From contig LADP01000020.1 of the NCBI GenBank assembly GCA_000961575.1, forward strand, positions 1 to 64,000: 64,000 nt of DNA. Reading direction: 5' to 3'. This document shows, piece by piece, positions 1 to 64,000 of this stretch (position 1 is the first letter of the stretch; every line of letters starts with the position of its first letter). The notes under the pieces were generated by a model, which did no database searches, was not told where the DNA came from, and was given only the letters and a program-made list of their open reading frames with translations. The stretch is from Peptococcaceae bacterium BRH_c8a (GTDB lineage: Bacteria; Bacillota; Desulfotomaculia; Desulfotomaculales; Desulfallaceae). A program made the position numbers and the translations under genes.

Positions 1-7
1 TACCCAA

Positions 8-79
8 ATGCGTCGTTGGTTTTCCGTTTTAGTTATGGCATCATTCATTCTGTCGAGCATCGCCCGTTGCCGCTGGTAG
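8..79 (+). CDS. Predicted 23-aa hydrophobic microprotein, array copy 1
   Basis: Short ORF beginning MRRW, with a hydrophobic core at about residues 5-19 (FSVLVMASFILSSIA) and ending RCRW before TAG. The charged ends around a short hydrophobic stretch would suit a membrane-inserting peptide. Its ribosome binding site would lie just outside the window, but copies 2 and 3 show AAAGGAGG seven to eight bases before the start. The family is not recognised. Type I toxin-like peptides are one possible comparison; a non-translated RNA repeat is the alternative. Confidence 0.5.
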   Translation: MRRWFSVLVMASFILSSIARCRW

Positions 80-136
80 GACTAGACAAATTGTAAGTTG
101 GATTGATTAACTAAACTAACAAAGGAGGTTACCCAA

Positions 137-208
137 ATGCGTCGTTGGTTTTCCGTTTTAGTTATGGCATCATTCATTCTGTCGAGCATCGCCCGTTGCC
201 GCTGGTAG
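137..208 (+). CDS. Predicted 23-aa hydrophobic microprotein, array copy 2
   Basis: Identical in nucleotide and peptide sequence to the ORF at 8-79. It is preceded by AAAGGAGG at 121-128 with good spacing to the ATG at 137. The intact ribosome binding site in front of every complete copy is the main reason to think it is translated. Function unknown. Confidence 0.55.
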   Translation: MRRWFSVLVMASFILSSIARCRW

Positions 209-266
209 GACTAGACAAACTGTAAGTATGGATTGATTAACCAAATTAACAAAGGAGGTTACCCAA

Positions 267-338
267 ATGCGTCGTTGGTTTTCCGTTTTAGTTATGGCAT
301 CATTCATTCTGTCGAGCATCGCCCGTTGCCGCTGGTAG
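267..338 (+). CDS. Predicted 23-aa hydrophobic microprotein, array copy 3
   Basis: Third identical copy, with AAAGGAGG at 251-258 and ATG at 267. Sequence after its stop (from about 341) no longer matches the other units. A strong hairpin at 461-496 lies 120 bp downstream and could end the array transcript. Function unknown. Confidence 0.55.
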   Translation: MRRWFSVLVMASFILSSIARCRW

Positions 339-460
339 GGATTTTAAAACGATATTAAATAGGAGGTTATTTGTTCACAAGTGATGTACATACATAATAT
401 GTCATATAAGATTTTTGTTATTGCAAGGAGAGCTAAATCAAATAAACCTTTTTATAATAC

Positions 461-496
461 TTAAGACCCTGCTGTTAGTGACACGCAGGGTCTTAA
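461..496. terminator. Bidirectional hairpin between micro-ORF array and Crp-type gene
   Basis: Perfect 12-bp stem TTAAGACCCTGC / GCAGGGTCTTAA around a 12-nt loop, with AT-rich flanks. It lies 19 bp past the stop of the minus-strand regulator and downstream of the plus-strand array, so it can serve both. Confidence 0.7.
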
Positions 497-514
497 ATAT
501 TAAAGTGACATTTC

Positions 515-1195
515 CTACAACCAAGACTTCAACTTATACTTATCCAGTATGGTAACCCGGCTTTTATTCACGGCAATTGCCTTTTGGCGTCTGAAGTCGT
601 TCAGGATGCGGTTGGCTGTTTCCCTAGATGTGCCGATTAGGTTGGCCAAATCCTGATTGGTTAGTGATATATCAATTTCAATGCCATTTTCGGTTTTTTT
701 GCCCTGTTCGCCGGCCAGAAACAAAAGCATGCTGGCGGCACGTCGGGTGGTGTCAAGCAGGGCCAATTCAATTAACTGCTGCTGCGAAATCCTTAACCGT
801 CGGGCCATTATTTTTAATAAACCTAGAGCAATGCCGGAATTGGCGCCGGTAATCCTCTCCATATCCACGTTGCGAATCATTCCGATAGTGCAATCTTCTA
901 CCACTTCAGCGGTGGCCGGGTAAGTTCCATCCCCGAACATTACCACCTCGGCAAAAACCTCACCCGGGTTAATAAAATGTAGTATATGTTCGCGTCCGTC
1001 AGAAGTTTGTTTGGATATTTTAATTCGTCCGGATTTGACGAAAAAGACCGCCTCACCAGGCTCATCCTCCATGAAAATTATACGACCTTTTTGATAGTTT
1101 CTTTCTAGAATCACTTGTTCAACTTCACCCAGTTGATCGTCATCAAGATAGGCAAAAAGAGGTATTTTTTTTATATACTGCAGATTACTTCCCAT
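515..1195 (-). CDS. Crp/Fnr-family transcriptional regulator
   Basis: About 226 aa with the usual two-part layout. Residues ~10-125 form a cyclic-nucleotide-binding-like beta-roll (IPLFAYLDDDQLGEV, GEAVFFVKSGRIKI, INPGEVFAEVVMFGDGTYPATAEV), followed by a long dimer helix and a C-terminal HTH_Crp domain with recognition region LTNQDLANLIGTSRETANRIL. No N-terminal cysteine cluster is visible, so it is not a classical Fe-S FNR. The start at 1195 is chosen over an ATG 30 bp upstream because AAAAGGAGCGG lies just before it. The effector and targets cannot be read from the sequence. HcpR, CooA and generic Crp-like relatives are all possible. Confidence 0.9.
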   Translation of the reverse strand: MGSNLQYIKKIPLFAYLDDDQLGEVEQVILERNYQKGRIIFMEDEPGEAVFFVKSGRIKISKQTSDGREHILHFINPGEVFAEVVMFGDGTYPATAEVVEDCTIGMIRNVDMERITGANSGIALGLLKIMARRLRISQQQLIELALLDTTRRAASMLLFLAGEQGKKTENGIEIDISLTNQDLANLIGTSRETANRILNDFRRQKAIAVNKSRVTILDKYKLKSWL

Positions 1196-1385
1196 AACCG
1201 CTCCTTTTTTCTTTCTTAAGAACACTAATATGGTATTGGTCTATTCTTAATCAAAGATTGCCCAGTGCAATAGGGCTGTCTAGTGATTTGAATGATTATA
1301 ACATATTTAAGATGAGCTATAAACTTGATTTGCCTAAGTGTGAACGTTTTAAAACGCGTTAATCTTTTATTCTATTAAAAAAGAA

Positions 1386-1415
1386 AAGGTTGTTGGCTTA
1401 CTTGCCAACAACCTT
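1386..1415 (-). terminator. Rho-independent terminator of the winged-helix gene
   Basis: 12-bp stem AAGGTTGTTGGC / GCCAACAACCTT with a 6-nt loop. On the minus strand it is followed by a T-rich run (TTTTCTTTTTT). It lies about 15 bp after the stop of the gene ending at 1430. Confidence 0.85.
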
Positions 1416-1429
1416 AAGTGCAGTGTGCT

Positions 1430-1705
1430 TCATCCCGCTTTAACCAAACTAAAGAATTCATCGCCTAGTTTGGTTGCGCTACATATTTTGCTTTTGCCTT
1501 CCGTAGAAATCTCTACCAGTCCCAGTGCATATAACTGCATGATTATGTGGTCCAGAACGGCCCGTTTGACCCGGGCGGTTAGTGAGAGTTCTTCTTTGTT
1601 CATGCTGCCTTGTTGTAATAGCGCATGTAATACCCTTTCGGCTTCTTCCGGCAGTCTCTCGTTAGCCTTGAGCAGAAAGTCAGACAGACTGGTTGTTGAG
1701 ACCAT
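1430..1705 (-). CDS. Small winged-helix DNA-binding protein
   Basis: 91 aa. The pattern of helices and a short hairpin (RVLHALLQQGSMNKEELSLTARVKRAVLDHIIMQLYALGLVEIST) resembles a single winged helix of the ArsR/MarR type that fills almost the whole protein. No metal-binding cysteines or effector domain are seen. AGGAGG lies 13 nt before the ATG, a rather long spacing. It is monocistronic, between its own terminator and the hairpin at 1774-1807. The regulated gene is unknown; the adjacent Crp-type regulator and HdrD-like gene are the nearest candidates. Confidence 0.7.
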   Translation of the reverse strand: MVSTTSLSDFLLKANERLPEEAERVLHALLQQGSMNKEELSLTARVKRAVLDHIIMQLYALGLVEISTEGKSKICSATKLGDEFFSLVKAG

Positions 1706-1773
1706 GTTTACTTCAAAACCTCCTGTTTGTTTATTTGCTAAGTAGTATGCGCATTTTTTGCTTAATTAATAAG

Positions 1774-1807
1774 TCAAAACCCGGTCGTTTTTTTGACCGG
1801 GTTTTGA
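1774..1807. terminator. Strong hairpin terminator
   Basis: 13-bp perfect stem TCAAAACCCGGTC / GACCGGGTTTTGA around a T-rich loop. A run of eight T follows about six bases further on the plus strand. It lies 36 bp beyond the stop of the minus-strand gene at 1843-3000 and probably ends that transcript. Confidence 0.75.
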
Positions 1808-1842
1808 GGACTTTTTTTTAGTTAAACAGGAGTTTAATTAAT

Positions 1843-3000
1843 CTAGTCAATACTTTCGCTGATTAGCTCGCTAATGTCTTTTACAGCCATTTTTTCGTCC
1901 TTGTCAATGTTTTTTAAGCTATCTTCCAGCATCACAATGCAGTAGGGGCAAGCCGTTACCAAGTAGTCGGCTTCCTTGTCCATGGCTTCCTGGGCCTTAA
2001 CATCCGAGAAACGAAGCCCAGCTTCAGTTTCCATCCATATGCGGGCACCGCCGCCGCTGCAGCACATGCTGCTGTCCTGGGTCTTGTCAAATTCAATATT
2101 TTGCACTTCAGGAATGGCTGATAAGATTTCCCTAGGCGCTTCAAATATCTTGCTGTGTCTGCCCAGGTAACAAGGCTCGTGATAAATAACCTTTTTAGCC
2201 AATCCTTTAACGGGCTTGATTTGGCCTTTCTTAAGCAGGTTGGCGTACAGTTCGGTGTAGTGGATGACTTCAAAGTCGCCGCCCAATTCAGGATACTCGT
2301 TTTTGAATGTGTAGAAGCAGTGGGGCGAGGTGGTGATGATCTTTTTAACGCCTTTTTCTTTAAAAAGCTCAATATTATGTTCGGCCAGGCTGGTGAATTC
2401 TTCTTCAGCACCGATTTTACGGACTGCTTCTCCGCAGCATTTTTCCTCGTTGCCGATGATTCCGAAGCTAACGCCGGCTTTTTGCAGGGTTGTAGCAATG
2501 GCCCGGGCAATCTTTTGACTGCGACCGTCAAAAGCAGATGTGCAGCACACGTACAGCAGGTATTCCTGGTCAGTGTAGGTGGGAATATCCAGGTCCTTGG
2601 CCCAAGCTGTGCGTTTTTCGCTGTCCTGAGACCACGGGTTGCCCTGACTGTTAATGCTACCCAAAACTGCTTTCAGATTTTTGGGAATACCGCCGGTTTC
2701 GGCAACTACGGAACGCATAGCCCGTACGATATCAATTATCTTTATATCCCGGGGACAGCGCACCACGCACTGACCGCAGGTTGTGCAGGCGTAGAGTACA
2801 TCGTCACTCTCAAAGCCCTCAAGACCCAAACGCCCCATATAGATCATCTGGCGAATGCTAAAGGGACTCTCTTTTTCCATTCTTCCCCAGGGGCAGGAAC
2901 CGCTGCATAACCCACACTGCATGCAGACAGTGATGTCCTGTCCGCCCATTTCCTGGACTACTTCTCTAACCTCGTCGAAGTAATTAATTGTTTCTGACAT
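1843..3000 (-). CDS. HdrD-like (Fe-S)-binding oxidoreductase subunit with two CCG domains
   Basis: 385 aa. An N-terminal ferredoxin-like part carries two [4Fe-4S] motifs, C26-x2-C-x2-C-x3-C36 (CMQCGLCSGSCP) and C72-x2-C-x2-C-x3-C82 (CTTCGQCVVRCP). Two cysteine-rich CCG domains follow (KCCGEA with a later SPHC; MCCSGGGARIW with CPYC). This is the architecture of heterodisulfide-reductase HdrD, DsrK, TmcB and GlcF relatives. Such proteins pass electrons between a membrane or flavoprotein donor and a disulfide or quinone. The gene is alone, with no HdrE-, Etf- or DsrM-like neighbour, so the partner is unknown. A cytoplasmic electron-transfer role is inference from the family. Confidence 0.85.
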   Translation of the reverse strand: MSETINYFDEVREVVQEMGGQDITVCMQCGLCSGSCPWGRMEKESPFSIRQMIYMGRLGLEGFESDDVLYACTTCGQCVVRCPRDIKIIDIVRAMRSVVAETGGIPKNLKAVLGSINSQGNPWSQDSEKRTAWAKDLDIPTYTDQEYLLYVCCTSAFDGRSQKIARAIATTLQKAGVSFGIIGNEEKCCGEAVRKIGAEEEFTSLAEHNIELFKEKGVKKIITTSPHCFYTFKNEYPELGGDFEVIHYTELYANLLKKGQIKPVKGLAKKVIYHEPCYLGRHSKIFEAPREILSAIPEVQNIEFDKTQDSSMCCSGGGARIWMETEAGLRFSDVKAQEAMDKEADYLVTACPYCIVMLEDSLKNIDKDEKMAVKDISELISESID

Positions 3001-3105
3001 ATTTCTCCTCCCCTTCCCTTACGCTGGCATAAATATTTGCCAAAACATAATAATAATTCGTCATTTTTGTGATAATGTCCTGCATCTGACAAGTAAAATC
3101 TTTAT

Positions 3106-3361
3106 TTAACTATCATCGTACTGCGATTGTATAACACCGGATACCTCAAGCAGATCCTGTACCGTAACTAGGTTTGGGATTTGGGCCTGTAAAATTTCAG
3201 GTCGCTGGCTTGCGGGTTGACAGCAATGGCCAGGCCTGCCTCTAAAAACATATCCATATCGCCGGCACTGTCACCTATGGCAACTGTTTCCTGCCGGGAA
3301 GCCCCTGCCTGGCTCATTAGGTCCTTAAGCAGCGTACCCTTGGTTTGAGCCGATTCGAGTT
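3106..3361 (-). pseudogene. Remnant of a HAD phosphatase (SerB-like) C-terminus
   Basis: Reading the minus strand from about 3361 gives a clear HAD C-terminal half: a KGTLLKDL segment, then the motif IV signature AIGDSAGDMDMFLEAGLAIAVN. The frame then breaks near 3195. A +1 shift restores a plausible tail (QIPNLVTVQDLLEV...) ending in TAA at 3106-3108. The N-terminal half with the DxDGT nucleophile motif is absent and a stop lies just upstream, so the gene is both truncated and frameshifted. It sits in the gap between two intact genes. Confidence 0.7.
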
Positions 3362-3500
3362 AATGGTGCCATGCAGTCAGGTGAAATTATACCATAATTA
3401 TTTTTTTGTTGCTGTATTTTAAAACGGTTGAAAAGGATTAATGGATTAATCATAGAAGTTATTAGTAAAATAGTTGATTAAACTTAGAGGTGAAATTAAC

Positions 3501-4139
3501 ATGACCGCTAAAAAGACAAAGAAAATAGCTATTCTCGGGGGGCCTGGCACAGGTAAAACAACGTTATGTAAACAACTGGACGTGGACTACAGCATGGCCG
3601 GTTACGTCTGCGATGTTTGCCAGGAGTTTGCCCGGTCTTATATTGCCCGCTACGGTACGCCGGACAGTATTTTCGAACAGTTCCTGCTGTACGAAGGCCA
3701 GAAGCGCCGCGAAGCGGAACTGGGGTACTGCGATATCATCTTTTGCGACAATGCCACCATACTGAACTATGTTTACGGGCTACTAAGCTGTGACTTTAAA
3801 AATCCCAAAGAAGTATACTCCCTGATGAAGCTTTACGAATGGGCCATGAAAGATCTGCCCGGGTACGAAGTTTTCTACGTGCCCCGGGAGTTTGCCTGCG
3901 AAAAGGATGGTATCCGCTACCAGGATGAAGATTTTGCCTTGGTGGTGGATCAGAAAATCAAAAATTTCCTGGATATTATGAATGTGCCTTACAAAGTAGT
4001 TACAGGAGATATCCAATCCAGGGTTGAAAAAGTCAAGCAATTTATCGGATTCGATTCCAGGGAATGCCGTATTGTAACCGATAAAGATGTCGTGGAAGTC
4101 AAGGACAGTGTTACCAGTGGTAATACTTCCGGTCAATAA
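3501..4139 (+). CDS. NadR/Ttd14-like P-loop ATPase (AAA_28 type)
   Basis: 212 aa. A Walker A motif near the N-terminus (AILGGPGTGKTTL, residues ~9-21) is followed by a region resembling the kinase-like NadR C-terminal domain (QEFARSYIARYG; CDIIFCDNATILNYVYGLL as a Walker B-type strand; ALVVDQKIKNFLD). Proteins of this family often phosphorylate small molecules such as nicotinamide riboside, or are uncharacterised ATPases. The start at 3501 is preferred because AGAGGTG lies nine bases upstream; an ATG 27 bp earlier has no such site. It stands alone between a pseudogene remnant and a flavoenzyme, so context gives no substrate. Confidence 0.65.
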   Translation: MTAKKTKKIAILGGPGTGKTTLCKQLDVDYSMAGYVCDVCQEFARSYIARYGTPDSIFEQFLLYEGQKRREAELGYCDIIFCDNATILNYVYGLLSCDFKNPKEVYSLMKLYEWAMKDLPGYEVFYVPREFACEKDGIRYQDEDFALVVDQKIKNFLDIMNVPYKVVTGDIQSRVEKVKQFIGFDSRECRIVTDKDVVEVKDSVTSGNTSGQ

Positions 4140-4163
4140 AAACGAATTAGAACATCATTTTTT

Positions 4164-4199
4164 TAGAAGCCACCCGTGCTAGGCCCCGGGTGGCTTCTA
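4164..4199. terminator. Hairpin downstream of NadR-like gene
   Basis: 13-bp perfect stem TAGAAGCCACCCG / CGGGTGGCTTCTA with a 10-nt loop, 24 bp after the stop codon. There is no U-run downstream on the plus strand (the T-run precedes the stem), so intrinsic termination is uncertain. Confidence 0.5.
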
Positions 4200-4351
4200 C
4201 GTGTTCAAGAATTGATTATGGCGCGGAACGGCGGCAGGAAAATGGTTCCGGTAAGTAGAATTATCGGGGTAACCATTTGGTCAATTAACTTAATCAATTT
4301 AAAATAATTTTTAAGACATCACAAATTATACTTTTGTCAGGAGGTAGGGGA

Positions 4352-6340
4352 ATGAAGCTTTTTACTCCGGTAAAAATAGGCGGGATGGAGCTTAATAACC
4401 GGGTGGTTATGCCGGCTATGCACCTTGGTTACTGCCAGGATGGTTTGGTTACCGAAAGGCTAGTGGAGTTTTACAGGGCCCGGGCCAGGGGCGGGGTAGG
4501 TTTGATTTTCGTTGGCGGATGCAGCATTGATGAACATTGTTTAGGCAATATGATTAAGATTGACGATGACAAATACATACCTGGTTTGGCGGAATTAGTC
4601 GGGGCTGTACATGAAGAAGGCGTAAAGATCGCGGCCCAGTTGTATCAGCCGGGACGGTACTCACATGCTTTTGTGGCTGGCGTTCAGCCTGTTGCGCCGT
4701 CGGCAGTAGCTTCCCGGTTGACAAGACAAAAGCCCAAGGAATTGACTTTAGATGAAATAAAGGCCATGATAGAAAAGTTTGCCCGGGCTGCAGTCAGGGC
4801 CAAAGAAGCCGGTTTTGACGCTGTAGAGGTAATTGCTAGCGCGGGTTATCTGGTGTCCCAGTTTCTTTCTCCGGTTACGAACTTGCGCGAAGACGAATAC
4901 GGTGGGGATTTTGAACGACGGATGAAGTTTGGTTTGGATGTAGCCGCCCGGGTCAGGGATGCTGTGGGGCCGGACTACCCGGTGCTGTTCCGGGTCGGGG
5001 GCAGTGACTATATGCCTGGCGGTAACACTAACCGTGAAATAGCCGCTTTTTGCGCCCGGTTGGAAAAGGAGGGGGTTGACGCCTTTAATGTTACCGGCGG
5101 TTGGCATGAGACCACCGTACCCCAAATAACCATGGCGGTACCCAGGGGCACTTTTGCATACCTGGCCCGGGGGATACGCGAGGCGGTACAGGTACCCGTC
5201 GTTGCCTGTAACCGAATTAACGATCCGCTTCTGGCCGAGGAAATATTGCAGAATGAGTATGCTGATCTGGTCGGTATGGCCAGGGCTATGATTGCTGATC
5301 CCGAACTGGTGGCCAAGGCTGCCCAGGGACGGTTTAAAGAGATTCGTAAATGCATAGGATGCAACCAGGGATGCCTTGATGCGGTATTTACCATGCAACC
5401 GGTAGGCTGTTTGGTTAACGCGCAAGCGGGCATGGAGTGCGGAGGTGGTCTTCACAAAGCCGAACATCCGAAAAAAGTGCTTGTGGTTGGCGGCGGGCCT
5501 GCTGGCATGGAAGCAGCCAGAACTGCGGCAGAGCGGGGCCATAGTGTGACGTTATGGGAAAAAAGTGAGCGTCTTGGCGGTCAGCTAGTTTTGGCAGCGG
5601 TTCCGCCCGGCCGTAAAGAATTTGCCACTTTTATCGAGTACCTTGTTTCAGAAATGGTCAGGTTGGGCGTTAAGGTAGAATTAGGCAAGGATGCAGACGA
5701 TCATAATATTGTAGCTTTTGGCGCAGATGCAGTGATTATGGCCACCGGAGCCACTCCCGCGAAACTTCCGGTGGATGGTGCGAATGAACCAAGTGTTGTC
5801 CAAGCATGGGATGTGCTGGCCGGGAAGGCCTCTTCCGGTAAGCGGGTGGTCATTGTCGGTGGCGGGGCTGTGGGGTGCGAAACCGCTATACTTCTGGCCC
5901 AAAAGGGCACTATTGATGCGGATACACTACAATTTCTAGCCATTAATGGTGCGGAGGATTGGGAGCGGTTAAAGGAACTGGCCACCAAGGGGATTAAAGA
6001 TGTTACAGTGGTTGAAATGCGCAAATCTGTTGGTGTGGATATCGGCATATCTTCACGTTGGATTATTCTTCAGGAACTGCGCCGCTATGGGGTGCGGGTG
6101 GTCACCAGGGCTAAAGTTAGCGCGATAAACGCTCAAGGTGTGTTGGTGGAGCAAGACGGGGATGAACAGCTGATAGAAGCCGATACCGTGCTCCTGGCGG
6201 TAGGTTCCCGACCGGCATCGGAACTGTGCGAAAAGATTAAGGAAAAGTTGCCCGAAGTTTATATGGTGGGCGATGCTGTAGCTCCGCGTAAAGCACTGGA
6301 CGCAGTGCGCCAGGGTTATCTGGCGGGAACGGTATTATAA
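4352..6340 (+). CDS. NADH:flavin ene-reductase, old yellow enzyme / 2,4-dienoyl-CoA reductase family
   Basis: 662 aa. Residues 1-~330 form an FMN TIM barrel starting with the family signature LFTPVKIGGMELNNRVVMPAM. A [4Fe-4S] motif follows (CIGCNQGCLD with a fourth Cys about 12 residues on, VGCLVN). The C-terminal half is an FAD/NAD(P) pyridine-nucleotide-disulfide reductase-like module with two dinucleotide motifs, GGGPAGMEAA and GGGAVGCETA. This matches DCR, 2-enoate reductase and trimethylamine dehydrogenase-like enzymes, which reduce activated C=C bonds with electrons relayed through the Fe-S cluster. The start at 4352 is set by AGGAGG at 4339-4344. The substrate cannot be told. It is monocistronic, with a strong terminator at 6433-6465. 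Confidence 0.9.
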   Translation: MKLFTPVKIGGMELNNRVVMPAMHLGYCQDGLVTERLVEFYRARARGGVGLIFVGGCSIDEHCLGNMIKIDDDKYIPGLAELVGAVHEEGVKIAAQLYQPGRYSHAFVAGVQPVAPSAVASRLTRQKPKELTLDEIKAMIEKFARAAVRAKEAGFDAVEVIASAGYLVSQFLSPVTNLREDEYGGDFERRMKFGLDVAARVRDAVGPDYPVLFRVGGSDYMPGGNTNREIAAFCARLEKEGVDAFNVTGGWHETTVPQITMAVPRGTFAYLARGIREAVQVPVVACNRINDPLLAEEILQNEYADLVGMARAMIADPELVAKAAQGRFKEIRKCIGCNQGCLDAVFTMQPVGCLVNAQAGMECGGGLHKAEHPKKVLVVGGGPAGMEAARTAAERGHSVTLWEKSERLGGQLVLAAVPPGRKEFATFIEYLVSEMVRLGVKVELGKDADDHNIVAFGADAVIMATGATPAKLPVDGANEPSVVQAWDVLAGKASSGKRVVIVGGGAVGCETAILLAQKGTIDADTLQFLAINGAEDWERLKELATKGIKDVTVVEMRKSVGVDIGISSRWIILQELRRYGVRVVTRAKVSAINAQGVLVEQDGDEQLIEADTVLLAVGSRPASELCEKIKEKLPEVYMVGDAVAPRKALDAVRQGYLAGTVL

Positions 6341-6385
6341 ACCATAACTATTCAGAATTCTTAATGGGGGAACGGGGTATTCTGA

Positions 6386-6426
6386 ATTCTGACTACTGAC
6401 TACTGACTACTGAATACTGAATACTT
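6386..6426. repeat. Heptamer microrepeats (CTGACTA/CTGAATA)
   Basis: Short tandem array of near-identical 7-mers, three ACTGACT-type units then two ACTGAAT-type units, just before the terminator at 6433. An AATTC-centred inverted motif flanks it. A related block occurs at 34395-34460. Confidence 0.6.
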
Positions 6427-6432
6427 AAAAAT

Positions 6433-6465
6433 AAACCCGGGGCAATATGCCCCGGGTTTTTTTTA
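6433..6465 (+). terminator. Rho-independent terminator of the ene-reductase gene
   Basis: GC-rich stem AAACCCGGGGC / GCCCCGGGTTT with a 5-nt loop, running into eight T. It is convergent with the minus-strand gene ending at 6484 and may serve both. Confidence 0.9.
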
Positions 6466-6483
6466 AGGTCTATGCCGTTAGTT

Positions 6484-7089
6484 TTACAGCAGGATAGAAT
6501 GCTGGTAGGTTAGATCGGTAAACATATCCGCATGGTGTTTGGAAACGTTTTTGCCAACACGAACCATGAGCATATTTGCCTGGTGCTCGAGGATTTCGGG
6601 ATCGTCGGTGTGACGCCTTTTGAAACCAACCGAACCAAAAACCTTTTTTAGCATGTCCCGGTATTGCCAGACGTTAAGGCCGCTGTTTTTTAAATCCCAG
6701 TGCCAGTTAAACTCGGTGGTGATAATAATATATTCTTCTAAAGCCTGGTTTTTAAAAGCTTCCGCCAGCAGCGCCTTGGCTAAACCATTTTTTTGCCAGT
6801 TTTGACTTATTTCTATGGCTCCCAATTCAAGTAGGCGCGGGTGTCTAATCCAGCGGCTAAATTCGCTGGGATAATGAAATAATACATAACCAACTATTTT
6901 TTCATCTATTTGAGCTATATAAACCAGACCCTCGGACAAATTGGCAATTTCCATTAGCGCTTCCTTTTGACGCAGGGGAGATCTGAAATTACCCAGTCCT
7001 GTGTCTATGTCCATTAACTCCAGTTTGGCCTGAGAAACCGGTCCTTCTAAATTTACTGTACCTCTGTCGGTTGTTAATTGCTTAGTCAT
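6484..7089 (-). CDS. acuA: AcuA-like GNAT acetyltransferase
   Basis: About 201 aa. The sequence resembles Bacillus AcuA over its length: NLEGPVS near the N-terminus, the central ELGAIEIS and acetyl-CoA-binding WQKNGLAKALL, then ITTEFNWHWDLK, VWQYRDMLKKVF and a C-terminal MLMVRVGKNVS. In Bacillus subtilis AcuA acetylates the active-site lysine of acetyl-CoA synthetase AcsA and switches it off. No acs, acuB or acuC gene lies beside it here, so the substrate is inference from the family. The start at 7089 is preferred over 7107 because GGTGGTGG lies just before it. Confidence 0.85.
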   Translation of the reverse strand: MTKQLTTDRGTVNLEGPVSQAKLELMDIDTGLGNFRSPLRQKEALMEIANLSEGLVYIAQIDEKIVGYVLFHYPSEFSRWIRHPRLLELGAIEISQNWQKNGLAKALLAEAFKNQALEEYIIITTEFNWHWDLKNSGLNVWQYRDMLKKVFGSVGFKRRHTDDPEILEHQANMLMVRVGKNVSKHHADMFTDLTYQHSILL

Positions 7090-7295
7090 AGCCACCACCA
7101 CTTCCATAATTTTAAAGAAGATAAACGAAATATCGGTACAAACCGTCTGGTTTAACGGTATGGTTTTTAAAAATATTCTGAATAAATATCGTTAATCCTG
7201 CCAGATTGAATTATTTTTATTTTTAATTCCCTGATTCCTGCCCAAAGAAATGGCTAAAAACAGGGAATTGTTTTCTTGTTTACAGTATTTACCGT

Positions 7296-8648
7296 TCAAT
7301 TCCAGTTGATGTCATGTTTTTGTGAGCGATATAACAGAGCGGATCTGGTTATGCCAAGCAGTTGGGCCGCTTTGGTTTGATTACCACCGCTCTTTTCCAA
7401 GGCTTTTAAAATCAATTCTTTCTCCAAGCCTTCGAGTGATATCCCGCTATCCGGAAAATCAACCACCACATCGCTTGAAGACCGCTGTGGGGCGTAAAGT
7501 TCCCTGGGCAGGTGCTCAGGTTCTATTTCATTCCCTCGGCAAATAATGGCAGAACGTTCAATTATGTTCTGCAGTTCCCGTACGTTGCCCGGCCAATGAT
7601 AATTGCATAGTAATTCCATGGCCTCGAGCGATATTTTCTCTACCTGATAAACATGGCCATATTTTTGTATAAAATGTTTGGCCAACAATGGAATATCTTC
7701 CTTGCGTTCCCTTAAGGGCGGCAGATGGATATGAATGACGTTTAAGCGGTAAAAAAGATCTTCCCGAAAAGTGCCTTTTTTAATGGCCTCACCCAGCTCC
7801 CGGTTAGTGGCGGCAATGACTCTTACATCAACGGAAAGTGTTTCAGTGCCGCCCACGCGTTCAAAAGACTTTTCCTGCAGCACCCTGAGCAATTTGGCCT
7901 GCATGTTTAGAGACATCTCAGCTATTTCATCAAGGAAAATAGTGCCTTTGTCCGCCAGTTCAAAACGGCCGAGTTTGCGTGCGGTTGCGCCGGTAAAGGC
8001 ACCACGCTCGTGACCGAAAAGCTCGCTTTCCAGGAGTTGTTCCGGCAGGGCGGCACAGTTAATCGGAATAAACGGCTTATTGTGTCGCGGGCTGTTTTGG
8101 TGTATAGCTACCGCCGCCACTTCCTTGCCGGTGCCACTTTCGCCGGTAATAAGCACACTGGCATTACTGTGTGCCACTCGCTCAATAAGAGCGATGATGT
8201 CAAGCATGATTTTGCTTTGGGCTATAATGTTGCCGTATTTACCTGTTAATTCCGAACGCAAAAAAGTAACCTCAGTTTCCAGTTGGATTACCAGCAAGTT
8301 CTGTTTGATTACCAGTTTCAGTTCTTCCAGGTCAAATGGCTTGGTGATGTAATCCGCAGCACCGATTTTCATTGCTTCAATGGCTGTTTCTATAGTCCCG
8401 TGCGCGGTTAACATAATAATCGGCAGCTTGGGATTTATCGCTTTGGCTTCTTTAAGGACCTCCAGACCGTCCATGTCGGGCAGGCGCAGGTCAAGGATAG
8501 TTAGCGATGGAGATTCTTCGCGGATTAAATTTAAACCGTCACGGCCCCGGTAAGCCACCTCTGTTTGGTAGCCTTCCTGACGCATAGCCCGATCCAGCGC
8601 CCAACACATATGCTCTTCGTCGTCAATGATCAGTATTTTAGGAACCAC
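7296..8648 (-). CDS. NtrC-family sigma-54-dependent response regulator
   Basis: About 450 aa in three domains. The receiver domain has an acidic pocket (IIDDEEH) and phospho-acceptor Asp in TILDLRLPDMDG. The AAA+ domain has Walker A GESGTGKE, the sigma-54-contacting GAFTGA motif, Walker B GTIFLDEIAEM and an ATNRELGEA sensor region. The C-terminal Fis-type HTH is GGNQTKAAQLLGITRSALLYRSQKH. Because GAFTGA is intact it should activate sigma-54 promoters. The GTG at 8648 is chosen as start (GGGGGG six bases upstream); a GTG at 8657 and an ATG at 8672 are alternatives. It overlaps the upstream kinase gene, so the two are co-translated and form a two-component pair. The likely target is the divergent exporter operon at 10840. 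Confidence 0.95.
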   Translation of the reverse strand: MVPKILIIDDEEHMCWALDRAMRQEGYQTEVAYRGRDGLNLIREESPSLTILDLRLPDMDGLEVLKEAKAINPKLPIIMLTAHGTIETAIEAMKIGAADYITKPFDLEELKLVIKQNLLVIQLETEVTFLRSELTGKYGNIIAQSKIMLDIIALIERVAHSNASVLITGESGTGKEVAAVAIHQNSPRHNKPFIPINCAALPEQLLESELFGHERGAFTGATARKLGRFELADKGTIFLDEIAEMSLNMQAKLLRVLQEKSFERVGGTETLSVDVRVIAATNRELGEAIKKGTFREDLFYRLNVIHIHLPPLRERKEDIPLLAKHFIQKYGHVYQVEKISLEAMELLCNYHWPGNVRELQNIIERSAIICRGNEIEPEHLPRELYAPQRSSSDVVVDFPDSGISLEGLEKELILKALEKSGGNQTKAAQLLGITRSALLYRSQKHDINWN

Positions 8649-10206
8649 CCGTGTCACCCCCCGTTTTTGCAACTAACGGTAAATTAACGGTAAATCGTGT
8701 GCCCGATCCAATCGTGCTGTCGACATTTATATGACCGTCGTGCGTTTTAATGATTTGGTGGCTGATAGATAATCCTAGCCCCGTACCGTATTCACGGGTT
8801 GTAAAAAACGGATCAAAGATACTGGCTATTTCTGTGGGTAAGATACCCGAACCGGTATCTTCAAATACAATATTAACCCAGTCGCTGTCATGTCCCGTAC
8901 AGATGATCAACTTACCTCCCTCAGGCATGGCCTGCACGGCGTTAAGAATGATGTTCACAAAAACCTGCTTAATCCTTTCAGCATCAACCTCGGTAAGCGG
9001 CAAATCCTGATCCAACATTTTTTCCAGTTTGATATTGTGCTGACGAAGCATTGGTAAAGTAAAAACCAGAACCCTTTCTATTAATGAATTAATATTGGCA
9101 CTTTGCACCATATGTTTGCTGGGGCGACCGAAATCCAACAACTCCTGAATCACCCTGTTCTGACGTTCAATTTGTTCCTCGATAACTTTAAAATATTCGT
9201 GGCCTACAACTGCTTTTTCCAGGTCTTTCTCCATTAGTTGCACCGTGGTTTTGATTATGCCAATGGGATTGCGCAACTCGTGAGCTACTCCGGTTACCAG
9301 TCTCCCCAGAGCGGCCAGCCTTTCGGAGCGCCTTAATTCTTCCTCCAGTTTTTCCTTTTCCGCAAGCGATACCGCCATCCTGTTGATGGCTATCGCTATT
9401 TCCCCCGGTTCTCCGGCCAGTGTAGGAATCTGGTTATGAATGTCTTTTTCCATTGTGCCGAGTCCCTTTTTAATTACACTCACGCTGCTGGATAAATTGT
9501 GAATTACAAACAGCGCCCCCATTGCGCCAATAAGCACGGCAAATAAAGTAAAATAACGGGTAATAGCACGGAAATGCCGGCTCTGGGCAAATATGGGGTG
9601 AATGCGTTCGTCTGCCCAGGCCACAGCCGCTAGTTCACCGTTGACATGTACAGGCATAAGGTACTCATAAGTTTCGTCATCAAGACTGCTGGTAAGGCGC
9701 GCCAGTGGTTGACCGCTGGCTGCTACCGCAATCAGTCCGCTTTTGGCTTCCTCTTTGATGCGTTCCTCCCTGGCCTCTTGTTCCGATGGATCCAGTGACC
9801 GGTATTGGTGCAGGAAACCCTGCACATAAATTTGACCGGTTTCAGGAATGTATAAACCGAATCTTACACCCAGGTTGCTCAGCACCAGCGGTTTGGTAGC
9901 CTCATTAAAAGCCTCTCGCAGGTATGACGCTTTGCTTATGGAGTTTAAAGAGTCATACTGTAAATTATTTTGTTTCATATAATAGTCGATGTTTTTTTGA
10001 ATATCCGGTATGACAACGGTTTCAATAACCGATCCCAGTTTATCCTCCCTTTCCTTTAACATGGCTTCGTCACTCCGGCTGGCAAAAAAGATATCGTATA
10101 GTATTACCAACACGGGTATAAGTAGGAGGGTGGCTATAACAATAAGAAACTGGAACCTTAAACTTTTGCCATCAAAAAAAGTAAAAATGGTTTTGGTTTT
10201 TTCCAT
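8638..10206 (-). CDS. Membrane sensor histidine kinase
   Basis: 522 aa. TM1 lies at about residues 18-38, followed by an extracytoplasmic sensor region to ~212, TM2 at ~213-236, a HAMP-like linker, a HisKA domain with phospho-acceptor His309 (GVAHELRNPIGII), and HATPase_c with N box VNIILNAVQAM, G1 DTGSGI and G2 GTGLGLSI. The extracytoplasmic domain is of single-Cache size and its ligand is unknown. The 3' end overlaps the NtrC-type regulator gene, its presumed partner. The ATG is preceded by AAAGG motifs. The position opposite a TauE/SafE exporter suggests sensing of a transported sulfur or organic anion, but this is inference. Confidence 0.92.
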   Translation of the reverse strand: MEKTKTIFTFFDGKSLRFQFLIVIATLLLIPVLVILYDIFFASRSDEAMLKEREDKLGSVIETVVIPDIQKNIDYYMKQNNLQYDSLNSISKASYLREAFNEATKPLVLSNLGVRFGLYIPETGQIYVQGFLHQYRSLDPSEQEAREERIKEEAKSGLIAVAASGQPLARLTSSLDDETYEYLMPVHVNGELAAVAWADERIHPIFAQSRHFRAITRYFTLFAVLIGAMGALFVIHNLSSSVSVIKKGLGTMEKDIHNQIPTLAGEPGEIAIAINRMAVSLAEKEKLEEELRRSERLAALGRLVTGVAHELRNPIGIIKTTVQLMEKDLEKAVVGHEYFKVIEEQIERQNRVIQELLDFGRPSKHMVQSANINSLIERVLVFTLPMLRQHNIKLEKMLDQDLPLTEVDAERIKQVFVNIILNAVQAMPEGGKLIICTGHDSDWVNIVFEDTGSGILPTEIASIFDPFFTTREYGTGLGLSISHQIIKTHDGHINVDSTIGSGTRFTVNLPLVAKTGGDTGGS

Positions 10207-10339
10207 CCTTTTTACCTTTCCAGGCCGGCTAACCCGACCGGTACTGGTTATCGTGCACCTTAAATAGGATAGGTTCTTTAAAAAATAAATTCACCTTTTA
10301 CAACTGATTGCAATTGATATGGGGGACATTTCACAGTGG

Positions 10340-10379
10340 CTGTATGAAAACATGCAGTCATCTGTTTGTTTTCATACAG
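10340..10379. promoter_or_regulatory. Palindromic upstream activating site, probable NtrC-type enhancer
   Basis: Perfect 12-bp inverted repeat CTGTATGAAAAC / GTTTTCATACAG spaced by 16 bp. Its end is about 135 bp upstream of the sigma-54-like promoter, the usual distance for an NtrC-type activator site. A further half-site-like TATATGAAAG lies at about 10416. The neighbouring NtrC-type regulator is the natural candidate to bind it; that assignment is inference. Confidence 0.65.
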
Positions 10380-10514
10380 TGAATATGTCGCGTAATCATT
10401 GACTTGAACATGACTTATATGAAAGGAATAAAAGATTGTCTGATATTGAACAATCAATTGAAAAACGTGTATTTAAAAAAGCCTATAAACCGCTGGACTG
10501 TGGATATCGACCAC

Positions 10515-10530
10515 TGGCACGATTATTGTT
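10515..10530 (+). promoter_or_regulatory. Sigma-54-type -24/-12 promoter element
   Basis: TGGCACGATTATTGTT matches the -24/-12 consensus TGGCACG-N4-TTGCW at every defined position except the -12 C, which is T. A C precedes it, as in the extended consensus. It faces the TauE/SafE gene, leaving a leader of about 300 nt. Confidence 0.6.
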
Positions 10531-10839
10531 AGGGTTAATTAGTACATAAGATTTTTTTCACATACCAAATTCGTAGTATTTCAAACAAATTCATTATATC
10601 ACATTCTCGATCTTCAATAAAGAAAATCGTAAAGGAGGGGTGCCGGAAAACAAAGTGACCAGTCTTAGTTTAAACGAGATAGACATTTGTTAAGGCGCCG
10701 GGTATGTAGTAGGGTGTATAAACTGCCCGGTGACAACATGCAAAGCGTTTGGTAACCAGCTTTTAGTAAAAATTAAATCTCAGAAAGTTAGTGCGGGATA
10801 ATGATGAAACAATTTAATTCGAGATAGCGGGGGATGCTT

Positions 10840-11775
10840 ATGCTGGATGGACTGATTTTAAAAGCAACTATGTTGGTGGAAATGGCTAACAGCTCGCAGG
10901 CTGCTGTTGCAGTAACGGAAGCAACCGGAACGGGTTTACCCTGGTGGGCGTGGCCTGCGATGCTACTGGTGACATGTTTTGTGCTTGGTATCGTGGCGGT
11001 AATGGCAGGTGTGGGGGGCGGCGTATTGTTTGTGCCGATTGTGGGAAGTTTTTATCCCTTTCACCTGGATTTTGTCCGGGGCGCAGGCTTGATTGTAGCC
11101 CTGGCCGGAGCTCTGGCTGCCGGGCCGGGCTTGTTAAAAGCCAACCTGGCAAACCTTCGCCTGGCACTGCCGGTGGCCCTAATAGCGTCAACCTTCAGTA
11201 TCGTCGGTGCCATTGTAGGTCTGGCTCTTCCTACCGACATACTGCAGATAGCACTGGGAGTTACCATTACGCTAATTGCCATACTGTTTATATTCTCCAA
11301 AAACAGTGAGTTTCCCAAAGTAGGCGAACCAGACAGTGTAACCAAGGCACTAAAAATTGGCGGTTCCTATTACGAGCCGTCTGCGGGGAAAGCCGTTGAT
11401 TGGACAGTTTGGCGTACTCCCCAGGGTTTCTTTCTCTTCATCGCCATCGGCATGGTGGCGGGGATGTTCGGACTAGGGGCTGGTTGGGCTAATGTGCCGG
11501 TACTTAACCTGCTGATGGGCGCACCGCTTAAGATAGCAGTTGGTTCCAGTAAGTTCCTGCTCTCTATAACTGATACATCGGCGGCCTGGGTATACATGAA
11601 CCAGGGTGCGGTGCTGCCAATAATTGCGGTGCCTTCGGTGGTTGGGATTATGATTGGTTCCCTGGTAGGGGTTAAGTTGTTGGCCGGGGCCAAACCAGCA
11701 TTTGTTCGGAAACTCGTAATTGGCATGTTGTTGTTTGCTGGAATTAGGTCCCTGCTCAAGGGACTCGGATATTAA
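10840..11775 (+). CDS. TauE/SafE (TSUP) family membrane exporter
   Basis: About 311 aa and strongly hydrophobic, with some eight predicted membrane segments in two halves, each with a glycine-rich signature (VMAGVGGGVLFVPIV; MFGLGAGWANVPVLNLLMG). The family exports sulfite, sulfoacetate and other sulfur-containing or organic anions. A hydrophilic loop of about 45 residues separates the halves. The start at 10840 is preferred over 10834 because of spacing to GGGGG. It is the first gene of a probable two-gene operon with 11810-12295, behind a sigma-54-like promoter opposite a kinase/NtrC pair. The substrate is not provable from sequence; sulfite or sulfate fits the organism. Confidence 0.85.
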   Translation: MLDGLILKATMLVEMANSSQAAVAVTEATGTGLPWWAWPAMLLVTCFVLGIVAVMAGVGGGVLFVPIVGSFYPFHLDFVRGAGLIVALAGALAAGPGLLKANLANLRLALPVALIASTFSIVGAIVGLALPTDILQIALGVTITLIAILFIFSKNSEFPKVGEPDSVTKALKIGGSYYEPSAGKAVDWTVWRTPQGFFLFIAIGMVAGMFGLGAGWANVPVLNLLMGAPLKIAVGSSKFLLSITDTSAAWVYMNQGAVLPIIAVPSVVGIMIGSLVGVKLLAGAKPAFVRKLVIGMLLFAGIRSLLKGLGY

Positions 11776-11809
11776 GCCCTTTCAAGGGTTTCGGATGGGG
11801 GTAAAAAAT

Positions 11810-12295
11810 ATGAGTGGTCAGGCAAGAGCTGAAAAACAAACATCCGCCAAGGCCGCACCAAGCAAGCAGACCAAGGCGGTACCCAAGGTAGATGTACCAC
11901 CGGAGCAATTAGCTTACGCTAACCTGTTGCTGTATTGCTCCTGGGCCGGAATCGGCATGCTGGCAGTAACGTTTCTTATCTATATGAGTGGTTTTTTCAG
12001 CCCGTTCATTCCCGCCAGCGAAATGCCCATGTATTGGGGAATGAGCGCACATGAGTTTCTGGTGGAAACCGGTGCTCCAATTGGCTGGGGTTGGCTTGGT
12101 ATGCTGGGCTACGGTGATTTTGTAAACCTGCTCGGTATCGCTTTCCTGGCCCTGCTGACCATTGTTGGCTACCTGGTATTGCTGCTACCGGCTTACTTGC
12201 GCAAGAAAGATATAGCCTACGCAAGCATCGTGGTGGTAGAAATTCTGGTTTTAACTCTGGCGGCATCGGGTGTCTTGGCCGTAGGTGCTCATTAA
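11810..12295 (+). CDS. Small integral membrane protein paired with TSUP exporter
   Basis: 161 aa. A charged, Ala/Lys-rich N-terminus of ~40 residues is followed by about three membrane segments (GIGMLAVTFLIYMSGFF; FVNLLGIAFLALLTIVGYLV; ASIVVVEILVLTLAASGVLA), with a loop between the first two (MPMYWGMSAHEF...GAPIGWGWLGMLGYG). The start at 11810 follows GGGGG nine bases upstream and lies 35 bp after the exporter stop, so the genes are probably co-transcribed. The family is not recognised. Its place suggests an accessory subunit of the exporter, and a second TSUP gene in this window (63455-64000) also has a membrane-protein partner. Confidence 0.7.
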   Translation: MSGQARAEKQTSAKAAPSKQTKAVPKVDVPPEQLAYANLLLYCSWAGIGMLAVTFLIYMSGFFSPFIPASEMPMYWGMSAHEFLVETGAPIGWGWLGMLGYGDFVNLLGIAFLALLTIVGYLVLLLPAYLRKKDIAYASIVVVEILVLTLAASGVLAVGAH

Positions 12296-12304
12296 TAATA
12301 GTCT

Positions 12305-12346
12305 AGAGGGTTCAAAGTCCATTAAATGACTTTCGACCTTAGATTG
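12305..12346. repeat. Degenerate GACTTTC-type heptamer element
   Basis: Contains AAAGTCC, GACTTTCGACC and related 7-mers in opposite orientations. Similar blocks occur at 16508-16552 and 34985-35034. It lies between the TSUP operon and the next gene. Confidence 0.45.
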
Positions 12347-12362
12347 GAAGCGGGGGGTTTTT

Positions 12363-13013
12363 ATGAGTGATTTTGTGCAGCAATACGCAGTTTATAAGGA
12401 TGAATTCCTCAAGGAGTTAAAAAGCGGTAACGTTGAGGTTAATTTCAAGGATGGCGCAGATAGTAAAAAAGTGGTGCTTGAACTTTTTGAGCAATGGCTT
12501 AAAAAAACAACTACCAAAAAGGAACCTAAAGCTGTTGAAAACGATTCTTTTAATTCATTCTTGGATGAGGTGCTGCACAGAGCCAAGATAATTCTCCAGG
12601 AACGGGGCATTAGAATCTCCTATCTGTCATTAAGTCAACAAATAGGTATTGCTGAATCCTGGAAGTGCATTAAGGTTTTTGGCAGTAACAATATATTTTA
12701 CCGTATCGGCAAAACAAAACCTCGTAAAGGCCCCAATAAAGGTAGGGAATACCTGGTAGTAGACCTGGTTATGGACGGCAATAAAAAGCAGGTATTCGTA
12801 CCGCTACTTGAAAAAAAGGACAATATAGAAAGCCGATTGGGTGTCTCATTGGAAAGAGAGTTGCCTAAGGTTGAAGCTACAGGTAAATATCGTTTAAAGT
12901 TAATGCTTCCATATGAAGTAGTTAGGGAAAAGAATATTCGCCTGGCTGCTAAAAAGCTAGCGGACTTTGTGGGGGCCACCAAGCCCTATCTGGATGATTT
13001 GGGTGTAATGTAA
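12363..13013 (+). CDS. Hypothetical protein, 216 aa
   Basis: No signal peptide or membrane segment. The N-terminal half is charged and helical (KDEFLKELKSGN; LELFEQWLKKTTTKKEPK). The centre has a beta-rich stretch with aromatic and basic residues (KCIKVFGSNNIFYRIGKTKPRKGPNKGREYLVVDLVMDG). The C-terminal part (NIESRLGVSLERELPKV...AAKKLADFVGATKPYLDDLGV) recalls small DUF4268-like domains seen in nuclease-associated proteins, but the resemblance is weak. A GGGGGG-containing site precedes the ATG. It is followed by its own terminator at 13089-13115. I do not recognise the family. Confidence 0.7.
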   Translation: MSDFVQQYAVYKDEFLKELKSGNVEVNFKDGADSKKVVLELFEQWLKKTTTKKEPKAVENDSFNSFLDEVLHRAKIILQERGIRISYLSLSQQIGIAESWKCIKVFGSNNIFYRIGKTKPRKGPNKGREYLVVDLVMDGNKKQVFVPLLEKKDNIESRLGVSLERELPKVEATGKYRLKLMLPYEVVREKNIRLAAKKLADFVGATKPYLDDLGVM

Positions 13014-13088
13014 GTTTTGACTTCCGCCGCTGATACCAACAGTTTGGCAATTAGTTCTCTTGCAGCAGTTAAGAGAAATACCCTAATT

Positions 13089-13115
13089 GGGGAATCGTAG
13101 TGTCGATTCCCCTTT
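13089..13115 (+). terminator. Rho-independent terminator
   Basis: 9-bp stem GGGGAATCG / CGATTCCCC with a 6-nt loop, followed by TTTCT, about 75 bp after the stop of the hypothetical gene. Confidence 0.75.
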
Positions 13116-13294
13116 CTAGTCGGCAGCTTTTAACCTCAGTATATAATTGATTGCTAACGAGTGTGCTATTTCAAACAGCACATGTCTGTTATTAGACAAT
13201 TGTACGCCGCATGTTTAGGTCATATCTAATTATGATATAACTAAAATTAAAATAGAGTAGCCTAAAAGCGCCAATGTAGTGCATTTATACTTAT

Positions 13295-13321
13295 TTGACA
13301 GCAGGGTTGCCGGCATATAAC
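13295..13321 (+). promoter_or_regulatory. Possible sigma-70-type promoter of the CBS gene
   Basis: TTGACA (13295-13300) and TATAAC (13316-13321) with a short 15-bp spacer. A start point near 13328 would give a ~50-nt leader to the GTG at 13381 and would leave the in-frame ATG at 13336 almost without a leader, supporting the GTG start. Confidence 0.45.
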
Positions 13322-13380
13322 TGCTGGCACAGAAAATGCAAAAGACTATAGTAAATTCACTTTCCAGGAGGGATGCTCCA

Positions 13381-13911
13381 GTGTCGGAACAGCCGGAAAA
13401 AAGGGTCGCCGATGTTATGATTCCTGTGCGTAATTACAAAACAATTTCACATAACTGCACCGTGGAAGATGCTGTTAGGTTGTTGCATAAATCATTTTAC
13501 CAACGCGGTAAAGGCGGTTATACGCACCGTTCTGTGATTGTTTGCGATGACTACGGGAACCCGTTGGGTATGGTATCTTTTCGCTCGGTATTACAGGCTC
13601 TGGAACCGTTTTTTGCCAGAACGCAAAGCTTTTCGGTGCCGATATTCTGGGAGGGACTTTTTTCTGAAAGATGCCGGGCTGAAAATAAAAAAAACATTAA
13701 AGAAATAATGCATCCGTTTAACTTTATAGCCCTTGACGTAAACGATACCTTAATTAAAGCTGTGCACGCTATGATCAAACATAAACTGGGTACTTTGCCG
13801 GTGACCAAAAATAACCATCTTGTTGGGATGGTTCGAGATAACGAAATTTTCGAGGAAGTACACAACGTGATGGTTGATCAAGAATATCTTGAAGATGCTA
13901 TCACCGTATAA
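13381..13911 (+). CDS. CBS-pair protein with SVPIFW...GLF..RC signature
   Basis: 176 aa. Two CBS motifs are visible: RVADVMIPVRNYKTISHNCTVEDAVRLL to SVIVCDDYGNPLGMVSF, and IKEIMHPFNFIALDVNDTLIKAVHAM to LGTLPVTKNNHLVGMV. Tandem CBS domains usually bind AMP, ADP, ATP or S-adenosyl ligands and act as energy sensors. Between them lies SVPIFWEGLFSERC, almost the same as SVPIFWAGLFTDRC in the second CBS protein at 54707-55267; ordinary CBS pairs lack this. The GTG at 13381 follows AGGAGGG at 13367-13373, while an ATG 45 bp upstream has no such site. No enzyme domain is attached. Confidence 0.85.
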   Translation: MSEQPEKRVADVMIPVRNYKTISHNCTVEDAVRLLHKSFYQRGKGGYTHRSVIVCDDYGNPLGMVSFRSVLQALEPFFARTQSFSVPIFWEGLFSERCRAENKKNIKEIMHPFNFIALDVNDTLIKAVHAMIKHKLGTLPVTKNNHLVGMVRDNEIFEEVHNVMVDQEYLEDAITV

Positions 13912-14186
13912 ACGGTGCCGGTTTTTATATGTTTGTACGCAAGCTTAGCCCGCTTGCAGCTGTACCCTGCCTTAGTTAGGGTAAGCATTATTTAAGGGCG
14001 TTTTTTTATTCCTAATAATAATATATGTCACTAACTGCAATAACGTGGGGTAATTATGTAATTCACAAAAGCAATGAATAATGCCAGCTTAAATTAAATA
14101 TTTCACAAACTATTGTTGCTTTTTCCCCAGGGTGCATTTATAATGTTAAAAAGGACACAAACTTCCAAGTGTAGGGGGAGTGGGTT

Positions 14187-14447
14187 ATGGCCATTGTATT
14201 GAATATGGAGGAGAGACGTAGTAAAAAGCTAATGAATGGCAACAATAGTGGCAAAAATACCGGCAAAAATAAAGGCATAGAAGGATGGTTTGAGAAACCT
14301 CTATTCGAAGCCGAAATGCGCAGGGTAGATGTATCTCGTGTCGACCACCCTAATCATTCTAATGAAATTGTAATAGACCTGTTATATATTTGGGCGGCCT
14401 TATATATTAGTATTAGTTCGTATTGGATTGTGAAATATATTATATAA
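14187..14447 (+). CDS. Small C-terminally anchored membrane protein
   Basis: 86 aa. The first ~55 residues are polar with Asn/Lys/Gly runs (NGNNSGKNTGKNKGIEGW) and then acidic/basic. The last ~28 residues form one hydrophobic segment (DLLYIWAALYISISSYWIVKYII). This looks like a tail-anchored peptide or small membrane protein. GGGGGAGTGGG precedes the ATG. Terminator at 14491-14524. The family is not recognised. Confidence 0.6.
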   Translation: MAIVLNMEERRSKKLMNGNNSGKNTGKNKGIEGWFEKPLFEAEMRRVDVSRVDHPNHSNEIVIDLLYIWAALYISISSYWIVKYII

Positions 14448-14490
14448 TAACATGTGAATTAGAATTCATACTTAAAGCATGTCCCTATTG

Positions 14491-14524
14491 CCGTTTAGGT
14501 CTAAAATCTAAACGGTTTATATTT
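14491..14524 (+). terminator. Rho-independent terminator
   Basis: 8-bp stem CCGTTTAG / CTAAACGG around a 9-nt loop, followed by TTTATATTTTT. It ends the small membrane-protein transcript. Confidence 0.75.
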
Positions 14525-14585
14525 TTACCCGGTGTACATAGTATATAATTTAACACCTTAATATGGAATAACGGGAACACATTTT

Positions 14586-16433
14586 TCAATGGAGTAGTTT
14601 TCTTTTGTTTGTGGAGAATCTGGAACCGGTTGGCCGTTGGTAATGTACATGCAGGATTTCTTTTGCTTTTTTACTCAAGGGGCCTCCCAGGTAATTGCGA
14701 TATAATTCCTGGACGGCGGGGTTTTCGTGCGCCCGGCGAATTTTTTTGTTTAAATCTATATTGTATAGGGCGTTGGCTCTTTTGCGGCGTACTTCTTCGA
14801 GTGCCTTACGGCTCCTTTGTTCCGCAGATATCGGTTGGCCACCGCCGCCAATGCAACCCCCGGGGCAACCCATAATTTCAATGAAATCAAGTTTTTCACC
14901 GGCTTTTACCCGTTCCAGCAGGCGCCTGGCATTTCTGGTGCCGTGGGCCACCGCCAGGCGGACAGTCTTGTCGCCCAGTTCTACGGTAGCTTCTTTAACA
15001 CCTTTCATGCCACGGAAAGTTGTAAATTCGATGCGGCCCTTTATTTCTGCCCCCCCGACTAGGGCTGAAGCTGTGCGTACCGCTGCCTCCATAACACCGC
15101 CGGTGGCGCCAAAAATATTCCCCGCACCCGTGCTGATACCGAGGGTTTCATCGAATTCCTCGTCCGGCAGCGCGTCAAAATTAATCCCTGCTTCACGGAT
15201 CATGCGTCCCAGTTCGCGCACAGTAAGCACATAATCCACGTCCCTGGTGCCCCGGGTAACCATTTCCGGTCTGGCGGCCTCGTATTTTTTGGCGGTACAC
15301 GGCATCACCGCCACCACCACCATTTTTTTAGCATCTAAATTATTTTTTTCAGCAAAATATGTTTTTACCAGTGCGCCCAGCATTTCCTGGGGTGATTTGC
15401 AGGTGGACAGGTTTGCCATGTATTCCGGGAAGAAACGTTCGCAATAACGAACCCACCCCGGGCTGCAGGATGATATAAGGGGAAGTTTACCATGGTCATT
15501 TAGCCTGTCCAGCAATTCGTGGGCTTCTTCTACAATGGTCAGGTCGGCGGCGAAAACAGTGGAAAATACGTGTTCAAACCCTATCCGCCGTAACGCTGCT
15601 ACCATTTTTCCGGTCACCACCGTGCCTACCGGCAGGCCAAAAATCTCACCCAGTGAAACTTGGGCGGCAGGTGCTGTTTGCACAACGGTAATTTGCTCCG
15701 GATTCTCAATAGCATCCCATACTTCCCGGATGTACTCTCTCTCGGCCAGGGCTGCGGTTGGGCAGACAGTCAGGCACTGGCCACAGGCTATACAGTCGGC
15801 CTCGGACATGTCCTGCATGAAAGCCGGTGCAATTACGGTGTTGAAACCTCTGCGCTGGGCCGAGTATACATTCACTTCTTGGATTTTTTTACATACCGCC
15901 TCACAACGGCGGCACTTAATGCATTTGTTATAATTTCGAGTAATAAACGAATTTTTGTTCTGAACCGGCAGGTCAAGCCGCTCGCCGGTTAGGCGAATGC
16001 TGCGTACACCCAGGTCGTCAGCCAGCCTTTGCAAATCGCAGTTCCGGTTTTTGACGCAGTTGACACAGTCAAGGTCATGCTCGGAAAGGAGCAGTTCCAG
16101 CATCCGTTTACGTGCCCGCCTAATTCGGGGGGTGTTGGTAAAAAAACGAATTCCTTCCTGCACCGGGTAAACGCAGGATGCTTGCATCGTACGGCGTCCG
16201 CCGCTTTCAACCTCCACCAAGCAGATGCGGCAGGAACCGGCAGCGCTGATATCTTGCAGGTAGCAGAGGCTCGGCACATCAATGCCAGCCAGCCTGGCTG
16301 CCTCCAGGAGGTTGGCCGTATCCGCCGGAACACTTATTTCGCGATCATTAATCCATATTTTTATTTCTTGTACATCCGGTGCAGCCGTTTGCCGGCCGGT
16401 CGTCTCCGTCTGATTGTCAACATGTTGTGGCAT
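14586..16433 (-). CDS. [FeFe]-hydrogenase, HndD/HydA-like catalytic subunit
   Basis: 615 aa. Order of domains: an N-terminal 2Fe-2S ferredoxin domain (SLCYLQDISAAGSCRICLVEV...QASC), a His-Cys3 cluster site (HDLDCVNCVKNRNCDLQ), two [4Fe-4S] motifs (CIKCRRCEAVC; CIACGQCLTVCP), the H-cluster domain with SSCSPGW, MPCTAKKYEA and MGCPGGCIGGGGQP, and a C-terminal small-subunit-like tail. These are the signatures of monomeric or NADH/NADP-linked [FeFe]-hydrogenases. The usual NuoE/NuoF-like partners (HndA-C) are not next to it, so it may act alone or with ferredoxin. GGGGG lies just before the ATG. It is cytoplasmic: no signal peptide is seen. It is in the same orientation as the lactate gene set upstream but separated by 120 bp. 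Confidence 0.95.
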   Translation of the reverse strand: MPQHVDNQTETTGRQTAAPDVQEIKIWINDREISVPADTANLLEAARLAGIDVPSLCYLQDISAAGSCRICLVEVESGGRRTMQASCVYPVQEGIRFFTNTPRIRRARKRMLELLLSEHDLDCVNCVKNRNCDLQRLADDLGVRSIRLTGERLDLPVQNKNSFITRNYNKCIKCRRCEAVCKKIQEVNVYSAQRRGFNTVIAPAFMQDMSEADCIACGQCLTVCPTAALAEREYIREVWDAIENPEQITVVQTAPAAQVSLGEIFGLPVGTVVTGKMVAALRRIGFEHVFSTVFAADLTIVEEAHELLDRLNDHGKLPLISSCSPGWVRYCERFFPEYMANLSTCKSPQEMLGALVKTYFAEKNNLDAKKMVVVAVMPCTAKKYEAARPEMVTRGTRDVDYVLTVRELGRMIREAGINFDALPDEEFDETLGISTGAGNIFGATGGVMEAAVRTASALVGGAEIKGRIEFTTFRGMKGVKEATVELGDKTVRLAVAHGTRNARRLLERVKAGEKLDFIEIMGCPGGCIGGGGQPISAEQRSRKALEEVRRKRANALYNIDLNKKIRRAHENPAVQELYRNYLGGPLSKKAKEILHVHYQRPTGSRFSTNKRKLLH

Positions 16434-16507
16434 GGTACTACCCCCGTGTTAAAATATGGTCGGAGTTTATTTTGTGAACCCTAGCCTTTTTTCATACACG
16501 GGAAATT

Positions 16508-16552
16508 GAAAGTCCATACTCTTTGACTTTGGACTTTCGACCTTTAACCTAT
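16508..16552. repeat. GACTTTG/GACTTTC heptamer element
   Basis: Contains AAAGTCC, TTTGACTTTGGACTTTCGACC and related 7-mers in both orientations. It is the best preserved of three such blocks (also 12305-12346 and 34985-35034) and can form a short hairpin. It lies in the gap between the hydrogenase and LarA-like genes. Confidence 0.55.
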
Positions 16553-16555
16553 GCA

Positions 16556-17809
16556 TTATGGCAGGGGTACCAGCCTGCTCCGCCAGTCAAATTCCAATTC
16601 CTCTGGATGGCCCACTATTTCCACGGCCTGGTTCTGACGTAACTCGGCAAGCAGGGCGGTGGACGCTCGCATGTCGGTAAGCTGTAGCGTATTTTTGATA
16701 TGCATTACCCGGGCTTCCTCAGGTTGTACATAACCCAGGCTCTCCAGCGCCGTTTCAATGGTGGCGCGGTCGTCCGGCAAAGTGATGGGCTGCATGGCTC
16801 GCTTGATAAAAGTGCTGGTAACCACATTTTTAATAGTGGCGTCCCAGTCAATTTTACTTACCAGTCGCCTGGTAGTGAAATCTGCTAGGCCGATGCCGTT
16901 GGCGTTGCCATGGGTCTCATCGGTCAAATCCAGCACCGCAACGTGCTGAATGCGAGGTTGTTCCGGTTCATGGACGCCCATGATGCGCATGCGGCCAATG
17001 ACATTGGTATCCATGCCGGTGCCGCTATAATTTTTGCCCATTTTTTCCACGATGAGCAAATCTAGATTGTTAACGGGTAACCGGGGTAGGATCTTTCTGG
17101 CTTCATTAAGCAGCTTTTCTTCACCGGCGGCGAACTGCTCCGGTGGCAGAGCCTTTATTTTCATGGTATCCTTGTGGGCATCCTCTAGGATGGCCAGGCC
17201 CATTACGATGGGTATGTTATCCATGATTAATCTGGCTGCGTCCGGAATTATTTTATGTAGTTCCATAGCCCCGGAACGGTGCAGGGTTCTGGCGCCTTCC
17301 GGCCCGCCCAGTCCAATGGTAATCATCTTTTGCAGCCCACTTTCAGCGGGACCGTGGAAGGCGGTATGTTCTTTGACCCGGTTTACTACCACTATGGCGT
17401 CACACTGGCGGGCGATTTCGGTTACGTATACCTGAACACCCCGGTCAAGAACGCCAACTTGCTTGCATTCAGCCCCGGTACGCACTGGAGCGCCAACGTT
17501 ATCTTCAGTAATTTTCAATGCGTCGAGGATCTGCCGCTGCCCATCGTCGGTGCCGCCCCCGTGACTGCCCATAGCGGCAATAATCTCCGGTTTGGCATCT
17601 AACGATTTAATAAATTTAACCACTTCGGATAAAATGTCAGTGATATTGGTTATCCCCCGGCTACCGGCGGTAACGCCCACCTTCTGGCCGGGTTTGATTT
17701 TTTCCGCCAGACCACATCGGCGTAATTCTTCGCGTACTGTGCCGGTTACGTCTTCAAGGCGCTGGTGGGGAAAGTTTTGCTTGATACTAACCATTTTGGG
17801 TAACTTCAT
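16556..17809 (-). CDS. LarA-like (lactate racemase family) protein
   Basis: 417 aa. The overall pattern fits the nickel-pincer lactate racemase (Lar_N / DUF2088) superfamily: an N-terminal domain with GVTAGSRGI, then IIAAMGSHGGGTDDGQ, NRVKEHTAFHGPAESGLQKM and GLGGPEGARTLH. The usual LarA D-x-T-R-like segment appears here as AGSRGI and the HR loop as GSHGGGT, so this may be a subfamily with another 2-hydroxy-acid substrate. LarA enzymes interconvert L- and D-lactate using a pyridinium-thioamide nickel cofactor; larB, larC and larE are not nearby. GGAGGT precedes the ATG. Its place next to GlcF/GlcD-like genes suggests it feeds one lactate isomer to the dehydrogenase. Confidence 0.7.
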   Translation of the reverse strand: MKLPKMVSIKQNFPHQRLEDVTGTVREELRRCGLAEKIKPGQKVGVTAGSRGITNITDILSEVVKFIKSLDAKPEIIAAMGSHGGGTDDGQRQILDALKITEDNVGAPVRTGAECKQVGVLDRGVQVYVTEIARQCDAIVVVNRVKEHTAFHGPAESGLQKMITIGLGGPEGARTLHRSGAMELHKIIPDAARLIMDNIPIVMGLAILEDAHKDTMKIKALPPEQFAAGEEKLLNEARKILPRLPVNNLDLLIVEKMGKNYSGTGMDTNVIGRMRIMGVHEPEQPRIQHVAVLDLTDETHGNANGIGLADFTTRRLVSKIDWDATIKNVVTSTFIKRAMQPITLPDDRATIETALESLGYVQPEEARVMHIKNTLQLTDMRASTALLAELRQNQAVEIVGHPEELEFDWRSRLVPLP

Positions 17810-17904
17810 TTTGACCTCCGTAATAAAAATTGTTTATTTAGCTTTAATAGCATGGCGCATGTTTAGCAATTATATTTATTTACCCATGCTCAGCCTCATT
17901 ATTT

Positions 17905-17939
17905 CAGGCACCTGTAGGGGCACCCCTAGCGGGTGCCTG
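17905..17939. terminator. Nested hairpin at the 3' end of the GlcF-like gene
   Basis: Outer stem CAGGCACC / GGTGCCTG encloses an inner stem TAGGGG / CCCCTA. The stop codon of the minus-strand gene lies inside the structure. There is no U-run, so it may act as a 3'-end stabiliser rather than a terminator. Confidence 0.55.
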
Positions 17940-19161
17940 TTTTCATGCTCCTGGCCAGCAAGTCGACGGTGTGAACCACCTTGGCAGTGCTCCCTGCTTG
18001 CTTAAGCGAGCGCTGTATCTGCATCCGGCAAGATGGGCAGCCGGTGGCTACTATATCGGCACCCGTCGTCAGGATGGCGGTACATTTTTTGCGGCCGATG
18101 GCACCGGATATGGCGTGGTGCTCTAGTTGAAACGAGCCGGATGCACCGCAGCAGTGGTTGGCGTTGTTCATTTCAACCAACTCCAATCCGTCAATGGACT
18201 GAAGTAAATATCGCGGTTGTTTGGTTATGTTCTGGTACCGAACCAGGTGGCAGGGGTCGTGGTAGGTTACCCGGGCCGGTGTTCCCAGCCGGCCGGGACG
18301 CAGGTTCACCCGAGTTAAAAACTCGCTGATGTCGTAAACCGGGAAAGGCAGGTTCAGGCCTGCCGCAGGGTAATCCTGTTTCCAGGCCGAACCACAGGTA
18401 GCGCAGTCTACCACCAGTGCCTCAACACCGGCCGCCTGGAAGGAGTCCGCATTCTTTTGGGCCAAATGCAGGAAAGAATTTCGTTCGCCGCTAACCAGCG
18501 CCGGCATGCCGCAGCACAACTGGTCTGGGATAACCACCTTGCACCCGACAGCGGTTAAAACTTTGACCACATTTTTACCAGTCTCGGTATAAATGTAGTT
18601 GCTCATGCAGCCGGTGAAGTAACCAACTCTCATCCGAGTTCGGCCGGACGTTGTGACTATACCGGGCAACCCGGAGCGCAAAGGTAGGGCAGCGACAGGG
18701 GGCAGTAGCGATTCTTTTTCCCGCCACCCGCCGGGCAATATTTCGGCCTTTCTGACCAGCCTTTGCATCCCGCTTTGCTGGTATAACGCCAGACCTTTGG
18801 CAGCTAGGTTAAGCCTGCCCTCATTGGTTAAGAAGTGTTGCAGCACGTTTTTTTTGACAAAGGGCAGGGACAGCTTTTCCGTGGCTTGTTCCCGGGCTGC
18901 CAATACCAGGCGGGCGGTGGGAACCCCGTTGGGACAGTACTCCTCGCATCGGCGGCATAGTAGACAGTACGAAATAATCCGGCGGTAATGTTCAGTATGC
19001 TCCAGGGTGCCATTGAGGATGGCTTTATAAAGCTGCACTTTTCCCCGGGCTACCATGGGCTCGTTGGGCAGTTCGGCGAAAATCGGACAGACTGAGCGGC
19101 ACTTACCGCAGCGGCCGCAGCGGGCTATTGACTGTAATATATCGGCTGTGTTAGTGTTCAT
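17926..19161 (-). CDS. GlcF/LldF-like Fe-S subunit of 2-hydroxyacid (lactate) dehydrogenase
   Basis: 411 aa. Two N-terminal [4Fe-4S] motifs (CGRCGKCRSVCP and CLLCRRCEEYCP) are followed by two CCG domains (LCCGMPALVSG with a later CATCGSAW; CCGASGSF with CPSCRMQ). This is the architecture of glycolate oxidase GlcF and related lactate dehydrogenase subunits, which take electrons from the flavoprotein and pass them to quinone or another carrier. The start at 19161 overlaps the last 11 bp of the upstream flavoprotein gene, and AGGAGCGGAAGG precedes it, so the two are translationally coupled. No membrane segment is visible. Confidence 0.88.
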   Translation of the reverse strand: MNTNTADILQSIARCGRCGKCRSVCPIFAELPNEPMVARGKVQLYKAILNGTLEHTEHYRRIISYCLLCRRCEEYCPNGVPTARLVLAAREQATEKLSLPFVKKNVLQHFLTNEGRLNLAAKGLALYQQSGMQRLVRKAEILPGGWREKESLLPPVAALPLRSGLPGIVTTSGRTRMRVGYFTGCMSNYIYTETGKNVVKVLTAVGCKVVIPDQLCCGMPALVSGERNSFLHLAQKNADSFQAAGVEALVVDCATCGSAWKQDYPAAGLNLPFPVYDISEFLTRVNLRPGRLGTPARVTYHDPCHLVRYQNITKQPRYLLQSIDGLELVEMNNANHCCGASGSFQLEHHAISGAIGRKKCTAILTTGADIVATGCPSCRMQIQRSLKQAGSTAKVVHTVDLLARSMKTGTR

Positions 19162-20539
19162 GCCTTCCGCTCCTGAAAATTTTACCGGGATTTAAAACGC
19201 CTTGGGGATCAAGGGTTTCTTTAATTCGCCGCATAAAATCAAGCTCATGCGGACTGAACTCCAGGTGCATAAAAGGTGCTTTTAGGATGCCGATACCATG
19301 TTCTCCACTAAGCGTTCCGCCCAGAGCAACCGCGGCCTGGAATATCTCTTCAATCGCCGCTTCCACCCGTTGCATTTCTTCGGGATCGTTTTCGTCGGCA
19401 ATAATGTTGGGGTGCAAGTTACCGTCTCCGGCGTGTCCGAAAATGACCAGGTTAATTCCGTACTTATCACGGATTTGCTGCAATTGCATAATTATTTCCG
19501 GCACTTTGCTGCGCGGTACTGTTGCATCTTCGGAAATTTTGGTGGGCTTGATTTGCACCAGAGCTGCAGAAATTGCTTTCCTGGCCCGCCAGATCATTTC
19601 CCGTTCCTCGTGTTTTTGAGCTACCACCACTTCCCGGGCACCGGTTTCCCGGCATACCCGGGCTACAATATCCGCCTCTTCAGCCACGGCGCTTTCCATA
19701 CCATCCACTTCAATAATTAGTATCGCCTCGGCGTCCTGCGGCAGCTCACAGCCGGAATAACGAGTTACGCACTGGATAGTCATCCGATCCATAATCTCTA
19801 AAGTGGCGGGAATGACACCTGAGGTTGAGATCTTAACGACGGATTCCCCCGCTTTTAACAGGTCGTCGTAAGCCGCCATCAGCGTTCTTACTGCTCGTGG
19901 ACGGGGGATAAGCCTTAGCGTGGCCTCGGTGATAATACCCAGCGTGCCTTCACTGCCCACCAGCAGCCTGGTCAGGTCATAGCCGCTAACATTTTTTACT
20001 GTTTTACCGCCTGTGCGTAGCACTTCCCCGGTGGGAGACACTATTTCCAGGCCCAGTACATAGTCTCTGGTGACCCCGTATTTAAACCCCCTAGGGCCTC
20101 CGGCGCACTCGGCAATGTTTCCGCCGATGGTGCATGCATCGCTGCTGGCCGGGTCTGGTGGGTAAAACAACCCCACCTTTTCGGCAGCCTGGTGCAGTTG
20201 GGCGGTAACCACTCCGGGCTGCACTACAGCCAGCAGGTTTTCCCTGTCAATTTCCAGGATGCGGTTCATGTCGGTGAGTACAATTACAATGCCGCCTTTT
20301 ACGGGCAGCGAGCCGCCGCTTAGGCCGGTGCCTGCGCCCCGGGGGTAAAGAGGGATGCCCTTTTCATTGGCTAGTTTGACAATAGATGCAACCTGGTCTC
20401 TGTCCTGGGGTTTGACTACCAGGTTGGGCATAAAACTGCGGAAAGTGGCGTCATACCCGTAACAAAAAAGCTCTTCCGGGGCGGTAAAAACTTTATCTTT
20501 ACCAGCTATTGCGGTGAGTTGTTTAATCACTTGTTGCAT
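19151..20539 (-). CDS. GlcD-like FAD-binding D-lactate/glycolate dehydrogenase
   Basis: 462 aa, the typical GlcD length. The N-terminal PCMH FAD domain has YPRGAGTGLSGGSLP, VQPGVVTAQLH, CTIGGNIAECAGGPRGFKYG and VGSEGTLGIITEATLRL; the C-terminal FAD-oxidase domain ends with NLVIFGHAGDGNLHPNI and GEHGIGILKAPFM. These enzymes oxidise D-lactate or glycolate. With the overlapping GlcF-like gene and the LarA-like gene it forms a likely lactate oxidation operon, suiting a sulfate reducer that uses lactate. AAAAGGAGATACTA precedes the ATG. A striking 25-bp inverted repeat lies just upstream. Confidence 0.9.
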   Translation of the reverse strand: MQQVIKQLTAIAGKDKVFTAPEELFCYGYDATFRSFMPNLVVKPQDRDQVASIVKLANEKGIPLYPRGAGTGLSGGSLPVKGGIVIVLTDMNRILEIDRENLLAVVQPGVVTAQLHQAAEKVGLFYPPDPASSDACTIGGNIAECAGGPRGFKYGVTRDYVLGLEIVSPTGEVLRTGGKTVKNVSGYDLTRLLVGSEGTLGIITEATLRLIPRPRAVRTLMAAYDDLLKAGESVVKISTSGVIPATLEIMDRMTIQCVTRYSGCELPQDAEAILIIEVDGMESAVAEEADIVARVCRETGAREVVVAQKHEEREMIWRARKAISAALVQIKPTKISEDATVPRSKVPEIIMQLQQIRDKYGINLVIFGHAGDGNLHPNIIADENDPEEMQRVEAAIEEIFQAAVALGGTLSGEHGIGILKAPFMHLEFSPHELDFMRRIKETLDPQGVLNPGKIFRSGRHEH

Positions 20540-20554
20540 TAGTATCTCCTTTTG

Positions 20555-20614
20555 GGGGTCAGGCCTTGCAAAATTGCAAATTTTTAAAATTGCAATTTTG
20601 CAAGGCCTGACCCC
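20555..20614. repeat. Perfect 25-bp inverted repeat, REP/MITE-like
   Basis: Arms 20555-20579 and 20590-20614 are perfect inverted copies beginning GGGGTCAGGCCTTGC, separated by the 10-bp spacer ATTTTTAAAA; each arm also contains a smaller palindrome TTGCAAAATTGCAA. It lies 16 bp upstream of the glcD-like start codon. It looks like a mobile palindromic element, such as those spread by REP-associated transposases, rather than a terminator, because no U-tract follows. Confidence 0.85.
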
Positions 20615-20772
20615 TCTCTGTATATATAAATTGGTTTTTACAATCTAATGATTGAATATTAATACTGCCAGCTTAGGTAGTCAATAAAAAACCGCGCATA
20701 ATAGAAGGGTGACTATGAAAAAAAATGGGCCACATAAGCTAGACAGGCAGGAAATAACCGGCGGGGGTGGAA

Positions 20773-20778
20773 TATAAT
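20773..20778 (+). promoter_or_regulatory. Probable -10 element for the cobalamin-riboswitch transcript
   Basis: TATAAT preceded by GGAA, placed about 20 bp before the riboswitch fold begins. No good -35 hexamer is seen at 17 bp, so this is only a probable promoter. Confidence 0.35.
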
Positions 20779-20796
20779 CTAAGGAAAATTAAATAC

Positions 20797-20966
20797 ATTG
20801 CGCAGCAGGTGCCCCACGGGGAGAATAGGGAACCGGGTGAGAATCCCGGGCGGTCCCGCCACTGTAACCGGGGTAGCCCCCGCCGAAACGCCACTGGGTA
20901 AAACCGGGAAGGCGGTGGTACGGGCGATTGATTCGGAAGCCAGGAGACCTGCCTGCTTGCGCGATG
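20797..20966 (+). ncRNA. Cobalamin (B12) riboswitch
   Basis: Recognised by the ordered conserved blocks: GGTGCCCC at the start, GGGAACCGGGTGAGAATCCCGGGC..., GTCCCGCCACTGTAACCGGGG, GCCACTGGGTAAAACCGGGAAGGC, and the B12 box GAAGCCAGGAGACCTGCC near 20936-20953. Flanking TTGCGCA and TTGCGCGA can close the P1 stem. It is followed by a terminator hairpin and then cobT. B12 binding is expected to favour termination or block expression, so cobT is repressed when cobalamin is plentiful. Confidence 0.95.
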
Positions 20967-20997
20967 CGCCGTTTTTGGGCATTTAAGTGGATGATGG

Positions 20998-21037
20998 AAA
21001 AGTTCACGGTCATTTGACTGTGGGCTTTTTGTTTTTG
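20998..21037 (+). terminator. Riboswitch expression-platform terminator
   Basis: Imperfect stem formed by AAAAGTTCACGGTCA and TGACTGTGGGCTTTT, followed by TGTTTTTG. It lies between the aptamer and the cobT ribosome binding site, where a premature terminator is expected. Confidence 0.7.
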
Positions 21038-21062
21038 TTAACTAGAAAAAGGAGGGGTAATT

Positions 21063-22136
21063 ATGTTATTGCAACAAACTGTACAGATGATTGGCGAGCT
21101 TGATGCGGAGGCCATGGGTAAGGCCAGGGATCGTATGGACAACTTGATTAAACCGCCGGGCAGCCTCGGAGAGCTGGAGTTAATGGCTGTAAGGATAGCC
21201 GGGGTTACTGGCAACCCGCGGCCACAGGTAGGCAAGCGTTCGGTAATTGTTATGGCCGGTGATCACGGTGTGTTAGAAGAGGGAGTCAGTGCAGCATCTC
21301 AGGAAGTAACCGGACAAATGCTGCCTGCATTCATTAACGGCGTGGCCGGCATCGGGGTGCTGGCTCGCCACGCTGGGGCGACTTTAACCGTTGTAGATAT
21401 TGGCGTGGTCGGCGAAGTGAATGTGCCCGGTGTACTAAACCGTAAAGTTAGGCCGGGTACCGGCAATATTGCTGCCGGCCCGGCGATGACCAGGGATGAG
21501 GCAATGGCCGCCTTGGAAGTGGGTATCGCGGTAGCAGTGGCGGAAACTGAACAGGGCAGCACCCTGATAGCCCTTGGTGATATGGGCATTGGCAATACCA
21601 CCCCTTCCAGCGCCATACTGGCAGTGTTTGGCGGTTATGACGCCATACATGTAACCGGGCGGGGCACCCTGATTAACGACGAAGTGTTGGAGAACAAAAG
21701 ACAGGCGGTGGTCAAGGCTCTAGAAGTGAACAAGCCGGATCGTTCGGACGGGGTGGATGTACTGGCCAAAGTGGGCGGCCTGGAAATTGCCGGTTTGGCC
21801 GGAGTGATACTGGGCTGTGCATCGCGGCGGGTGCCTGTACTGGTGGACGGGTTTATCACCGGCGCCGCCGCGTTGGTGGCTGCTTCGATCGCGCCGGCCT
21901 CCAAAAACTACATGTTTGCGTCCCACCAGTCAGCTGAACCAGGTCACCGCATGATGCTGGAGATGCTGGGATTGACTCCTGTGTTGGTGGCCGGCATGCG
22001 CCTTGGCGAGGGTACCGGTGCAGCGCTGGTGATGCATATAATAGAAGCTGCCTGCCGGGTGCTGGACGAGATGATTACCTTCCAGGAAGCAGGTGTAGCC
22101 GACATGGAAGAGGACAAACTACTCAAGGAAAACTAA
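21063..22136 (+). CDS. cobT: Nicotinate-nucleotide--dimethylbenzimidazole phosphoribosyltransferase
   Basis: 357 aa, the normal CobT length. Family signatures include KPPGSLGELE near the N-terminus, VIVMAGDHGVLEEGVSA, IALGDMGIGNTTPSSAI and the C-terminal catalytic-region segment FASHQSAEPGHRMMLEMLGL, with the glutamate-bearing LGEGTGAAL. The enzyme transfers phosphoribose from nicotinate mononucleotide to dimethylbenzimidazole (or an analogue) to make the lower-ligand nucleotide of cobalamin. AAAGGAGGGG precedes the ATG. It is controlled by the cobalamin riboswitch immediately upstream. No other cob gene lies in the window. Confidence 0.96.
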   Translation: MLLQQTVQMIGELDAEAMGKARDRMDNLIKPPGSLGELELMAVRIAGVTGNPRPQVGKRSVIVMAGDHGVLEEGVSAASQEVTGQMLPAFINGVAGIGVLARHAGATLTVVDIGVVGEVNVPGVLNRKVRPGTGNIAAGPAMTRDEAMAALEVGIAVAVAETEQGSTLIALGDMGIGNTTPSSAILAVFGGYDAIHVTGRGTLINDEVLENKRQAVVKALEVNKPDRSDGVDVLAKVGGLEIAGLAGVILGCASRRVPVLVDGFITGAAALVAASIAPASKNYMFASHQSAEPGHRMMLEMLGLTPVLVAGMRLGEGTGAALVMHIIEAACRVLDEMITFQEAGVADMEEDKLLKEN

Positions 22137-22146
22137 ACCGCGGCTA

Positions 22147-22196
22147 GGAGACATACCTCAGCCCAAAAGCCAGTCCCCAAATAGAGGTGTATCCCC
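22147..22196. repeat. REP-like GGRGACAYACCTC...GAGGTGTATCCCC element
   Basis: Imperfect inverted arms GGAGACATACCTC (22147-22159) and GAGGTGTATCCCC (22184-22196). Related elements at 42877-42909 and 50964-51014 share the GGGGACACACC/TGTCCCC core, suggesting one dispersed family. Confidence 0.5.
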
Positions 22197-22230
22197 TTGC
22201 CAAATGCCAAACTAGTCACGAAAAAAATAT

Positions 22231-22255
22231 ACCACCAGGCAATAGTCCTGGTGGT
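22231..22255. terminator. Convergent terminator of cobT and the PK_C-like gene
   Basis: Perfect 9-bp stem ACCACCAGG / CCTGGTGGT with a 7-nt loop. The minus strand continues into ATATTTTTTT and the plus strand into AAGTGTTTCTTTTT, so it can end both converging transcripts. Confidence 0.85.
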
Positions 22256-22267
22256 AAGTGTTTCTTT

Positions 22268-22822
22268 TTATAAATTACTTGGTTTGCAAATAATTTCCTT
22301 GATCTTGGTATCAAAGAAATGATTGGAATGGGCGGGGACAATCACTGCTGCCGTATCAGCGCCTTTGCCTGACCCACCGATGGCAATGACTTCTTTACCG
22401 TATGGTATAAGACCGGCGTCCAGGGCCATCCCTGCAACCTCAACACAAACCTTAACACCCTGTCCGAACATACGCAGAGTTTGGGCCATTATTTCCGCAG
22501 GGTAAACGCCGCCGAACTTATTGCGGATGGCCCGGTCCACCCCGGCCAGCAGGTGGGTGGTAAACAGTACCTTTATCCCGCTCTCGTTTAGCTCCCGTTC
22601 AGTGTCTTCGCTCATCCGTCTGATGCCGGGCCCGTCAAAACCCACGTGGTAACTTACGCACACCACGTTGCGCTGGCAACCGGTCAGTTGTCTGGCGGTG
22701 GCACCGGTGCTGGAAGCAACCACCAGGTATTCTATGTTCAGTTCGGCTGCCCTTTTTAGCGCTTCCCTAATGGTCGAGTCTGTATTATCAGGTCCTTTTT
22801 TATCCCAATGCAAAAAATTCAC
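22268..22822 (-). CDS. Stand-alone pyruvate-kinase C-terminal-like domain protein
   Basis: 184 aa. The fold pattern STIREALKRAAELNIEYLVVASSTGATARQLTG followed by VVCVSYHVGFDGPG and PYGKEVIAIGGSGKGADTAAVIVPAHSNHFFDTKIKEIICKP resembles the pyruvate kinase alpha/beta (PK_C) domain without the catalytic barrel. Such proteins are found alone in Firmicutes and archaea, with no established activity. The reading frame opens at GTG 22822; a TTG nine bases further in is better spaced from AAGGGAG and could be the true start. It is convergent with cobT and has its own terminator. Confidence 0.7.
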   Translation of the reverse strand: MNFLHWDKKGPDNTDSTIREALKRAAELNIEYLVVASSTGATARQLTGCQRNVVCVSYHVGFDGPGIRRMSEDTERELNESGIKVLFTTHLLAGVDRAIRNKFGGVYPAEIMAQTLRMFGQGVKVCVEVAGMALDAGLIPYGKEVIAIGGSGKGADTAAVIVPAHSNHFFDTKIKEIICKPSNL

Positions 22823-22933
22823 TCCCTTGCTTATTTACCAATTATTGTAGTACAATCAACGGCCATAAAGCAAGGCACACTAAACCCAACAAAGACTTAA
22901 GGATAATCTGGTATAATTAATGATTTTTATTAG

Positions 22934-22966
22934 AAAAGGTTCTGCCCATAACCGGCAGAACCTTTT
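22934..22966 (-). terminator. Terminator of tRNA-Ala
   Basis: 13-bp stem AAAAGGTTCTGCC / GGCAGAACCTTTT with a 7-nt loop, two bases beyond the tRNA 3' CCA on the minus strand, followed by CTAATAAAAATC. Confidence 0.75.
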
Positions 22967-22968
22967 AC

Positions 22969-23043
22969 TGGTGGACGAGAGGGGATTCGAACCCCCGGCC
23001 CCCGCGTTGCGAACGCGGTGCTCTCCCACTGAGCTACACGCCC
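22969..23043 (-). tRNA. tRNA-Ala(CGC)
   Basis: 75 nt with encoded CCA. Acceptor GGGCGTG pairs with CTCGTCC except for one T6:T67 mismatch, and it has the G3:U70 pair that marks alanine tRNAs. The D arm GCTCAGTGGGAGAGC, anticodon stem CCGCG/CGCGG with loop TTCGCAA (anticodon CGC, reading GCG) and T arm GGGGGTTCGAATCCCCT are all present. The terminator follows directly, and a promoter lies inside the end of the neighbouring gene. Confidence 0.93.
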
Positions 23044-23077
23044 CTTTTAAAACGTCCCCCCAATTGGTGCAATATAA

Positions 23078-23106
23078 ATATTATCACATACAGGGTCTCT
23101 AATCAA
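23078..23106 (-). promoter_or_regulatory. Promoter of tRNA-Ala
   Basis: On the minus strand TTGATT and TAATAT are spaced by exactly 17 bp, with TGTGA just before the -10. Transcription would start near 23070, about 27 nt before the mature tRNA. The -35 overlaps the last codons of the beta-lactamase-like gene. Confidence 0.7.
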
Positions 23107-23962
23107 GCGCGGTTTGATAATCGTAAATCATTTTGGAAAGATATTGCATTACCGGTATTGTATCACCGTATCCCGGGGTATCTTTGCTGGTTAACACTAG
23201 GATATAGGGACGCCTGGGGTGTACTACATAGGCCACATCGTTATAAGTATGTTCCGGAGGCCAGGTGCCAATTTTGTTTGCCACCCTGATGCCGTCGGGT
23301 AGCGGGGCAGGAATACGATCCTTGTAACGGGAGTTAAACAGGTGATTCAGCAACATGGTACTGCCAGTGGTGCGAGAGCGTGAAAAATCAAGCATTGCGT
23401 ACATATAAATGCCCAGGTCAAACGGGCAGGTAATATTGGCGTTGTCGTCCACTACCCTGGCGCCCAGAGAACGCATGAATTCTTTTACCTTCCGGCGATC
23501 CAGTCTTTCCAATAACATGTTGGTAGCCACATTATCGCTTTGTATTATGGATAACTCGGATAACTGAGCCACCGTGTATCGGGAACCTGGTTTCTGCTCC
23601 TTTAAAATACCAGTACCGCCTTCTAAGTGCTTCTCTGCATAAAGTAGTTCTTCGTTCAAGTCCAATCGGCCCTCTGCCGCTTCACGGTAAAGGTAAAGGT
23701 TTAGCGGCAGCTTAAAGGTGCTGGCAGCGTGAAAAGGTGTTAGCGCATTATGACCAAATTGCTGGCCGGAGTTCAAGTCTATGAAATAAAGTCCGTAAGT
23801 ACCTGGCTGTTCTCCCAGGTAAGCAGATATTTCTTTTTTGAGGGGACCGTAATTCGGCAATTCAGAAGGGGCAGGTTTTTTAAGCGGCATGTACAATCCC
23901 GGGACGGACATGAACAGTAATAACGTAATAATGGCTGTAAGCATGCGTCTGACTGATTTCAC
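23099..23962 (-). CDS. Class A beta-lactamase-like serine hydrolase
   Basis: 287 aa. An N-terminal hydrophobic segment (residues ~8-25) serves as signal peptide or anchor. The three active-site elements are visible: S-x-x-K as ASTFK (Ser81, Lys84), SDN at 142-144, and KIG in NKIGTW (residue 230) in place of the usual KTG. The enzyme acts outside the membrane. It may be a true beta-lactamase or a peptidoglycan-related serine hydrolase; the altered KTG triad and the lack of a clear omega-loop ExxLN make resistance uncertain. The GTG at 23962 is favoured because GGAGG lies six bases upstream, rather than the TTG at 23968. Confidence 0.85.
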   Translation of the reverse strand: MKSVRRMLTAIITLLLFMSVPGLYMPLKKPAPSELPNYGPLKKEISAYLGEQPGTYGLYFIDLNSGQQFGHNALTPFHAASTFKLPLNLYLYREAAEGRLDLNEELLYAEKHLEGGTGILKEQKPGSRYTVAQLSELSIIQSDNVATNMLLERLDRRKVKEFMRSLGARVVDDNANITCPFDLGIYMYAMLDFSRSRTTGSTMLLNHLFNSRYKDRIPAPLPDGIRVANKIGTWPPEHTYNDVAYVVHPRRPYILVLTSKDTPGYGDTIPVMQYLSKMIYDYQTALD

Positions 23963-24152
23963 GAGCAACCTCCAAATAAAATGGTTACACGTTTAATGTA
24001 GCATAATATATGTTTTAAATCTACAAAAAAGTAATATAATTCCAAGCATGGCACTTGAAATATTTCACAACCTGCCCCCAGGGGTTTAAAACCAGGGACT
24101 AATTATTATAAAATATAATTAAGGATGTTACTTAAAAAAACATGCAGGATGG

Positions 24153-24785
24153 ATGGACATAATGCTATTTAATCCTTTTGCCTTGGTAAACAGAGATGAA
24201 GTAATTAAAAGAGTGAAAAAGATGCGGGCTACACATCCAGATCTCTCCGAACGGGAACTGTGTGAGTTAATAATTGTCCGCAAAGCTCGCCTGTGTGGGT
24301 TTAGCGGTGCGGTGACTGCTTTGCCGGCAGTCTTTCCGGTGGTAGGTACAGCGGTGACTCTGGTCGTGGGTGCCACTCTAGACGTAATGGCCGTAGGGTA
24401 TCTAATGGCGGAGATGGTACTGGAAATGTCTGCGGTGCACGGGCGCAACCTGACTAAACCCGGAGTTTCCAGGGAAGCGTTATGGGTTATGGGTTCCGCT
24501 GTGGGTGCGGACATGGCTAATAAAACGATGAATAAGGCGGCAGTACAGGGGATGTCCAACCAGGCTTTTGTGCGTCTGGTGCAGGAGATACTGCTGGTCA
24601 TGGGTATCAGAACCACCCAGCGGACGGTGTTGAGAATTATCCCGCTGCTAGGGACTATTATATCCGGAACGGTTAACTATATCATCTGCCGGAGGGTGGG
24701 CGGCATTGCGGCCAATTACTACGACCGTAACGGCTACGACAAGTGGGATAATACCATTGATGTGGAAGGGGAGGTGCTGGACTAA
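24153..24785 (+). CDS. EcsC/DUF697-like membrane-associated protein
   Basis: 210 aa. A basic helical N-terminus (RDEVIKRVKKMRATHPDLSERELCELIIVRKARLCG) is followed by a hydrophobic glycine-rich stretch (GAVTALPAVFPVVGTAVTLVVGATLDVMAVGYLMAEMV), and a similar hydrophobic stretch near the C-terminus (RIIPLLGTIISGTVNYIICRRVGGIAANYY). The doubled pattern is like EcsC-family or DUF697 proteins, with unknown function. An ATG three codons downstream (24162) is also possible because GGATGG precedes it. It is convergent with murI, with a shared hairpin at 24793-24813. Confidence 0.6.
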   Translation: MDIMLFNPFALVNRDEVIKRVKKMRATHPDLSERELCELIIVRKARLCGFSGAVTALPAVFPVVGTAVTLVVGATLDVMAVGYLMAEMVLEMSAVHGRNLTKPGVSREALWVMGSAVGADMANKTMNKAAVQGMSNQAFVRLVQEILLVMGIRTTQRTVLRIIPLLGTIISGTVNYIICRRVGGIAANYYDRNGYDKWDNTIDVEGEVLD

Positions 24786-24792
24786 AATGAAG

Positions 24793-24813
24793 ACCCTGGC
24801 TATTTGCCAGGGT
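24793..24813. terminator. Convergent hairpin between EcsC-like gene and murI
   Basis: 8-bp stem ACCCTGGC / GCCAGGGT with loop TATTT. It overlaps the end of murI and follows the plus-strand stop by 8 bp; the U-run is weak. Confidence 0.6.
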
Positions 24814-25613
24814 TAAAGCTTTTCATGTTTTACTTCTTCTGCATCCGGGCTGTCCCACAGAATAGAAATAGCCCGGCCCACCGTATCCGGGTTGCCGCTG
24901 GTAAAAAACATTTCCCTGCTACAGCCGGCATTATCTTTGAGCAAATTGTCCTCCGTAAGCACTTGGGCCACCCGCCTGGCAACCGCATTCCCGGTATCTA
25001 ACACTGTAATATCCGGTCCCATAATTAACTCCACCAGAGGCCTCAGTAACGGGTAATGAGTACAACCCAGAACCACAGTATCCACGCCGGATGATAATAG
25101 CGGATCCAGGAACTTGCGCAATAAACGCTCAGTTTCGGGATCATTAATCAGCCCCGATTCCACTCGTTCCACCAACCCCGGACAGGGGACAGTAATAATT
25201 TCAGTGTTGCCGGCAAACCGGCTGACCAGAGAATGAAATCTATCGCCTGCCAGAGTTACACCCGTGGCCATCACACCGACCTTGCCGTTTTGTGTGATGG
25301 ATGCGGCGGGCTTGACGGCCGGTTCCATGCCCACAATGGGGAGCGGGAACACCTGACGCAGGAAATCCAGGCCGGCTATGGAAGCGGTATTACAGGCAGC
25401 CACAATTATTTTGACCTTGAAACCGGTCAAAAAGCCGGTCACTTTTTCAATACGCCGACGGATAAATGCCGGATCTTTTGTTCCATATGGACAATGGGCA
25501 GAATCGGCATAGTAGATAATGTCTTCGGCCGGCAGCAGGTGCCGGATTTCCTTCATTACCGATATTCCCCCCACACCCGAATCGAAAATCCCGATGGGAT
25601 TCGGGTTGGACAC
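24813..25613 (-). CDS. murI: Glutamate racemase
   Basis: 266 aa. Both catalytic cysteine motifs are present, AACNTAS (Cys74) and LGCTHYPLL (Cys184, His186), as is the N-terminal IGIFDSGVGGISV with Asp11-Ser12. The enzyme makes D-glutamate from L-glutamate for peptidoglycan in the cytoplasm. The start is GTG at 25613 with AGAGGTG upstream. It is apparently monocistronic. Confidence 0.97.
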   Translation of the reverse strand: MSNPNPIGIFDSGVGGISVMKEIRHLLPAEDIIYYADSAHCPYGTKDPAFIRRRIEKVTGFLTGFKVKIIVAACNTASIAGLDFLRQVFPLPIVGMEPAVKPAASITQNGKVGVMATGVTLAGDRFHSLVSRFAGNTEIITVPCPGLVERVESGLINDPETERLLRKFLDPLLSSGVDTVVLGCTHYPLLRPLVELIMGPDITVLDTGNAVARRVAQVLTEDNLLKDNAGCSREMFFTSGNPDTVGRAISILWDSPDAEEVKHEKL

Positions 25614-25696
25614 TGCAATTCACCTCTATCAGATAAGAATAATTAATTGGCACCGAATAAAATACGTTAATAGGGTATGCAAGTATGCAAATAAAG

Positions 25697-25775
25697 AACC
25701 GGCCTGCGCCGGTTAGTTTATTTCCGCAAGGCTTGCAGCCTTTCGACCCGTGTTAAATTATATCAAAACACGGGT
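25697..25775. terminator. Two adjacent hairpins
   Basis: AACCGGC / GCCGGTT (25697-25714) and ACCCGTGTT / AACACGGGT (25746-25775). They lie between the small membrane-protein gene (minus, ending at 25798) and murI; the second is placed to end the small gene's transcript. Confidence 0.5.
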
Positions 25776-25797
25776 TAAATATACATCTTAGACGGGG

Positions 25798-25980
25798 TTA
25801 TTTTTTGCTTCCGGGGCCATAAAAGAGCTTGTGGGTAATTATAAGAACCAAAACCAGGGCCAGTAATCCCGTTACCAGGTGCAATCGCAGGGCGCTTTCC
25901 AATCCCAGGTATGAAGCAATCCCCAAAACCGCTGTAATAATTGTCACCAGAGCGGTTAGTACGGCTAAAAATTTTTGCAT
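25798..25980 (-). CDS. Small two-helix membrane protein
   Basis: 60 aa with two hydrophobic helices, residues ~4-25 (LAVLTALVTIITAVLGIASYLG) and ~32-53 (LRLHLVTGLLALVLVLIITHKLF), and a basic C-terminus GPGSKK. AAAGGAG precedes the ATG with good spacing. The family is not recognised; the conserved-looking His in the second helix could be functional. Confidence 0.65.
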   Translation of the reverse strand: MQKFLAVLTALVTIITAVLGIASYLGLESALRLHLVTGLLALVLVLIITHKLFYGPGSKK

Positions 25981-26114
25981 GGATTGTAGCTCCTTTTTTA
26001 GGTACTTTTATAATATTATATATTTGTCTTGCCGCACATACTTTCCTTTAAATTAACCGACGAGATGAATAGTTAATTGGCAAGAAATACTCTCGGACCG
26101 CGGTGTTGTTTTAA

Positions 26115-26143
26115 TTGACATGGAATGGCTAATCACATATAAT
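26115..26143 (+). promoter_or_regulatory. Consensus sigma-A promoter of tRNA-Leu
   Basis: TTGACA (26115-26120), 17-bp spacer, TATAAT (26138-26143): a perfect match to consensus. The start point would be near 26150, about 12 nt before the tRNA. Confidence 0.92.
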
Positions 26144-26161
26144 TAATATTGCTTTATACAT

Positions 26162-26250
26162 GCCGGAGTGGCGGAACTGGCAGACGCACGGGACTTAAAA
26201 TCCCGCGAGTGGTGACACTCGTACCGGTTCGATTCCGGTCTTCGGCACCA
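26162..26250 (+). tRNA. tRNA-Leu(TAA)
   Basis: 89 nt including CCA. Acceptor GCCGGAG pairs with CTTCGGC. The anticodon loop CTTAAAA gives anticodon TAA, and the long variable arm (GAGTGGTGACACTC) is the class II type expected for leucine. T arm CCGGTTCGATTCCGG. Confidence 0.97.
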
Positions 26251-26265
26251 GTTAATATGTCAGTG

Positions 26266-26301
26266 AATGCACCCCTGTTTTTAGTGGGTGCATTTACTTT
26301 T
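26266..26301 (+). terminator. Terminator of tRNA-Leu
   Basis: 9-bp stem AATGCACCC / GGGTGCATT followed by TACTTTTTT, starting 16 bp after the tRNA. Confidence 0.88.
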
Positions 26302-26449
26302 TTATGTCCAAATACGTGATACGCATTGGGTTTGCTAAAAAGTTGATATATAATTGTTGGGTTGGCCGTTTAACTTTACAGATGTTAAACTGTTGGAAGG
26401 ACTGAACAGATACGGGGAAATAACTCGGCCATGGTGGAAGGAGATTGTA

Positions 26450-28807
26450 ATGGATTCTGAAAAAAAGTTGGTAATCACCGAAAAACCTTCGGTTGCCCGG
26501 GACCTGGCCGGTATATTGGGGCGATTTAATCGCAAAGACGGTTATTTGGAAAACAATGAATATGTAATCACCTGGGCAATCGGTCATTTAGTAGAACTGG
26601 CGGCCCCGGAAGATTACAACCCCCAATTGAAAAAATGGTCTTTTAATACACTGCCCATTTTGCCCGAGGAATTTAAACTCAAAGCAAATCCGGGGACTAA
26701 AAAACAATTTAAAGTAGTCAAAGAACTACTTAATCGCCCAGATATAGGACAACTTATTTGCGCAACAGACGCCGGCCGAGAGGGCGAGCTAATATTTCGC
26801 TATATTTACCACCTTTCCGGCAGCAAGAAACCGTTCGTGAGACTTTGGTTGTCGGAAACAACGCCAGCAGCGGTAAAGAAAGGTTTTGAGAACTTAAGAC
26901 CCGGCATCGAATTTGACCGGTTGGGCTATGCAGCCCAGGCCCGCAGCCAGTCTGATTGGCTAATTGGTATTAATGCAACTCGTTCGTTTACGGTCAAGCA
27001 TAATGATTTATTATCTGTCGGTCGGGTGCAAACACCCACCCTGGCTTTGATTGTCAACCGCGAACAGGAAATAAACAATTTTGTGACCGCGCCCTACTGG
27101 GAACTATACGCTAAATTTACAAAAAACAATGGCGAAACATACACCGGCAGATGGTTTAAAGGGGAGCAAAATCGTTTTGCTGACCCGCTTGCGGCCAGGG
27201 CGTTACAAGATAAGGTTGACGGGCAACCGGCCGCCGTGCAGCAAGTGGAGGAAAAGGATATAACTGAACTGCCGCCACTACTGTTCAACCTTAACGATTT
27301 ACAAAAGGAGGCCAATAAGAAGTACGGATTGGCGGCAGCCAGAACGTTGGAACTGGCCCAATCTCTGTACGAGACCAGAAAACTACTCACCTACCCCCGT
27401 ACAGACAGTCGACACATAACCAAGGAGTTGGCCAAAACCATTCCCGGTCGCTTAAATGCTCTGTCCAGCGCGACTGAGTACATGCCATATACCGCTACTG
27501 CAATGGCTGCCGGCACCCCGGGTAAGCGTTATGTGGACGACAGCAAGGTTAGTGATCATACCGCGCTAATCCCAACGGATATTAATCCGGTTTTGGACAA
27601 CCTCCCTACGGACGAACGAAAGATTTTCGATTTGGTGGTACGCCGGTTTCTAGCTATTTTCTTCCCGCCGGCCAGGTATAAGAAGACCTCAGTGACAACC
27701 GAAGCTACCGGCGAAACATTTCTTACCGTCGGCCGGGTGGAATTGGACAAAGGTTGGAAAACGGTGTACACGTTATTAGAAAATGAGCCCGGCGAAGAAG
27801 ATGGCACCGGTGTTATACCAAAACTAGGCCAGGGAGAATCAGTACAGACCACCAAAACGGAAATCAGAGAAAAGAAAGCAAAGCCGCCTAAACGCTATAC
27901 CGAAGCGAGCTTACTGGCGGTAATGGAAGGAGCCGGCCGGTTACTGGATGATAAGGAATTAAAAGAAGCCATGAAGGGGCACGGTCTCGGTACCCCGGCA
28001 ACCAGGGCGGCCATTATTGAACGTTTGATTAAAGTGGGCTATATAGAGCGACATAAGAAAAATTTAGTGCCCACCGCCAAAGGCGAAAAATTAATCAACC
28101 TGGTTCCGGAAATAATTAAAAACCCTGATTTAACCGGTAAGTGGGAAAAGACATTAGCTGATATAGAAGCCGGCGCAGCTAATCCGGAAGAGTTTATGGC
28201 CGGGATAAGGAAATTAACCACCGAGATTGTTGAACTAGCTCGCAACCAGATTGCAAGGCAGCAACAGTCAACAAAGGAGTCCCTGGGAAAATGCCCGTTA
28301 TGCGGCAAAGACGTAATCGAAGGCAACAAAGGTTACGGCTGCAGCGGCTACAAGGAAGGATGTAAATTTGTAATCTGGATTAAAATTGCTGGTAAAAAGC
28401 TTAGCCTGGTACAAGCTAAAACTCTACTAGAAAAAGGTAAAACCGGTATCATCAAAGGCTTTAAATCAAAGAAAGGTAACAAATTTGACGCAATACTGCA
28501 GTTGAAAGATGGCAAAGTGGAATTCCTGTTTGATAGCGAAACCGAAAAACAACCTCATGGTAAGTGTCCGTTATGTGGCCAAGACGTTATTGAATCTGCA
28601 AAAGGGTATGGGTGCAGTGGCTATAAAGCAGGCTGTAAATTCGTAATCTGGAAAGAGATTTGCGGTAAAAAGATCACTGTAAACGAAGTTCAAGACTTAT
28701 TACAAAAGGGTAAAACCCCCTTAATTAAAGATTTTAAATCTAAAACAGGTAAAAATTTTGATGCAATTTTAGTGTTGCAGAATGGTAAAGTAGGATTTGA
28801 ATTCTAA
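26450..28807 (+). CDS. topB: DNA topoisomerase III (type IA) with two C-terminal zinc-ribbon-like repeats
   Basis: 785 aa. The TOPRIM domain has KLVITEKPSVARDLAGIL and CATDAGREGELIFRYIYHLSG with the acidic metal triad. The catalytic tyrosine lies in LLTYPRTDSRHI. It is followed by gate domains (LLSVGRVQTPTLALIV) and two copies of a ~75-residue C-terminal module, each starting GKCPLCG and carrying GYGCSGYK.GCKFVIW. The enzyme relaxes or decatenates single-stranded DNA. The start at 26450 is set by AAGGAG; earlier in-frame ATGs lack a binding site. The repeat modules look like Topo C-terminal zinc-binding repeats. Confidence 0.95.
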   Translation: MDSEKKLVITEKPSVARDLAGILGRFNRKDGYLENNEYVITWAIGHLVELAAPEDYNPQLKKWSFNTLPILPEEFKLKANPGTKKQFKVVKELLNRPDIGQLICATDAGREGELIFRYIYHLSGSKKPFVRLWLSETTPAAVKKGFENLRPGIEFDRLGYAAQARSQSDWLIGINATRSFTVKHNDLLSVGRVQTPTLALIVNREQEINNFVTAPYWELYAKFTKNNGETYTGRWFKGEQNRFADPLAARALQDKVDGQPAAVQQVEEKDITELPPLLFNLNDLQKEANKKYGLAAARTLELAQSLYETRKLLTYPRTDSRHITKELAKTIPGRLNALSSATEYMPYTATAMAAGTPGKRYVDDSKVSDHTALIPTDINPVLDNLPTDERKIFDLVVRRFLAIFFPPARYKKTSVTTEATGETFLTVGRVELDKGWKTVYTLLENEPGEEDGTGVIPKLGQGESVQTTKTEIREKKAKPPKRYTEASLLAVMEGAGRLLDDKELKEAMKGHGLGTPATRAAIIERLIKVGYIERHKKNLVPTAKGEKLINLVPEIIKNPDLTGKWEKTLADIEAGAANPEEFMAGIRKLTTEIVELARNQIARQQQSTKESLGKCPLCGKDVIEGNKGYGCSGYKEGCKFVIWIKIAGKKLSLVQAKTLLEKGKTGIIKGFKSKKGNKFDAILQLKDGKVEFLFDSETEKQPHGKCPLCGQDVIESAKGYGCSGYKAGCKFVIWKEICGKKITVNEVQDLLQKGKTPLIKDFKSKTGKNFDAILVLQNGKVGFEF

Positions 28808-28914
28808 CTCCCCTGGCTTATTTTTTTATTATCTGTGTGACGTGCTCGACATAGTGCCGACTTGAAAAATGGTTATACTAATGGCACTATGATTGTTTTT
28901 GCAGGGAGGTCATT

Positions 28915-29364
28915 ATGGAAATAAAAGATCGGCTTATGAGAGGTTTTATGGCCGGGGTGGCAGGCGGGGTGGTTATGGATGTTTTTAACCTGGCATCTTA
29001 TTACCTGGGCATAGCGGAGTTAAGATTTCTGGATTGGTCAGCCCTGGTTATTTATGGTGCCAAACCTATAAGCATCGCGGAAACTGTTTTTGCATTAATT
29101 GCGCATCTTGTTTTTACAGGCATTCTGGGTATTATCTTCGCTTATCTTTTAACTCTAATAACCAGTACCAATTACCTATTTAGAGGTGCTCTATTCGGTT
29201 CAGCCATGTGGTTTTTGCTTTACGGTATTTCATTAATGTATAAAATTGAAGGAACTGTACCGTTACACGTTGATACAGCAGCATCAGATTTAATTTCTGC
29301 TGTTATATTCGGTTTAGTTTTAGCCGAGACGTTACACCGGCTTGATTATAATTTAAAAACCTAA
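28915..29364 (+). CDS. Four-helix integral membrane protein, YqhR/DUF1440-like
   Basis: 149 aa with four predicted membrane helices (GFMAGVAGGVVMDVFNLASYYLG; AETVFALIAHLVFTGILGIIFAYLLTLI; FRGALFGSAMWFLLYGISLMY; DLISAVIFGLVLAETL). The N-terminal KDRLMRGFMAGVAGGVVMD resembles Firmicute YqhR/DUF1440 proteins with no known role. GGGAGG precedes the ATG. Terminator at 29363-29404. Confidence 0.7.
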   Translation: MEIKDRLMRGFMAGVAGGVVMDVFNLASYYLGIAELRFLDWSALVIYGAKPISIAETVFALIAHLVFTGILGIIFAYLLTLITSTNYLFRGALFGSAMWFLLYGISLMYKIEGTVPLHVDTAASDLISAVIFGLVLAETLHRLDYNLKT

Positions 29365-29404
29365 AACTAATTCGTGACCGTAATTGGAGTCACGAATTAG
29401 TTTT
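29363..29404. terminator. Bidirectional terminator
   Basis: 16-bp perfect stem (AAAACTAATTCGTGAC and its complement) with a 10-nt loop, between two convergent genes; T-run at the 3' arm on both strands. Confidence 0.88.
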
Positions 29405-29430
29405 ACTCGGTATGGCAATAGCAGATAGTA

Positions 29431-31041
29431 TTAAGGCATAGTAGTACCGGGTACGGCCAGGTCGGACACCTTTATATCCACTATAGCCGGTCGGTTGCTG
29501 TTTAAAGCTTCCTGGATTACACCTTTAAGCTCATTAGAATGCTCTACTTTGAAACCCAGCCCACCGCAGCATTCGGAAAACTTTGCGAAATCGGGGTTAA
29601 GCAGCGCTGTTCCTTCGGGAACCAATCCACCGGCCAGCATTTTGTTCTTTTCCATAGACAGGGAACTGTTATTCATGACCATGATTTTTATTGGGAGGCT
29701 GTATTTAACTGCTGTAAGAAAGTCCGACATGTTCATGGTAAAACCACCGTCTCCCACCAGGGCGATGACCATTTGACCGGGGCTGTCGATTTGGGCGGCT
29801 AGTGCCGCCGGCAGCCCAAAACCCATGGAGCGCCACTTGCCGGATATTAACACTCGCTGCCGGGTGGGCCTGAAAGCGCGGCCAAACCATACTGTATGAT
29901 CGCCAGTGTCAAGACATACTATGGCGTCATCCGCAACCTCGTCCTGAATAGCCCCGATAACGGCAGCAGGGTGGACTGGTGAACCCTGGGTATTGGTTTC
30001 GGTCTTGAGTTGCTTGAGCCAGTTTTGGTTTTCCTGTTGCATTCTTTTAATCCACTCCTGGTTGGGGTGGGTTTTTATTTTGTTTAAAACCTGTTGTATT
30101 ACAGCTTCAGTTTCACCAACCAGGCCATAGGATACAGGTGTTGTTGCACCGATGTCAGGTGGGTTAACGGCCATTTGTATTATTTTAATATCACTTGGTA
30201 CATATTTGGGGGGCCACCAGTTGGCTCCCACTAGCAGGCAAACATCAGCTTCGCTTAATAACTTGGCTGCAGCAGGACTGCCGGCATGGCCTAGACCGCC
30301 AATATATAATGGTAGTGAACGGTCAACTGTTCCTGTGCCGGGCAATGTATTGATGACGGCTGCCCCCCAACGGGCTGATAATTCGGCCAGCAACGTACCA
30401 GCTTGGCGTCCCCCATCTCCCACAAGTATTATTGGGCGTTTGGCTTTTTCCATTATTTCCACGGCCCCATCGATTACCCCGGGGGATGATGCCGGATGGG
30501 TGTCAAGGTATGGGGGTACAGGTATGATGTTGCCGTCACAGGGCATGGGCAGCACATCCATGGGTACGCTGATGTGGGCTACTGTGCGATCGGTGACCGC
30601 ACAGCGGTAGGCTTTCTCCAGTACCTGCATTGTTGCCGCCGGGTCGCAGAGTAGAGTTGTATAAGAAGCAATAGGCCTTAACAAAGACTGTTGGTCTATG
30701 TATTGTTTGACATTGGTGCCGATATCCTTCCGTGCTACCTGCCCGGTTATTGCCAGTACCGGTACTCGGTCGGCATAAGCGTCAGCCAGACCGTTTAGCA
30801 AGTGTAATGTGCCGGGACCTCCGTCTGCCAAACAGACGCCCAACCTGCCGGTTAATTTGGCGTGGGCTGAGGCCATGAAAGCAGCAGTTTCTTCATGTCG
30901 TACCTGGTAAAATTTGATGTCGGTTTGACGCGCCAGGGCATCAAACAGGTAAAATACATCATCTCCAATAAAACCGAAAACTTTTTTTATACCCCAGGCA
31001 GCAAGTTGTTCCATGATTTTAGCGGCAACGTTATTTTGCAT
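29431..31041 (-). CDS. TPP-dependent pyruvate oxidase / acetolactate synthase-like enzyme
   Basis: 536 aa with the three-domain layout of this superfamily. The N-terminal pyrimidine-binding domain has catalytic Glu in RHEETAAFMASAHAKLTGRLGVCLADGGPG. The central domain may bind FAD or ADP (RPIILVGDGG...). The C-terminal domain has TPP-binding GDGGFTMNMSDFLTAVKY...MVMNN. Proteins with a GG in ADGGPG and similar lengths include PoxB-type pyruvate oxidase and acetolactate synthase-like enzymes; biosynthetic IlvB is usually longer and paired with ilvN, absent here. The reaction, probably decarboxylation of pyruvate or another 2-oxo acid, is inference. AGGAGGAACACT precedes the ATG. Confidence 0.82.
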   Translation of the reverse strand: MQNNVAAKIMEQLAAWGIKKVFGFIGDDVFYLFDALARQTDIKFYQVRHEETAAFMASAHAKLTGRLGVCLADGGPGTLHLLNGLADAYADRVPVLAITGQVARKDIGTNVKQYIDQQSLLRPIASYTTLLCDPAATMQVLEKAYRCAVTDRTVAHISVPMDVLPMPCDGNIIPVPPYLDTHPASSPGVIDGAVEIMEKAKRPIILVGDGGRQAGTLLAELSARWGAAVINTLPGTGTVDRSLPLYIGGLGHAGSPAAAKLLSEADVCLLVGANWWPPKYVPSDIKIIQMAVNPPDIGATTPVSYGLVGETEAVIQQVLNKIKTHPNQEWIKRMQQENQNWLKQLKTETNTQGSPVHPAAVIGAIQDEVADDAIVCLDTGDHTVWFGRAFRPTRQRVLISGKWRSMGFGLPAALAAQIDSPGQMVIALVGDGGFTMNMSDFLTAVKYSLPIKIMVMNNSSLSMEKNKMLAGGLVPEGTALLNPDFAKFSECCGGLGFKVEHSNELKGVIQEALNSNRPAIVDIKVSDLAVPGTTMP

Positions 31042-31126
31042 AGTGTTCCTCCTAAGTAGTAGAATTCTTTGGCATTATTGTTTTCCGCCGGCAGTGGATT
31101 TATATCAAGAACATAAAAAAATGAAA

Positions 31127-31144
31127 CCCGCACAGATGTGCGGG
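31127..31144 (-). terminator. Terminator of the 47-aa gene
   Basis: 7-bp stem CCCGCAC / GTGCGGG with loop AGAT. On the minus strand it is followed by TTTCATTTTTTTATG. Confidence 0.8.
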
Positions 31145-31157
31145 CTGTTTAGGCCTC

Positions 31158-31301
31158 TTACTCGTTAATCTGGGGATACTTGCCCAAATCTTTCCTAGTC
31201 CCTTTATCGTTCTGCAAGGGTTCAGCGATTCCCTTGTCCGGGCAAAAGGGAGCAGCGCCCGGCATGGAAGCTGGTTTTCTCTGGTTTTCTTTTTTAGCCA
31301 T
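31158..31301 (-). CDS. Small hydrophilic protein, 47 aa
   Basis: A short ORF with AGGAGGG nicely spaced before ATG 31301 and a proper terminator 13 bp past its stop, which is why it is called despite its size. The protein begins MAKKENQRKPASMPG, has one Cys in APFCPDKG, and ends GKYPQINE. It is polar, with no membrane segment. No family is recognised. Confidence 0.6.
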   Translation of the reverse strand: MAKKENQRKPASMPGAAPFCPDKGIAEPLQNDKGTRKDLGKYPQINE

Positions 31302-31384
31302 CAGTAACCCTCCTGATTGGTCATTATCTACAGTTATTGTGCGTAAACTAACGTTATAAATGCAGGCAAATAGAGGTAGTTTCT

Positions 31385-32359
31385 TTAATACCGGTAGGCC
31401 GACCTGTCCAGTAAATTATCCAGAGTAACAAATTCAAACCCTTGCGCTTTTAAGGTGTAGATAAGTTCCGGCAGTGCCTCTAAGGTATCATCTAAGTTGC
31501 TACCGGCAGAGTGCAGCAGAATTATGCTGCCCCTTTTGGTGTTAGTCAGTGTGTTAACCAGTATTTCATTAGCTGTACTGACCTGCCAGTCCTTTGAATC
31601 CACCGACCAACCTGCCACTGTATACCCCAGGTGGTTTGCCTGGCTCATTCCCTCCAAAGACATTTCGCCGTAAGGAGGGCGAAACAAAAGCGGTTCCAAC
31701 CCGGTAGCATTTTTAATAGCCTCTGTGGTTCCCATAAGTTCGTGTTTTACTTCATCGGCATTTTTAAGTCTCAAGTTGGGGTGCGACCAACTGTGGTTAG
31801 CCGCGAGGTGGCCGCTATTTACTATATCTATAATTACGGAAGGATGTTTGTCAACCAGCGAACCAATAAGAAAAAAAGTTGCCTTTATATTGTATTGAGC
31901 AAGAATCTCGATGATTTGGGCCGTGTATATGCCGTCCGGCCCGTCGTCAAAGGTTAAAGCGACTAATTTCTGGTCGGGCTTCCCCGTCAAAAAATACGAG
32001 GTTGGGAACAAGTCCAAGAGTTGATATACATTGTACCAGTAATTTTTTTTAGGCTTAATAACCGGTTGCTCGGGCAAGGGTTCTTGAAAAATCTCTTGTT
32101 CTTGTTCCACTGCGGGCTCTTGTGGTGGAGCCTGTTCAGGTAAAATGAGTATTTGTCCGGTGTAAATATAGTTTGAGTGCTCAATGAACGGGTTAAGCAA
32201 CAGTATTGCCTCCGTAGTTGTGCCGTTTTTCCAGGCTATTTGGTTCAAACTATCGCCGGATTCCACCCGGTATACCTGCTCTGCCAAGGCAAAATGCGCA
32301 GGTAACAGGCTCAGGCACAGAATAGTTAATATTATTACCAGTGTTATATATCTAATCAT
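31385..32359 (-). CDS. Secreted LysM polysaccharide deacetylase
   Basis: 324 aa. A signal peptide (residues 1-26, ending HFALA) is followed by one LysM domain (~29-73, YRVESGDSLNQIAWKNG...GQILILP), a Pro/Glu-rich linker, and a NodB-type deacetylase domain (~130-320) with TFDDGPDG, HSWSHPNL (metal-binding His-x3-His), RPPYGE and a late SIILLHSAG. The enzyme likely deacetylates peptidoglycan or a similar glycan outside the membrane; in spore formers related proteins (PdaA-like) act on cortex. AGGAGG precedes the ATG. Confidence 0.9.
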   Translation of the reverse strand: MIRYITLVIILTILCLSLLPAHFALAEQVYRVESGDSLNQIAWKNGTTTEAILLLNPFIEHSNYIYTGQILILPEQAPPQEPAVEQEQEIFQEPLPEQPVIKPKKNYWYNVYQLLDLFPTSYFLTGKPDQKLVALTFDDGPDGIYTAQIIEILAQYNIKATFFLIGSLVDKHPSVIIDIVNSGHLAANHSWSHPNLRLKNADEVKHELMGTTEAIKNATGLEPLLFRPPYGEMSLEGMSQANHLGYTVAGWSVDSKDWQVSTANEILVNTLTNTKRGSIILLHSAGSNLDDTLEALPELIYTLKAQGFEFVTLDNLLDRSAYRY

Positions 32360-32565
32360 TTAATGTACCTCCTGGCTGCTTGGCGGTGGGGAAACTTGTG
32401 GAACTCTTTTGAATTCGGCAATTAAAGAGGCATACCTTTATGCATACTCCAGGAAAGTGTACCCCGTTTATGTAATGAACGGTAAAAGATGCACATAGTT
32501 AATGCAATTGAGTGATAAAAGTATTGATATTAACTGTATATTCCAACGTTGCTAGAAAAAAAATA

Positions 32566-32593
32566 GCCCCTTTCACCATATAGTGAAAAGGGC
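32566..32593 (-). terminator. Terminator of the KhtTU-like operon
   Basis: 11-bp stem GCCCTTTTCAC / GTGAAAGGGGC on the minus strand (one G-U pair) followed by TATTTTTTTT. It lies 21 bp beyond the antiporter stop. Confidence 0.88.
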
Positions 32594-32613
32594 ATTCCTG
32601 ATATGCAATTAAT

Positions 32614-33834
32614 TTATTTGGTGCTTTCTCCACGCGGTTTAATTACCTGGCCGGCAAGCCGGATGTAATGCTGGTAGAAAAAGCGGGAGTTTTTAGCCAG
32701 TATCGGGCTTATAAAGGCCAGGATTAGCACATACAGCGCAGCAAAGGCCGGCAAAAGCTTGTTAACCCCCGCCGACACGGCCAGGCTGGCTACAATGACA
32801 GCGAACTCGCCCCGGGCTATAATCATAAAGGCCACGTTAAACCCGCGTCTGCTGCTGTAACCAGCCAGCCAGGAAGCCAATAAACCGTTGATAATATTTC
32901 CGATTACGGTCATTAGCACTGCAGCCAAGGTTATACCCACGGCGGTACCGAAAATACGGTAGTCGATTTCTAGGCCGAAAGCAAAGAAAAATACCGCACC
33001 GAAAAGATCCCGCATGGGAGTAATTAACTGAATTACCCGTTTGGAATGTATTGTTTCTGCCATTACCAACCCCAACAGCAATGCACCGATGGCCTCTTCT
33101 ATGTGAATTGTATCCACCAGCACAGCGGTCAGAAGTAGCAGGGTAAAAACAATAACCACGAAACTCTCTGCCGATTTTACAGACAGCCGCGGCTCCAGAA
33201 GCGCCCCTATGCGCCTGCCAAGAATAATAATAGAGAGGATGAAAATAAAAATTAAGATGACGCTGGGTAGAATGCGGGCTAGCTCAATTTCGCCACCGCT
33301 AAACAGCAGCCCCGAAAGAATCGACAGGTATACAGCCAGGAAAACATCCTCGTAAACCATGATGCCCAGGACGAATTCCGTTTCTGGGTTGGCTGTTCTC
33401 TTCAAATCAACTAACAGTTTTGTAATAATGGCACTGCTGGATATACCGGTAATCCCGGCCACCACGAAAGCTTCCGTCCAGCCGTGAAAAAAAATCCATC
33501 CGAAGGCCAGACCGCGCAGAAAATTTAACGCTACGTAAACAGTGCCGCCCTTAAGTAGCGAAGACCCGGAAGAAGCCAGTTTGCCGGCCGAAAACTCCAG
33601 ACCCAAATAGAACAGCATAAGCAGCACGCCCAGGCGTGAAAGCAGATCAATAGATTCAGTTCGCTGAACTACAGCCGAAGATATGCCGGCTATTTCCGGG
33701 GCATGAGGCCCTACCAGCATACCCGCCAGGATTAGAAAAGGGATGGATGAAAAATTTAATTTATTGGCGAAAAAAATAGCCAGGCTAATAAAGGTGAAGG
33801 CCAGTCCGAGGTTTAGGATTAAATCGGGGTTCAA
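32614..33834 (-). CDS. khtU: KhtU/KefB-type K+(Na+)/H+ antiporter
   Basis: 406 aa with 11-13 predicted membrane segments of the CPA2 family (AIFFANKLNFSSIPFLILAGMLVGPHAPEIAG; GVLLMLFYLGLEFSAGKL; GITGISSSAIITKLL; RGEFAVIVASLAVSAG). Such proteins exchange K+ or Na+ for protons. It starts at a TTG that overlaps the stop of the RCK_C gene upstream, as in Bacillus KhtTU, where KhtT gates KhtU. There is no TrkA_N domain fused. Symbol by homology of arrangement. Confidence 0.82.
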   Translation of the reverse strand: MNPDLILNLGLAFTFISLAIFFANKLNFSSIPFLILAGMLVGPHAPEIAGISSAVVQRTESIDLLSRLGVLLMLFYLGLEFSAGKLASSGSSLLKGGTVYVALNFLRGLAFGWIFFHGWTEAFVVAGITGISSSAIITKLLVDLKRTANPETEFVLGIMVYEDVFLAVYLSILSGLLFSGGEIELARILPSVILIFIFILSIIILGRRIGALLEPRLSVKSAESFVVIVFTLLLLTAVLVDTIHIEEAIGALLLGLVMAETIHSKRVIQLITPMRDLFGAVFFFAFGLEIDYRIFGTAVGITLAAVLMTVIGNIINGLLASWLAGYSSRRGFNVAFMIIARGEFAVIVASLAVSAGVNKLLPAFAALYVLILAFISPILAKNSRFFYQHYIRLAGQVIKPRGESTK

Positions 33835-34361
33835 CTGTCATCTTCCTTTTTGGTAACCTTTAGCATTTGTTCAAATTGTTTCATTTTATCCTTTACGCCG
33901 GCAGCAACAATGGTGTGGCCTGGAGTGAAAATATAAGAAGGGCCGGGGTTGATGCGGGAATTACATTGTTTGCCCTTGTGTTTGTCTTCAATGGCTGCAA
34001 TAACTATAATCCCATGGTTCTTGCGCAAGCCCATTTCTCCGATGCTTTTACCAGCTATTTCGGAATCTTGTTCCACCTGAATCCATTCAATATGCAGGTC
34101 GGCCACGGCGGTTTCCAACTTTTCAAGCAGGTGAGGTTGGTAAAAGGAACCGCTTATGATGGAACCCACCTGTCTGGCTTCCTGGTCTGTCATGGTCACT
34201 GATGACAGGGCGTCTTCCTCACCCTTGGAAAAATGGTAAACCTCCCTGTTTCCCTCGTCTAGAATAACGACGACCACCTGGTCGCCGTTATCCAAGGTAA
34301 CCTCAAATTTTTTACCCAGCCCTGGCAATTCCGCTTCTTTAATTACAGACAACAATGTCAA
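33831..34361 (-). CDS. khtT: KhtT-like RCK_C (TrkA-C) regulatory subunit
   Basis: 176 aa. An N-terminal half of unknown fold (PGLGKKFEVTLDNGDQVVVVILDEG) is followed by a C-terminal RCK_C domain (~90-170: HIEWIQVEQDSEIAGKSIGEMGLRKNHGIIVIAAI...INPGPSYIFTPGHTIVAAGVKDKMKQFEQML). RCK_C domains of this type can bind c-di-AMP or other ligands and control the partner antiporter. It overlaps khtU by four bases. The start codon is a TTG; one of the next in-frame TTGs (34355 or 34352) has better spacing to AAGGGG. Confidence 0.82.
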   Translation of the reverse strand: MTLLSVIKEAELPGLGKKFEVTLDNGDQVVVVILDEGNREVYHFSKGEEDALSSVTMTDQEARQVGSIISGSFYQPHLLEKLETAVADLHIEWIQVEQDSEIAGKSIGEMGLRKNHGIIVIAAIEDKHKGKQCNSRINPGPSYIFTPGHTIVAAGVKDKMKQFEQMLKVTKKEDDS

Positions 34362-34394
34362 CCCCTTACCAAACTGACATATAATAGGTATACA

Positions 34395-34460
34395 GAAGTC
34401 AGTAGTCAGAATTCAGTTTGGGGACGATAAACCGTTCTCTTATTCCTGACTACTGAGTTA
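34395..34460. repeat. Heptamer/AATTC microrepeat block
   Basis: Contains CAGTAGTCAGAATTCAG and CTGACTACTGAG in opposite orientations flanking about 30 bp. The same motifs make up the block at 6386-6426. Confidence 0.5.
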
Positions 34461-34465
34461 TTTTG

Positions 34466-34810
34466 TTATTCCTTATTTTTTTGGACTCCTGCGTCGCGGA
34501 TAATTTTCATTACCTGGTTCATCATGGCCTGGAATTTTTCCTGCGCCGCCGAGAAAGACTTAACGGTTTTGTTTTCTACCATTTTAAGCTGTGTTTTTTC
34601 CAATTCGATAACTTCTTCATCAGTCATAAACTCGCCCTTTTTAGTCATTTCCCGCTGTTTATTCTGCAGTTCATGAAATCTTTTAAGCAGTACCTGGGCG
34701 TTAGCGTCCTTAATTATGTCATCTTCTCTTTTTTGAATTTCCTTGAATTCTTCTGATTCTACAATACTGACACCCAGTGCCATTGCTTTTTCAAATACTT
34801 CTTTGGACAT
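34466..34810 (-). CDS. YlbF/YmcA family protein
   Basis: 114 aa, all-helical and highly charged (FEKAMALGVSIVESEEFKEIQKREDDIIKD...LLKRFHELQNKQREMTKKGEF...FQAMMNQVMKIIRD), the pattern of the YlbF/YmcA (Com_YlbF) family. In Bacillus these form a complex with RicF/YaaT that influences RNase Y, competence and sporulation. AGGAGGTATAATA precedes the ATG at 34810; a longer frame upstream lacks a binding site. Confidence 0.85.
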   Translation of the reverse strand: MSKEVFEKAMALGVSIVESEEFKEIQKREDDIIKDANAQVLLKRFHELQNKQREMTKKGEFMTDEEVIELEKTQLKMVENKTVKSFSAAQEKFQAMMNQVMKIIRDAGVQKNKE

Positions 34811-34984
34811 TATTATACCTCCTGTGATTGTTAGTGGCATGCCTGCCAGCATGCTATCAGCATGTCCACATAATGGCATGCAGGTGTATTATACCATGAA
34901 GCGGTGTGTAACCGAAAGTTGCGCCTTGCTAGTGAGCTAAAAAAGTCTCGTATTAAGGTCAATTCTGTTATAATCATTAGCATA

Positions 34985-35034
34985 AGTCAAAAGTCGAATA
35001 AATCTTCCAAAGCAGACTTGTAGACCTTAGACTG
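34985..35034. repeat. GTCAAAAGTCG...GACCTTAGACTG heptamer element
   Basis: Third and most degenerate member of the AAAGTC/GACTTT family, just upstream of the HAD phosphatase gene (the others are at 12305-12346 and 16508-16552). Confidence 0.4.
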
Positions 35035-35056
35035 AATTAACTACGGGGGTTGTAAT

Positions 35057-35695
35057 ATGCCAAAGGAATATGTATTGTTTGACCTGGACGGCACACTGCT
35101 GGACACTTTGCCGCTGATTGAAACCAGCTTTCGCCATGCTTTTGAGCAGTTAAAAATACCCTGGGCTAACGGTGCGGTTATGAAGACTATAGGTATTCCA
35201 CTGCGGGACGCGTGTAAACAGTTTGGCGGCGACCGGTGGCAGGAGCTTTTCGATTGTTATGTTAGTTACCAGCTAACCATCCACGATGCGCATGTAAAAG
35301 TTTTTCCCGGTACTATGGAAGCGCTGGCGGATATAAGCCCTCTGGTCAGGGGGATGGCAATAGTGACTTCAAAAAGGCGCCCCGTGGCCCAGCGGGGTCT
35401 GTCTGTAACCGGCCTGGGTCGCTACATGCAGCATTTGGTGGCCCTGGAAGATGTAGAAAAGCCAAAACCCAATCCTGAGCCGGTACTGTGTGGGCTTGAA
35501 AAGTTCAATGCCTCACCGGAGCAGGCCATTTTTATAGGAGACAGCTGTTTTGATATTATGTCGGGCCGGCAAGCCGGTGTGGTTACCGTGGCGGTAAGCT
35601 GGGGCATGGCGGGACCCGAAGACTTGCGTGACTCTAAACCAGACTTTCTAGTGGATAATTGGCCGGATCTGGTCGCATTGATCAAGTCTATTTAG
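35057..35695 (+). CDS. HAD-superfamily phosphatase (PpaX/Gph-like)
   Basis: 212 aa. Motif I LFDLDGTLLDT at residues 7-17, motif II IVTSKRR, motif III Lys in EKPKPNPEP and motif IV FIGDSCFDIMSG are all present, with a helical cap of the C1 type. The family includes pyrophosphatase PpaX and phosphoglycolate phosphatase; the substrate is not certain. GGGGG lies before the ATG. Its stop overlaps that of the convergent ABC-F gene by 4 bp. Confidence 0.88.
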   Translation: MPKEYVLFDLDGTLLDTLPLIETSFRHAFEQLKIPWANGAVMKTIGIPLRDACKQFGGDRWQELFDCYVSYQLTIHDAHVKVFPGTMEALADISPLVRGMAIVTSKRRPVAQRGLSVTGLGRYMQHLVALEDVEKPKPNPEPVLCGLEKFNASPEQAIFIGDSCFDIMSGRQAGVVTVAVSWGMAGPEDLRDSKPDFLVDNWPDLVALIKSI

Positions 35696-37608
35696 TCGGT
35701 AAGTTCCACCCATTCTGCCATCTGGCTTTCCAGCTCATCTTGTAATTCTGCCAGTTGTTTGTTTTTATCCCGGTAAGTTTCGTGATTTTCATAAACCTCG
35801 GGAAGATAAAGTTCCTTCTCCAGCAAGGCGATCTTTTTTTCCGCCTGTTCAATAAGGTTTTCCAGTTCATCCATTCGTCGCTGCTTCCGGCGCTCGTCCC
35901 GTTGTATTTCCTTACGTTGCAGGAATTCGAGCTTGCCGGCGGCCATCGGAGTGTCTTCCCGGGTGCTGTAATTTTGTTTTTCATATTCTTCTCCGGCCGC
36001 TTTTCTAGCTAGGTAGTAATCAAAATCACCCTGGAATTCCTTTACCCCGCCCTCGGTAAGTTCAATGATCCGGGTGGCCATCTTATTGATAAAATAGCGG
36101 TCATGGGATACAAAAAGCAGAGTACCAGTGTAATCCAAAAGCGCGTCTTCCAGTGCCTCCCGCCCCGGTATATCCAGGTGACTGGTAGGCTCGTCCAGCA
36201 GCAGAAAATTACCCCGACTGCATAACAGCTTGGCCAGGGCCAACCTGGATTTTTCACCGCCGCTAAGATCCCCGACCTTTTTTTCCACCTCCGGGCCGCT
36301 GAACAGGAACCGGCCTAACAGGGTTCGCACCACCCTCTCCTCAAGGTGTGGAAAGTCATCCCATAGTTCCTGCAGCACGTTCTTCACCGGGGAAAGGTTC
36401 CTTTGTTCCTGGTCGTAATACTGAATTTTAACATGGTGACCTACTTTTGTTTTGCCGGCTAGAGCAGGCTGTAGCCCGGCAATGTTTTTTAACATGGTGG
36501 TTTTACCCGTGCCGTTAGGGCCCAGCAGGGCTACCCGTTCGCCCCTTTGGATGTTGAAATTTATATCCCTAGCCAGCACATGACCCCGGTACCCTATATC
36601 CAAATCCTTTACCACTAGTACCTCACTACCGCTTGCCCGGCTGACATCCAGCGTCATAGCCATTTTTTTATCTTCTCCGGCCGGTTTTTCCAGAGGTTTT
36701 ATTTTTTCTAGCGCTTTTTGCCTGCTTTTAGCCCGGTTTGTAGTTGAAGCCCGGGCAATATTGCGCTGCACAAAGTCCTGCATCCTGGTTATCTCTTCCT
36801 GCTGGCGGTAGTAGCGGGCGGCCTGGCGCTCCATTTCCTCTGCTTTCGTGACCAGGTAACGGGAATAATTTCCCGCATACCGGTTTAGCTGCGTGTTCTC
36901 CAATTCGTAAATCACCTCGGCCAGCGCGTCCAGAAAAAACCTGTCATGAGAAACAGCCAAAATGGCACCGGGGTAAGACTGTAAATATTTTTCCAGCCAG
37001 CCTAGCGTTTCCATGTCCAGGTAATTGGTAGGCTCATCCAGGATAAGCAAATCAGGTTTGGCTAATAGCAGTTTAGCCAAGGCCAAGCGAGTTTTTTCAC
37101 CGCCGCTGAGCCTGTCTACCGGTGCGTTATAGTACTGACTTGTAAATTTTAAGCCATGCAGTACGCTGCGGGTTACCGCTTCGTACTCGTATCCGCCTCC
37201 GCGGCTGAAATTTTCCCGCAATCGGATGTATTCTTCCTGTATTTTATCCAGCCGATCCGGGACTGAGGATATCTCCGGGCGTCCCATTTCGGCTTCCAAA
37301 AAACGCAGATTTTGTTCGGTCTTACGCAAATGGTCAAAAACGGAGAGCATCTCTTCCATTACAACCCGCCCGGATTCAAGACCTCCACCCTGGGCCAGGT
37401 AACCAATAGTCGTTGTTTTGGGCTGGGTTACATCTCCGCTGTCGGGCTGTATCTGCCCGGTGATAATTTTTAGCAGCGTGGATTTGCCAGCCCCGTTACG
37501 CCCTACCAGGCCCACCCGTTCCCCTTGCTTTACAGCCAGGGTGGCATCTGCAAGTATTTGCACCCCGCCAAATGATTTATTAATGTGCGCGGCCTGTAGT
37601 ACAATCAC
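35692..37608 (-). CDS. ABC-F family ATPase (ribosome-associated type)
   Basis: 638 aa with two ATP-binding cassettes and no membrane domain. First: Walker A GRNGAGKST, signature LSGGEKTRLALAKLL, Walker B DLLILDEPTNYLDM. Second: GPNGTGKTT, LSGGEKSRLALAKLL, FLLLDEPTSHLDI. The linker is helical and basic, and the C-terminus is a coiled coil (~550-638). ABC-F proteins act on the ribosome in translation or antibiotic protection; Uup/EttA/YdiF-like members have this layout, the C-terminal coil being closest to YdiF/Uup. GTG start. Confidence 0.92.
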   Translation of the reverse strand: MIVLQAAHINKSFGGVQILADATLAVKQGERVGLVGRNGAGKSTLLKIITGQIQPDSGDVTQPKTTTIGYLAQGGGLESGRVVMEEMLSVFDHLRKTEQNLRFLEAEMGRPEISSVPDRLDKIQEEYIRLRENFSRGGGYEYEAVTRSVLHGLKFTSQYYNAPVDRLSGGEKTRLALAKLLLAKPDLLILDEPTNYLDMETLGWLEKYLQSYPGAILAVSHDRFFLDALAEVIYELENTQLNRYAGNYSRYLVTKAEEMERQAARYYRQQEEITRMQDFVQRNIARASTTNRAKSRQKALEKIKPLEKPAGEDKKMAMTLDVSRASGSEVLVVKDLDIGYRGHVLARDINFNIQRGERVALLGPNGTGKTTMLKNIAGLQPALAGKTKVGHHVKIQYYDQEQRNLSPVKNVLQELWDDFPHLEERVVRTLLGRFLFSGPEVEKKVGDLSGGEKSRLALAKLLCSRGNFLLLDEPTSHLDIPGREALEDALLDYTGTLLFVSHDRYFINKMATRIIELTEGGVKEFQGDFDYYLARKAAGEEYEKQNYSTREDTPMAAGKLEFLQRKEIQRDERRKQRRMDELENLIEQAEKKIALLEKELYLPEVYENHETYRDKNKQLAELQDELESQMAEWVELTD

Positions 37609-37799
37609 GATTTAATCACTCTCCCCAAAACTCAGTTTAACTTATTTATCCGGGGGTAACAAGGTACGTCCATGTTCTTTGATCATCAAAAGTGATGCAT
37701 TGTTAATTTATTGTTAAAATGCATGCAAAACAGTTAAACACAGGTAAGGAAGCTGTTAAAATCTATTTGGGATTTTAATAACCTTCGGGAGGACAAAGT

Positions 37800-39533
37800 A
37801 TGCCTTTCTCGGTTCAAGAAGTATTGTTTTATGCTCTGGGTGGGCTGGGAATTTTTCTTTTTGGCATTAAATATATGTCAGAGGGATTACAAACGGTGGC
37901 CGGCACACGCATGCGCCAGTTTTTGGAGAAGGGAACCAAAACACCAATGCGCGGCGTAATTACCGGCGCCCTGGTAACCGCCCTAATACAAAGCAGCAGC
38001 GGTACCACGGTGTTGACGGTGGGCCTAGTCAACGCCGGGCTGTTGAGCTTGCGCCAGGCCATCGGAGTTATTATGGGAGCCAACATTGGCACCACCATGA
38101 CGGCTTACCTAATTGGATTTAAGCTCGAACATTATTCGCTGCCCATCATTGCCGTCGGGGTGATTATGCTTTTCTTTATCAAGAATAAAAAAGTTGCCAA
38201 TGTGGGCCAGGTTATTTTTGGTTTCGGGATGCTTTTTTATGGCATGAGTATTATGGGTGAGGGTTTGAAGCCCCTTAAAGACTGGGATTTATTTCTTAAC
38301 CTGATGCTGGAAGTGCAGCATAACCCGCTTATTGGCGTATTAATAGGTACCGTGTTTACATTTGTTGTCCAGAGCAGCAGCGCCACCATTGGTGTGCTGC
38401 AGGGCCTGGCCGAACAGGGTGCGGTTACTTACCAGCAGGCAGTGCCTATATTATTTGGGGATAACATCGGTACCACCATCACCGCGCTACTGGCCTCTAT
38501 TGGTACCACTGTAGCGGCCCGGCGGGCGGCCCTTACGCACACTCTTTTCAACCTGAGCGGTACAGTCATATTTTTACCGCTTTTCCTCCTGGGCATATTC
38601 CCCGAGGTAATCCGTTTATCAACTGATTATGTATTTGTCCTGCTGCCGGGTTCTGAAGGAACTTGGGATTCACTAAATATCCGGATGCAGATTGCGCAGA
38701 CCCATGGCATGTTCAACATTACCAATACCTTAATTCAGCTTCCTTTTGTTGGTTCCCTAGCTTGGGCCGTAACCAAGCTGGTACCGGGGCCGGATGCCTT
38801 GTTTAGTATGGAACCCCGCTTCCTGGAACCGCGCCTGTTGACCAACCCGGCTGTGGCCCTGGGCCAGGCCACCAGAGAAGTGATGCGCCTGGGCCGGCAT
38901 GCCAGACAATTCTTTAACCAATCAGTGGACTTTTTCTTTAATCCCCGGAGCAAGGAGCTAAACCCCATGTATTTAGAACAGAAAGAGGAGTTAATTAACC
39001 GGCTGGACGCCGATATCACCGACTATTTAGTCAAACTATCCGGTGAAAATAAACTAAACACCGACCAGTCCAATTACACTACCACGCTGTTACAGGCGGT
39101 AAGTGACCTGGAGCGAATTGGCGACCATGCCGACAACATAGTGGAATTAACTGTTTACGGCGTCGAGCATCGCATTAACTTTTCCGATGAAGCCCGGGCC
39201 AGTGTCCGTTCTATGGCCGATTTAACCGGAGAAACCCTGGAAATGGCCCTTAAAGCTCTGGAAACAGGAGATAGCAGCCTGGCCCGGCAGGTTATTAAGA
39301 ACGAGGTAATCATAGATAACCTGGAGAAAGAGTTCCGTGAGGGTCATATAATGCGTCTTAACGAAGGTATCTGTACAGGCGCCGAGGGTTCAATATTTCT
39401 TGATATGCTTAGCAATATGGAACGGGTTGGTGACCACGCAGTAAACATTGCCGAATATGTACTGGGTGAAATGGGAGCTGTGGAACGCCAAAAAGTAAAA
39501 GTGGCCAGCAAACTGATTGCCAATGAAGAATAA
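37800..39533 (+). CDS. Na+/phosphate cotransporter with PhoU-like C-terminus
   Basis: 577 aa. The membrane part (~1-320) has two Na_Pi_cotrans repeats with the QSSS signature twice (ALIQSSSGTTVLTVGLVNAG; FVVQSSSATIGVLQGL). The C-terminal ~200 residues are a PhoU-like helical bundle (LLQAVSDLERIGDHADNIVE; MLSNMERVGDHAVNIAE). It probably imports phosphate with sodium and is regulated by its own PhoU module. GGGAGG precedes the ATG. No pst genes are nearby. Confidence 0.93.
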   Translation: MPFSVQEVLFYALGGLGIFLFGIKYMSEGLQTVAGTRMRQFLEKGTKTPMRGVITGALVTALIQSSSGTTVLTVGLVNAGLLSLRQAIGVIMGANIGTTMTAYLIGFKLEHYSLPIIAVGVIMLFFIKNKKVANVGQVIFGFGMLFYGMSIMGEGLKPLKDWDLFLNLMLEVQHNPLIGVLIGTVFTFVVQSSSATIGVLQGLAEQGAVTYQQAVPILFGDNIGTTITALLASIGTTVAARRAALTHTLFNLSGTVIFLPLFLLGIFPEVIRLSTDYVFVLLPGSEGTWDSLNIRMQIAQTHGMFNITNTLIQLPFVGSLAWAVTKLVPGPDALFSMEPRFLEPRLLTNPAVALGQATREVMRLGRHARQFFNQSVDFFFNPRSKELNPMYLEQKEELINRLDADITDYLVKLSGENKLNTDQSNYTTTLLQAVSDLERIGDHADNIVELTVYGVEHRINFSDEARASVRSMADLTGETLEMALKALETGDSSLARQVIKNEVIIDNLEKEFREGHIMRLNEGICTGAEGSIFLDMLSNMERVGDHAVNIAEYVLGEMGAVERQKVKVASKLIANEE

Positions 39534-40076
39534 CCAATTGGCATGAAATTCATACCGCCATGGTTGCAGGAAATAGTAAAGGTTTTGTCGTATTAAAATA
39601 TATAACTTTATAACATCAACAAGGACCGGCCAACAACTACGTGAAATGGAACTTTGGCCGGGAAGGGCCGACGCCGGCGCATCAAGCGCCCATGGCGCCG
39701 ATCTGCCCCCGAAAAGGGAGGTGATGGGCCAGTTATTTAATGTGGAACTTTAAAAGCCAGGTGAAGTTAACACTGCACGTTGAATAACCCGGTCCGGTTC
39801 CATTGAATTGAAAGCGCAAATGAAAGTGCAAGCGCAAAGTATGGTTGTTATATGTAGTTGTTAGCCCGTTGGAACAGGGATGAGGAACTGGTTTCTCTAA
39901 TTGATTATTTAATTAAAAGGTTTTAATGCATGAACATGTTGCGCTCTTTTAGTCTGGATGATAATATAGTGCATGTGAGGATAGCTTTTTGCCCTAAAAA
40001 AAATATATAAAATTATAAAGTGGTTTTTAGGGGAAAATGAAAAATTGTTTTGTCAAATATTTCGGAGGTGAAATTA
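39534..40076. other. 543-bp intergenic region upstream of dsrC
   Basis: Holds a GC-rich, structure-prone segment (39615-39765, listed separately), then an AT-rich stretch leading to dsrC. The repeated decamer-like TGGAACTTT occurs at 39648 and 39743, and several AAGCGCAAA/AAAGTGCAA repeats lie at about 39811-39839. No ORF is supported. Confidence 0.6.
39615..39765 (+). ncRNA. Candidate structured RNA upstream of dsrC
   Basis: A GC-rich island in AT-rich surroundings with stacked complementary segments: CCGGCCA (39626-39632) with TGGCCGG (39655-39661), GGCGC (39676-39680) with GCGCC (39686-39690), and CCC/GGG around CCGAAAA. No ORF of note covers it, and I do not recognise it as a known riboswitch. 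It lies about 300 bp upstream of the dsrC start. Strand is inferred from the genes. Confidence 0.4.
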
Positions 40077-40394
40077 ATGGCTTTTATGGAATTTGGCGGT
40101 AAACAGGTCGAACTTGATGAAGACGGTTTTATTGTTAATCCTGAGGAATGGAACGACGATGTAGCTTTATACTTTGCTGAGTCTGAAGGGATTAAGGAAC
40201 TTACTGAGGATCACTGGAAAGTAATCCGCTATCTGCGTGACTATTACAAGCAGTTCCAAGTTGCCCCGATGGTTCGGAAAATGTGCAAACAAACTGGTTA
40301 CAGTCTGAAGCAGATTTATGAATTGTTCCCGTCTGGCCCGGCCAAGGGCGCATGCAAACTGGCAGGTCTGCCTAAGCCCACCGGTTGTGTATAG
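40077..40394 (+). CDS. dsrC: DsrC, sulfur-carrier protein of dissimilatory sulfite reduction
   Basis: 105 aa. It has the DsrC/TusE fold pattern and the conserved C-terminal arm with two redox cysteines, Cys93 (GACKLAGLP) and the penultimate Cys104 (TGCV), which mark true DsrC as opposed to TusE-like or single-Cys forms. DsrC is the co-substrate of DsrAB: sulfite sulfur ends up as a trisulfide between the two cysteines, later reduced by the membrane DsrMK(JOP) complex. The start at 40077 is set by GGAGGTG; an earlier ATG lacks a site. dsrAB is not in the window. A strong terminator follows, so it is transcribed alone. Confidence 0.95.
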   Translation: MAFMEFGGKQVELDEDGFIVNPEEWNDDVALYFAESEGIKELTEDHWKVIRYLRDYYKQFQVAPMVRKMCKQTGYSLKQIYELFPSGPAKGACKLAGLPKPTGCV

Positions 40395-40422
40395 TCTGAA
40401 ACCGAATTAACTTTTACAAACC

Positions 40423-40450
40423 AATCCCACCGACAAGGTGGGATTTTTTT
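40423..40450 (+). terminator. Terminator of dsrC
   Basis: 9-bp stem AATCCCACC / GGTGGGATT with loop GACAA, running into a T-tract, 28 bp after the stop. Confidence 0.95.
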
Positions 40451-40549
40451 GTTCATTAGTTCAAATTAATATTGACAACCGGCATTGCTAAGGCTTAAAA
40501 TGAAAAAAATGAACCAATGTCCATAATAGAGGTAAAGGGAGGGGCTGCA

Positions 40550-40825
40550 ATGCCGATTTATGAATTTAAGTGCCGGGATTGCGGAACAATAACCGAAAAC
40601 CTAGTTTTTACAATTAAAGAGAGAGATTTATGTACATGCCGGAATTGCGGAGGTAACAGTACCGAAAGAATAATGTCCCGACCGGCGATACTCGGGCGCG
40701 GCGCCGGGGGGGAGACAGTCGGTTCCAATACAAATACAGGCTATGGATACGGCAACGGGAGCGATGCTGGTACGGTTAATTGGCCCGAAAACGATGATTA
40801 TATAAAACTCAAGGGACAGCAGTAA
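40550..40825 (+). CDS. FmdB-family zinc ribbon protein
   Basis: 91 aa. The N-terminus MPIYEFKCRDCGTITENLV and second knuckle CTCRNCGG form the FmdB/CxxC-CxxC zinc ribbon (~residues 8-40). The rest is Gly/Asn-rich and low complexity (GRGAGGETVGSNTNTGYGYGNGSD). These proteins are often called regulatory without proof. GGGAGGGG precedes the ATG at 40550. It is 38 bp upstream of the NifX-like gene and probably co-transcribed. Confidence 0.85.
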   Translation: MPIYEFKCRDCGTITENLVFTIKERDLCTCRNCGGNSTERIMSRPAILGRGAGGETVGSNTNTGYGYGNGSDAGTVNWPENDDYIKLKGQQ

Positions 40826-40863
40826 TATTTCTTTAACATAATTTTAAATGGAGGGAACTAGCA

Positions 40864-41235
40864 GTGAAACTAGCAATGCCTTTTGAACAGGGAAGAATAA
40901 ATCAGCATTTTGGAAGAAGCAGGGAGTTTGTCGTTGTTGATGTAGAAGATGGCGTGATTAAGGATCAAAAAATCGTATCGGCCGACCAATTACAGCACAA
41001 CCATGAAGGTTTGGCCGGGTTAATGCGGTCTGAGAATGTGAATGTGGTTATAACCGGCGGAATAGGGGCCAAGGCTTTAATTGCCCTTGAAGAAAGCGGA
41101 TTAAAGGTAATTAGCGGTGCTAGCGGAAGTATAGAGGAAGTGGTGGCTTCCTTCGTAAGAGGCGAATTGGACACAACGAAAGCTGCCTGTTGCAATCACC
41201 ACGGCGAACATGGCCACGGTTGTCATCATAGCTAG
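40864..41235 (+). CDS. NifX/NifB-type Fe-Mo-cofactor-binding-like protein with His-rich tail
   Basis: 123 aa. The dinitrogenase iron-molybdenum cofactor family pattern is clear: LAMPFEQGRINQHFGRSREFVVVDVEDG at the N-terminus and MRSENVNVVITGGIGAKALIALEESGLKVI in the middle. The C-terminal CCNHHGEHGHGCHHS is rich in His and Cys and could bind metal. Such proteins occur in non-diazotrophs, often near hydrogenase or MRP/ParA-type genes; their role is not established. GTG start with GGAGGG upstream. Confidence 0.88.
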   Translation: MKLAMPFEQGRINQHFGRSREFVVVDVEDGVIKDQKIVSADQLQHNHEGLAGLMRSENVNVVITGGIGAKALIALEESGLKVISGASGSIEEVVASFVRGELDTTKAACCNHHGEHGHGCHHS

Positions 41236-41244
41236 CCCGGCAAT

Positions 41245-41478
41245 TTAAATACCGTAACCGGTCAGTATGCCGACCAGGGTTAAAATTAAACCGCTCCCGG
41301 TGCCAAGCAACAATTTTCTTAACCGGTTATCCCATTGATGAGGAAGAAAACCCGGCCATTTACCACTACCGGCAATGTGTAATGTCAACAGCAGCACGCA
41401 GGCTGAAACTACGCATAAACCGGTTAAGATAAATAAAAAACTTAATACAATCAAAATAATCACCCCGTAAAACATCAT
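41245..41478 (-). CDS. Small two-helix membrane protein
   Basis: 77 aa. One long hydrophobic helix lies at residues ~3-35 (YGVIILIVLSFLFILTGLCVVSACVLLLTLHIAG) and a second at ~56-76 (KLLLGTGSGLILTLVGILTGYGI), with a short amphipathic loop between (SGKWPGFLPHQWDNRLR). AGGAGTAAG is upstream. It is convergent with the NifX-like gene, 10 bp apart. Family unknown. Confidence 0.6.
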   Translation of the reverse strand: MMFYGVIILIVLSFLFILTGLCVVSACVLLLTLHIAGSGKWPGFLPHQWDNRLRKLLLGTGSGLILTLVGILTGYGI

Positions 41479-41534
41479 ATAGCACTTACTCCTAATTCGG
41501 CAAGGATTCTTATTTCGGTGTGGTTAACCTTTGT

Positions 41535-41568
41535 ACCCCGCAAGACGTTTATGTCCGGGGTGTTTTTT
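41535..41568 (+). terminator. Orphan rho-independent terminator
   Basis: Stem ACCCCG / CGGGGT enclosing a 15-nt loop, followed by GTTTTTTT on the plus strand. No plus-strand gene precedes it closely (the nearest ends at 41235, with a minus-strand gene between), so it may end a short RNA or an antisense transcript. Confidence 0.55.
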
Positions 41569-41680
41569 TGTCCTGTTTTGGAATTAATAAAGGAATAATA
41601 AAAGGTATAATTAGATTTAATGTATAATGTATAAAGCTGTACTTCAATACATTGCATCGGACATGGAAGGAGTTGTTTTC

Positions 41681-42421
41681 ATGCTACCTCTGAACAAATT
41701 GCACCAGGCTATCAGTCAGGCCGGGGAAGAAGGGCTGTTCGATAAATTACAGGCGGTGTACGATCAGGTTCCGGAAACTGAATGTGACAAATGCGCCACT
41801 TGCTGCACAGTGCCTCAACCTGCGTATGTAGTAGAATTTTTAAATATGTTTCGTTATGTCAACAACCGCATGCCTGAAGCCTGGCCGGATTTAATTGCCA
41901 ACGCGGTGCGCTACTATTTTTTAGAGCTGGTTGATGTCAACCAGCGCTGCCCGTTTCTCGGTTCAGATAACGACTGCCGGGTCTACGAAGTGCGTCCTTT
42001 CACCTGCCGTTTATACGGTCTGCTGGGCAACAGTGTTAACAATGCAGAGATGCTCGGCAACATGCAAAAACTGGCTGATAAGTACAGGCAGGAACACGGC
42101 ATTGAGCTTCCCGAGGATATCGTTAAATTTGAACTGCCCCGGTGCGACAAGGTACGGGTTGTAAATCAAAAAGGTAAAAAACCGCAGGACTTAGTGCAGT
42201 TACTTGCTGCCGATATTGGACAATTGGAGACCTTTTTTGTGCCGCCAACGGTTGTGGACAGTCAGTACACTTTCGTTCCTTATGTAAACCACCTAGTCAT
42301 GAGCGTGGTCAGCGAAGGTGCCAGATACCGGCGTCCCCGGGTGATGAAAGATTTTTTGGAAACTGGGCGTAGTGAATTACTGGAAGGTTATGTTGAAAAA
42401 TTTAAAAACATAACATTTTAA
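41681..42421 (+). CDS. YkgJ-type cysteine-cluster protein
   Basis: 246 aa. CDKCATCCTVPQP near the N-terminus and RCPFLGSDNDCRVYEVRPFTCRLYG form the CxxCxxCC plus Cys pattern of the YkgJ (zinc- or iron-chelating) family. The C-terminal half is helical with no known domain. The start at 41681 follows AAGGAG; two in-frame ATGs upstream lack a binding site. It is the last gene before the sulfate activation block but about 570 bp from it. Confidence 0.8.
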   Translation: MLPLNKLHQAISQAGEEGLFDKLQAVYDQVPETECDKCATCCTVPQPAYVVEFLNMFRYVNNRMPEAWPDLIANAVRYYFLELVDVNQRCPFLGSDNDCRVYEVRPFTCRLYGLLGNSVNNAEMLGNMQKLADKYRQEHGIELPEDIVKFELPRCDKVRVVNQKGKKPQDLVQLLAADIGQLETFFVPPTVVDSQYTFVPYVNHLVMSVVSEGARYRRPRVMKDFLETGRSELLEGYVEKFKNITF

Positions 42422-42445
42422 AGTGGTTTTAAATTATTTTGCAGG

Positions 42446-42535
42446 ATATAGCATGTTTATGGGGCAAATGTAGAAATACAGATAGGTATTGTCATGGTTA
42501 ATAATGCTTGTCAATGGCTGATAAACATGCTATAT
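42446..42535. repeat. Inverted repeat with 15-bp arms and 60-nt loop
   Basis: Perfect arms ATATAGCATGTTTAT (42446-42460) and ATAAACATGCTATAT (42521-42535). The transcript could fold into a long hairpin with a large loop; TTTTATAG follows. It could end the YkgJ transcript, be a small RNA, or be a non-autonomous mobile element. Confidence 0.6.
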
Positions 42536-42876
42536 TTTATAGTGTAACCATGAATGTAAGGGTTTGGTAGATATTTCTTTTTATTGTGATTAATTAATGC
42601 ATCTTATGTGCATATATTCACAAAAGAACATGTTGTGACCTTCTTAAAAAAATAACTAACTAAAAGAAGGACTTTACCCTACTTGTGTCAAATGAGTTTA
42701 AATGCATTTTTAATAGTAGGGCGCAATAATCCAGTCTTATTATAAGTGTACTGTGTTTCAGATTTTATCGCATTGGCGACATATTAATGTCTTTTGTATG
42801 ACATTGCCGTAGTTGTTTGATAATAGAAAGATGGATTATGACTTGCTTTGAAAAGGGACAAGGGATTCACCAGAAA

Positions 42877-42909
42877 GGGGACACACACCAGAGAATTTAG
42901 AATGTCCCC
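42877..42909. repeat. REP-like GGGGACA...TGTCCCC element
   Basis: GGGGACACACACC at 42877-42889 and ATGTCCCC ending at 42909 form 7-bp inverted arms. It shares its core with the elements at 22147-22196 and 50964-51014. It lies about 85 bp before the sat start. Confidence 0.5.
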
Positions 42910-42993
42910 ACCAGTGGAGATTGGGTTTTCATTGGGAACTTTAGTTCCCTAGTTGCAAAATTAAAATAAAAGTAGTAGGAGGGAAAATTATCT

Positions 42994-44232
42994 ATGGCGT
43001 TACCCAAACCGCATGGTCCTGAAGGAAAACTGAAGCCACTGCTGTTGTACGGCGAGGCGAGGGAAGCTGAAATCAAGCGGGCCCAAGAAATGCCCAAAGT
43101 GTACATGAGTTCCAGGGAAACATCTGACGTTTTAATGCTCGGCATTGGTGCATTCACTCCCCTGGATGGTTTCATGAAGAAAGACGATTATACCGGTTGT
43201 GTATTTGACCTTAAATTGGCTGACGGCACTATGTGGCCCATGCCGGTTACCCTTTCCATCACCGGAGCAGAGAAAGACGCTATTGGCCTGAATGTTGGCT
43301 CTGAAGTAGCCCTAATTGACAAGGCTTCCGGTGAGCTCTATGCCACCATGAAAGTGGAAGACATCTACACCTACGACAAAGAAGCCGAGTGCAAGGAAGT
43401 ATTCACAACTCTGGATGCCGAAGGACACCCCGGTGTCGCCAGCGTTATGAGTCAGGGCGAGTACAATGTCGGTGGATCGATTAAGGTTCTCAACGAAGGC
43501 GTATACCCGCAGAAGTATCCAAAACACTACCTCTATCCGGAAGAAGCACGCAAGCTGTTTGAATCCAAAGGCTGGTCCAATGTTGTAGCTTTCCAGACCA
43601 GAAACCCCATGCACCGCTCGCACGAGTATCTGTGCAAGTTCGCCATGGAAAGCGGACTGGTGGACGGTTGCTTTATCCACGCCATCGTGGGTGCGTTAAA
43701 GCCTGGTGACATTCCGGGTGAAGTTCGCACTAAGTGCTATGAAGTGTTGGTGGAAAAATATTTCCCGCAGGAGTTCATTGCCCTGGGCGTATATCCCATG
43801 GAAATGCGTTACGGCGGCCCTCGCGAAGCTCTGCTGCACGCCGTATTCCGTCAAAACTGGGGTTGCAAGTACCTTATCGTTGGTCGCGACCATGCCGGCG
43901 TAGGCGACTACTATGGTCCTTTCGATGCCCAAACCATCTTCAAAAAGCTTTGGCCGGGCGCCCTTGAACTGGAGCCCATGAATATTGCCTGGACCTTCTT
44001 CTGCTACAAGTGCCAGAGTATGGCCAGTCAGCGCACCTGCCCCCACGGCCCGGAAGATCGCTGTGTGGTCAGCGGCACCAAGTTCCGCCGCATGATGCAA
44101 GATGGCGAAGAGATTCCCATCGAGTTTGGTCGTCCCGAAGTGATGGAAATTCTCCGTGAGTATTATCAGACTGCGGAAAAGGTTGAAATCAAGAAGGGTG
44201 CCTACGAAGATATGCCGGGAGCAAAGAAATAG
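42994..44232 (+). CDS. sat: Sulfate adenylyltransferase (ATP sulfurylase)
   Basis: 412 aa. An N-terminal PUA-like domain is followed by the catalytic domain with the QTRNPMHRSHEY motif (equivalent to QxRN-x-HxxH), FIHAIVGALKPGD, and VGRDHAGVGDYYGPFDAQ. C-terminal cysteines (CYKCQSMASQRTCPH...RCVVSG) suggest a zinc site, as in dissimilatory Sat. It converts sulfate and ATP to APS and pyrophosphate, the first step of sulfate reduction. AGGAGGG precedes the ATG. It heads a colinear block with apr, qmo and hdr genes, but long leaders separate them. Confidence 0.97.
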   Translation: MALPKPHGPEGKLKPLLLYGEAREAEIKRAQEMPKVYMSSRETSDVLMLGIGAFTPLDGFMKKDDYTGCVFDLKLADGTMWPMPVTLSITGAEKDAIGLNVGSEVALIDKASGELYATMKVEDIYTYDKEAECKEVFTTLDAEGHPGVASVMSQGEYNVGGSIKVLNEGVYPQKYPKHYLYPEEARKLFESKGWSNVVAFQTRNPMHRSHEYLCKFAMESGLVDGCFIHAIVGALKPGDIPGEVRTKCYEVLVEKYFPQEFIALGVYPMEMRYGGPREALLHAVFRQNWGCKYLIVGRDHAGVGDYYGPFDAQTIFKKLWPGALELEPMNIAWTFFCYKCQSMASQRTCPHGPEDRCVVSGTKFRRMMQDGEEIPIEFGRPEVMEILREYYQTAEKVEIKKGAYEDMPGAKK

Positions 44233-44246
44233 TCATTGGTTAATTT

Positions 44247-44274
44247 GCCCGTCTCGGGCTTTCCCGGGACGGGC
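44247..44274 (+). terminator. Hairpin after sat
   Basis: 12-bp stem GCCCGTCTCGGG / CCCGGGACGGGC (one G-U pair) with a CTTT loop, 14 bp after the sat stop. An A-run rather than a U-run follows, so it may be a stabilising 3' end. Confidence 0.6.
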
Positions 44275-44392
44275 AATAAACAAAAAAAAATTATCTGCGA
44301 TAAAAGAAGGAGCCGCGTGTTCCGGCGTCGAAAATAAACACATATAAGCTTAACTTCTTTTTAGTATAACTTTAACTTTTCCTTAATCAAAG

Positions 44393-44700
44393 GGGCCGTT
44401 TGGTAAAGAGATAATTATCACAAGTGCGGGCCGGTGGTAACGGTGTTTATTGCCCTCACCAACGTGTCCGGTTGAGTGCTCCAAACGGTTCTGGGTTCAG
44501 TACCTACTGACGATCTTCACAGTTATTGGGGGAGGTGGTTAAAGGGAGCCGCAAGGTGTAATTATGTTACACCGGGTGCGAACAAACACTTAACGTTGAG
44601 GTATTTTGAGAGAGAGAAAGGGTTATAGTTTCTGTAATTGCTTTTGACTCCTCATATGCCGAGGTACCGGTCAGTTAATTAATTGCTATACCGGTGCCGT
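44393..44700 (+). ncRNA. Candidate structured leader of aprBA
   Basis: Several complementary segments lie in one ~300-nt stretch: a long-range CCGTTTGG (44396-44403) / CCAAACGG (44481-44488) stem enclosing a GC-rich domain, a TCAGTA/TACTGA hairpin near 44497-44510, the hairpin GGTGTAA-TTATG-TTACACC (44555-44573), and CCTC/GAGG plus ACCGGT repeats at 44650-44695. It has no supported ORF. I checked the T-box and common riboswitch signatures by eye and saw none. It may regulate aprBA expression. Confidence 0.4.
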
Positions 44701-44746
44701 GGTAGAAACCTTGTTTATTAAAAATTGGTAACAGGAGGTTGAATTA

Positions 44747-45190
44747 ATGCCAACTTTTGTAATGACCGAAAAATGTGACGGCTGCAAGGGTCAGGACAAA
44801 ACCGCTTGCATGTATGCATGCCCTAACGACCTTATGGTGTTGAATAAAGAAACCATGAAGGCCACCAACCGTGATCCTTGGGCCTGCTGGGAATGCCTAT
44901 GCTGCGCCAAGGCTTGCCCGCAGCAAGCTATGGATCTGCGCGGATATGCTGACTTTGTCCCCATGGGCGCGACCGCGACTCCTCTGAGAGGTTCCGACAG
45001 CATTATGTGGACCATCAAGTTTCGTAACGGTATGGTCAAACGCTTCAAATTCCCCATCCGTACCACTGAAGAAGGCACTGCAGTGCCCGACGGCGGATTC
45101 CCGGCTGACCAGAACGACCTGAACGACGAGAACCTGTACACCGAGCCGGCTTCCCTGTTGATGGACGCTGTGCCCACCATTAATAAGTAA
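44747..45190 (+). CDS. aprB: Adenylylsulfate reductase beta subunit
   Basis: 147 aa. Two [4Fe-4S] motifs: C10-x2-C-x7-C-x3-C25 (CDGCKGQDKTACMYAC) and CWECLCCAKACPQ (Cys47, 50, 53, 57), the diagnostic AprB pattern. A C-terminal beta extension wraps AprA. It carries electrons from the Qmo complex to the FAD of AprA, which reduces APS to sulfite and AMP. AGGAGG precedes the ATG, and aprA follows after 49 bp. Length is normal for the family. Confidence 0.97.
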   Translation: MPTFVMTEKCDGCKGQDKTACMYACPNDLMVLNKETMKATNRDPWACWECLCCAKACPQQAMDLRGYADFVPMGATATPLRGSDSIMWTIKFRNGMVKRFKFPIRTTEEGTAVPDGGFPADQNDLNDENLYTEPASLLMDAVPTINK

Positions 45191-45239
45191 GTTGTCCCAA
45201 ATACGTTTATTAAGAACTTTACGGAGGAGGTTAATATAA

Positions 45240-47114
45240 ATGCCGATGAATTTTGAAACTGTTGAAGTTACCACTGATTTTCTTATCGTGGGCGGCGGCA
45301 TGGCGTCCTGCGGGGCAGCTGTGGAAGCGGCTTACTGGGCGAAGAAACAAGGCCTGAAAGTTACCATGGTTGACAAAGCTTCCATCGACCGTTCCGGCGC
45401 TGTGGCTATGGGTCTTTCCGCCATTAACCAGTACCTGGGTGTTGGCAAAGGCAAAAACACAGTTGAGCAATACGTTGATTATGTACGCCAGGATCTGATG
45501 GGTGTTGCCCGTGACGACCTCGTTTACAACATTGCCCGTCACGTTGACGGTTCCGTGCACCTGTTTGAAAAGTGGGGCCTGCCCATCTGGACCGATGATG
45601 ATGGTAACTACGTAAATGAAGGCCGCTGGCAAATCATGCTGAACGGTGAATCCTACAAGGTCATCGTCGCTGAAGCTGCCAAGAATGCCTTGGGCATGGA
45701 CAACATCTACGAGCGTATCTTCATCATTGAGCCGCTGATGGATGGCGACAGGGTTGCCGGCGCTGTTGGTTTCAGCGTACGGGAAAATAAATTCTACGTT
45801 TTCAAGGCTAAAGCTGTTCTGGCCGCCATGGGCGGTGCGGTAGGCGTGTTCAAGCCCCGCTCCACTGGTGAAGGTCTTGGCCGTTCCTGGTATCCTCCTT
45901 TCAGCACTGGTTCCAGCGCATACTTCACCCTCCGCGCGGGCGCTGAAATGACTTGTCAAGAAGTACGCTTCATCCCGGTTCGCTTTAAGGATGCTTACGG
46001 CCCGGTTGGTGCTTGGTTCCTACTGTTCAAATCCAGAGCCATCAGTGCTATCGGTGGCGAGTACATGGTAGAGCGCCGCGACGAGCTGCAAAACTGGGCT
46101 CCTTACGGTCTGGTGAAGCCGATTCCGGCCAACCTGCGTAACTACCTCGGCATGCTGGATGTCAGCGAAGGCAAAGGCCCCCTCATGATGATGACCAACG
46201 AAGCTATCGCTAATATCGCCAAGAAATATGAAGACGACCCCAAGGCCTTCAAGAAGAAAATGAAGGAACTGGAATCCGAAGCTTGGGAAGATTTCCTCGA
46301 TATGACCATCTCACAGGCACTGCTGTGGGCGGCCACTAACATTGAACCGGAAGAGAAGCCTTCAGAGATTGCCGCTGCTGAGCCTTACTTCATCGGTTCT
46401 CACTCCGGCGCATCCGGCGCTTGGGTATCAGGTCCTAAAGACATTGCTCCGGCCGACTATTTCTGGGGTTATGCCAACATGACCACCGTTAAGGGTCTGT
46501 TTGCCGCTGGTGACGCTTCCGGCGCTTCCAGCCACAAGTTCTCCTCGGGTTCCCACGCTGAAGGCCGTATTGCCGCCAAGGCAGCCATTAAGTTCATCGT
46601 GGAAAACAACACCCAGCCCAACGTAGATATGGCCAAAGTGGAAGAACTGAAAGCCAAAGCCTACCAGCCGATGGAAACTTACGAAGCCAACAAGGGCTTT
46701 ACCACCGACCCCGAAGTCAACCCGGCTTACATTAAGCCTAAAATGTTCATGTTCCGTCTGCAGAAGATGATGGACGAGTATGTAGGTGGTGTGAGCGCGA
46801 ACTTTAGCACCAACACTCCCAGCCTGAATAGGGCTATGGAACTGCTGGCCTTCCTGAAGGAAGACGCCGAAAAGCTTGGCGCTGCCGACCTACATGAGCT
46901 GATGAGATGCTGGGAGAACGTTCACCGGATGTGGCAAGCCGAATCCCACGTTCGTACAGTAATGTTCCGTGAAGAAACCCGTTGGCCCGGTTACTACTTC
47001 CGCGCTGACTTCCCGAAAATGGACGAAGAGAACTGGCTGTCCTTCGTTAACATTAAGTGGGATCCCAACACAGACGAATGGGATGTATTCAAGAAGCCCA
47101 TTATCCGCCTGTAA
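45240..47114 (+). CDS. aprA: Adenylylsulfate reductase alpha subunit
   Basis: 624 aa flavoprotein. The N-terminal FAD motif is VGGGMASCGAAVEA, with further FAD-site segments DRSGAVAMGLSAINQYLG and GLFAAGDASGASSHKFSSGSHAEGR. The C-terminal domain is of the succinate-dehydrogenase/fumarate-reductase family, with sequence typical of AprA (NPAYIKPKMF, VRTVMFREETRWPGYYFR). It catalyses reversible two-electron reduction of APS. CGGAGGAGG lies upstream. It is co-transcribed with aprB. Confidence 0.97.
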   Translation: MPMNFETVEVTTDFLIVGGGMASCGAAVEAAYWAKKQGLKVTMVDKASIDRSGAVAMGLSAINQYLGVGKGKNTVEQYVDYVRQDLMGVARDDLVYNIARHVDGSVHLFEKWGLPIWTDDDGNYVNEGRWQIMLNGESYKVIVAEAAKNALGMDNIYERIFIIEPLMDGDRVAGAVGFSVRENKFYVFKAKAVLAAMGGAVGVFKPRSTGEGLGRSWYPPFSTGSSAYFTLRAGAEMTCQEVRFIPVRFKDAYGPVGAWFLLFKSRAISAIGGEYMVERRDELQNWAPYGLVKPIPANLRNYLGMLDVSEGKGPLMMMTNEAIANIAKKYEDDPKAFKKKMKELESEAWEDFLDMTISQALLWAATNIEPEEKPSEIAAAEPYFIGSHSGASGAWVSGPKDIAPADYFWGYANMTTVKGLFAAGDASGASSHKFSSGSHAEGRIAAKAAIKFIVENNTQPNVDMAKVEELKAKAYQPMETYEANKGFTTDPEVNPAYIKPKMFMFRLQKMMDEYVGGVSANFSTNTPSLNRAMELLAFLKEDAEKLGAADLHELMRCWENVHRMWQAESHVRTVMFREETRWPGYYFRADFPKMDEENWLSFVNIKWDPNTDEWDVFKKPIIRL

Positions 47115-47201
47115 GTCTGATTTGATAGTCAACAATTGGTCTCACCCCATGTCCTGGGCGAGATCGGGTAACTAAATGCATTGTGCCATTCCACGGCGCA
47201 A

Positions 47202-47227
47202 GAGCCCGTGGCTTCGGCCACGGGCTC
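47202..47227 (+). terminator. TTCG-capped hairpin after aprA
   Basis: 11-bp stem GAGCCCGTGGC / GCCACGGGCTC closed by the stable TTCG tetraloop. No U-tract follows, so it may protect the aprBA mRNA 3' end or mark a processing site. Confidence 0.7.
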
Positions 47228-47334
47228 GGTGCTGTATATTGTATTAAAATGGGCATATTGCATAGTTACGATAACAGCCCTGGCTGGTACTCACTCGTGG
47301 GGACTGGGCGTTAATTTAGGAATTGGACCATTTA

Positions 47335-47368
47335 CCAGGCGTCCTTACGGGTTGCCTGGAGTTTTTTT
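47335..47368 (+). terminator. Terminator or attenuator before qmoA
   Basis: CCAGGC / GCCTGG stem (inner CC/GG pairs) followed by AGTTTTTTTT. It either ends the aprBA transcript or attenuates transcription into qmoA, whose start is 119 bp downstream. Confidence 0.7.
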
Positions 47369-47486
47369 TAGTCCCGGTGGCAGTAAATGAATAAATCATT
47401 GTCGGTTGCATGCTATATATATACTTTATTAACAGGTAAACTGTAATGATAAAAATCTACACGGGAGAATGGTGTGGTGAAAATTT

Positions 47487-48746
47487 ATGGCAAATAAAAG
47501 CATACTTGTTGTTGGGGGAGGAATCAGCGGCATTACCGCTGCCCTGGAAGCTGCAGAAGCAGGCTGTGAAGTTTATATTGCAGAAAAAAACCCATACCTG
47601 GGTGGCAGGGTAACGCAGATTAACCAATACTTCCCCAAGTTATGCCCGCCAAACTGCGGGCTGGAGATTAACTTCCAACGGATTAGAAATAACCCCCGGA
47701 TAAACTTCTTTACCTTGGCTGAAGTAGAAAACATTTCCGGCCAAGAAGGCAACTTTGACGTAACATTAAAAATTAATCCCCGTTATGTAAATGATAATTG
47801 CACCGGTTGCGGTAAATGTGTGGAAGCCTGCCCGGTGGAAGTTGACAATCCCTTTAACTATGGGATGAATAAAATCAAGGCAATTCATTTGCCGCATGAT
47901 TTTGCTTTCCCCATGAAGTACGTTATCAAGGCTGATGCCTGTAAAGAAGCCGGATGTGCCGGCAAGTGCGCCGAGGTTTGCGAGTACAAGGCCATTGAGC
48001 CCGACATGCAGTCCAAGACCATGAACCTGAACGTGGGTGCCATTGTATGGGCCACCGGTTGGAATCCATACGATGCCAACAAGCTTAGTTATTACGGCTT
48101 TGGTCGTTTTAAAAACGTGGTTACCAACGTAATGTTGGAGCGGATGGCCGCCATGAACGGCCCCACCGGCGGTAAAATCGTCCGCCCGTCAGACGGTAAG
48201 GAAATTAAGAGCATTGCCTTTGTGCAATGCGCCGGTTCCCGGGACGAAAACCACCTTAAGGCATGTTCATCCGTTTGCTGTCTGGCTTCATTAAAACATG
48301 CCACCTATGTAAGGGAGCAATACCCCGACGCGGAGATTAGTATTTACTATATTGACATCAGGGCGCGCGGCAAATATGAAGATTTCTTCACTAAGGTCCA
48401 GGAAGAAGCCAACGTTACCTTAATCAAGGGTAAGGCCGGCGAAATCGAGGAAGACCAAACCAACGGACAACTGGTGGTAATTGCTGAGGACCAGGAAGCC
48501 AAGCAAGTAACCAGGAAGAGTTACGACCTGGTGGTGCTGGCCACCGGCATGGCACCTTCCACCGCGACAGCTGCTATTCCCGCTGACATGGCATACGATG
48601 AAGACGGCTTTGTGGTACCGGGAGCAGGGACTGCAGGTATCGTGGTGGCCGGATGCGTCAAAAACCCGTTGGATGTGGCCTCAGCTGTAAGGGATGCTAC
48701 CGCTGCAGCGCTTAAGGCGATCCAATCTACAGTGAGGGGGCAGTAA
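47487..48746 (+). CDS. qmoA: QmoA, quinone-interacting oxidoreductase subunit A (HdrA-like)
   Basis: 419 aa, an HdrA-like flavoprotein. The N-terminal FAD motif is VVGGGISGITAALEAAEAG, followed by NPYLGGRVTQINQYFPKLCPPNCGLEI, a [4Fe-4S]-type CTGCGKCVEACP, and a second flavin/NAD-type region (VQCAGSRDENHL...CSSVCCLASLKHA) typical of HdrA/QmoA. In sulfate reducers Qmo passes electrons from menaquinol to AprBA. GGTG-type sites precede the ATG. qmoB follows after 2 bp. Confidence 0.92.
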   Translation: MANKSILVVGGGISGITAALEAAEAGCEVYIAEKNPYLGGRVTQINQYFPKLCPPNCGLEINFQRIRNNPRINFFTLAEVENISGQEGNFDVTLKINPRYVNDNCTGCGKCVEACPVEVDNPFNYGMNKIKAIHLPHDFAFPMKYVIKADACKEAGCAGKCAEVCEYKAIEPDMQSKTMNLNVGAIVWATGWNPYDANKLSYYGFGRFKNVVTNVMLERMAAMNGPTGGKIVRPSDGKEIKSIAFVQCAGSRDENHLKACSSVCCLASLKHATYVREQYPDAEISIYYIDIRARGKYEDFFTKVQEEANVTLIKGKAGEIEEDQTNGQLVVIAEDQEAKQVTRKSYDLVVLATGMAPSTATAAIPADMAYDEDGFVVPGAGTAGIVVAGCVKNPLDVASAVRDATAAALKAIQSTVRGQ

Positions 48747-48748
48747 CG

Positions 48749-50956
48749 ATGGAAAAGAAAATAGCCGTATATATTTGCACAGGCTGTGGAATTGGTGATG
48801 CTCTGGACATCGATGCCCTGTCCAAGGTAGCAAAAAGTGAATTTAAGGTGCCGATCTGCAAGACCGACGGGCAGCTCTGCGGGCCTGAAGGCGTTGCTTT
48901 AATCAAGCAGGATATCGAGAGTGAAGGTGTGAACACAGTCGTTATTGCCGGATGTTCAGCCAGGGTTAATTTTGATGTATTTAAATTCGGCCCGGATAAT
49001 ATTGTCGAGCGGATCAATCTGCGTGAACAGGTTATCTGGTGCCATACAGCCGACGACGAGGACACTCAGATGCTGGCCGAGGACTATATGCGCATGGGCC
49101 TGGTCAAACAAAAGAACATGTACGTCCCCGAACCCTATCAGGTGGAAAGCTTTTCCCGGAATATCCTGGTGGTGGGCGGCGGCCTGACCGGTCTGACTGC
49201 CGCGGTGGAATCGGCCAAAGCTGGTTACTCCACCATACTAGTGGAGAAGGATGCGGAACTGGGCGGTTACGTGGGCAAAATGTACAAACAAGTACCTATG
49301 AAACCACCTTATACCGACCTGGAAGAGAACTGTATCCCCAACTTGGTTAAAGCTGCCGAGGATGCCGGAGTTAAGATTTACAAGTCGGCCACCGTTGAGA
49401 ATACCGCAGGCGCGCCGGGTATGTTCGACGTTACCATTAAGCAGGGTGACAGTACTGTTCAGGAGCGGGTTGGTGCGATTGTGCTGGCCACCGGTGCCAA
49501 ACCTTACGAGGCAGACAAACTGGGTCACCTGGGCTTTGGTAAGTTTCCCAACGTTATCACTCAGTCCATGTTCGAGGAAATGGCGACTGCAGGTAAGCTG
49601 GAAGCCAGCAAAGTGGCCTTTATTCAGTGCGCGGGCTCACGCGACCAGGAGCACCTGCCTTACTGCTCCGCCGCGTGCTGCATCGAGTCCATCAAACAGG
49701 CGCTGTACGTTAAGGAAAAGAATGCTGAAGCCAACGTATATGTTTACTATAAGGACATTCGTTCCAACGGGCAGTATGAACATTTCTACATGAAGGCCCA
49801 GCAGGAAGGCGTTGTCTTTGTCAAGGGCGATGTGACCGAGATTACCGAGGAAGACGGCAAACTCACCATTGAAGCAGACGACAAAACAATGGGCACCACC
49901 TCCCTGGCGGACGAGTTTGACTACGTGGTACTGGCCAACGGCATGGTACCCACAGCAGCGCTGGGTGATTTGGTGGAAGAAGAGCCGGCCGCCGATGAAG
50001 CGGCAGCCGCTTCCGACGAGCCCAAGGCATCTACTCCCCCGGTAATTAAGGCCAACCTGCTTAACCTGGCCTACAGACAGGGTCCGGAACTGCCGGCTCT
50101 AAAATACGGCTTCCCGGATTCCCACTATATATGCTTCCCGTATGAAACCAGGCGCACAGGTATTTACGCCGCCGGTGTGGTACGGGCGCCCATGGATATG
50201 CTTTCAGCAGTTGAAGACGGTGCCGGTGCGGCCATGAAAGCCGTCCAGTGTGTCGAGGCCACTGAAATGGGCCAGGCTGTGCACCCGCGTTCCGGCGATA
50301 TGTCATTCCCAGAATTCAATATGAACCGCTGCACCCAATGTAAACGGTGCACTGAGGAATGTCCCTTTGGTGCCATTAACGAAGACGAGAAGGGCAACCC
50401 GCTACCCAACCCCTCCCGTTGCAGAAGGTGCGGCACCTGTATGGGCGCCTGCCCCGAACGGATTATTTCCTTCAAGAACTACTCGGTGCCAATGGTTGGT
50501 AACATGGTCAAGACCATTGAAATGCCGGAAGAAGACGAAGAGAAGCCCAGGATCCTAATCTTCGCCTGCGAGAATGATGCCATTCCCGCCCTGGATATGG
50601 CCGGCATCAACCGCCTGCAGTATAACGCCTGGGTGCGGATTATTCCTCTGCGCTGCTTGGGTTCCCTTAACCTGGTGTGGATTAACGACGCCATGGGCGG
50701 CGGCTTTGACGGCGTACTCTTGATGGGTTGCAAACACGGTGATGATTACCAGTGCCACTTCATGAAGGGCAGCGAACTGGCGGAGATTCGGCTCTCCAAG
50801 ATTTCCGAGACCCTGGATCGCCTGGGCCTGGAATCCGAGCGGGTGCGCGCCACTACGGTAAACATCATGGATTACGACAAGATACCGGCTATGCTGGACG
50901 AATTTGCCGCGGATCTTGAGGAACTGGGCCCGAACCCAATGAAAGACTTCGCTTAA
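48749..50956 (+). CDS. qmoB: QmoB, HdrA-like subunit with ferredoxin and MvhD-like domains
   Basis: 735 aa. An N-terminal region with CTGCGIGDALD and a Cys-rich CSARVNF part precedes the HdrA-like flavoprotein domain (VVGGGLTGLTAAVESAKAG). Two [4Fe-4S] motifs at about residues 530-575 (CTQCKRCTEECPFG; CRRCGTCMGACPER) and an MvhD-like C-terminus (ILIFACENDAIPALDMAG...LMGCKHGDDYQCHFMKG) follow. This fused layout is the QmoB signature. It accepts electrons via QmoA and HdrC/B-like partners. An Ala/Glu-rich stretch (~406-425) may be a flexible linker. Confidence 0.92.
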   Translation: MEKKIAVYICTGCGIGDALDIDALSKVAKSEFKVPICKTDGQLCGPEGVALIKQDIESEGVNTVVIAGCSARVNFDVFKFGPDNIVERINLREQVIWCHTADDEDTQMLAEDYMRMGLVKQKNMYVPEPYQVESFSRNILVVGGGLTGLTAAVESAKAGYSTILVEKDAELGGYVGKMYKQVPMKPPYTDLEENCIPNLVKAAEDAGVKIYKSATVENTAGAPGMFDVTIKQGDSTVQERVGAIVLATGAKPYEADKLGHLGFGKFPNVITQSMFEEMATAGKLEASKVAFIQCAGSRDQEHLPYCSAACCIESIKQALYVKEKNAEANVYVYYKDIRSNGQYEHFYMKAQQEGVVFVKGDVTEITEEDGKLTIEADDKTMGTTSLADEFDYVVLANGMVPTAALGDLVEEEPAADEAAAASDEPKASTPPVIKANLLNLAYRQGPELPALKYGFPDSHYICFPYETRRTGIYAAGVVRAPMDMLSAVEDGAGAAMKAVQCVEATEMGQAVHPRSGDMSFPEFNMNRCTQCKRCTEECPFGAINEDEKGNPLPNPSRCRRCGTCMGACPERIISFKNYSVPMVGNMVKTIEMPEEDEEKPRILIFACENDAIPALDMAGINRLQYNAWVRIIPLRCLGSLNLVWINDAMGGGFDGVLLMGCKHGDDYQCHFMKGSELAEIRLSKISETLDRLGLESERVRATTVNIMDYDKIPAMLDEFAADLEELGPNPMKDFA

Positions 50957-50963
50957 TAGGAAA

Positions 50964-51014
50964 GGGGACACACCTCAGGTAATGGGTATTCCTTTGGGGT
51001 CGAGGAATGTCCCC
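50964..51014. repeat. REP-like GGGGACACACCTC...GAGGAATGTCCCC element
   Basis: Arms GGGGACACACCTC (50964-50976) and GAGGAATGTCCCC (51002-51014), with an extra GAGGAATGTTCCC copy at 51027-51039. It lies 8 bp after the qmoB stop. Same family as 22147-22196 and 42877-42909. Confidence 0.6.
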
Positions 51015-51085
51015 GATGGGATGGCCGAGGAATGTTCCCGTGGGTTCGTTTTATTGGAACTCGACGGTAACTCCAGATAAAGAAA

Positions 51086-51106
51086 GGACGGCCAAATAGG
51101 CCGTCC
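51086..51106 (+). terminator. Short perfect hairpin upstream of hdrC
   Basis: 8-bp stem GGACGGCC / GGCCGTCC with loop AAATA, 40 bp before hdrC. It lacks a clear U-run and may be an attenuator or a processing site. Confidence 0.5.
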
Positions 51107-51145
51107 TGCACTCCTTTAAAAAATAGAAAAGGAGATAATTACTTT

Positions 51146-51742
51146 ATGGAGCAAAAGAATGTTTTTTCAGAACCTGTTAAGTATGATTTAACATTTGCCC
51201 GGGAAATTTTTCGTCTGGAGAACGGCTCATACATCAAGCAGTGCATGAACTGCGGTATGTGCGCCATTTCTTGCGCCACCAGGGATGTTATGGACTATTC
51301 TCCCAGGCAGCTTTTTAATCTAATTAAACTAGGTAAAAAAGAGGAAGTCTTGACGTCCAATACATTCTGGTCCTGTACTTCCTGCTGTACTTGTAAAGCC
51401 CGCTGTCCCAGGGGTATTCCCATTATTGATGTGATGCATGACTTAAAGAAATACGCTATTGACCATGGTTACACTAACTACCCGCAAGCTGCCTTCTACA
51501 AGGCTTTTTGGAACGAAATGTCCGTTCGGGGCAGAATGTTCGAGGGTGGTATGACAGCTCGCTACTTCCTAATCCGCGGTCTTGACGAGATTTTAAAGGC
51601 TATGGACATGAAGGACGTGGGTATCGACATGCTTAAGCATGGTCGGATGCCCCTGCTGCCGCCGAAAAAAATCAGGGGGCTGGGCGGTTTAAAGAAAATC
51701 ATTAGTAAGGCCCAGGAACTTGATCGGAAGGAGGCCAGGTAA
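51146..51742 (+). CDS. hdrC: HdrC-like Fe-S subunit
   Basis: 198 aa. Two [4Fe-4S] motifs: CMNCGMCAISCAT at ~33 and CTSCCTCKARCPRG at ~77. The rest is helical with no membrane segments, as in heterodisulfide reductase HdrC. In Gram-positive sulfate reducers this gene and hdrB follow qmoAB and are thought to replace membrane QmoC. Its stop overlaps the next start (TAATG), so it is coupled to hdrB. AAAAGGAG precedes the ATG. Confidence 0.9.
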   Translation: MEQKNVFSEPVKYDLTFAREIFRLENGSYIKQCMNCGMCAISCATRDVMDYSPRQLFNLIKLGKKEEVLTSNTFWSCTSCCTCKARCPRGIPIIDVMHDLKKYAIDHGYTNYPQAAFYKAFWNEMSVRGRMFEGGMTARYFLIRGLDEILKAMDMKDVGIDMLKHGRMPLLPPKKIRGLGGLKKIISKAQELDRKEAR

Positions 51743-52617
51743 TGAGATATAGCTATTATCCCGGATGCTCCAGCGAAGCTACGGCCAAGGCAAACGCACA
51801 CTCCATTGAAGGTGTGGCCAAAGCGTTGGATGTACAGTTGGAAGAAATACCGGACTGGAACTGTTGCGGTGCCACCGTGGCTTCCGGTGTGGTGGGAGAC
51901 TTTACGCAGTTGGTGGTCACAGCCCGTAACCTGGCTATTGCCGAAGCCAAGGGTCAGGATGTGGTGACAGGCTGTAGTTCTTGCTACATGACCCTGGCTG
52001 TCGCCAATAAGAAGTTTAAGGAAGACGAGCATTTCCGCACCATGGCCAACGAAGCGTTGTCTGCTGCCGGAATGCAGTACAACGGTACCCTGCAAGTGCG
52101 CCAGTTCCTGGATGTGATTTATAACGATGTGGGACTCGAAAAGGTAGCTCAAAAGGTTAAAAAACCCCTTAAGGGTCTTACCGTGGCTGGATATGTAGGT
52201 TGCCAGACCGTACGGGCACTTCCATACGAGTTCGATGACCCGGAACAGCCGGTGTTCATGGACAGGTTAATAGAAGCCTTGGGTGCAACGCCAGCTGATT
52301 TCCCACTGCGGGCGCGTTGCTGCGGTAGTTCCAGTACCATACCCGCCAGGGACATTGTGCTGGATCTGGGTTATAAACTTTTTGAATCTGCTTCATCCGG
52401 TGGTGCGCAGGTTATGGTAACCCCGTGCCCGATGTGCCAACTTAATTTGGATGCCTATCAAAAGCTGGTTAATAGAAAATATGGTACCAGTTTTAATATT
52501 CCGGTGCTGTTTTTTACCCAGCTGATGGCCGTAGCCTTCGGGTTATCTCCCGAGGCCCAGGCCTTGAAATACAACATTGTCTCTCCTCATGGTGCTTTAT
52601 TGCAATTCGCAAAATAA
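51742..52617 (+). CDS. hdrB: HdrB-like CCG-domain subunit
   Basis: 291 aa. Two cysteine-rich CCG domains: PGCSSEATAK...WNCCGATVASG...GCSSCYMTL and GCQTVRALP...RCCGSSSTIPAR...CPMCQLNLD. This is the HdrB layout that binds non-cubane Fe-S clusters at the active site of heterodisulfide reductase. With hdrC it probably completes the electron path to APS reductase in place of QmoC; that role is inference from organisms with the same gene order. Terminator at 52663-52699. Confidence 0.9.
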   Translation: MRYSYYPGCSSEATAKANAHSIEGVAKALDVQLEEIPDWNCCGATVASGVVGDFTQLVVTARNLAIAEAKGQDVVTGCSSCYMTLAVANKKFKEDEHFRTMANEALSAAGMQYNGTLQVRQFLDVIYNDVGLEKVAQKVKKPLKGLTVAGYVGCQTVRALPYEFDDPEQPVFMDRLIEALGATPADFPLRARCCGSSSTIPARDIVLDLGYKLFESASSGGAQVMVTPCPMCQLNLDAYQKLVNRKYGTSFNIPVLFFTQLMAVAFGLSPEAQALKYNIVSPHGALLQFAK

Positions 52618-53157
52618 AAGATAGAATTAGTTTAATAAGCGTAGCACCGTTATACAGTGCTAAAAGCTCCCGTGTTAGCAGGGGGCTTTAATTTTTTTAG
52701 TGTATAAAAACGGTAAAGAATCATTATGTTATTGTGCAGTAAAATTGCTTGTGCCGTGGTTTTGGTTATGATAAATGCAATATGTGAGTGTAAAAAAGGG
52801 TGATGAAAGTATTGCAGATAGTATATTATTTCACATGGTAATTATTGAAGGTTATTTTGTCATTGCGCAGTCTTCTCACTTGTATTGTTTGTATTTTACT
52901 ACTTATCCCCCCTGTAAAAGATTTATTTATTTTAAATTACATATTTTTATAGTGTTACTAAACATTGTCATAATAATTAAATTTTTATTAATCTATCTTT
53001 ATAAAGGCCGCTTTTTTACATCTGGTTCCTATTTGATGTCTCCTTAAAAATAATACGTTGTTTAAATTCAAAAAGAAGGAATTTTAAAACATTTAATTAA
53101 ATAATTAATTATTAAAAGTTTTCAATATTTTTTTAGTGTTATAAAGGAGGTATGGTC
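52618..53157. other. 540-bp region after hdrB
   Basis: Begins with a small GCAC/GTGC hairpin and the terminator at 52663-52699. The rest is very AT-rich. A 90-codon frame at 52775-53047 has no ribosome binding site and a random-looking product and was not accepted. Confidence 0.6.
52663..52699 (+). terminator. Terminator of the sulfate-reduction block
   Basis: 9-bp stem AAAGCTCCC / GGGGGCTTT (one G-U) with a 9-nt loop, followed by AATTTTTTT, 46 bp after hdrB. Confidence 0.88.
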
Positions 53158-54576
53158 TTGCCTGAACATTTACAAATTTATTTTGCTGTAGCTGTTTTTT
53201 TAATTACTTACGCCATCATCGTCTCCGAAAAGATCCACCGGGCTGTTATTGCCCTGGTAGGTGCGGCGCTTATTGCCGTTTTTAAGATTATGGATCCGGA
53301 AGAGGCGGTACACGCAATTGACTTTAATACCATCGGCTTGCTGGTTGGTATGATGATTATTGTCGGCATCACCCGCCAGACGGGGGTATTTGAGTTCCTG
53401 GCCATCAAGGCGGCCAAGAGTTCCAAGGGCGAGCCGCTAAAAATCATGGCCGCACTGTCGCTGGTAACCGCGATATTATCTGCCCTTTTGGATAATGTGA
53501 CTACGGTACTTTTAATCGTTCCTGTTACCTTCGCCATAGCCCAAAAGCTAAGAATAAACCCCATTCCAATTTTAATAGCTGAAATTATTGCTTCCAACGT
53601 CGGTGGTACCGCTACTTTAATCGGCGACCCCCCCAACATTATGATTGGCAGTGCTACCCACCTTGGTTTTATGGATTTTATTATTAACCTGACACCCATT
53701 GTTGTAGTGGTTTACGTTTGCACTTTAACACTGCTGAGGCTGATTTACCGGTCACAGTTGGTGTCCGACCCGGAGCGCCAGAAAAGCATCATGGAAATGG
53801 ACGAGTACGCAGAGCTCAAAGATATGGTGCTGCTTAAAAAGTGTATGATTGTCCTGAGCCTGACCATTTTAGGTTTTGTCCTACACCAATATGTGCACCT
53901 AGAGTCTTCGGTTATTGCTCTTACCGGGGCCAGCCTGCTGCTGCTGGTCAGCAAGGAAGATCCGGAACACGCGCTGCATGCCGTGGAATGGCCGGTTATC
54001 TTCTTTTTCATCGGACTGTTTGTACTGGTGGGTAGCCTTGAAAAGGTAGGCGTGATTGAGGCTATCGCCGAGTATTCCCTTGAACTCACCGGCGGCGCGA
54101 TGATTCCCACTGCCATGCTCATATTATGGCTGTCGGGTATAGCATCGGCATTTATAGATAACATACCATTTGTCGCCACCATGATTCCGCTTATTCATAA
54201 CATGGGGGAACTCATGGGCGTAACCGACCCCAGCGCACTGAACTTCTTCTGGTGGTCGCTGTCTCTGGGCGCCTGTCTGGGTGGCAACGGAACTATCATT
54301 GGCGCTTCGGCCAACGTTGTTGTTATAGGTATGGCCGAAAAGCGGGGCTACCACATTACCTTCGTCAAGTTTTTCGTAGTGGCGTTCCCTTTGATGATTA
54401 TGTCGCTAGTCCTGGCCACCGTTTATATGTACCTGTGGTTTATATTTCCTGAGACAATCACCATTATCGTGACCCTGTTGTTTGGTGGCTTGGTGGCGTT
54501 GGCAGCAATGCCCATTAACAAAGCGCTTGAGAAGAGTGCGGCTAAGAAAAGTGCCAAAAAGGATATTAGCAGCTAA
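53158..54576 (+). CDS. ArsB/NhaD-like ion permease (SLC13-related)
   Basis: About 472 aa with 11-12 predicted membrane segments. IGLLVGMMIIVGITRQTGVFEFLAIKAAK and ALLDNVTTVLLIVPVTF...SNVGGTATLIGDPPNIMIGSATHLGF show the characteristic GDPPNIMIG loop of the ArsB/NhaD (ion-transporter superfamily) permeases, repeated less well as GNGTIIGASANVVVIG in the second half. Members move arsenite, Na+/H+ or anions. TTG at 53158 is the likely start because AAAGGAGG is 7 bp upstream; the ATG at 53152 would be too close. Placed downstream of the sulfate block, it might move sulfate or sodium, but this is not shown. Confidence 0.82.
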   Translation: MPEHLQIYFAVAVFLITYAIIVSEKIHRAVIALVGAALIAVFKIMDPEEAVHAIDFNTIGLLVGMMIIVGITRQTGVFEFLAIKAAKSSKGEPLKIMAALSLVTAILSALLDNVTTVLLIVPVTFAIAQKLRINPIPILIAEIIASNVGGTATLIGDPPNIMIGSATHLGFMDFIINLTPIVVVVYVCTLTLLRLIYRSQLVSDPERQKSIMEMDEYAELKDMVLLKKCMIVLSLTILGFVLHQYVHLESSVIALTGASLLLLVSKEDPEHALHAVEWPVIFFFIGLFVLVGSLEKVGVIEAIAEYSLELTGGAMIPTAMLILWLSGIASAFIDNIPFVATMIPLIHNMGELMGVTDPSALNFFWWSLSLGACLGGNGTIIGASANVVVIGMAEKRGYHITFVKFFVVAFPLMIMSLVLATVYMYLWFIFPETITIIVTLLFGGLVALAAMPINKALEKSAAKKSAKKDISS

Positions 54577-54613
54577 AGCTAAATAAATTAACAACTTAAA
54601 TTTGCTTATAGGT

Positions 54614-54654
54614 AAACAAGAAGACTCCCCTGGTTAATGGGAGTCTTCTTGTTT
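54614..54654. terminator. Bidirectional terminator between permease and CBS gene
   Basis: 16-bp perfect stem (AAACAAGAAGACTCCC and complement) with a 9-nt loop, located between convergent genes at 54576 and 54707. Confidence 0.85.
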
Positions 54655-54706
54655 AGTCCGGCAGGGAGTTATGGCAATTAATGAAATTCGAAACAATTTA
54701 TTGAGC

Positions 54707-55267
54707 TTATGCCAATTTATCAGTTCGGGTGTCTGAATAAGATTCGCCATTAGCAACCAGGTTAGAAATCTCCCTGAAAATATCTTCATTAAGTACCATG
54801 CCAACCAGCCGGTTATTGCTTTTGACCGGCAAAAATTCCAACTTGTATTTGGCCAGGTTGCAGGATGTCCTTAGTAGTGAATCATCAGCATTGGCGAAGT
54901 GTTCAAAGGGAGTTGTATATCTTTTAATTGTATTTTGAGCCACTTCCATGCATCGATCGGTAAAGAGACCTGCCCAAAAAATTGGCACAGATGAACTTGG
55001 CAATTTCATACCCACGAAGGTTACGCTTTCCAGATACTGCGGTTCTATGGCCTTAAACATTTCGTTGATGCCAAAAGTGCCAACTGGTAAGCTATCTTCG
55101 AAAACTACAACGCAACGTCGCCCTGTTTTGGGCTTATTAACTTGTGGATACCATAAATCTTGCATTACTTTTAGCGTGGTCTTTAGTGTGGCCTCTGAAG
55201 AAATCAATGGATATTCATATATAGGAATCATTATATCCCTGACTTTTTTTTCTTTGAGATTTTCCAT
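54707..55267 (-). CDS. CBS-pair protein with SVPIFW...GLF..RC signature
   Basis: 186 aa. CBS1 is VRDIMIPIYEYPLISSEATLKTTLKVMQ to VVVFEDSLPVGTFGINEMF; CBS2 is TTPFEHFANADDSLLRTSCNL to LEFLPVKSNNRLVGMVL. The segment between them, SVPIFWAGLFTDRC, nearly matches the protein at 13381-13911, so the two are paralogues of one family. CBS pairs bind adenine nucleotides and could sense AMP produced by APS reduction, a suggestion only. AGGAGG lies 10 bp before the ATG. It is convergent with the permease. Confidence 0.82.
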   Translation of the reverse strand: MENLKEKKVRDIMIPIYEYPLISSEATLKTTLKVMQDLWYPQVNKPKTGRRCVVVFEDSLPVGTFGINEMFKAIEPQYLESVTFVGMKLPSSSVPIFWAGLFTDRCMEVAQNTIKRYTTPFEHFANADDSLLRTSCNLAKYKLEFLPVKSNNRLVGMVLNEDIFREISNLVANGESYSDTRTDKLA

Positions 55268-56106
55268 ACCAGGATAACCTCCTCACCTTCTGGACTCGTT
55301 GTCACCACGTTTTATGGTTATAGTAGTGACAAAATTTTAGGTTTAGGTGTTGTCAGGGGTTGTGGTTTATGATAATATTAAAAAGAACATAAATGAAGTA
55401 GTGACTATAGCTTATATGTCTTGTATTCAAACATATGTTCATATTTTGTTTTAAATTTGTTCCCCTGACAAGTGGGAGCAGTCGGTTAATGTATTGAATT
55501 ATTTGTGGTAAGAGGGAGCGTGTCACTGGTGGCAGCCAGTTTAAAGACACACCCTCTTGTTCTGTTTTTAGCGCAAAGTAAGCTAAAAGCATGGCTTTTG
55601 TTTTTTAGGGCCGCTAATTAATTTTTTCACTTGATGCTCTTTATTTAATATACTTATTATCCCGCCAAGTTTTTTAATACGTCAAATCATACCTTATCAA
55701 CCCCCACCTCCCGCTCTAGTTGGTTGTAATAAAATTCACAAGCCAATATTTTTAGTCCTTACATCTATTACATCTTATAGCTATTATATATGATATCAAA
55801 TGATAGTGCAATGTTTCACATGCCCCCGAAAGAAATATTAATATTCTGACAATGACGTAGCCATTGTATTCAGATATACCAGGTGCTCATTCGCTTACGG
55901 TTCCTGATGACAAGATGCCGGTATTTGGAAAACAAAAATAAGCACCAATTCTATTATTAAACGCTTGAATTAATTACGCAGACGTGATAATGAAAATAAG
56001 ATAAATTATAAAAGGAAGCTTTTATTTTAACAGTAGAAAAATCTTTTTATATTTGCTATGATATTTGTTAGACCTGTCCGGATTTAATTTTTACGGGGGT
56101 GGTTAA
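55268..56106. other. 839-bp intergenic region
   Basis: AT-rich. It holds a long imperfect hairpin at 55510-55558 and nothing else I can support. A 79-codon minus frame at 55353-55592 runs through the hairpin and is probably noise. No promoter pair for the protease gene at 56107 was found. Confidence 0.6.
55510..55558. repeat. Long three-segment hairpin
   Basis: AAGAGGG / CCCTCTT, GTGTC / GACAC and ACTGG / CCAGT form successive stem parts around loop TGGCAG with small internal bulges. It is an isolated stem-loop in a gene-free stretch, perhaps a remnant of a mobile palindrome. Confidence 0.5.
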
Positions 56107-57273
56107 ATGGCTGCACTTATCAGACGTATAGTTTTGTTGAGTGTTCTAACTACTTTTATGGCGGGGATGATTGTGTTTGCCGCAGGCTGTTCTGCTTTTA
56201 ACAATCGGGATGCCGGCAGCGGTTTATCTGCTTCAGAAAATGAGAATTCATCCAACACCCAGCAGGGTCTTCCGGGGGTAAACTCCGAAACTATAGCCGA
56301 CATCGTGAAAAAAGCCGGCCCGGCGGTTGTACAAATAAGTGTTGAAAAGAAAACTGCCGGTTACAGTTCCGACCCCTTCTTTAACGATCCGTTCTTTAGG
56401 AACTTTTTTGGGACCACACCCCAGCCTCAGCGGGAACGTACTGAGACAGGTTTGGGCTCTGGTTTTATTATTTCCGGTGACGGTTATATTCTGACAAATG
56501 AGCATGTTATTTCCGGCGCCGATAAGATTACGGTAACTGTGCAGGATGAGAATAAAGATTACCCGGCTAGTTTAATAGGTGCCGATTATGATCTGGATCT
56601 GGCCGTTTTAAAGATTCAAGTTAGTCAAGAACTACCATCATTAAAACTTGGGGACTCAGAAAAAATAGAAGTTGGCAACTGGGTCATCGCTATAGGTAAC
56701 CCCTACGGTTTTGATCATACCGTCACGGTGGGTGTAATTAGTGCCAAGCAAAGACCGGTGCCGGTGGAAGGGCGTTATTATAAAAACCTTTTGCAAACCG
56801 ATGCCGCCATCAACCCGGGAAACAGTGGCGGTCCTTTACTAAATTTACAGGGAGATGTAGTGGGAATTAATACGGCGGTAGCTCAAGCGCAGGGAATAGG
56901 GTTTGCCATACCTACCAGTACAGTGCATAGCGTTTTAAATGACCTTAAACAGAGTGGCAAAGTAATCAGACCCTGGTTAGGTATACAGATGCACGATATA
57001 ACACCCGATATAGCGGAATACTTCGCATTGGACAGCACCGAAGGCGTTATGGTGGTGGGGGTCGTTCCAGACAGCCCTGCGCAACGGGCGGGATTGATCC
57101 AGGGTGACATAATACTACAGATAGATAAAAAAACTGTAAAGGATGCCAATGCGCTGGCTGATCGCATTAAAGGGGTTGAAATAGGACAAAAGATTTCACT
57201 CACGGTTTATCGCGAACGAGCTATTGTATCTATTACCGTAGAGGTAGGGGAAAAACCAAACGATTTTCAGTAG
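56107..57273 (+). CDS. HtrA/DegP-type serine protease with one PDZ domain
   Basis: 388 aa. The N-terminal hydrophobic helix (~8-27) ends in FAAGC28, a possible lipobox, so the protein may be a lipoprotein or membrane-anchored. Catalytic triad: His133 (LTNEHVISGADK), Asp164 (DLDLAVLKI), Ser240 (NPGNSGGPLL). The PDZ domain is at ~285-385 (GVMVVGVVPDSPAQRAGLIQGDIILQID). HtrA proteases act outside the membrane in stress quality control. A GGGGGTGG site precedes the ATG. Terminator at 57288-57334. Confidence 0.95.
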   Translation: MAALIRRIVLLSVLTTFMAGMIVFAAGCSAFNNRDAGSGLSASENENSSNTQQGLPGVNSETIADIVKKAGPAVVQISVEKKTAGYSSDPFFNDPFFRNFFGTTPQPQRERTETGLGSGFIISGDGYILTNEHVISGADKITVTVQDENKDYPASLIGADYDLDLAVLKIQVSQELPSLKLGDSEKIEVGNWVIAIGNPYGFDHTVTVGVISAKQRPVPVEGRYYKNLLQTDAAINPGNSGGPLLNLQGDVVGINTAVAQAQGIGFAIPTSTVHSVLNDLKQSGKVIRPWLGIQMHDITPDIAEYFALDSTEGVMVVGVVPDSPAQRAGLIQGDIILQIDKKTVKDANALADRIKGVEIGQKISLTVYRERAIVSITVEVGEKPNDFQ

Positions 57274-57287
57274 TTAGTGGTAACAAT

Positions 57288-57334
57288 AAAAAGATTCGGC
57301 TTGTGAATCATATATCACAAAGCCGAATCTTTTT
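57288..57334 (+). terminator. Terminator of the htrA-like gene
   Basis: Stem AAAAAGATTCGGCT...TGTGA / TCACA...AGCCGAATCTTTTT with one bulged base and an 8-nt loop, ending in a T-run. The convergent minus-strand gene ends at 57385 and may share it. Confidence 0.85.
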
Positions 57335-57384
57335 GCTTTTCCAAAGCGCGTTTAAATTAGTTAACAGACCTGATTATCCATATT

Positions 57385-58113
57385 TTAGCTGGTCATAATT
57401 TTTTCAAGAATAGAATCTATTTTCTGGCAGAAATCATCCTTAATCATGCAGCCATCTACTTTATGCATTTCAGGTAAAACTCCAAGCGCCGGCAGGTTAA
57501 ATTCCTTGGCTACGGTCTCTGGCAGGTCTTCGATGGGTGAAGCTTCCCTGTTAAACAGTAACTGTAACTTGTTAACCGGGAAGTGGACGTCTTCCAAATC
57601 CCAAATGAAATGCTTTAGTGCTTTCACATTGTATCTGAAGGTGTCTACCACCAGTAGTGGAAAATCAGAATCCTCCAGGAACGCAAAGTTGAAGCTGGTG
57701 TGTTTGTTGCCCATGTCAACTATAACGATATCGTAATCGCTATTTTTAAGTGCATTATGAATTATTCTCATTTCATAATAGATATTACCATAATCAGGTA
57801 ATTTGCGGTTGGTGTTGCTGGCCAGGACGTCCAGTCCGGACTCGTGTTTCTGTAAGAAGTGCGCCCAGTCTGACTGTTTATACTCAACATTAATAATGCC
57901 ATTTTTTTTACTTTCCAGGTAAATGTCTTCACACCAGTCGCTGATGTTGGGGGTATGGTGCAATTTAAGTCTTTCGGTTACATCGCCTTTGTGGATATCC
58001 AGATCCACCAAAAGTGTTTTGTACCCTTTGTTTTGGCTCATTAAAGAAAGTTCTTCGGCTATGGTAGTGTTACCGCTTTGCTTGGTTACGCCGTATATTG
58101 AAGCTAGTTTCAT
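57385..58113 (-). CDS. ParA/MinD-like protein with degenerate Walker A
   Basis: 242 aa. It has the ParA/CpaE layout: N-terminal P-loop region, switch-like LVDLDIHKGDVTERL (Asp37, Asp39), and VIVDMGNKHTSFNFAFLEDSDFPLLVVDT as Walker B region. The P-loop reads GVTKQSGNTT (Lys11): the deviant Lys is kept but the canonical GK[ST] is GNT, so classical ATP hydrolysis may be lost. CpaE-like receivers and cellulose or chemotaxis partitioning ATPases have similar variants. AAAGGAG precedes the ATG. The target is unknown. Confidence 0.75.
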   Translation of the reverse strand: MKLASIYGVTKQSGNTTIAEELSLMSQNKGYKTLLVDLDIHKGDVTERLKLHHTPNISDWCEDIYLESKKNGIINVEYKQSDWAHFLQKHESGLDVLASNTNRKLPDYGNIYYEMRIIHNALKNSDYDIVIVDMGNKHTSFNFAFLEDSDFPLLVVDTFRYNVKALKHFIWDLEDVHFPVNKLQLLFNREASPIEDLPETVAKEFNLPALGVLPEMHKVDGCMIKDDFCQKIDSILEKIMTS

Positions 58114-58544
58114 CCTTTTAGCTCCTTTATGAATTATTCTATTACTATTATATTTTATTGATGTTTCCGGTCCAAGACAAGACGTTTTTATCTTTTTTCA
58201 AGTTATATGGTCAAATAAATGCTGTAAAGCGCAAATGCGGGATTTGTCATGCCGAGATAATATTCACAAAAAGCAATGACAAAGATTAATAATAAATAAG
58301 CAAAAAGCTACTGTATATAAATAAAACTAAGAATGCACTTGATAAAAAATGTAATGACAAGTAAAATATAAAAAGCTGAAATTAATTATTGTGAATGTTC
58401 TGAAATTGTTAAGGGCTGTGCCTATTTGTGAAACGTTCCCCAAATACTATGGCATTTTGGGTGTATTATTTGGCTTTTCAACACTAAACTGATGCCATCT
58501 TCATCTTAGTGGATTATCATGTTAGTAATCAGGGGGGATTTAAA
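58114..58544. other. 431-bp AT-rich intergenic region
   Basis: No ORF, repeat or strong hairpin was found. It separates two divergent genes and must contain their promoters, but no clear -35/-10 pair stood out by eye. Confidence 0.5.
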
Positions 58545-58988
58545 ATGTCAAGCATCTCTCAAACAGGAGATAGAGGCCTTGATTGGGCGCCGGCATCCAG
58601 ACTTAAAAGAATAATTAAATCGCTGGAGGGTTTTTTTAGAACGTCCAGTGTCACCAAATATGCCCGCATCTGGCACGGTGACTTTTCTTATAAACTAATT
58701 CAGAATACGGCTATTAAAAACTTTCAGAATATGAGTCCGGTTACTTCTATTGATGCCGGAGAATGTTATTTATGTATTTTTGAGCGTGCCGGATACCAGG
58801 GTAACTACCAAATTATAGGCCCCGGGGAAAAAGCTCAGGTAGGGAAATGTGCCTCCATAGTGATAAGTAATTGCAAGTTTTCCGTAGATTCGGTCAGGCG
58901 TGAAGCAGCACCCCCGCCGGGATATTGGGAAATGGACGGGCCAATGTATTTGATGCATTTCTCCGCCGGTTACAGGTTTGTTTCCTAA
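58545..58988 (+). CDS. Beta/gamma-crystallin-like domain protein
   Basis: 147 aa. The N-terminal ~60 residues are basic and polar. Residues ~73-119 (ECYLCIFERAGYQGNY...CASIVISNCKFSVDSVR) have the strand pattern and the Y/F-x-x-x-x-F/Y-x-G feature of a beta/gamma-crystallin Greek-key motif, with an SVDSVR ending typical of the S-S-V part. Several cysteines are present. No signal peptide is seen. The start at 58545 follows GGGGGG; a frame opening 36 bp upstream lacks a site. The role is unknown; in other bacteria such domains bind calcium or form stress-related structures. Confidence 0.55.
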   Translation: MSSISQTGDRGLDWAPASRLKRIIKSLEGFFRTSSVTKYARIWHGDFSYKLIQNTAIKNFQNMSPVTSIDAGECYLCIFERAGYQGNYQIIGPGEKAQVGKCASIVISNCKFSVDSVRREAAPPPGYWEMDGPMYLMHFSAGYRFVS

Positions 58989-59046
58989 ATGGAGTAAAAT
59001 AATTAAAACATAATGGAATACAATGGAAATGTTAAAAGATGATGTT

Positions 59047-59079
59047 AAAAAGCTGCCAATATTTACGGCAGCTTTTTTT
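59047..59079 (+). terminator. Terminator of the crystallin-like gene
   Basis: 11-bp stem AAAAAGCTGCC / GGCAGCTTTTT with a 9-nt loop ending in a T-run. Confidence 0.92.
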
Positions 59080-59197
59080 GTTCACCCGGCATTTGCGGTT
59101 TATATAATTAGATGTTTTTTTGTTCAAATTAAGGTACAATATAAAAACAATTATGCCAGTTAATTATTTGATATATGTTTTTTAAGCGGGTGAATGC

Positions 59198-60709
59198 GTG
59201 AGCAAAAGCAGAATTTTTGATTTGCAAAATTATAAAAATAAGGACAAGCATACGGGGTTTCAACTGCCGGGTCCTGGCGGCCCGCCGGGGAACGGTGGAT
59301 TCAAACGGCAGTTAGTGGACTTTTTCAAAGATAGAAGATGGCTGCTGCTGGGGATTGTTATTTTTGCTTTAGTAATTTGCCTACCAACCCCGGACGGGCT
59401 CTCCAACGAGGGCAAATATGCCATAGGTCTTTGGATCTTCATTGTCATATGCTTTTTAACCGAGGCAGTCCCCTTGCCGGTAACTGCCATGATTATCGGC
59501 ACCTACCAGGTTGCGACGGGTATTCATAGCTTTCAAGAAGTGCCCCGTACTTTTATGGACGATGCTGTCGTTTTTATCATGGGAGTATTGATGCTTGGCG
59601 CATTGTTAGTAAAATATAATATCCATAACAAAGTGGCTCTGCATATGCTTAGAATATCAGGCACCCGAATTGACCGGGTTGTGCTGGGCATGGTAGCCTT
59701 TTGTGCTTTGAGCGCCGCTTTTATCACCGAACACGCCACAGTAACCATTATGTTTCCCATTGGGGTGGGTATTGTTTCTTTGAGCGGCGGCATAAAAAAA
59801 GTGCCCAAGCTCGGCAAGCTGATGATGCTGACCATTGCTTACGGGGTTATTATCGGTGGTATGGCCACCCCCTCCGGTGGTGCTCGAAATGCATTAATGC
59901 TAAGCTTTTTGAGCGGTATTGGCATTCACGTAAGCTACGGTCAATGGATGCTCATGGCTTTACCTTTGACCCTAATTTTAATTCCCATCGTCACATACTG
60001 GTTATTAAGACTATTTAAACCTGAAGTTGATGATTTAAAGGAAGTCTTGGAAAGAATTCAACAGGAATTGAACGCAGACGGGCCTATGACCAAGCAGGCT
60101 AAAATGGCCCTGGTGATATTTTTAGGTGTGGTTGTGGGTTGGGTATTGTTCAGTCGCCAGTTTGGGGTGGGTAATATCGCCATGGTCGGGGTAATTCTGG
60201 CTGTAATTTTAAGGCTGGTGGATTGGAATTACTTGCAGCAGAAAACCCAGTGGGGTGTTGTAGTCCTTTATGCGGGGGCCATATCCATGGGCAAAATGTT
60301 GGTATCCACAGGAGCTGCCGCCTGGCTGGCCCAAAAAATTCTATATGCTGCCACAGCCTTTGAGGTTGCCAAGGGGTTACCGCTCTTGGCAGCAACCACT
60401 ACAATAACTGCATTTGTAACTAACACCATGGCCGATGGTCCTGCTGTGGCCATGCTAGGGCCTGTTTTTATCAAGGTAGCAGAACTGGCCGACACTTCGC
60501 CTTTGGCTATAGGAGTGGCAACTTCCCTGGGTGCTGCTTTTTCCTATTTACTGGTTATCGCCACTCCCGCCAACGCCATTGTCTACGGGCCAGGCTTTTT
60601 AAAAGCCTCGGACTTTTTGAAGGCCGGCAGTGTTCTTTTCGTAATCTCCCTGGTTCTTTCCATAATTGGGCTTGCAGGGCTATGGTGGTTTGCAATTGGC
60701 ATTTGGTAA
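59198..60709 (+). CDS. DASS/SLC13 family divalent-anion:Na+ symporter
   Basis: 503 aa. A polar N-terminal ~45 residues rich in Pro/Gly (LPGPGGPPGNGG) is followed by about 11-12 membrane helices with family motifs ITEHATVTIMFPIGVGIV and AYGVIIGGMATPSGGARNALML, and a repeat NTMADGPAVAMLGPVF...SYLLVIATPANAIVYGPGFL. The SNT-like signatures of SLC13 (Asn-Thr in opposed hairpins) appear as ITEHAT and TNTMAD. Substrates of the family include sulfate, succinate and other dicarboxylates. In a sulfate reducer sulfate import is plausible, but dicarboxylate is equally possible. GTG start; GGGTG upstream. Confidence 0.85.
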   Translation: MSKSRIFDLQNYKNKDKHTGFQLPGPGGPPGNGGFKRQLVDFFKDRRWLLLGIVIFALVICLPTPDGLSNEGKYAIGLWIFIVICFLTEAVPLPVTAMIIGTYQVATGIHSFQEVPRTFMDDAVVFIMGVLMLGALLVKYNIHNKVALHMLRISGTRIDRVVLGMVAFCALSAAFITEHATVTIMFPIGVGIVSLSGGIKKVPKLGKLMMLTIAYGVIIGGMATPSGGARNALMLSFLSGIGIHVSYGQWMLMALPLTLILIPIVTYWLLRLFKPEVDDLKEVLERIQQELNADGPMTKQAKMALVIFLGVVVGWVLFSRQFGVGNIAMVGVILAVILRLVDWNYLQQKTQWGVVVLYAGAISMGKMLVSTGAAAWLAQKILYAATAFEVAKGLPLLAATTTITAFVTNTMADGPAVAMLGPVFIKVAELADTSPLAIGVATSLGAAFSYLLVIATPANAIVYGPGFLKASDFLKAGSVLFVISLVLSIIGLAGLWWFAIGIW

Positions 60710-60792
60710 TCAAACTTAGTGACAAAAGGTTTAAAAACGAGATGTAAAACCGTTAGCTACCAGTATTTTACCCCGCAAGATTGTTGGATAAA

Positions 60793-60821
60793 TTGCACAA
60801 CCAGTTAACATATGATATAAT
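60793..60821 (+). promoter_or_regulatory. Sigma-70-type promoter, transposase gene
   Basis: TTGCAC (60793-60798), 17-bp spacer, TATAAT (60816-60821). It faces the IS1634-type transposase with a leader of about 160 nt. Confidence 0.75.
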
Positions 60822-60984
60822 TTAAAAGAGTAGGTATCTGGAAAATTAGTTAGTGAATTAAAGTACATGCAATAAAGATGTAGGAAAAAAGGTAGTGTTT
60901 AAAAGCGTTTTACAAAAAAGAAAAGTAGAGAGATAAGCTTTATCAAACCGACTGCAAAATTACTTGTCAAGGGTGGTGATATTT

Positions 60985-62625
60985 ATGTTTTTTCGAAAGG
61001 TAACCAGTAAAAGCAACGGTAAAGAGTATACCTATCTAAAGCTTATAGAGAATTACAGAGAAGGTAACAAGGTAAAACAGCGGGTTATAGCCAATCTTGG
61101 CAGCCTCGAAAAACTTACACCGGATAAGGTAAACGGCCTAATTACAGGTTTGTCAAAAATCTGCGGATTACCTAATCATCCTAATAAGTTTGAGGCCCAA
61201 AAAACTCTTCGTTATGGTGAGGTTCTTGCTATTCATAAAGTATGGGAGTTGCTTGGTGTTGAGCCGGTTATTAACAAAGTTGCCGGTTTAGAAGACGATG
61301 ATATTGTTAACGTCTCGCTTTTGGTTGAGCTTATGGCCATCAACCAAATAATACAACCCCAGCATAAAGAAGCTATCAGCGACTGGTATCACAGTCTTTA
61401 TATGCCGGCCCTTGAAGGAATGGAGATTTTGCCGCACCATTTTTATCGTGCCCTGGATATTGTTGCCGAGTATAAAGAAGAGCTGGAAGAAAAAGTATAT
61501 GCAAATTTACGTAAGTTAATGCACATTAACACTAATATGGCTTTTTGTCGATTGACAACGGGAACTATTGAACCCGCCCCCCGTGAAGAGCTTAATTTGT
61601 CTTCCTATGGTAAATATGTTCTTGGGGAATCAGAGGAATTACAACGGATTAATTTTGGTTTACTGGTCAGCGGGGATGGTGTACCTCTGGGGCATAGTAT
61701 ATTGCGCGAAATTGCCGAAGAATGGGAATACAGGAATATACTTGATTACCTAAAAAATTCTTTTGACATTGACAAATGCATCTTCGTGGGTGACCGCAGT
61801 GTACTTGATAACCCGGGCCTGGAAGTATTGGTTGCCCAAGGTTATGATTATATCATCGGGCGCAAACACATGACTGAATTGGAAAGAGATTTGATTGCCG
61901 GTGAATTGAACACTTATCAAAAAGGATTTCACCAAGTTGACGAGGGTTTATGGTTCAAGGAAATAAGAAATGAAGATGCTAAGCGATACATGTTGTGTTA
62001 CAATCCCGGGGCTGCTGAACAAACCCACGTATTGTTGAGGGAGCGGTTGGATGCAATAGAAAACGAGCTAAAAGAGATTCAGAAAACCGTAGGCGAAAAG
62101 CGGTTCCTAAAGGCCAAAAACATACCTCTTTTAAAGGATAGCCATTTCCGCAAATACTTTGACTGGCGTTACAGCGAATCTACCCAGGAACTGGCTTACC
62201 GCCGCCGGGAAGACTTGATTGTGCGTGAAAGCGGACTGGCCGGTTCGTTCCTACTGGAAACAAACAATGAATTTCTACAGGCCGTGGAAATAGTAAAGGC
62301 TTATACCAGCCTAACGATTATGGGTGAGTCATTCCGGGAAATTAAGAATTTTGAGCCGTGGCAAAACATACTGTACGCCGAACTTAAAATTTCGGCCAAC
62401 CTTTTTATCTGTGTTTTGGGGTTTATGATGGAAAAACTCATGGAAAGAATGATTAATCAGGCGGGCCTTAACCTGGATGTCCGGCAAGCCATCAATTTAC
62501 TTGAAGATATAAAGGTAGCTATTAATCAGCTGGACGATCACGAAATCAAATCCTCCAGTTTGTCGCCGGTTCAGGAAAACATTTTAACGGCCCTTGGTTT
62601 GTTTAAAGACCAGCGCGTTATATAA
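60985..62625 (+). CDS. IS1634-family transposase
   Basis: About 546 aa. The N-terminus MFFRKVTSKSNGKEYTYLKLIENYREGNKVKQRVIANLGSLEKL is characteristic of IS1634 (IS4-superfamily) transposases. The DDE core has an Asp in LVSGDGVPLGHSI, another in CIFVGDRSVLDNPG and a later Glu region (SGLAGSFLLETNN). The full length suggests an intact enzyme. Start 60985 follows GGTGGTG; an upstream TTG frame lacks a better site. I could not define terminal inverted repeats or target duplications, so the element ends are not called. Confidence 0.9.
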   Translation: MFFRKVTSKSNGKEYTYLKLIENYREGNKVKQRVIANLGSLEKLTPDKVNGLITGLSKICGLPNHPNKFEAQKTLRYGEVLAIHKVWELLGVEPVINKVAGLEDDDIVNVSLLVELMAINQIIQPQHKEAISDWYHSLYMPALEGMEILPHHFYRALDIVAEYKEELEEKVYANLRKLMHINTNMAFCRLTTGTIEPAPREELNLSSYGKYVLGESEELQRINFGLLVSGDGVPLGHSILREIAEEWEYRNILDYLKNSFDIDKCIFVGDRSVLDNPGLEVLVAQGYDYIIGRKHMTELERDLIAGELNTYQKGFHQVDEGLWFKEIRNEDAKRYMLCYNPGAAEQTHVLLRERLDAIENELKEIQKTVGEKRFLKAKNIPLLKDSHFRKYFDWRYSESTQELAYRRREDLIVRESGLAGSFLLETNNEFLQAVEIVKAYTSLTIMGESFREIKNFEPWQNILYAELKISANLFICVLGFMMEKLMERMINQAGLNLDVRQAINLLEDIKVAINQLDDHEIKSSSLSPVQENILTALGLFKDQRVI

Positions 62626-62653
62626 CATAAGTTTTAAACTTATAGTCAAGGTG

Positions 62654-62690
62654 AAGCTAAACGGCGGCCGCCACGGTCGCCGTTTAGCTT
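62654..62690. terminator. Hairpin between transposase and minus-strand gene
   Basis: 13-bp stem AAGCTAAACGGCG / CGCCGTTTAGCTT with an 11-nt GC-rich loop, then TATTTGAT on the plus strand. It lies 58 bp downstream of the minus-strand gene at 62748 as well, so it may end both. Confidence 0.75.
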
Positions 62691-62747
62691 TATTTGATAT
62701 GTCTGCCAAATTATTGGGTTGAGAAGAGAATGCTAATTTCGTTTAAA

Positions 62748-63458
62748 CTAAGCTTCCACTTTTTTAGCGGCCTTGGTCATGGAGATGCCCACACCATCAC
62801 AAATGTAGTAGATGGCGAACCCGTACCACAGGGTGTATACCAGGTAGAAGGCCATCAGGAAGAACACAATTCCTTTGTAGTCGACCACTTTTTTAATTTC
62901 AATATCGTAGTAATTGTATGCCGGCTCTACAGCTTTTTTAATCACGCTGTTTATGGCCGCTGATTCAGCAAAACGCTGCTGATTCTTAAGTGCCTCATCC
63001 ATTACTTTAAAGGAATTGTACCATGCATAAGTTGCTTCCCTGCCCTCAAGGCCGTACTTATCGGTAAGTGCGGTGCCATTGTTGTAGTACATGGCATCGG
63101 CGTCGACCAGGACAGTGTTCATGATATTACCCAGGTCGCCCTTAATCGCAACTTCTGTGCCGGCTGTTTTAACATCTGCTCCCGCCGCGGTATACAGGGT
63201 GGTCCAGACCTGGGCCTGTGTTTCATCGGCAGCTGCAAGTGTAACCTCAATGCCGGTACCCGCATACTTTTCGGCTTTTGTTACTTCCTGATCAATGAAG
63301 TAAGCAGAACCCTTTGATAGTGAATTGAACATGTCGTCAGCATATACCAACCCGTTCCTGCCTGCACCGAAAATAGGTGACATTATTAGCACGAACACTA
63401 GGGAGAAGGAAATTAACATAATCATGCCGAGAGCGAAAGTTTTCTTATTAGTAATCAT
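62748..63458 (-). CDS. Membrane protein with two TMs and large external domain, paired with TSUP
   Basis: 236 aa. TM1 is at residues ~8-30 (FALGMIMLISFSLVFVLIMSPIFG) and TM2 near the C-terminus (~198-218, YKGIVFFLMAFYLVYTLWYGFAIYYI). Between them is a soluble ~165-residue domain (DDMFNSLSKGSAYFIDQEVTKAEKYAGTGIEVTLAAADE...) that would face outside. ATG 63458 overlaps the stop of the upstream TSUP gene (ATGA), so translation is coupled and the two proteins probably form one unit. GGGAGTG precedes it. The family is not recognised; it may be an extracytoplasmic substrate-sensing or assembly subunit. Confidence 0.75.
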   Translation of the reverse strand: MITNKKTFALGMIMLISFSLVFVLIMSPIFGAGRNGLVYADDMFNSLSKGSAYFIDQEVTKAEKYAGTGIEVTLAAADETQAQVWTTLYTAAGADVKTAGTEVAIKGDLGNIMNTVLVDADAMYYNNGTALTDKYGLEGREATYAWYNSFKVMDEALKNQQRFAESAAINSVIKKAVEPAYNYYDIEIKKVVDYKGIVFFLMAFYLVYTLWYGFAIYYICDGVGISMTKAAKKVEA

Positions 63459-64000
63459 TTGCTCACTCCCTTTCCACCAGAGCTGGCCGCCATTGCTTCG
63501 GCTCTCAGGTTGGGGATATTGCGTACAAAGGTGGAAATTATCCATAATGCGAATACGGTTACCAGGCCGAAGAAAATGACTGCACCAATGGTTTCAAGCG
63601 TTTTAGTTGTTGCCTGACTCATGTTGATATAGCCCATAATGCGCAGCTTATCGGGCAGCACAAACAACCGGTTTATAAAACCTGCCAGGATGGCTACAGC
63701 GTAGAAGCCCCTAATTTGTATACCGGGCACCACCTTGGTGGTGATAGCGCCGATTTGAATGCCCAGCAGGGATCCCACCAGCATGCCCATGGCCAGGGTG
63801 TAGAACACGTAGCCGTAGACAGCATACTGGGTGATGGAACCGTAACCCGCGGTGAAGATAATTTGTAGAATATCTGTTCCCACAGTGGTGAAGGAGGACA
63901 CGCCCAGAGCGTAAACAAATATCGGGAAGGTCAGGAAGCCGCCGCCAACACCCATGATGGCTGCCACAAATCCCACAAGACCACCGCACAGGGCTACAAA
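63455..64000 (-). CDS. TauE/SafE (TSUP) family exporter, C-terminal part (cut by window edge)
   Basis: The minus-strand frame is open from the right edge to a stop at 63455 and lacks its start. Visible signature GFVAAIMGVGGGFLTFPIFVYALG is the second GGG motif of TSUP exporters, followed by about three helices (ILQIIFTAGYGSITQYAVYGYVFYTLAMGMLVGSLLGIQIG; FYAVAILAGFINRLF; IGAVIFFGLVTVFALWIIS) and a polar tail. It is a second, different TSUP gene from that at 10840. Its stop overlaps the next gene's start. Confidence 0.85.
   Translation of the reverse strand, partial: FVALCGGLVGFVAAIMGVGGGFLTFPIFVYALGVSSFTTVGTDILQIIFTAGYGSITQYAVYGYVFYTLAMGMLVGSLLGIQIGAITTKVVPGIQIRGFYAVAILAGFINRLFVLPDKLRIMGYINMSQATTKTLETIGAVIFFGLVTVFALWIISTFVRNIPNLRAEAMAASSGGKGVSK

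Follow-up and report, generated by a model that had tools for sequence, protein, structure and literature searches.

A tandem array of unannotated 23-codon micro-ORFs linked to HD-GYP and DUF5317 genes in Peptococcaceae bacterium BRH_c8a

Tandem array and flanking genes

The analyzed window comprised 64,000 nucleotides of the host genome G000 (contig C26, positions 1-64000). Its base 1 is a contig end and lies inside an array of micro-ORFs. The features at this end of the window were as follows.

8-79, plus strand: micro-ORF copy 1, 23 aa and a stop codon, with its ribosome binding site (RBS) cut away by the contig start
121-128, plus strand: RBS AAAGGAGG of copy 2, 8 nt before the ATG
137-208, plus strand: micro-ORF copy 2, identical to copy 1
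251-258, plus strand: RBS AAAGGAGG of copy 3, 8 nt before the ATG
267-338, plus strand: micro-ORF copy 3, identical, the last intact copy of the array
361-368, plus strand: AGGAGGTT past the last copy, without an intact ORF
455-502, no strand: inverted repeat with 18-nt arms (94% complementary) and a 12-nt loop
515-1225, minus strand: Crp/Fnr-family regulator gene (PF00027, PF13545), convergent to the array

All three ORFs are 72 bp long and encode the peptide MRRWFSVLVMASFILSSIARCRW, with unit spacings of 129 and 130 bp. The only reason that copy 1 has no RBS is that the contig begins at base 1. The AGGAGGTT motif is probably a relic of one more unit. The inverted repeat probably acts as a terminator between the array and the convergent regulator gene; a similar hairpin was found at the equivalent place in one relative, and a strict terminator scan did not flag the repeat in the window. 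Across genomes of the host's family, the Crp/Fnr gene is the right-hand neighbor of the array by synteny. A 91-aa winged-helix protein with weak TFIIE-alpha/TrmB similarity (1430-1705, minus strand) adjoins this gene. Elsewhere, the window contains a cobalamin riboswitch (20790-20971) and tRNA genes (22972-23043 and 26162-26247).

Five further units with identical coding parts form the end of another contig of this genome, C46, where the following genes precede them.

C46:64301-69896, minus strand: Opp genes
C46:70457-71704, divergent from Opp: HD-GYP gene
C46:71709-72272, between the HD-GYP gene and the array: DUF5317 gene

The four complete C46 linkers were identical to one another. They end in GGAGGCT, compared to GGAGGTT in both C26 linkers, and because of this difference the array holds at least seven distinct copies; seven is a minimum since the first C26 copy could be the last C46 copy. 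In relatives, DUF5317, the micro-ORF and the Crp gene follow each other on one contig, which supports the placement of C46 and C26 on the two sides of a single array. The host order is thus Opp, divergent HD-GYP, DUF5317, array, inverted repeat and convergent Crp/Fnr gene, with the OppABCDF-type importer lying 0.6 kb upstream of the HD-GYP gene. Assemblies tend to break at such loci: in G006, G060, G078 and G104, breaks or N runs are located within or next to the micro-ORF copies.

The sequence-only reading had described identical 23-codon micro-ORFs in units of about 130 bp, each complete unit with its own RBS, and these points were borne out. Its remark that the linkers already differ holds on the window side but not on C46, and the leftward extension that it proposed revealed a longer array.

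Conservation and genomic linkage

To evaluate coding, substitutions between non-identical copies within arrays were counted. There were 39 synonymous and 8 nonsynonymous differences, with a synonymous share of sites of 26% (p = 3e-16). Between species, pS exceeded pN in every pair. This pattern, named beforehand in the sequence-only reading as a mark of coding, shows the unit to be a gene and not an RNA repeat, that is, a real, unannotated 23-residue peptide gene under purifying selection. Conservation of the peptide across other species, together with the same 39:8 ratio, excludes a chance ORF. Copies resemble each other more within than between genomes, and the tandem copies appear to be homogenized. 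None of the seven peptides searched had a Pfam or NCBIfam match above the curated cut-off, in agreement with the earlier statement that no named family was known.

Homologues were found throughout the host order, where tandem copies are frequent, and also across the phylum, which answers the search in relatives suggested earlier. Relatives in the host's family carry MRRWFPVLVIAAFILSSIAGNRW, MHRWFSLLVLVAFILSSIAGNKW and others. Another family of the order carries MRWIPYSLLVIMSLIIASGAGHRW or MRWIYSLVVVLSLVVASGAGHRW, also in tandem, with 2, 3, 4 and 5+ intact copies in its arrays.

DUF5317 was present in 24 of the 113 genomes of the host order. Of these 24 genomes, 21 had a micro-ORF match, compared to 2 of the 89 genomes lacking DUF5317 (Fisher p = 1.4e-17). 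The three DUF5317 genomes without it were G062 and G103, whose contigs end just past OppF at the site of the array in sister genomes, and G048, in which no HD-GYP gene was seen beside DUF5317. Of the two matches outside the DUF5317 genomes, G092 has an HD-GYP gene cut by the contig end, and the G057 match is weak and lies inside a 239-aa frame. Weak profile matches within larger ORFs of G069, G023, G174 and G057 were treated as chance.

In the phylum, 60 loci were chosen from DUF5317 matches, and the micro-ORF was found at 47 of them, mostly with E values of 1e-13 to 1e-4 (best reversed-sequence control, E = 0.07). Some of these loci contributed seeds to the profile, and both the profile and the pattern were tuned on this micro-ORF family, so the 47 are likely members and not an independent test. 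An earlier fixed pattern was positive at about 17 of the 60 loci and at none in reversed DNA or control loci. The micro-ORF therefore almost always adjoins a membrane HD-GYP phosphodiesterase gene and DUF5317. A second subfamily (MKKVFFWLTVASMVLAAIARAPWR) adjoins a large HD-GYP gene at L109 of G008 (6427-9353), where the order is DUF5317, micro-ORF and HD-GYP, and also at L174, L176 and L179. Genes this short tend to escape annotation, and this one is kept in most of the sampled HD-GYP and DUF5317 loci of the phylum.

Two family micro-ORFs without nearby HD-GYP or DUF5317 genes are possibly orphan copies: one near a contig end (L156 of G256, 6855-6938) and one beside an FtsH-like gene (L163 of G131, 549-620).

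The partner protein in the host consists of a MASE9-like membrane part and an HD domain (PF13487, E = 3e-41), with intact HD-GYP motifs HDLGK and HHERIDGKGYP. The Opp binding protein is of the peptide-binding type; its best PDB matches were DppE and OppA, and PrgZ was matched too. The DUF5317 model (pLDDT 75, pTM 0.64) gave no PDB match with E ≤ 0.001, and for that reason no function was assigned to DUF5317 by fold. Thermotoga maritima carries DUF5317 and served as a control in the DUF5317 search; a literature search on its TM0504 peptide found nothing. The open-licence literature yielded no paper on DUF5317 and none joining HD-GYP with a micropeptide or peptide pheromone.

The position of the micro-ORF varied among loci. 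The array of the second family is located downstream of OppF, where it is equipped with a promoter-like TAGACA-17-TATAAT of its own as well as a terminator-like hairpin; HD-GYP and DUF5317 are divergent from OppA. In G083, as well as in G060 (where two contigs are involved), the micro-ORF is located between DUF5317 and OppA; it precedes OppA in G072 and G092 and lies between OppF and HD-GYP in G256. The commonest order in the phylum sample was micro-ORF, HD-GYP and DUF5317, most often with the micro-ORF 10-100 nt before HD-GYP. OppABCDF shares the locus in most modules of the host order, and an OppA match occurred at only 5 of the 60 phylum loci. Since the position varies while the linkage holds, the product most likely acts in trans.

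Two micro-ORFs were preceded by c-di-GMP riboswitches. The distance from the end of the aptamer to the micro-ORF is about 110 nt in G030 (c-di-GMP-I; 57.4 bits, gathering 35) and about 90 nt in G028 (c-di-GMP-II; 59.9 bits, gathering 53.5); a hairpin and U-run follow the aptamer in both. These genomes contain 4 and 16 such aptamers, respectively. By a rough estimate, a correctly oriented aptamer is expected within 200 nt upstream of a given gene at about 3e-4 to 6e-4 per locus, and over the roughly 50 loci scanned, two such cases are therefore unlikely to be chance. The Rfam search found no c-di-GMP riboswitch at the window array.

Other RNA elements were also noted. The G030 micro-ORF is followed closely, on the opposite strand, by a tmRNA gene (L108, 1849-2201). 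In G070 (L099, 2588-2672, minus strand), a c-di-GMP-I aptamer with a terminator-like hairpin lies just downstream of DUF5317, and no family ORF follows it on the same strand. A Pelotomaculum genome has two Moco (molybdenum/tungsten) riboswitches in tandem (L098, 13025-13322).

Peptide anatomy and candidate functions

All 78 distinct peptides have a basic N-region. Position -3 is small (Gly, Ser, Ala or Val) in 78/78, and position -1 is Ala in 72, Gly in 4 and Ser in 2; the cleavage site was placed by a pattern requiring small residues, so these counts describe the alignment and are not a test of it. An invariant Ala is also present in the unbiased alignment (A19). The tail has 4-5 residues in 65 peptides (e.g., GHRW, GNKW and NFKW) and contains Trp in 63, as Lys/Arg-Trp in 44. 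From this anatomy, the peptides look like minimal Sec signal peptides that end shortly after a signal peptidase I site. Some could be cut after LA instead, yielding GGANFKW-type heptapeptides. The uncharged stretch of 14-25 residues (median 18) could equally fit a short transmembrane helix, and hydrophobic length fails to separate a pheromone from a membrane subunit. The claim that a membrane-directed coding peptide is amplified in tandem was right. A lipoprotein precursor was also considered and rejected: a Cys near the end occurs in a few species only (RCRW, GCKW and MCRW), with N, H or another residue elsewhere.

The favored interpretation, to which we give about even chances, is a secreted pheromone precursor whose gene is amplified to raise the dose and whose action is linked to c-di-GMP turnover. 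The ribosome would make MRRWFSVLVMASFILSSIA-RCRW in vivo, and this pre-peptide would insert into the membrane in the manner of a minimal Sec signal peptide. Cleavage near SIA|RCRW may follow, catalyzed by signal peptidase I (or by an intramembrane protease), so that a C-terminal peptide of 4-8 residues ending in Trp would exit the cell as the signal. The membrane part of the HD-GYP enzyme would sense this signal, possibly together with DUF5317, and/or the linked Opp system would re-import it, and c-di-GMP breakdown would be altered. Tandem copies would raise the peptide dose, and in some species the c-di-GMP riboswitch on the micro-ORF would close a feedback loop. The pheromone is preferred because of the tandem dosage, the presence of Opp through most of the order, the cleavage-site pattern and the c-di-GMP-controlled expression in two species. 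Thus, the dosage or signaling role listed as an option in the sequence-only reading is the one favored by the evidence.

The strongest competitor, a serious but less probable one, is an uncleaved one-helix membrane subunit or regulator of an HD-GYP/DUF5317 complex. It would pack through the conserved GGA/SGA/SIA face, set phosphodiesterase activity and adjust stoichiometry by copy number, in the way that other small membrane proteins act on sensor kinases or transporters; in that case, the conserved GGA could serve helix packing instead of marking a cleavage site. The HD-GYP/DUF5317 linkage is phylum-wide and tighter than that to the lineage-specific Opp, the commonest place is directly 5' of HD-GYP, the hydrophobic stretch is able to span the membrane, and a terminal Trp suits the membrane interface. 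However, a subunit needs neither high dosage (at least seven copies here; 4, 5+ and 3+ elsewhere) nor the free-standing promoter of one family nor an Opp linkage, and the small residues at -3 and -1 fit signal peptidase.

Regulatory leader peptides or an RNA-level repeat, in which the ORF or RNA matters and not the peptide, are very unlikely. The commonest location shortly before HD-GYP is that expected of a leader ORF, but in the host order the micro-ORF is placed behind the genes or forms a separate transcription unit, and constraint acts on the peptide. The RNA-only repeat raised by the sequence-only reading was likewise not supported by the codon-type substitutions or by the fold of the array unit, whose stability is below that of shuffled sequences (z = +1.42), and the window array had no Rfam match. 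Still less probable is an antimicrobial or other secreted peptide without a signaling role. The cationic Trp-containing end, signal-peptide anatomy and dosage would suit it, but no immunity or export gene was seen traveling with the micro-ORF, the partner is a c-di-GMP phosphodiesterase, and c-di-GMP riboswitches precede the gene in two species. The least probable, despite a short hydrophobic peptide with charged ends in tandem copies, is the possibility, mentioned in the sequence-only reading, of an Ldr/Ibs/Fst-like type I toxin array repressed by antisense RNA: a promoter scan of both strands of the window array, weak as such scans are, found 2 against 1.9 expected by chance, with antisense promoters no more than chance, and the micro-ORFs are the last genes of an operon, have strong RBSs and keep their HD-GYP/DUF5317 partners in operon position across the phylum.

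The product is thus probably an unrecognized peptide signal or a tiny regulatory subunit, and both main readings agree that it is an unrecognized component of the HD-GYP/DUF5317 module. We more tentatively propose, with somewhat less than even confidence, a phylum-wide peptide signaling system in which an unannotated 23-30-residue precursor would give a secreted 4-8-residue Trp pheromone, with a membrane HD-GYP/DUF5317 receptor pair, c-di-GMP control, riboswitch feedback in some species, and tandem arrays and Opp in one order. A signal would tie peptide communication directly to c-di-GMP in sulfate reducers and syntrophs, in which cell-cell signaling is little studied, and would provide an input for DUF5317 and for a class of orphan membrane HD-GYP enzymes. 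A subunit would add an overlooked component to a widespread second-messenger enzyme.

Comparison with known systems

The type I toxins Ldr, Ibs and Fst are short hydrophobic peptides that are at times repeated; the present locus differs in having no evident antisense RNA, conserved operon partners and a phylum-wide distribution. MgrB, SafA and KdpF are one-helix proteins acting on a membrane enzyme, and they are not known to be tandemly amplified. Unlike them, the micro-peptide has no family match found, tandem copies and a linked importer. In the DSF/RpfG system, a cell-cell signal leads to c-di-GMP breakdown by an HD-GYP enzyme. However, the signal there is a fatty acid read through a separate RpfC kinase, whereas a ribosomal peptide and a membrane-bound HD-GYP enzyme are proposed here.

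The precursors of SHP/Rgg and Phr (RRNPPA) signals are tiny, with a basic N-terminus, a hydrophobic core and a C-terminal mature peptide, and RRNPPA pheromones of Firmicutes are re-imported by Opp/Ami, with repeated signals termed 'chatterers' (PMC9765709, PMC7564271). Some Rap genes have two adjacent propeptide genes, and up to 6 peptide copies occur in one propeptide (PMC9765709). The micro-peptide resembles them as a short precursor with a basic N-region, a hydrophobic core and a putatively cleaved tail. Most host-order modules hold Opp, with a binding protein of the peptide type, and this system may re-import the peptide. It differs in that copies lie within one propeptide in Rap/Phr, whereas whole ORFs are repeated at least seven times here. 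It is not classed as SHP or Phr because no TPR-type RRNPPA receptor gene adjoins the micro-ORF: the window array is flanked by DUF5317 and Crp/Fnr, and the neighbors in relatives are HD-GYP, DUF5317, Opp or other genes. By analogy, the micro-peptide would work most like SHP or Phr pheromones, with an HD-GYP phosphodiesterase and DUF5317 in place of the TPR/HTH receptor encoded beside the pheromone gene in those systems.

Follow-up and report, generated by a model that had tools for sequence, protein, structure and literature searches.

The stretch of DNA analysed here, hereafter the window, comprises positions 1 to 64,000 of the forward strand of contig LADP01000020.1 from Peptococcaceae bacterium BRH_c8a (GCA_000961575.1), a spore-forming sulfate-reducing bacterium whose genome contains dsrA and, above cut-off, rpoN. 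In the window a kinase/NtrC unit and a transporter operon diverge from a gap of about 630 bases, located between the start of the kinase gene (10206) and a gene for a TSUP permease. The genes of both units are:

6484 to 7107, minus strand: GNAT acetyltransferase, the conserved third gene of the kinase/NtrC transcription unit
7296 to 8672, minus strand: NtrC-type response regulator (receiver, AAA+ with GAFTGA, HTH_8)
8638 to 10206, minus strand: sensor histidine kinase with an outer domain at about residues 43-210, Cache/PAS-like in a predicted model
10840 to 11775, plus strand: TSUP (TauE/SafE) permease, with ATG 10840 favoured over ATG 10834
11795 to 12295, plus strand: SMP, the small membrane partner, weakly DUF1634-like
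12363 to 13013, plus strand: P5, a 216-aa protein of unknown family

In its receiver, its AAA+ domain with GAFTGA and its Fis-type HTH the regulator has the domains of an NtrC-type sigma-54 activator; the GAFTGA motif had been noticed in an earlier reading made from the sequence alone. The best-scoring NCBIfam models for kinase and regulator are of the AtoSC and ZraSR kind. The window pair has its kind of domains in common with these systems of enteric bacteria, but scores well under the equivalog cut-offs (AtoC 522.9 against 714, AtoS 394 against 646), and hence falls outside the AtoSC equivalogs. A Pfam search of the kinase outer domain gave no Cache match. The predicted model of this domain (mean pLDDT 88) has a Cache/PAS-like fold, resembling the WalK sensor (Z 13.3 over 137 residues) and many ligand-binding domains, including those of CitA and KinD (Z 10-11); the structural matches of the predicted sensor name no ligand.

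The permease belongs to the TauE/SafE family (122.2 bits with PF01925, cut-off 32.6), and a sequence search found no related solved structure. Its start was placed at ATG 10840 because the starts of the orthologues align there. The operon had been described as a TauE/SafE gene with a membrane partner; both are present, but the third gene, P5, had been missed. SMP members do not exceed the DUF1634 (PF07843) gathering score: 14 of 28 match at E up to 1, the best at 1.3e-4, and the SMP of the window gives no DUF1634 match. For P5, no Pfam family scored above chance and no convincing fold was found (best E 0.03). P5 genes also stand beside the kinase/NtrC pair at L093, L094, L095 and L097, where TSUP-SMP is not a neighbour.

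Conservation was followed through SMP, which was found in 39 of the 113 genomes of the order. Around it 39 further stretches were fetched, two of them from one genome (G006). Most have the arrangement GNAT-NtrC-kinase facing TSUP-SMP-P5, and by manual count an orthologous NtrC (at least 62% identity) adjoins TSUP-SMP in 30 of the 39. The set used for the counts given below consists of 32 loci, that is, the window and the 31 fetched loci in which a −24/−12 candidate was picked; it includes L043, L051 and L061, where the NtrC neighbour is absent within the stretch fetched. Left out were L055, L066 and L068 to L073. L055 was later found to hold both the −24/−12 element and activator sites, while L066, L068, L069 and L070 have the NtrC neighbour and sites, with no −24/−12 found (the slice of L069 is 3646 nt long, and its TSUP gene is cut by the contig end). 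L043 (G006:C27) is a second TSUP-SMP copy, with promoter and sites and without a kinase/NtrC pair in the fetched stretch.

The divergent gap contains the following elements:

10340 to 10357, plus strand: activator site 1, CTGTATG-AAAA-CATGCAG, left half of a 40-bp palindrome
10362 to 10379, plus strand: activator site 2, CTGTTTG-TTTT-CATACAG, forming the right half of the palindrome at a spacing of 22 bp from site 1
10436 to 10453, plus strand: activator site 3, TTGTCTGATATTGAACAA, 79 nt upstream of the −24 element and present in all 11 loci of the family alignment
10515 to 10530, plus strand: sigma-54 −24/−12 element TGGCACGATTATTGTT, with a putative start site near 10541
10551 to 10563, plus strand: conserved ATTTTTTTCACAT, from the alignment
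10593 to 10601, minus strand: extended −10 TGATATAAT, the probable sigma-A promoter of kinase/NtrC, facing the sigma-54 promoter

The TGGCAC-N5-TTGTT element noticed earlier at 10515-10530 is indeed present on the plus strand and recurs in the orthologous loci. Scored against the sigma-54 consensus, TGGCACGATTATTGTT agrees at 11 of 12 scored positions, and it is the sole match at 11 or more on either strand of the 64-kb window. The mismatch is the C of the −12 element, where the window departs from TTGCW: it keeps GG and GT at the correct spacing, while the orthologues mostly have GC at −12. Among the orthologous loci the lack of this C is common to the congener L035 only, most of the others reading TGCA or TGCT. 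A −24/−12 element with at least 10 matches lies within 500 nt in 28 of the 32 loci, compared with 0.67 in shuffles, a count that is partly selected because the loci had been chosen with a −24/−12 candidate. In families f2 and f21, TSUP-SMP occurs without an orthologous NtrC as neighbour. There, none of the six f2 loci has the −24/−12 element, activator sites being likewise absent, and in the two f21 loci no site and a single weak −24/−12 match were found. In family f9, where P5 is the first gene of the operon, the element stands before P5; the promoter therefore tracks the start of the operon and not TSUP. A scan gave no consensus sigma-70 promoter for the operon, the one weak site being on the opposite strand, and comparison of the gap with Rfam returned no family, with one chance miRNA match far under gathering. 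Just 3′ of the putative start, ATTTTTTTCACAT is kept in nearly all f1 loci and has a similar form in f9.

The sequence-only reading took the palindrome at 10340-10379 as the enhancer. Its outer arms of 12 bp are exact; nevertheless, it is not one site but two tandem 18-bp sites of a three-site enhancer. Both 18-bp halves are conserved in the relatives, whereas the perfect 12-16-12 form is found in only 2 of the 32 loci, and a single 40-bp palindromic operator was rejected on this basis. The window has 40 nested inverted repeats, at several places, whose arms measure 12 bp and whose loops reach at most 30; the palindrome is thus not rare in itself and is significant because it is conserved. Alignments and site scoring define the conserved unit as an 18-bp palindrome, approximately YTGTCTG-WWWW-CAGACAR. 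When the scoring was trained on five families and applied to the sixth, each in turn, the 32 loci gave 94 sites, against 1.34 ± 1.07 in 50 dinucleotide shuffles. Three or more sites occur in 25 of the 32 loci, and a pair spaced 20-23 bp apart, about two helical turns, likewise in 25. The third site of the window (10436-10453) had escaped the earlier reading, as had one before a CBS gene described below. A pattern scan of the window's own genome, allowing one mismatch, found 37 sites compared with 25 for the reversed control, and pattern matching alone therefore defines no wider regulon.

We infer that the NtrC-type regulator binds these 18-bp sites. Their conservation across families gives strong support to the linkage suggested earlier of the kinase/NtrC pair with an enhancer, a sigma-54 promoter and the divergent operon. 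Between the distal pair and the proximal site, TTCACAA or TTCACAT recurs in several families (L036, L039, L045, L053 and L056); TTGT precedes it by 10 nt in many loci, and the element may be a further activator site, weaker than the others and degenerate in the genus of the window. Elsewhere in the window, positions 20558-20611 form a long perfect hairpin with nested 12-bp arms and loops from 30 down to 10.

A further feature of the gap that had been overlooked is the promoter facing the sigma-54 element. On the kinase strand, 28 of the 32 loci have TGNTATAAT at most 250 nt downstream of the −12 element, compared with 0.4 in shuffles; on the opposite strand none of the 32 has this pattern. Judging from this pattern, the kinase and NtrC genes are probably transcribed from a sigma-A extended −10. 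Their putative leader, of about 380 nt, would run back through the sigma-54 promoter and the enhancer. Transcription of the operon would cross the facing promoter and might in turn damp the kinase.

Downstream of P5 lies a putative second target, whose −24/−12 element and activator site had also been missed:

13182 to 13199, plus strand: fourth activator site ATGTCTGTTATTAGACAA, 143 nt upstream of the second −24/−12 element
13325 to 13340, plus strand: second −24/−12 element TGGCACAGAAAATGCA, before the CBS gene
13381 to 13911, plus strand: CBS-domain protein, with GTG 13381 favoured over the ATG 13336 of the open reading frame

GTG 13381 is the likely start, because ATG 13336 sits within the −12 element. 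A −24/−12 element with at least one site upstream also precedes the CBS orthologues of L035, L036 and L037 and the diverged CBS gene of L052, L058 and L063. The combination was not found before the CBS gene in L038, L040 and L041; in L039 the sites lie on the wrong side of a weaker −24/−12 element, and L047 has a weak element and no site.

Of the 113 genomes of the order, 52 have the kinase sensor domain; 22 of the 52 have no SMP, and at some loci the pair faces other operons. In eight loci of family f8 the kinase/NtrC pair faces genes for a CBS-domain protein, a small protein, a WCX-domain regulator and SulP. At L094 and L097 it faces a TSUP gene with Alph_Pro_TM, and at L093 and L095 it faces P5. 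A matrix built from TSUP-SMP loci only identified 33 sites of at least 14 bits in the 12 intergenic regions of such other operons that have a clear neighbouring gene, while shuffles gave 0.07. The −24/−12 element is present in 11 of these 12 regions and the facing extended −10 in all 12. Outside this count stand L096, L101, L102, L106, L124 and the loci of second-copy kinases. L096, L101 and L102 have no activator sites at the thresholds used, and the DASS transporters of L096 and L102 are therefore linked by neighbourhood only. In the tree, the SulP-linked kinases fall within one clade together with the TSUP-SMP-linked kinases (48 rows, 99/98), the branch order inside the clade being partly supported only. 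Between promoter and CBS gene, the f8 loci L098, L099 and L108 to L113 have an additional strong activator site, 147-185 nt downstream of the −24 element.

In the 22 genomes without SMP, a TSUP, SulP or DASS gene lies within 6 kb of the best kinase locus in 16 by manual count. The misses are G020, G033, G034, G044, G066 and G110, of which G020, G044 and G066 have the locus on short contigs and G110 has a weak DASS match (24%) that was not counted. The transporter queries came from L093, L094, L096, L098, L099 and L102, which are part of the loci tested; after removal of the positives that had served as their source (G054, G056, G067, G069 and G070), 11 of 17 remain. As a control, the 20 other sigma-54 activators with the highest scores in three genomes were taken; 2 have such transporters within 6 kb, and both positives adjoin kinases 39-43% identical to that of the window. 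Mutual exclusion of SulP and TSUP-SMP was considered and rejected: a strong SulP is present in 11 of the 39 SMP genomes, including that of the window (Fisher p 0.34).

SMP is associated with dissimilatory sulfate reduction. A dsrA above cut-off is present in 37 of the 39 SMP genomes and in 38 of the other 74 genomes of the order (Fisher 9e-7, with kinship ignored), an association that is partly phylogeny; the two SMP genomes without dsrA are 72 and 88% complete. A sample of 398 genomes of the phylum gave 11 with an SMP match; the two strong ones outside the order also have dsrA. The two weakest, G173 and G301, with E near 1e-3 and no dsrA, were treated as chance matches. The genome of Ammonifex degensii holds a TSUP-SMP locus near 172 kb, and the published table of transporters lists only TSUP candidates for sulfate transport in this organism (PMC5840216).

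Taking into account the conservation of the sites, of the −24/−12 element, of the facing −10 and of the gene content, as well as the exchange of transporters, all of them read from the compared sequences, we propose that the locus is a two-component sigma-54 switch for the uptake of sulfate or a closely related oxyanion in Desulfotomaculum-type sulfate reducers, a proposal that we hold to be rather probable. In the model, the Cache/PAS-like outer domain of the kinase would sense external sulfate or sulfur status, and the kinase would phosphorylate the NtrC-type regulator. The regulator would occupy three 18-bp sites, of which two are spaced by two helical turns and the third is proximal, and activate sigma-54 RNA polymerase at 10515-10530 for transcription of TSUP, the DUF1634-like partner and P5, while the further site and −24/−12 element would switch on the CBS-domain protein. 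Kinase and regulator would be read from the sigma-A extended −10, which lies a short way into the leader of the operon and opposes the sigma-54 promoter; strong transcription of the operon, running over it, would damp the kinase. In this scheme we infer the signal, the substrate, the direction of transport and the feedback.

SulP is a known type of sulfate importer, and its appearance in place of TSUP under this kinase and these DNA sites is an argument for uptake of sulfate or a related oxyanion. Sulfate uptake is accordingly the role that we favour, with some confidence. A wider claim is that Gram-positive sulfate reducers place their dissimilatory sulfate importer, be it TSUP-SMP, TSUP/Alph_Pro_TM or SulP, under one sigma-54 two-component switch, complete with the CBS arm and the facing-promoter brake; this claim is tentative, and we would not yet lean towards it.

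The direction of transport could be the opposite. With the same switch, the operon might export sulfite or another toxic sulfur anion, the kinase sensing sulfite or stress outside the membrane and TSUP acting as a relief valve. The TauE family of Pfam is named for sulfite exporters, and sulfite is an intermediate of dissimilatory sulfate reduction, whose gene dsrA is tracked by SMP. The same kinase/NtrC pair and sites, however, face the f8 operon with SulP, a family of the importer type, and we regard export as unlikely. The exporter label of the earlier reading is thus correct as to the Pfam family, while export itself is unsupported and the SulP exchange argues for uptake. The substrate could also be another anion common to these transporters, such as a sulfonate, thiosulfate, molybdate or a dicarboxylate. 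Both TSUP and SulP are broad: bicarbonate and other anions are further substrates of SulP, and sulfite or sulfonates may be carried by TSUP. In structure, moreover, the sensor resembles CitA and KinD, which bind organic acids. Against such a substrate stand the dsrA link and the lack of any other listed candidate for sulfate transport in the A. degensii table (PMC5840216), which make it rather improbable. A sulfur or organic anion had been suggested earlier as the signal; a sulfur anion is compatible with our data, and an organic one is conceivable.

Other objections concern the DNA elements themselves. The palindrome scores partly as a terminator-like hairpin, the window has many inverted repeats with arms of 12 bp and the −12 element lacks the consensus C, so that palindrome and −24/−12-like string might be due to chance or to a hairpin or terminator, with the operon read from an ordinary promoter. 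The excess of sites (94 against 1.34) and of promoters (28 of 32 against 0.67), and the fact that f2 loci without the regulator as neighbour have neither element and f21 loci no site and one weak −24/−12 match, make this scarcely tenable; as far as sequence comparison goes, conservation has already refuted it, unless the conserved sites serve another factor. Such a factor would be a different activator encoded elsewhere, and the three genomes examined do have 28, 38 and 23 matches to the sigma-54 activator domain family. Yet sites and promoter follow the NtrC/kinase pair across the exchange of transporters, and the sites are absent from the f2 and f21 loci that lack the pair. Binding by an activator other than the neighbouring NtrC is therefore very unlikely, and the two-component switch for sulfate uptake remains our preferred reading.

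A search of open-access papers found no literature on exactly this locus; related systems have been described. The results reported for Desulfovibrio vulgaris regulators include the TSUP operon DVU0132-DVU0133, bound by the sigma-54 activators DVU0110/DVUA0057, and nine sigma-54 operons encoding TSUP or PSE transporters (PMC4641369). The likeness is that a sulfate reducer has a TSUP operon, of unassigned substrate in that account, placed under a response regulator of the sigma-54-dependent kind; the difference is that D. vulgaris belongs to another phylum and that the account of these operons describes no SulP exchange or facing kinase promoter (PMC4641369). In the sulfate-uptake clusters with DASS and SulP outlined for Desulfobacteraceae, Cache-domain kinases are present, CBS-domain proteins are found in the DASS cluster and sulfate is proposed as the effector (PMC11887813). 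The clustering of a sulfate transporter with CBS-domain proteins and a sensor kinase of Cache type recalls the window, but the regulators outlined there are of WalR type, with a TetR repressor in the SulP cluster, whereas the window has an NtrC-type regulator with sigma-54 sites and a TSUP target and so lies outside that cluster type (PMC11887813). A TSUP 'clade B' of sulfate reducers, like the window a case of TSUP in such bacteria, has been put forward as a possible primary sulfate transporter, and Adeg_0175 of A. degensii belongs to it (PMC5840216). From its position, our guess is that the TSUP-SMP locus of this organism is Adeg_0175.

Sigma-54 TSUP operons in Desulfovibrio and clusters of Cache kinase, CBS protein and sulfate transporter with WalR-type regulators in Desulfobacteraceae are thus already published; the present analysis adds the NtrC/sigma-54 variant in Desulfotomaculum-type bacteria, with its operator code, targets that can be exchanged, a CBS arm and a probable kinase promoter that faces that of the operon. 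Sulfate reducers are noted to accumulate sulfate to high levels only under sulfate limitation, which suggests molecular regulation (PMC5840216); another paper calls the transporters responsible for the affinity shift poorly known (PMC6492693). For Desulfotomaculum-type organisms, the locus offers a defined sensor, regulator, operator code and target set; since several of them have closed genomes, the question of how uptake is regulated is directly testable there. The regulator is kept while the transporter is exchanged, and the locus calls into question the exporter label on a TSUP protein. If the wider claim is true, the 'TauE/SafE exporter' and its DUF1634-like partner would be a sulfate importer, and the NtrC-type protein would be a candidate for the regulator of the high-affinity uptake seen when sulfate is limiting.

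Second-copy or related kinases, of about 39-46% identity (L119 to L123, L103, L104, L125, L126, L128 and L130), often stand beside different TSUP and CBS genes. Several of these loci have a −24/−12 element but not the 18-bp motif, and they perhaps constitute a sister regulon.
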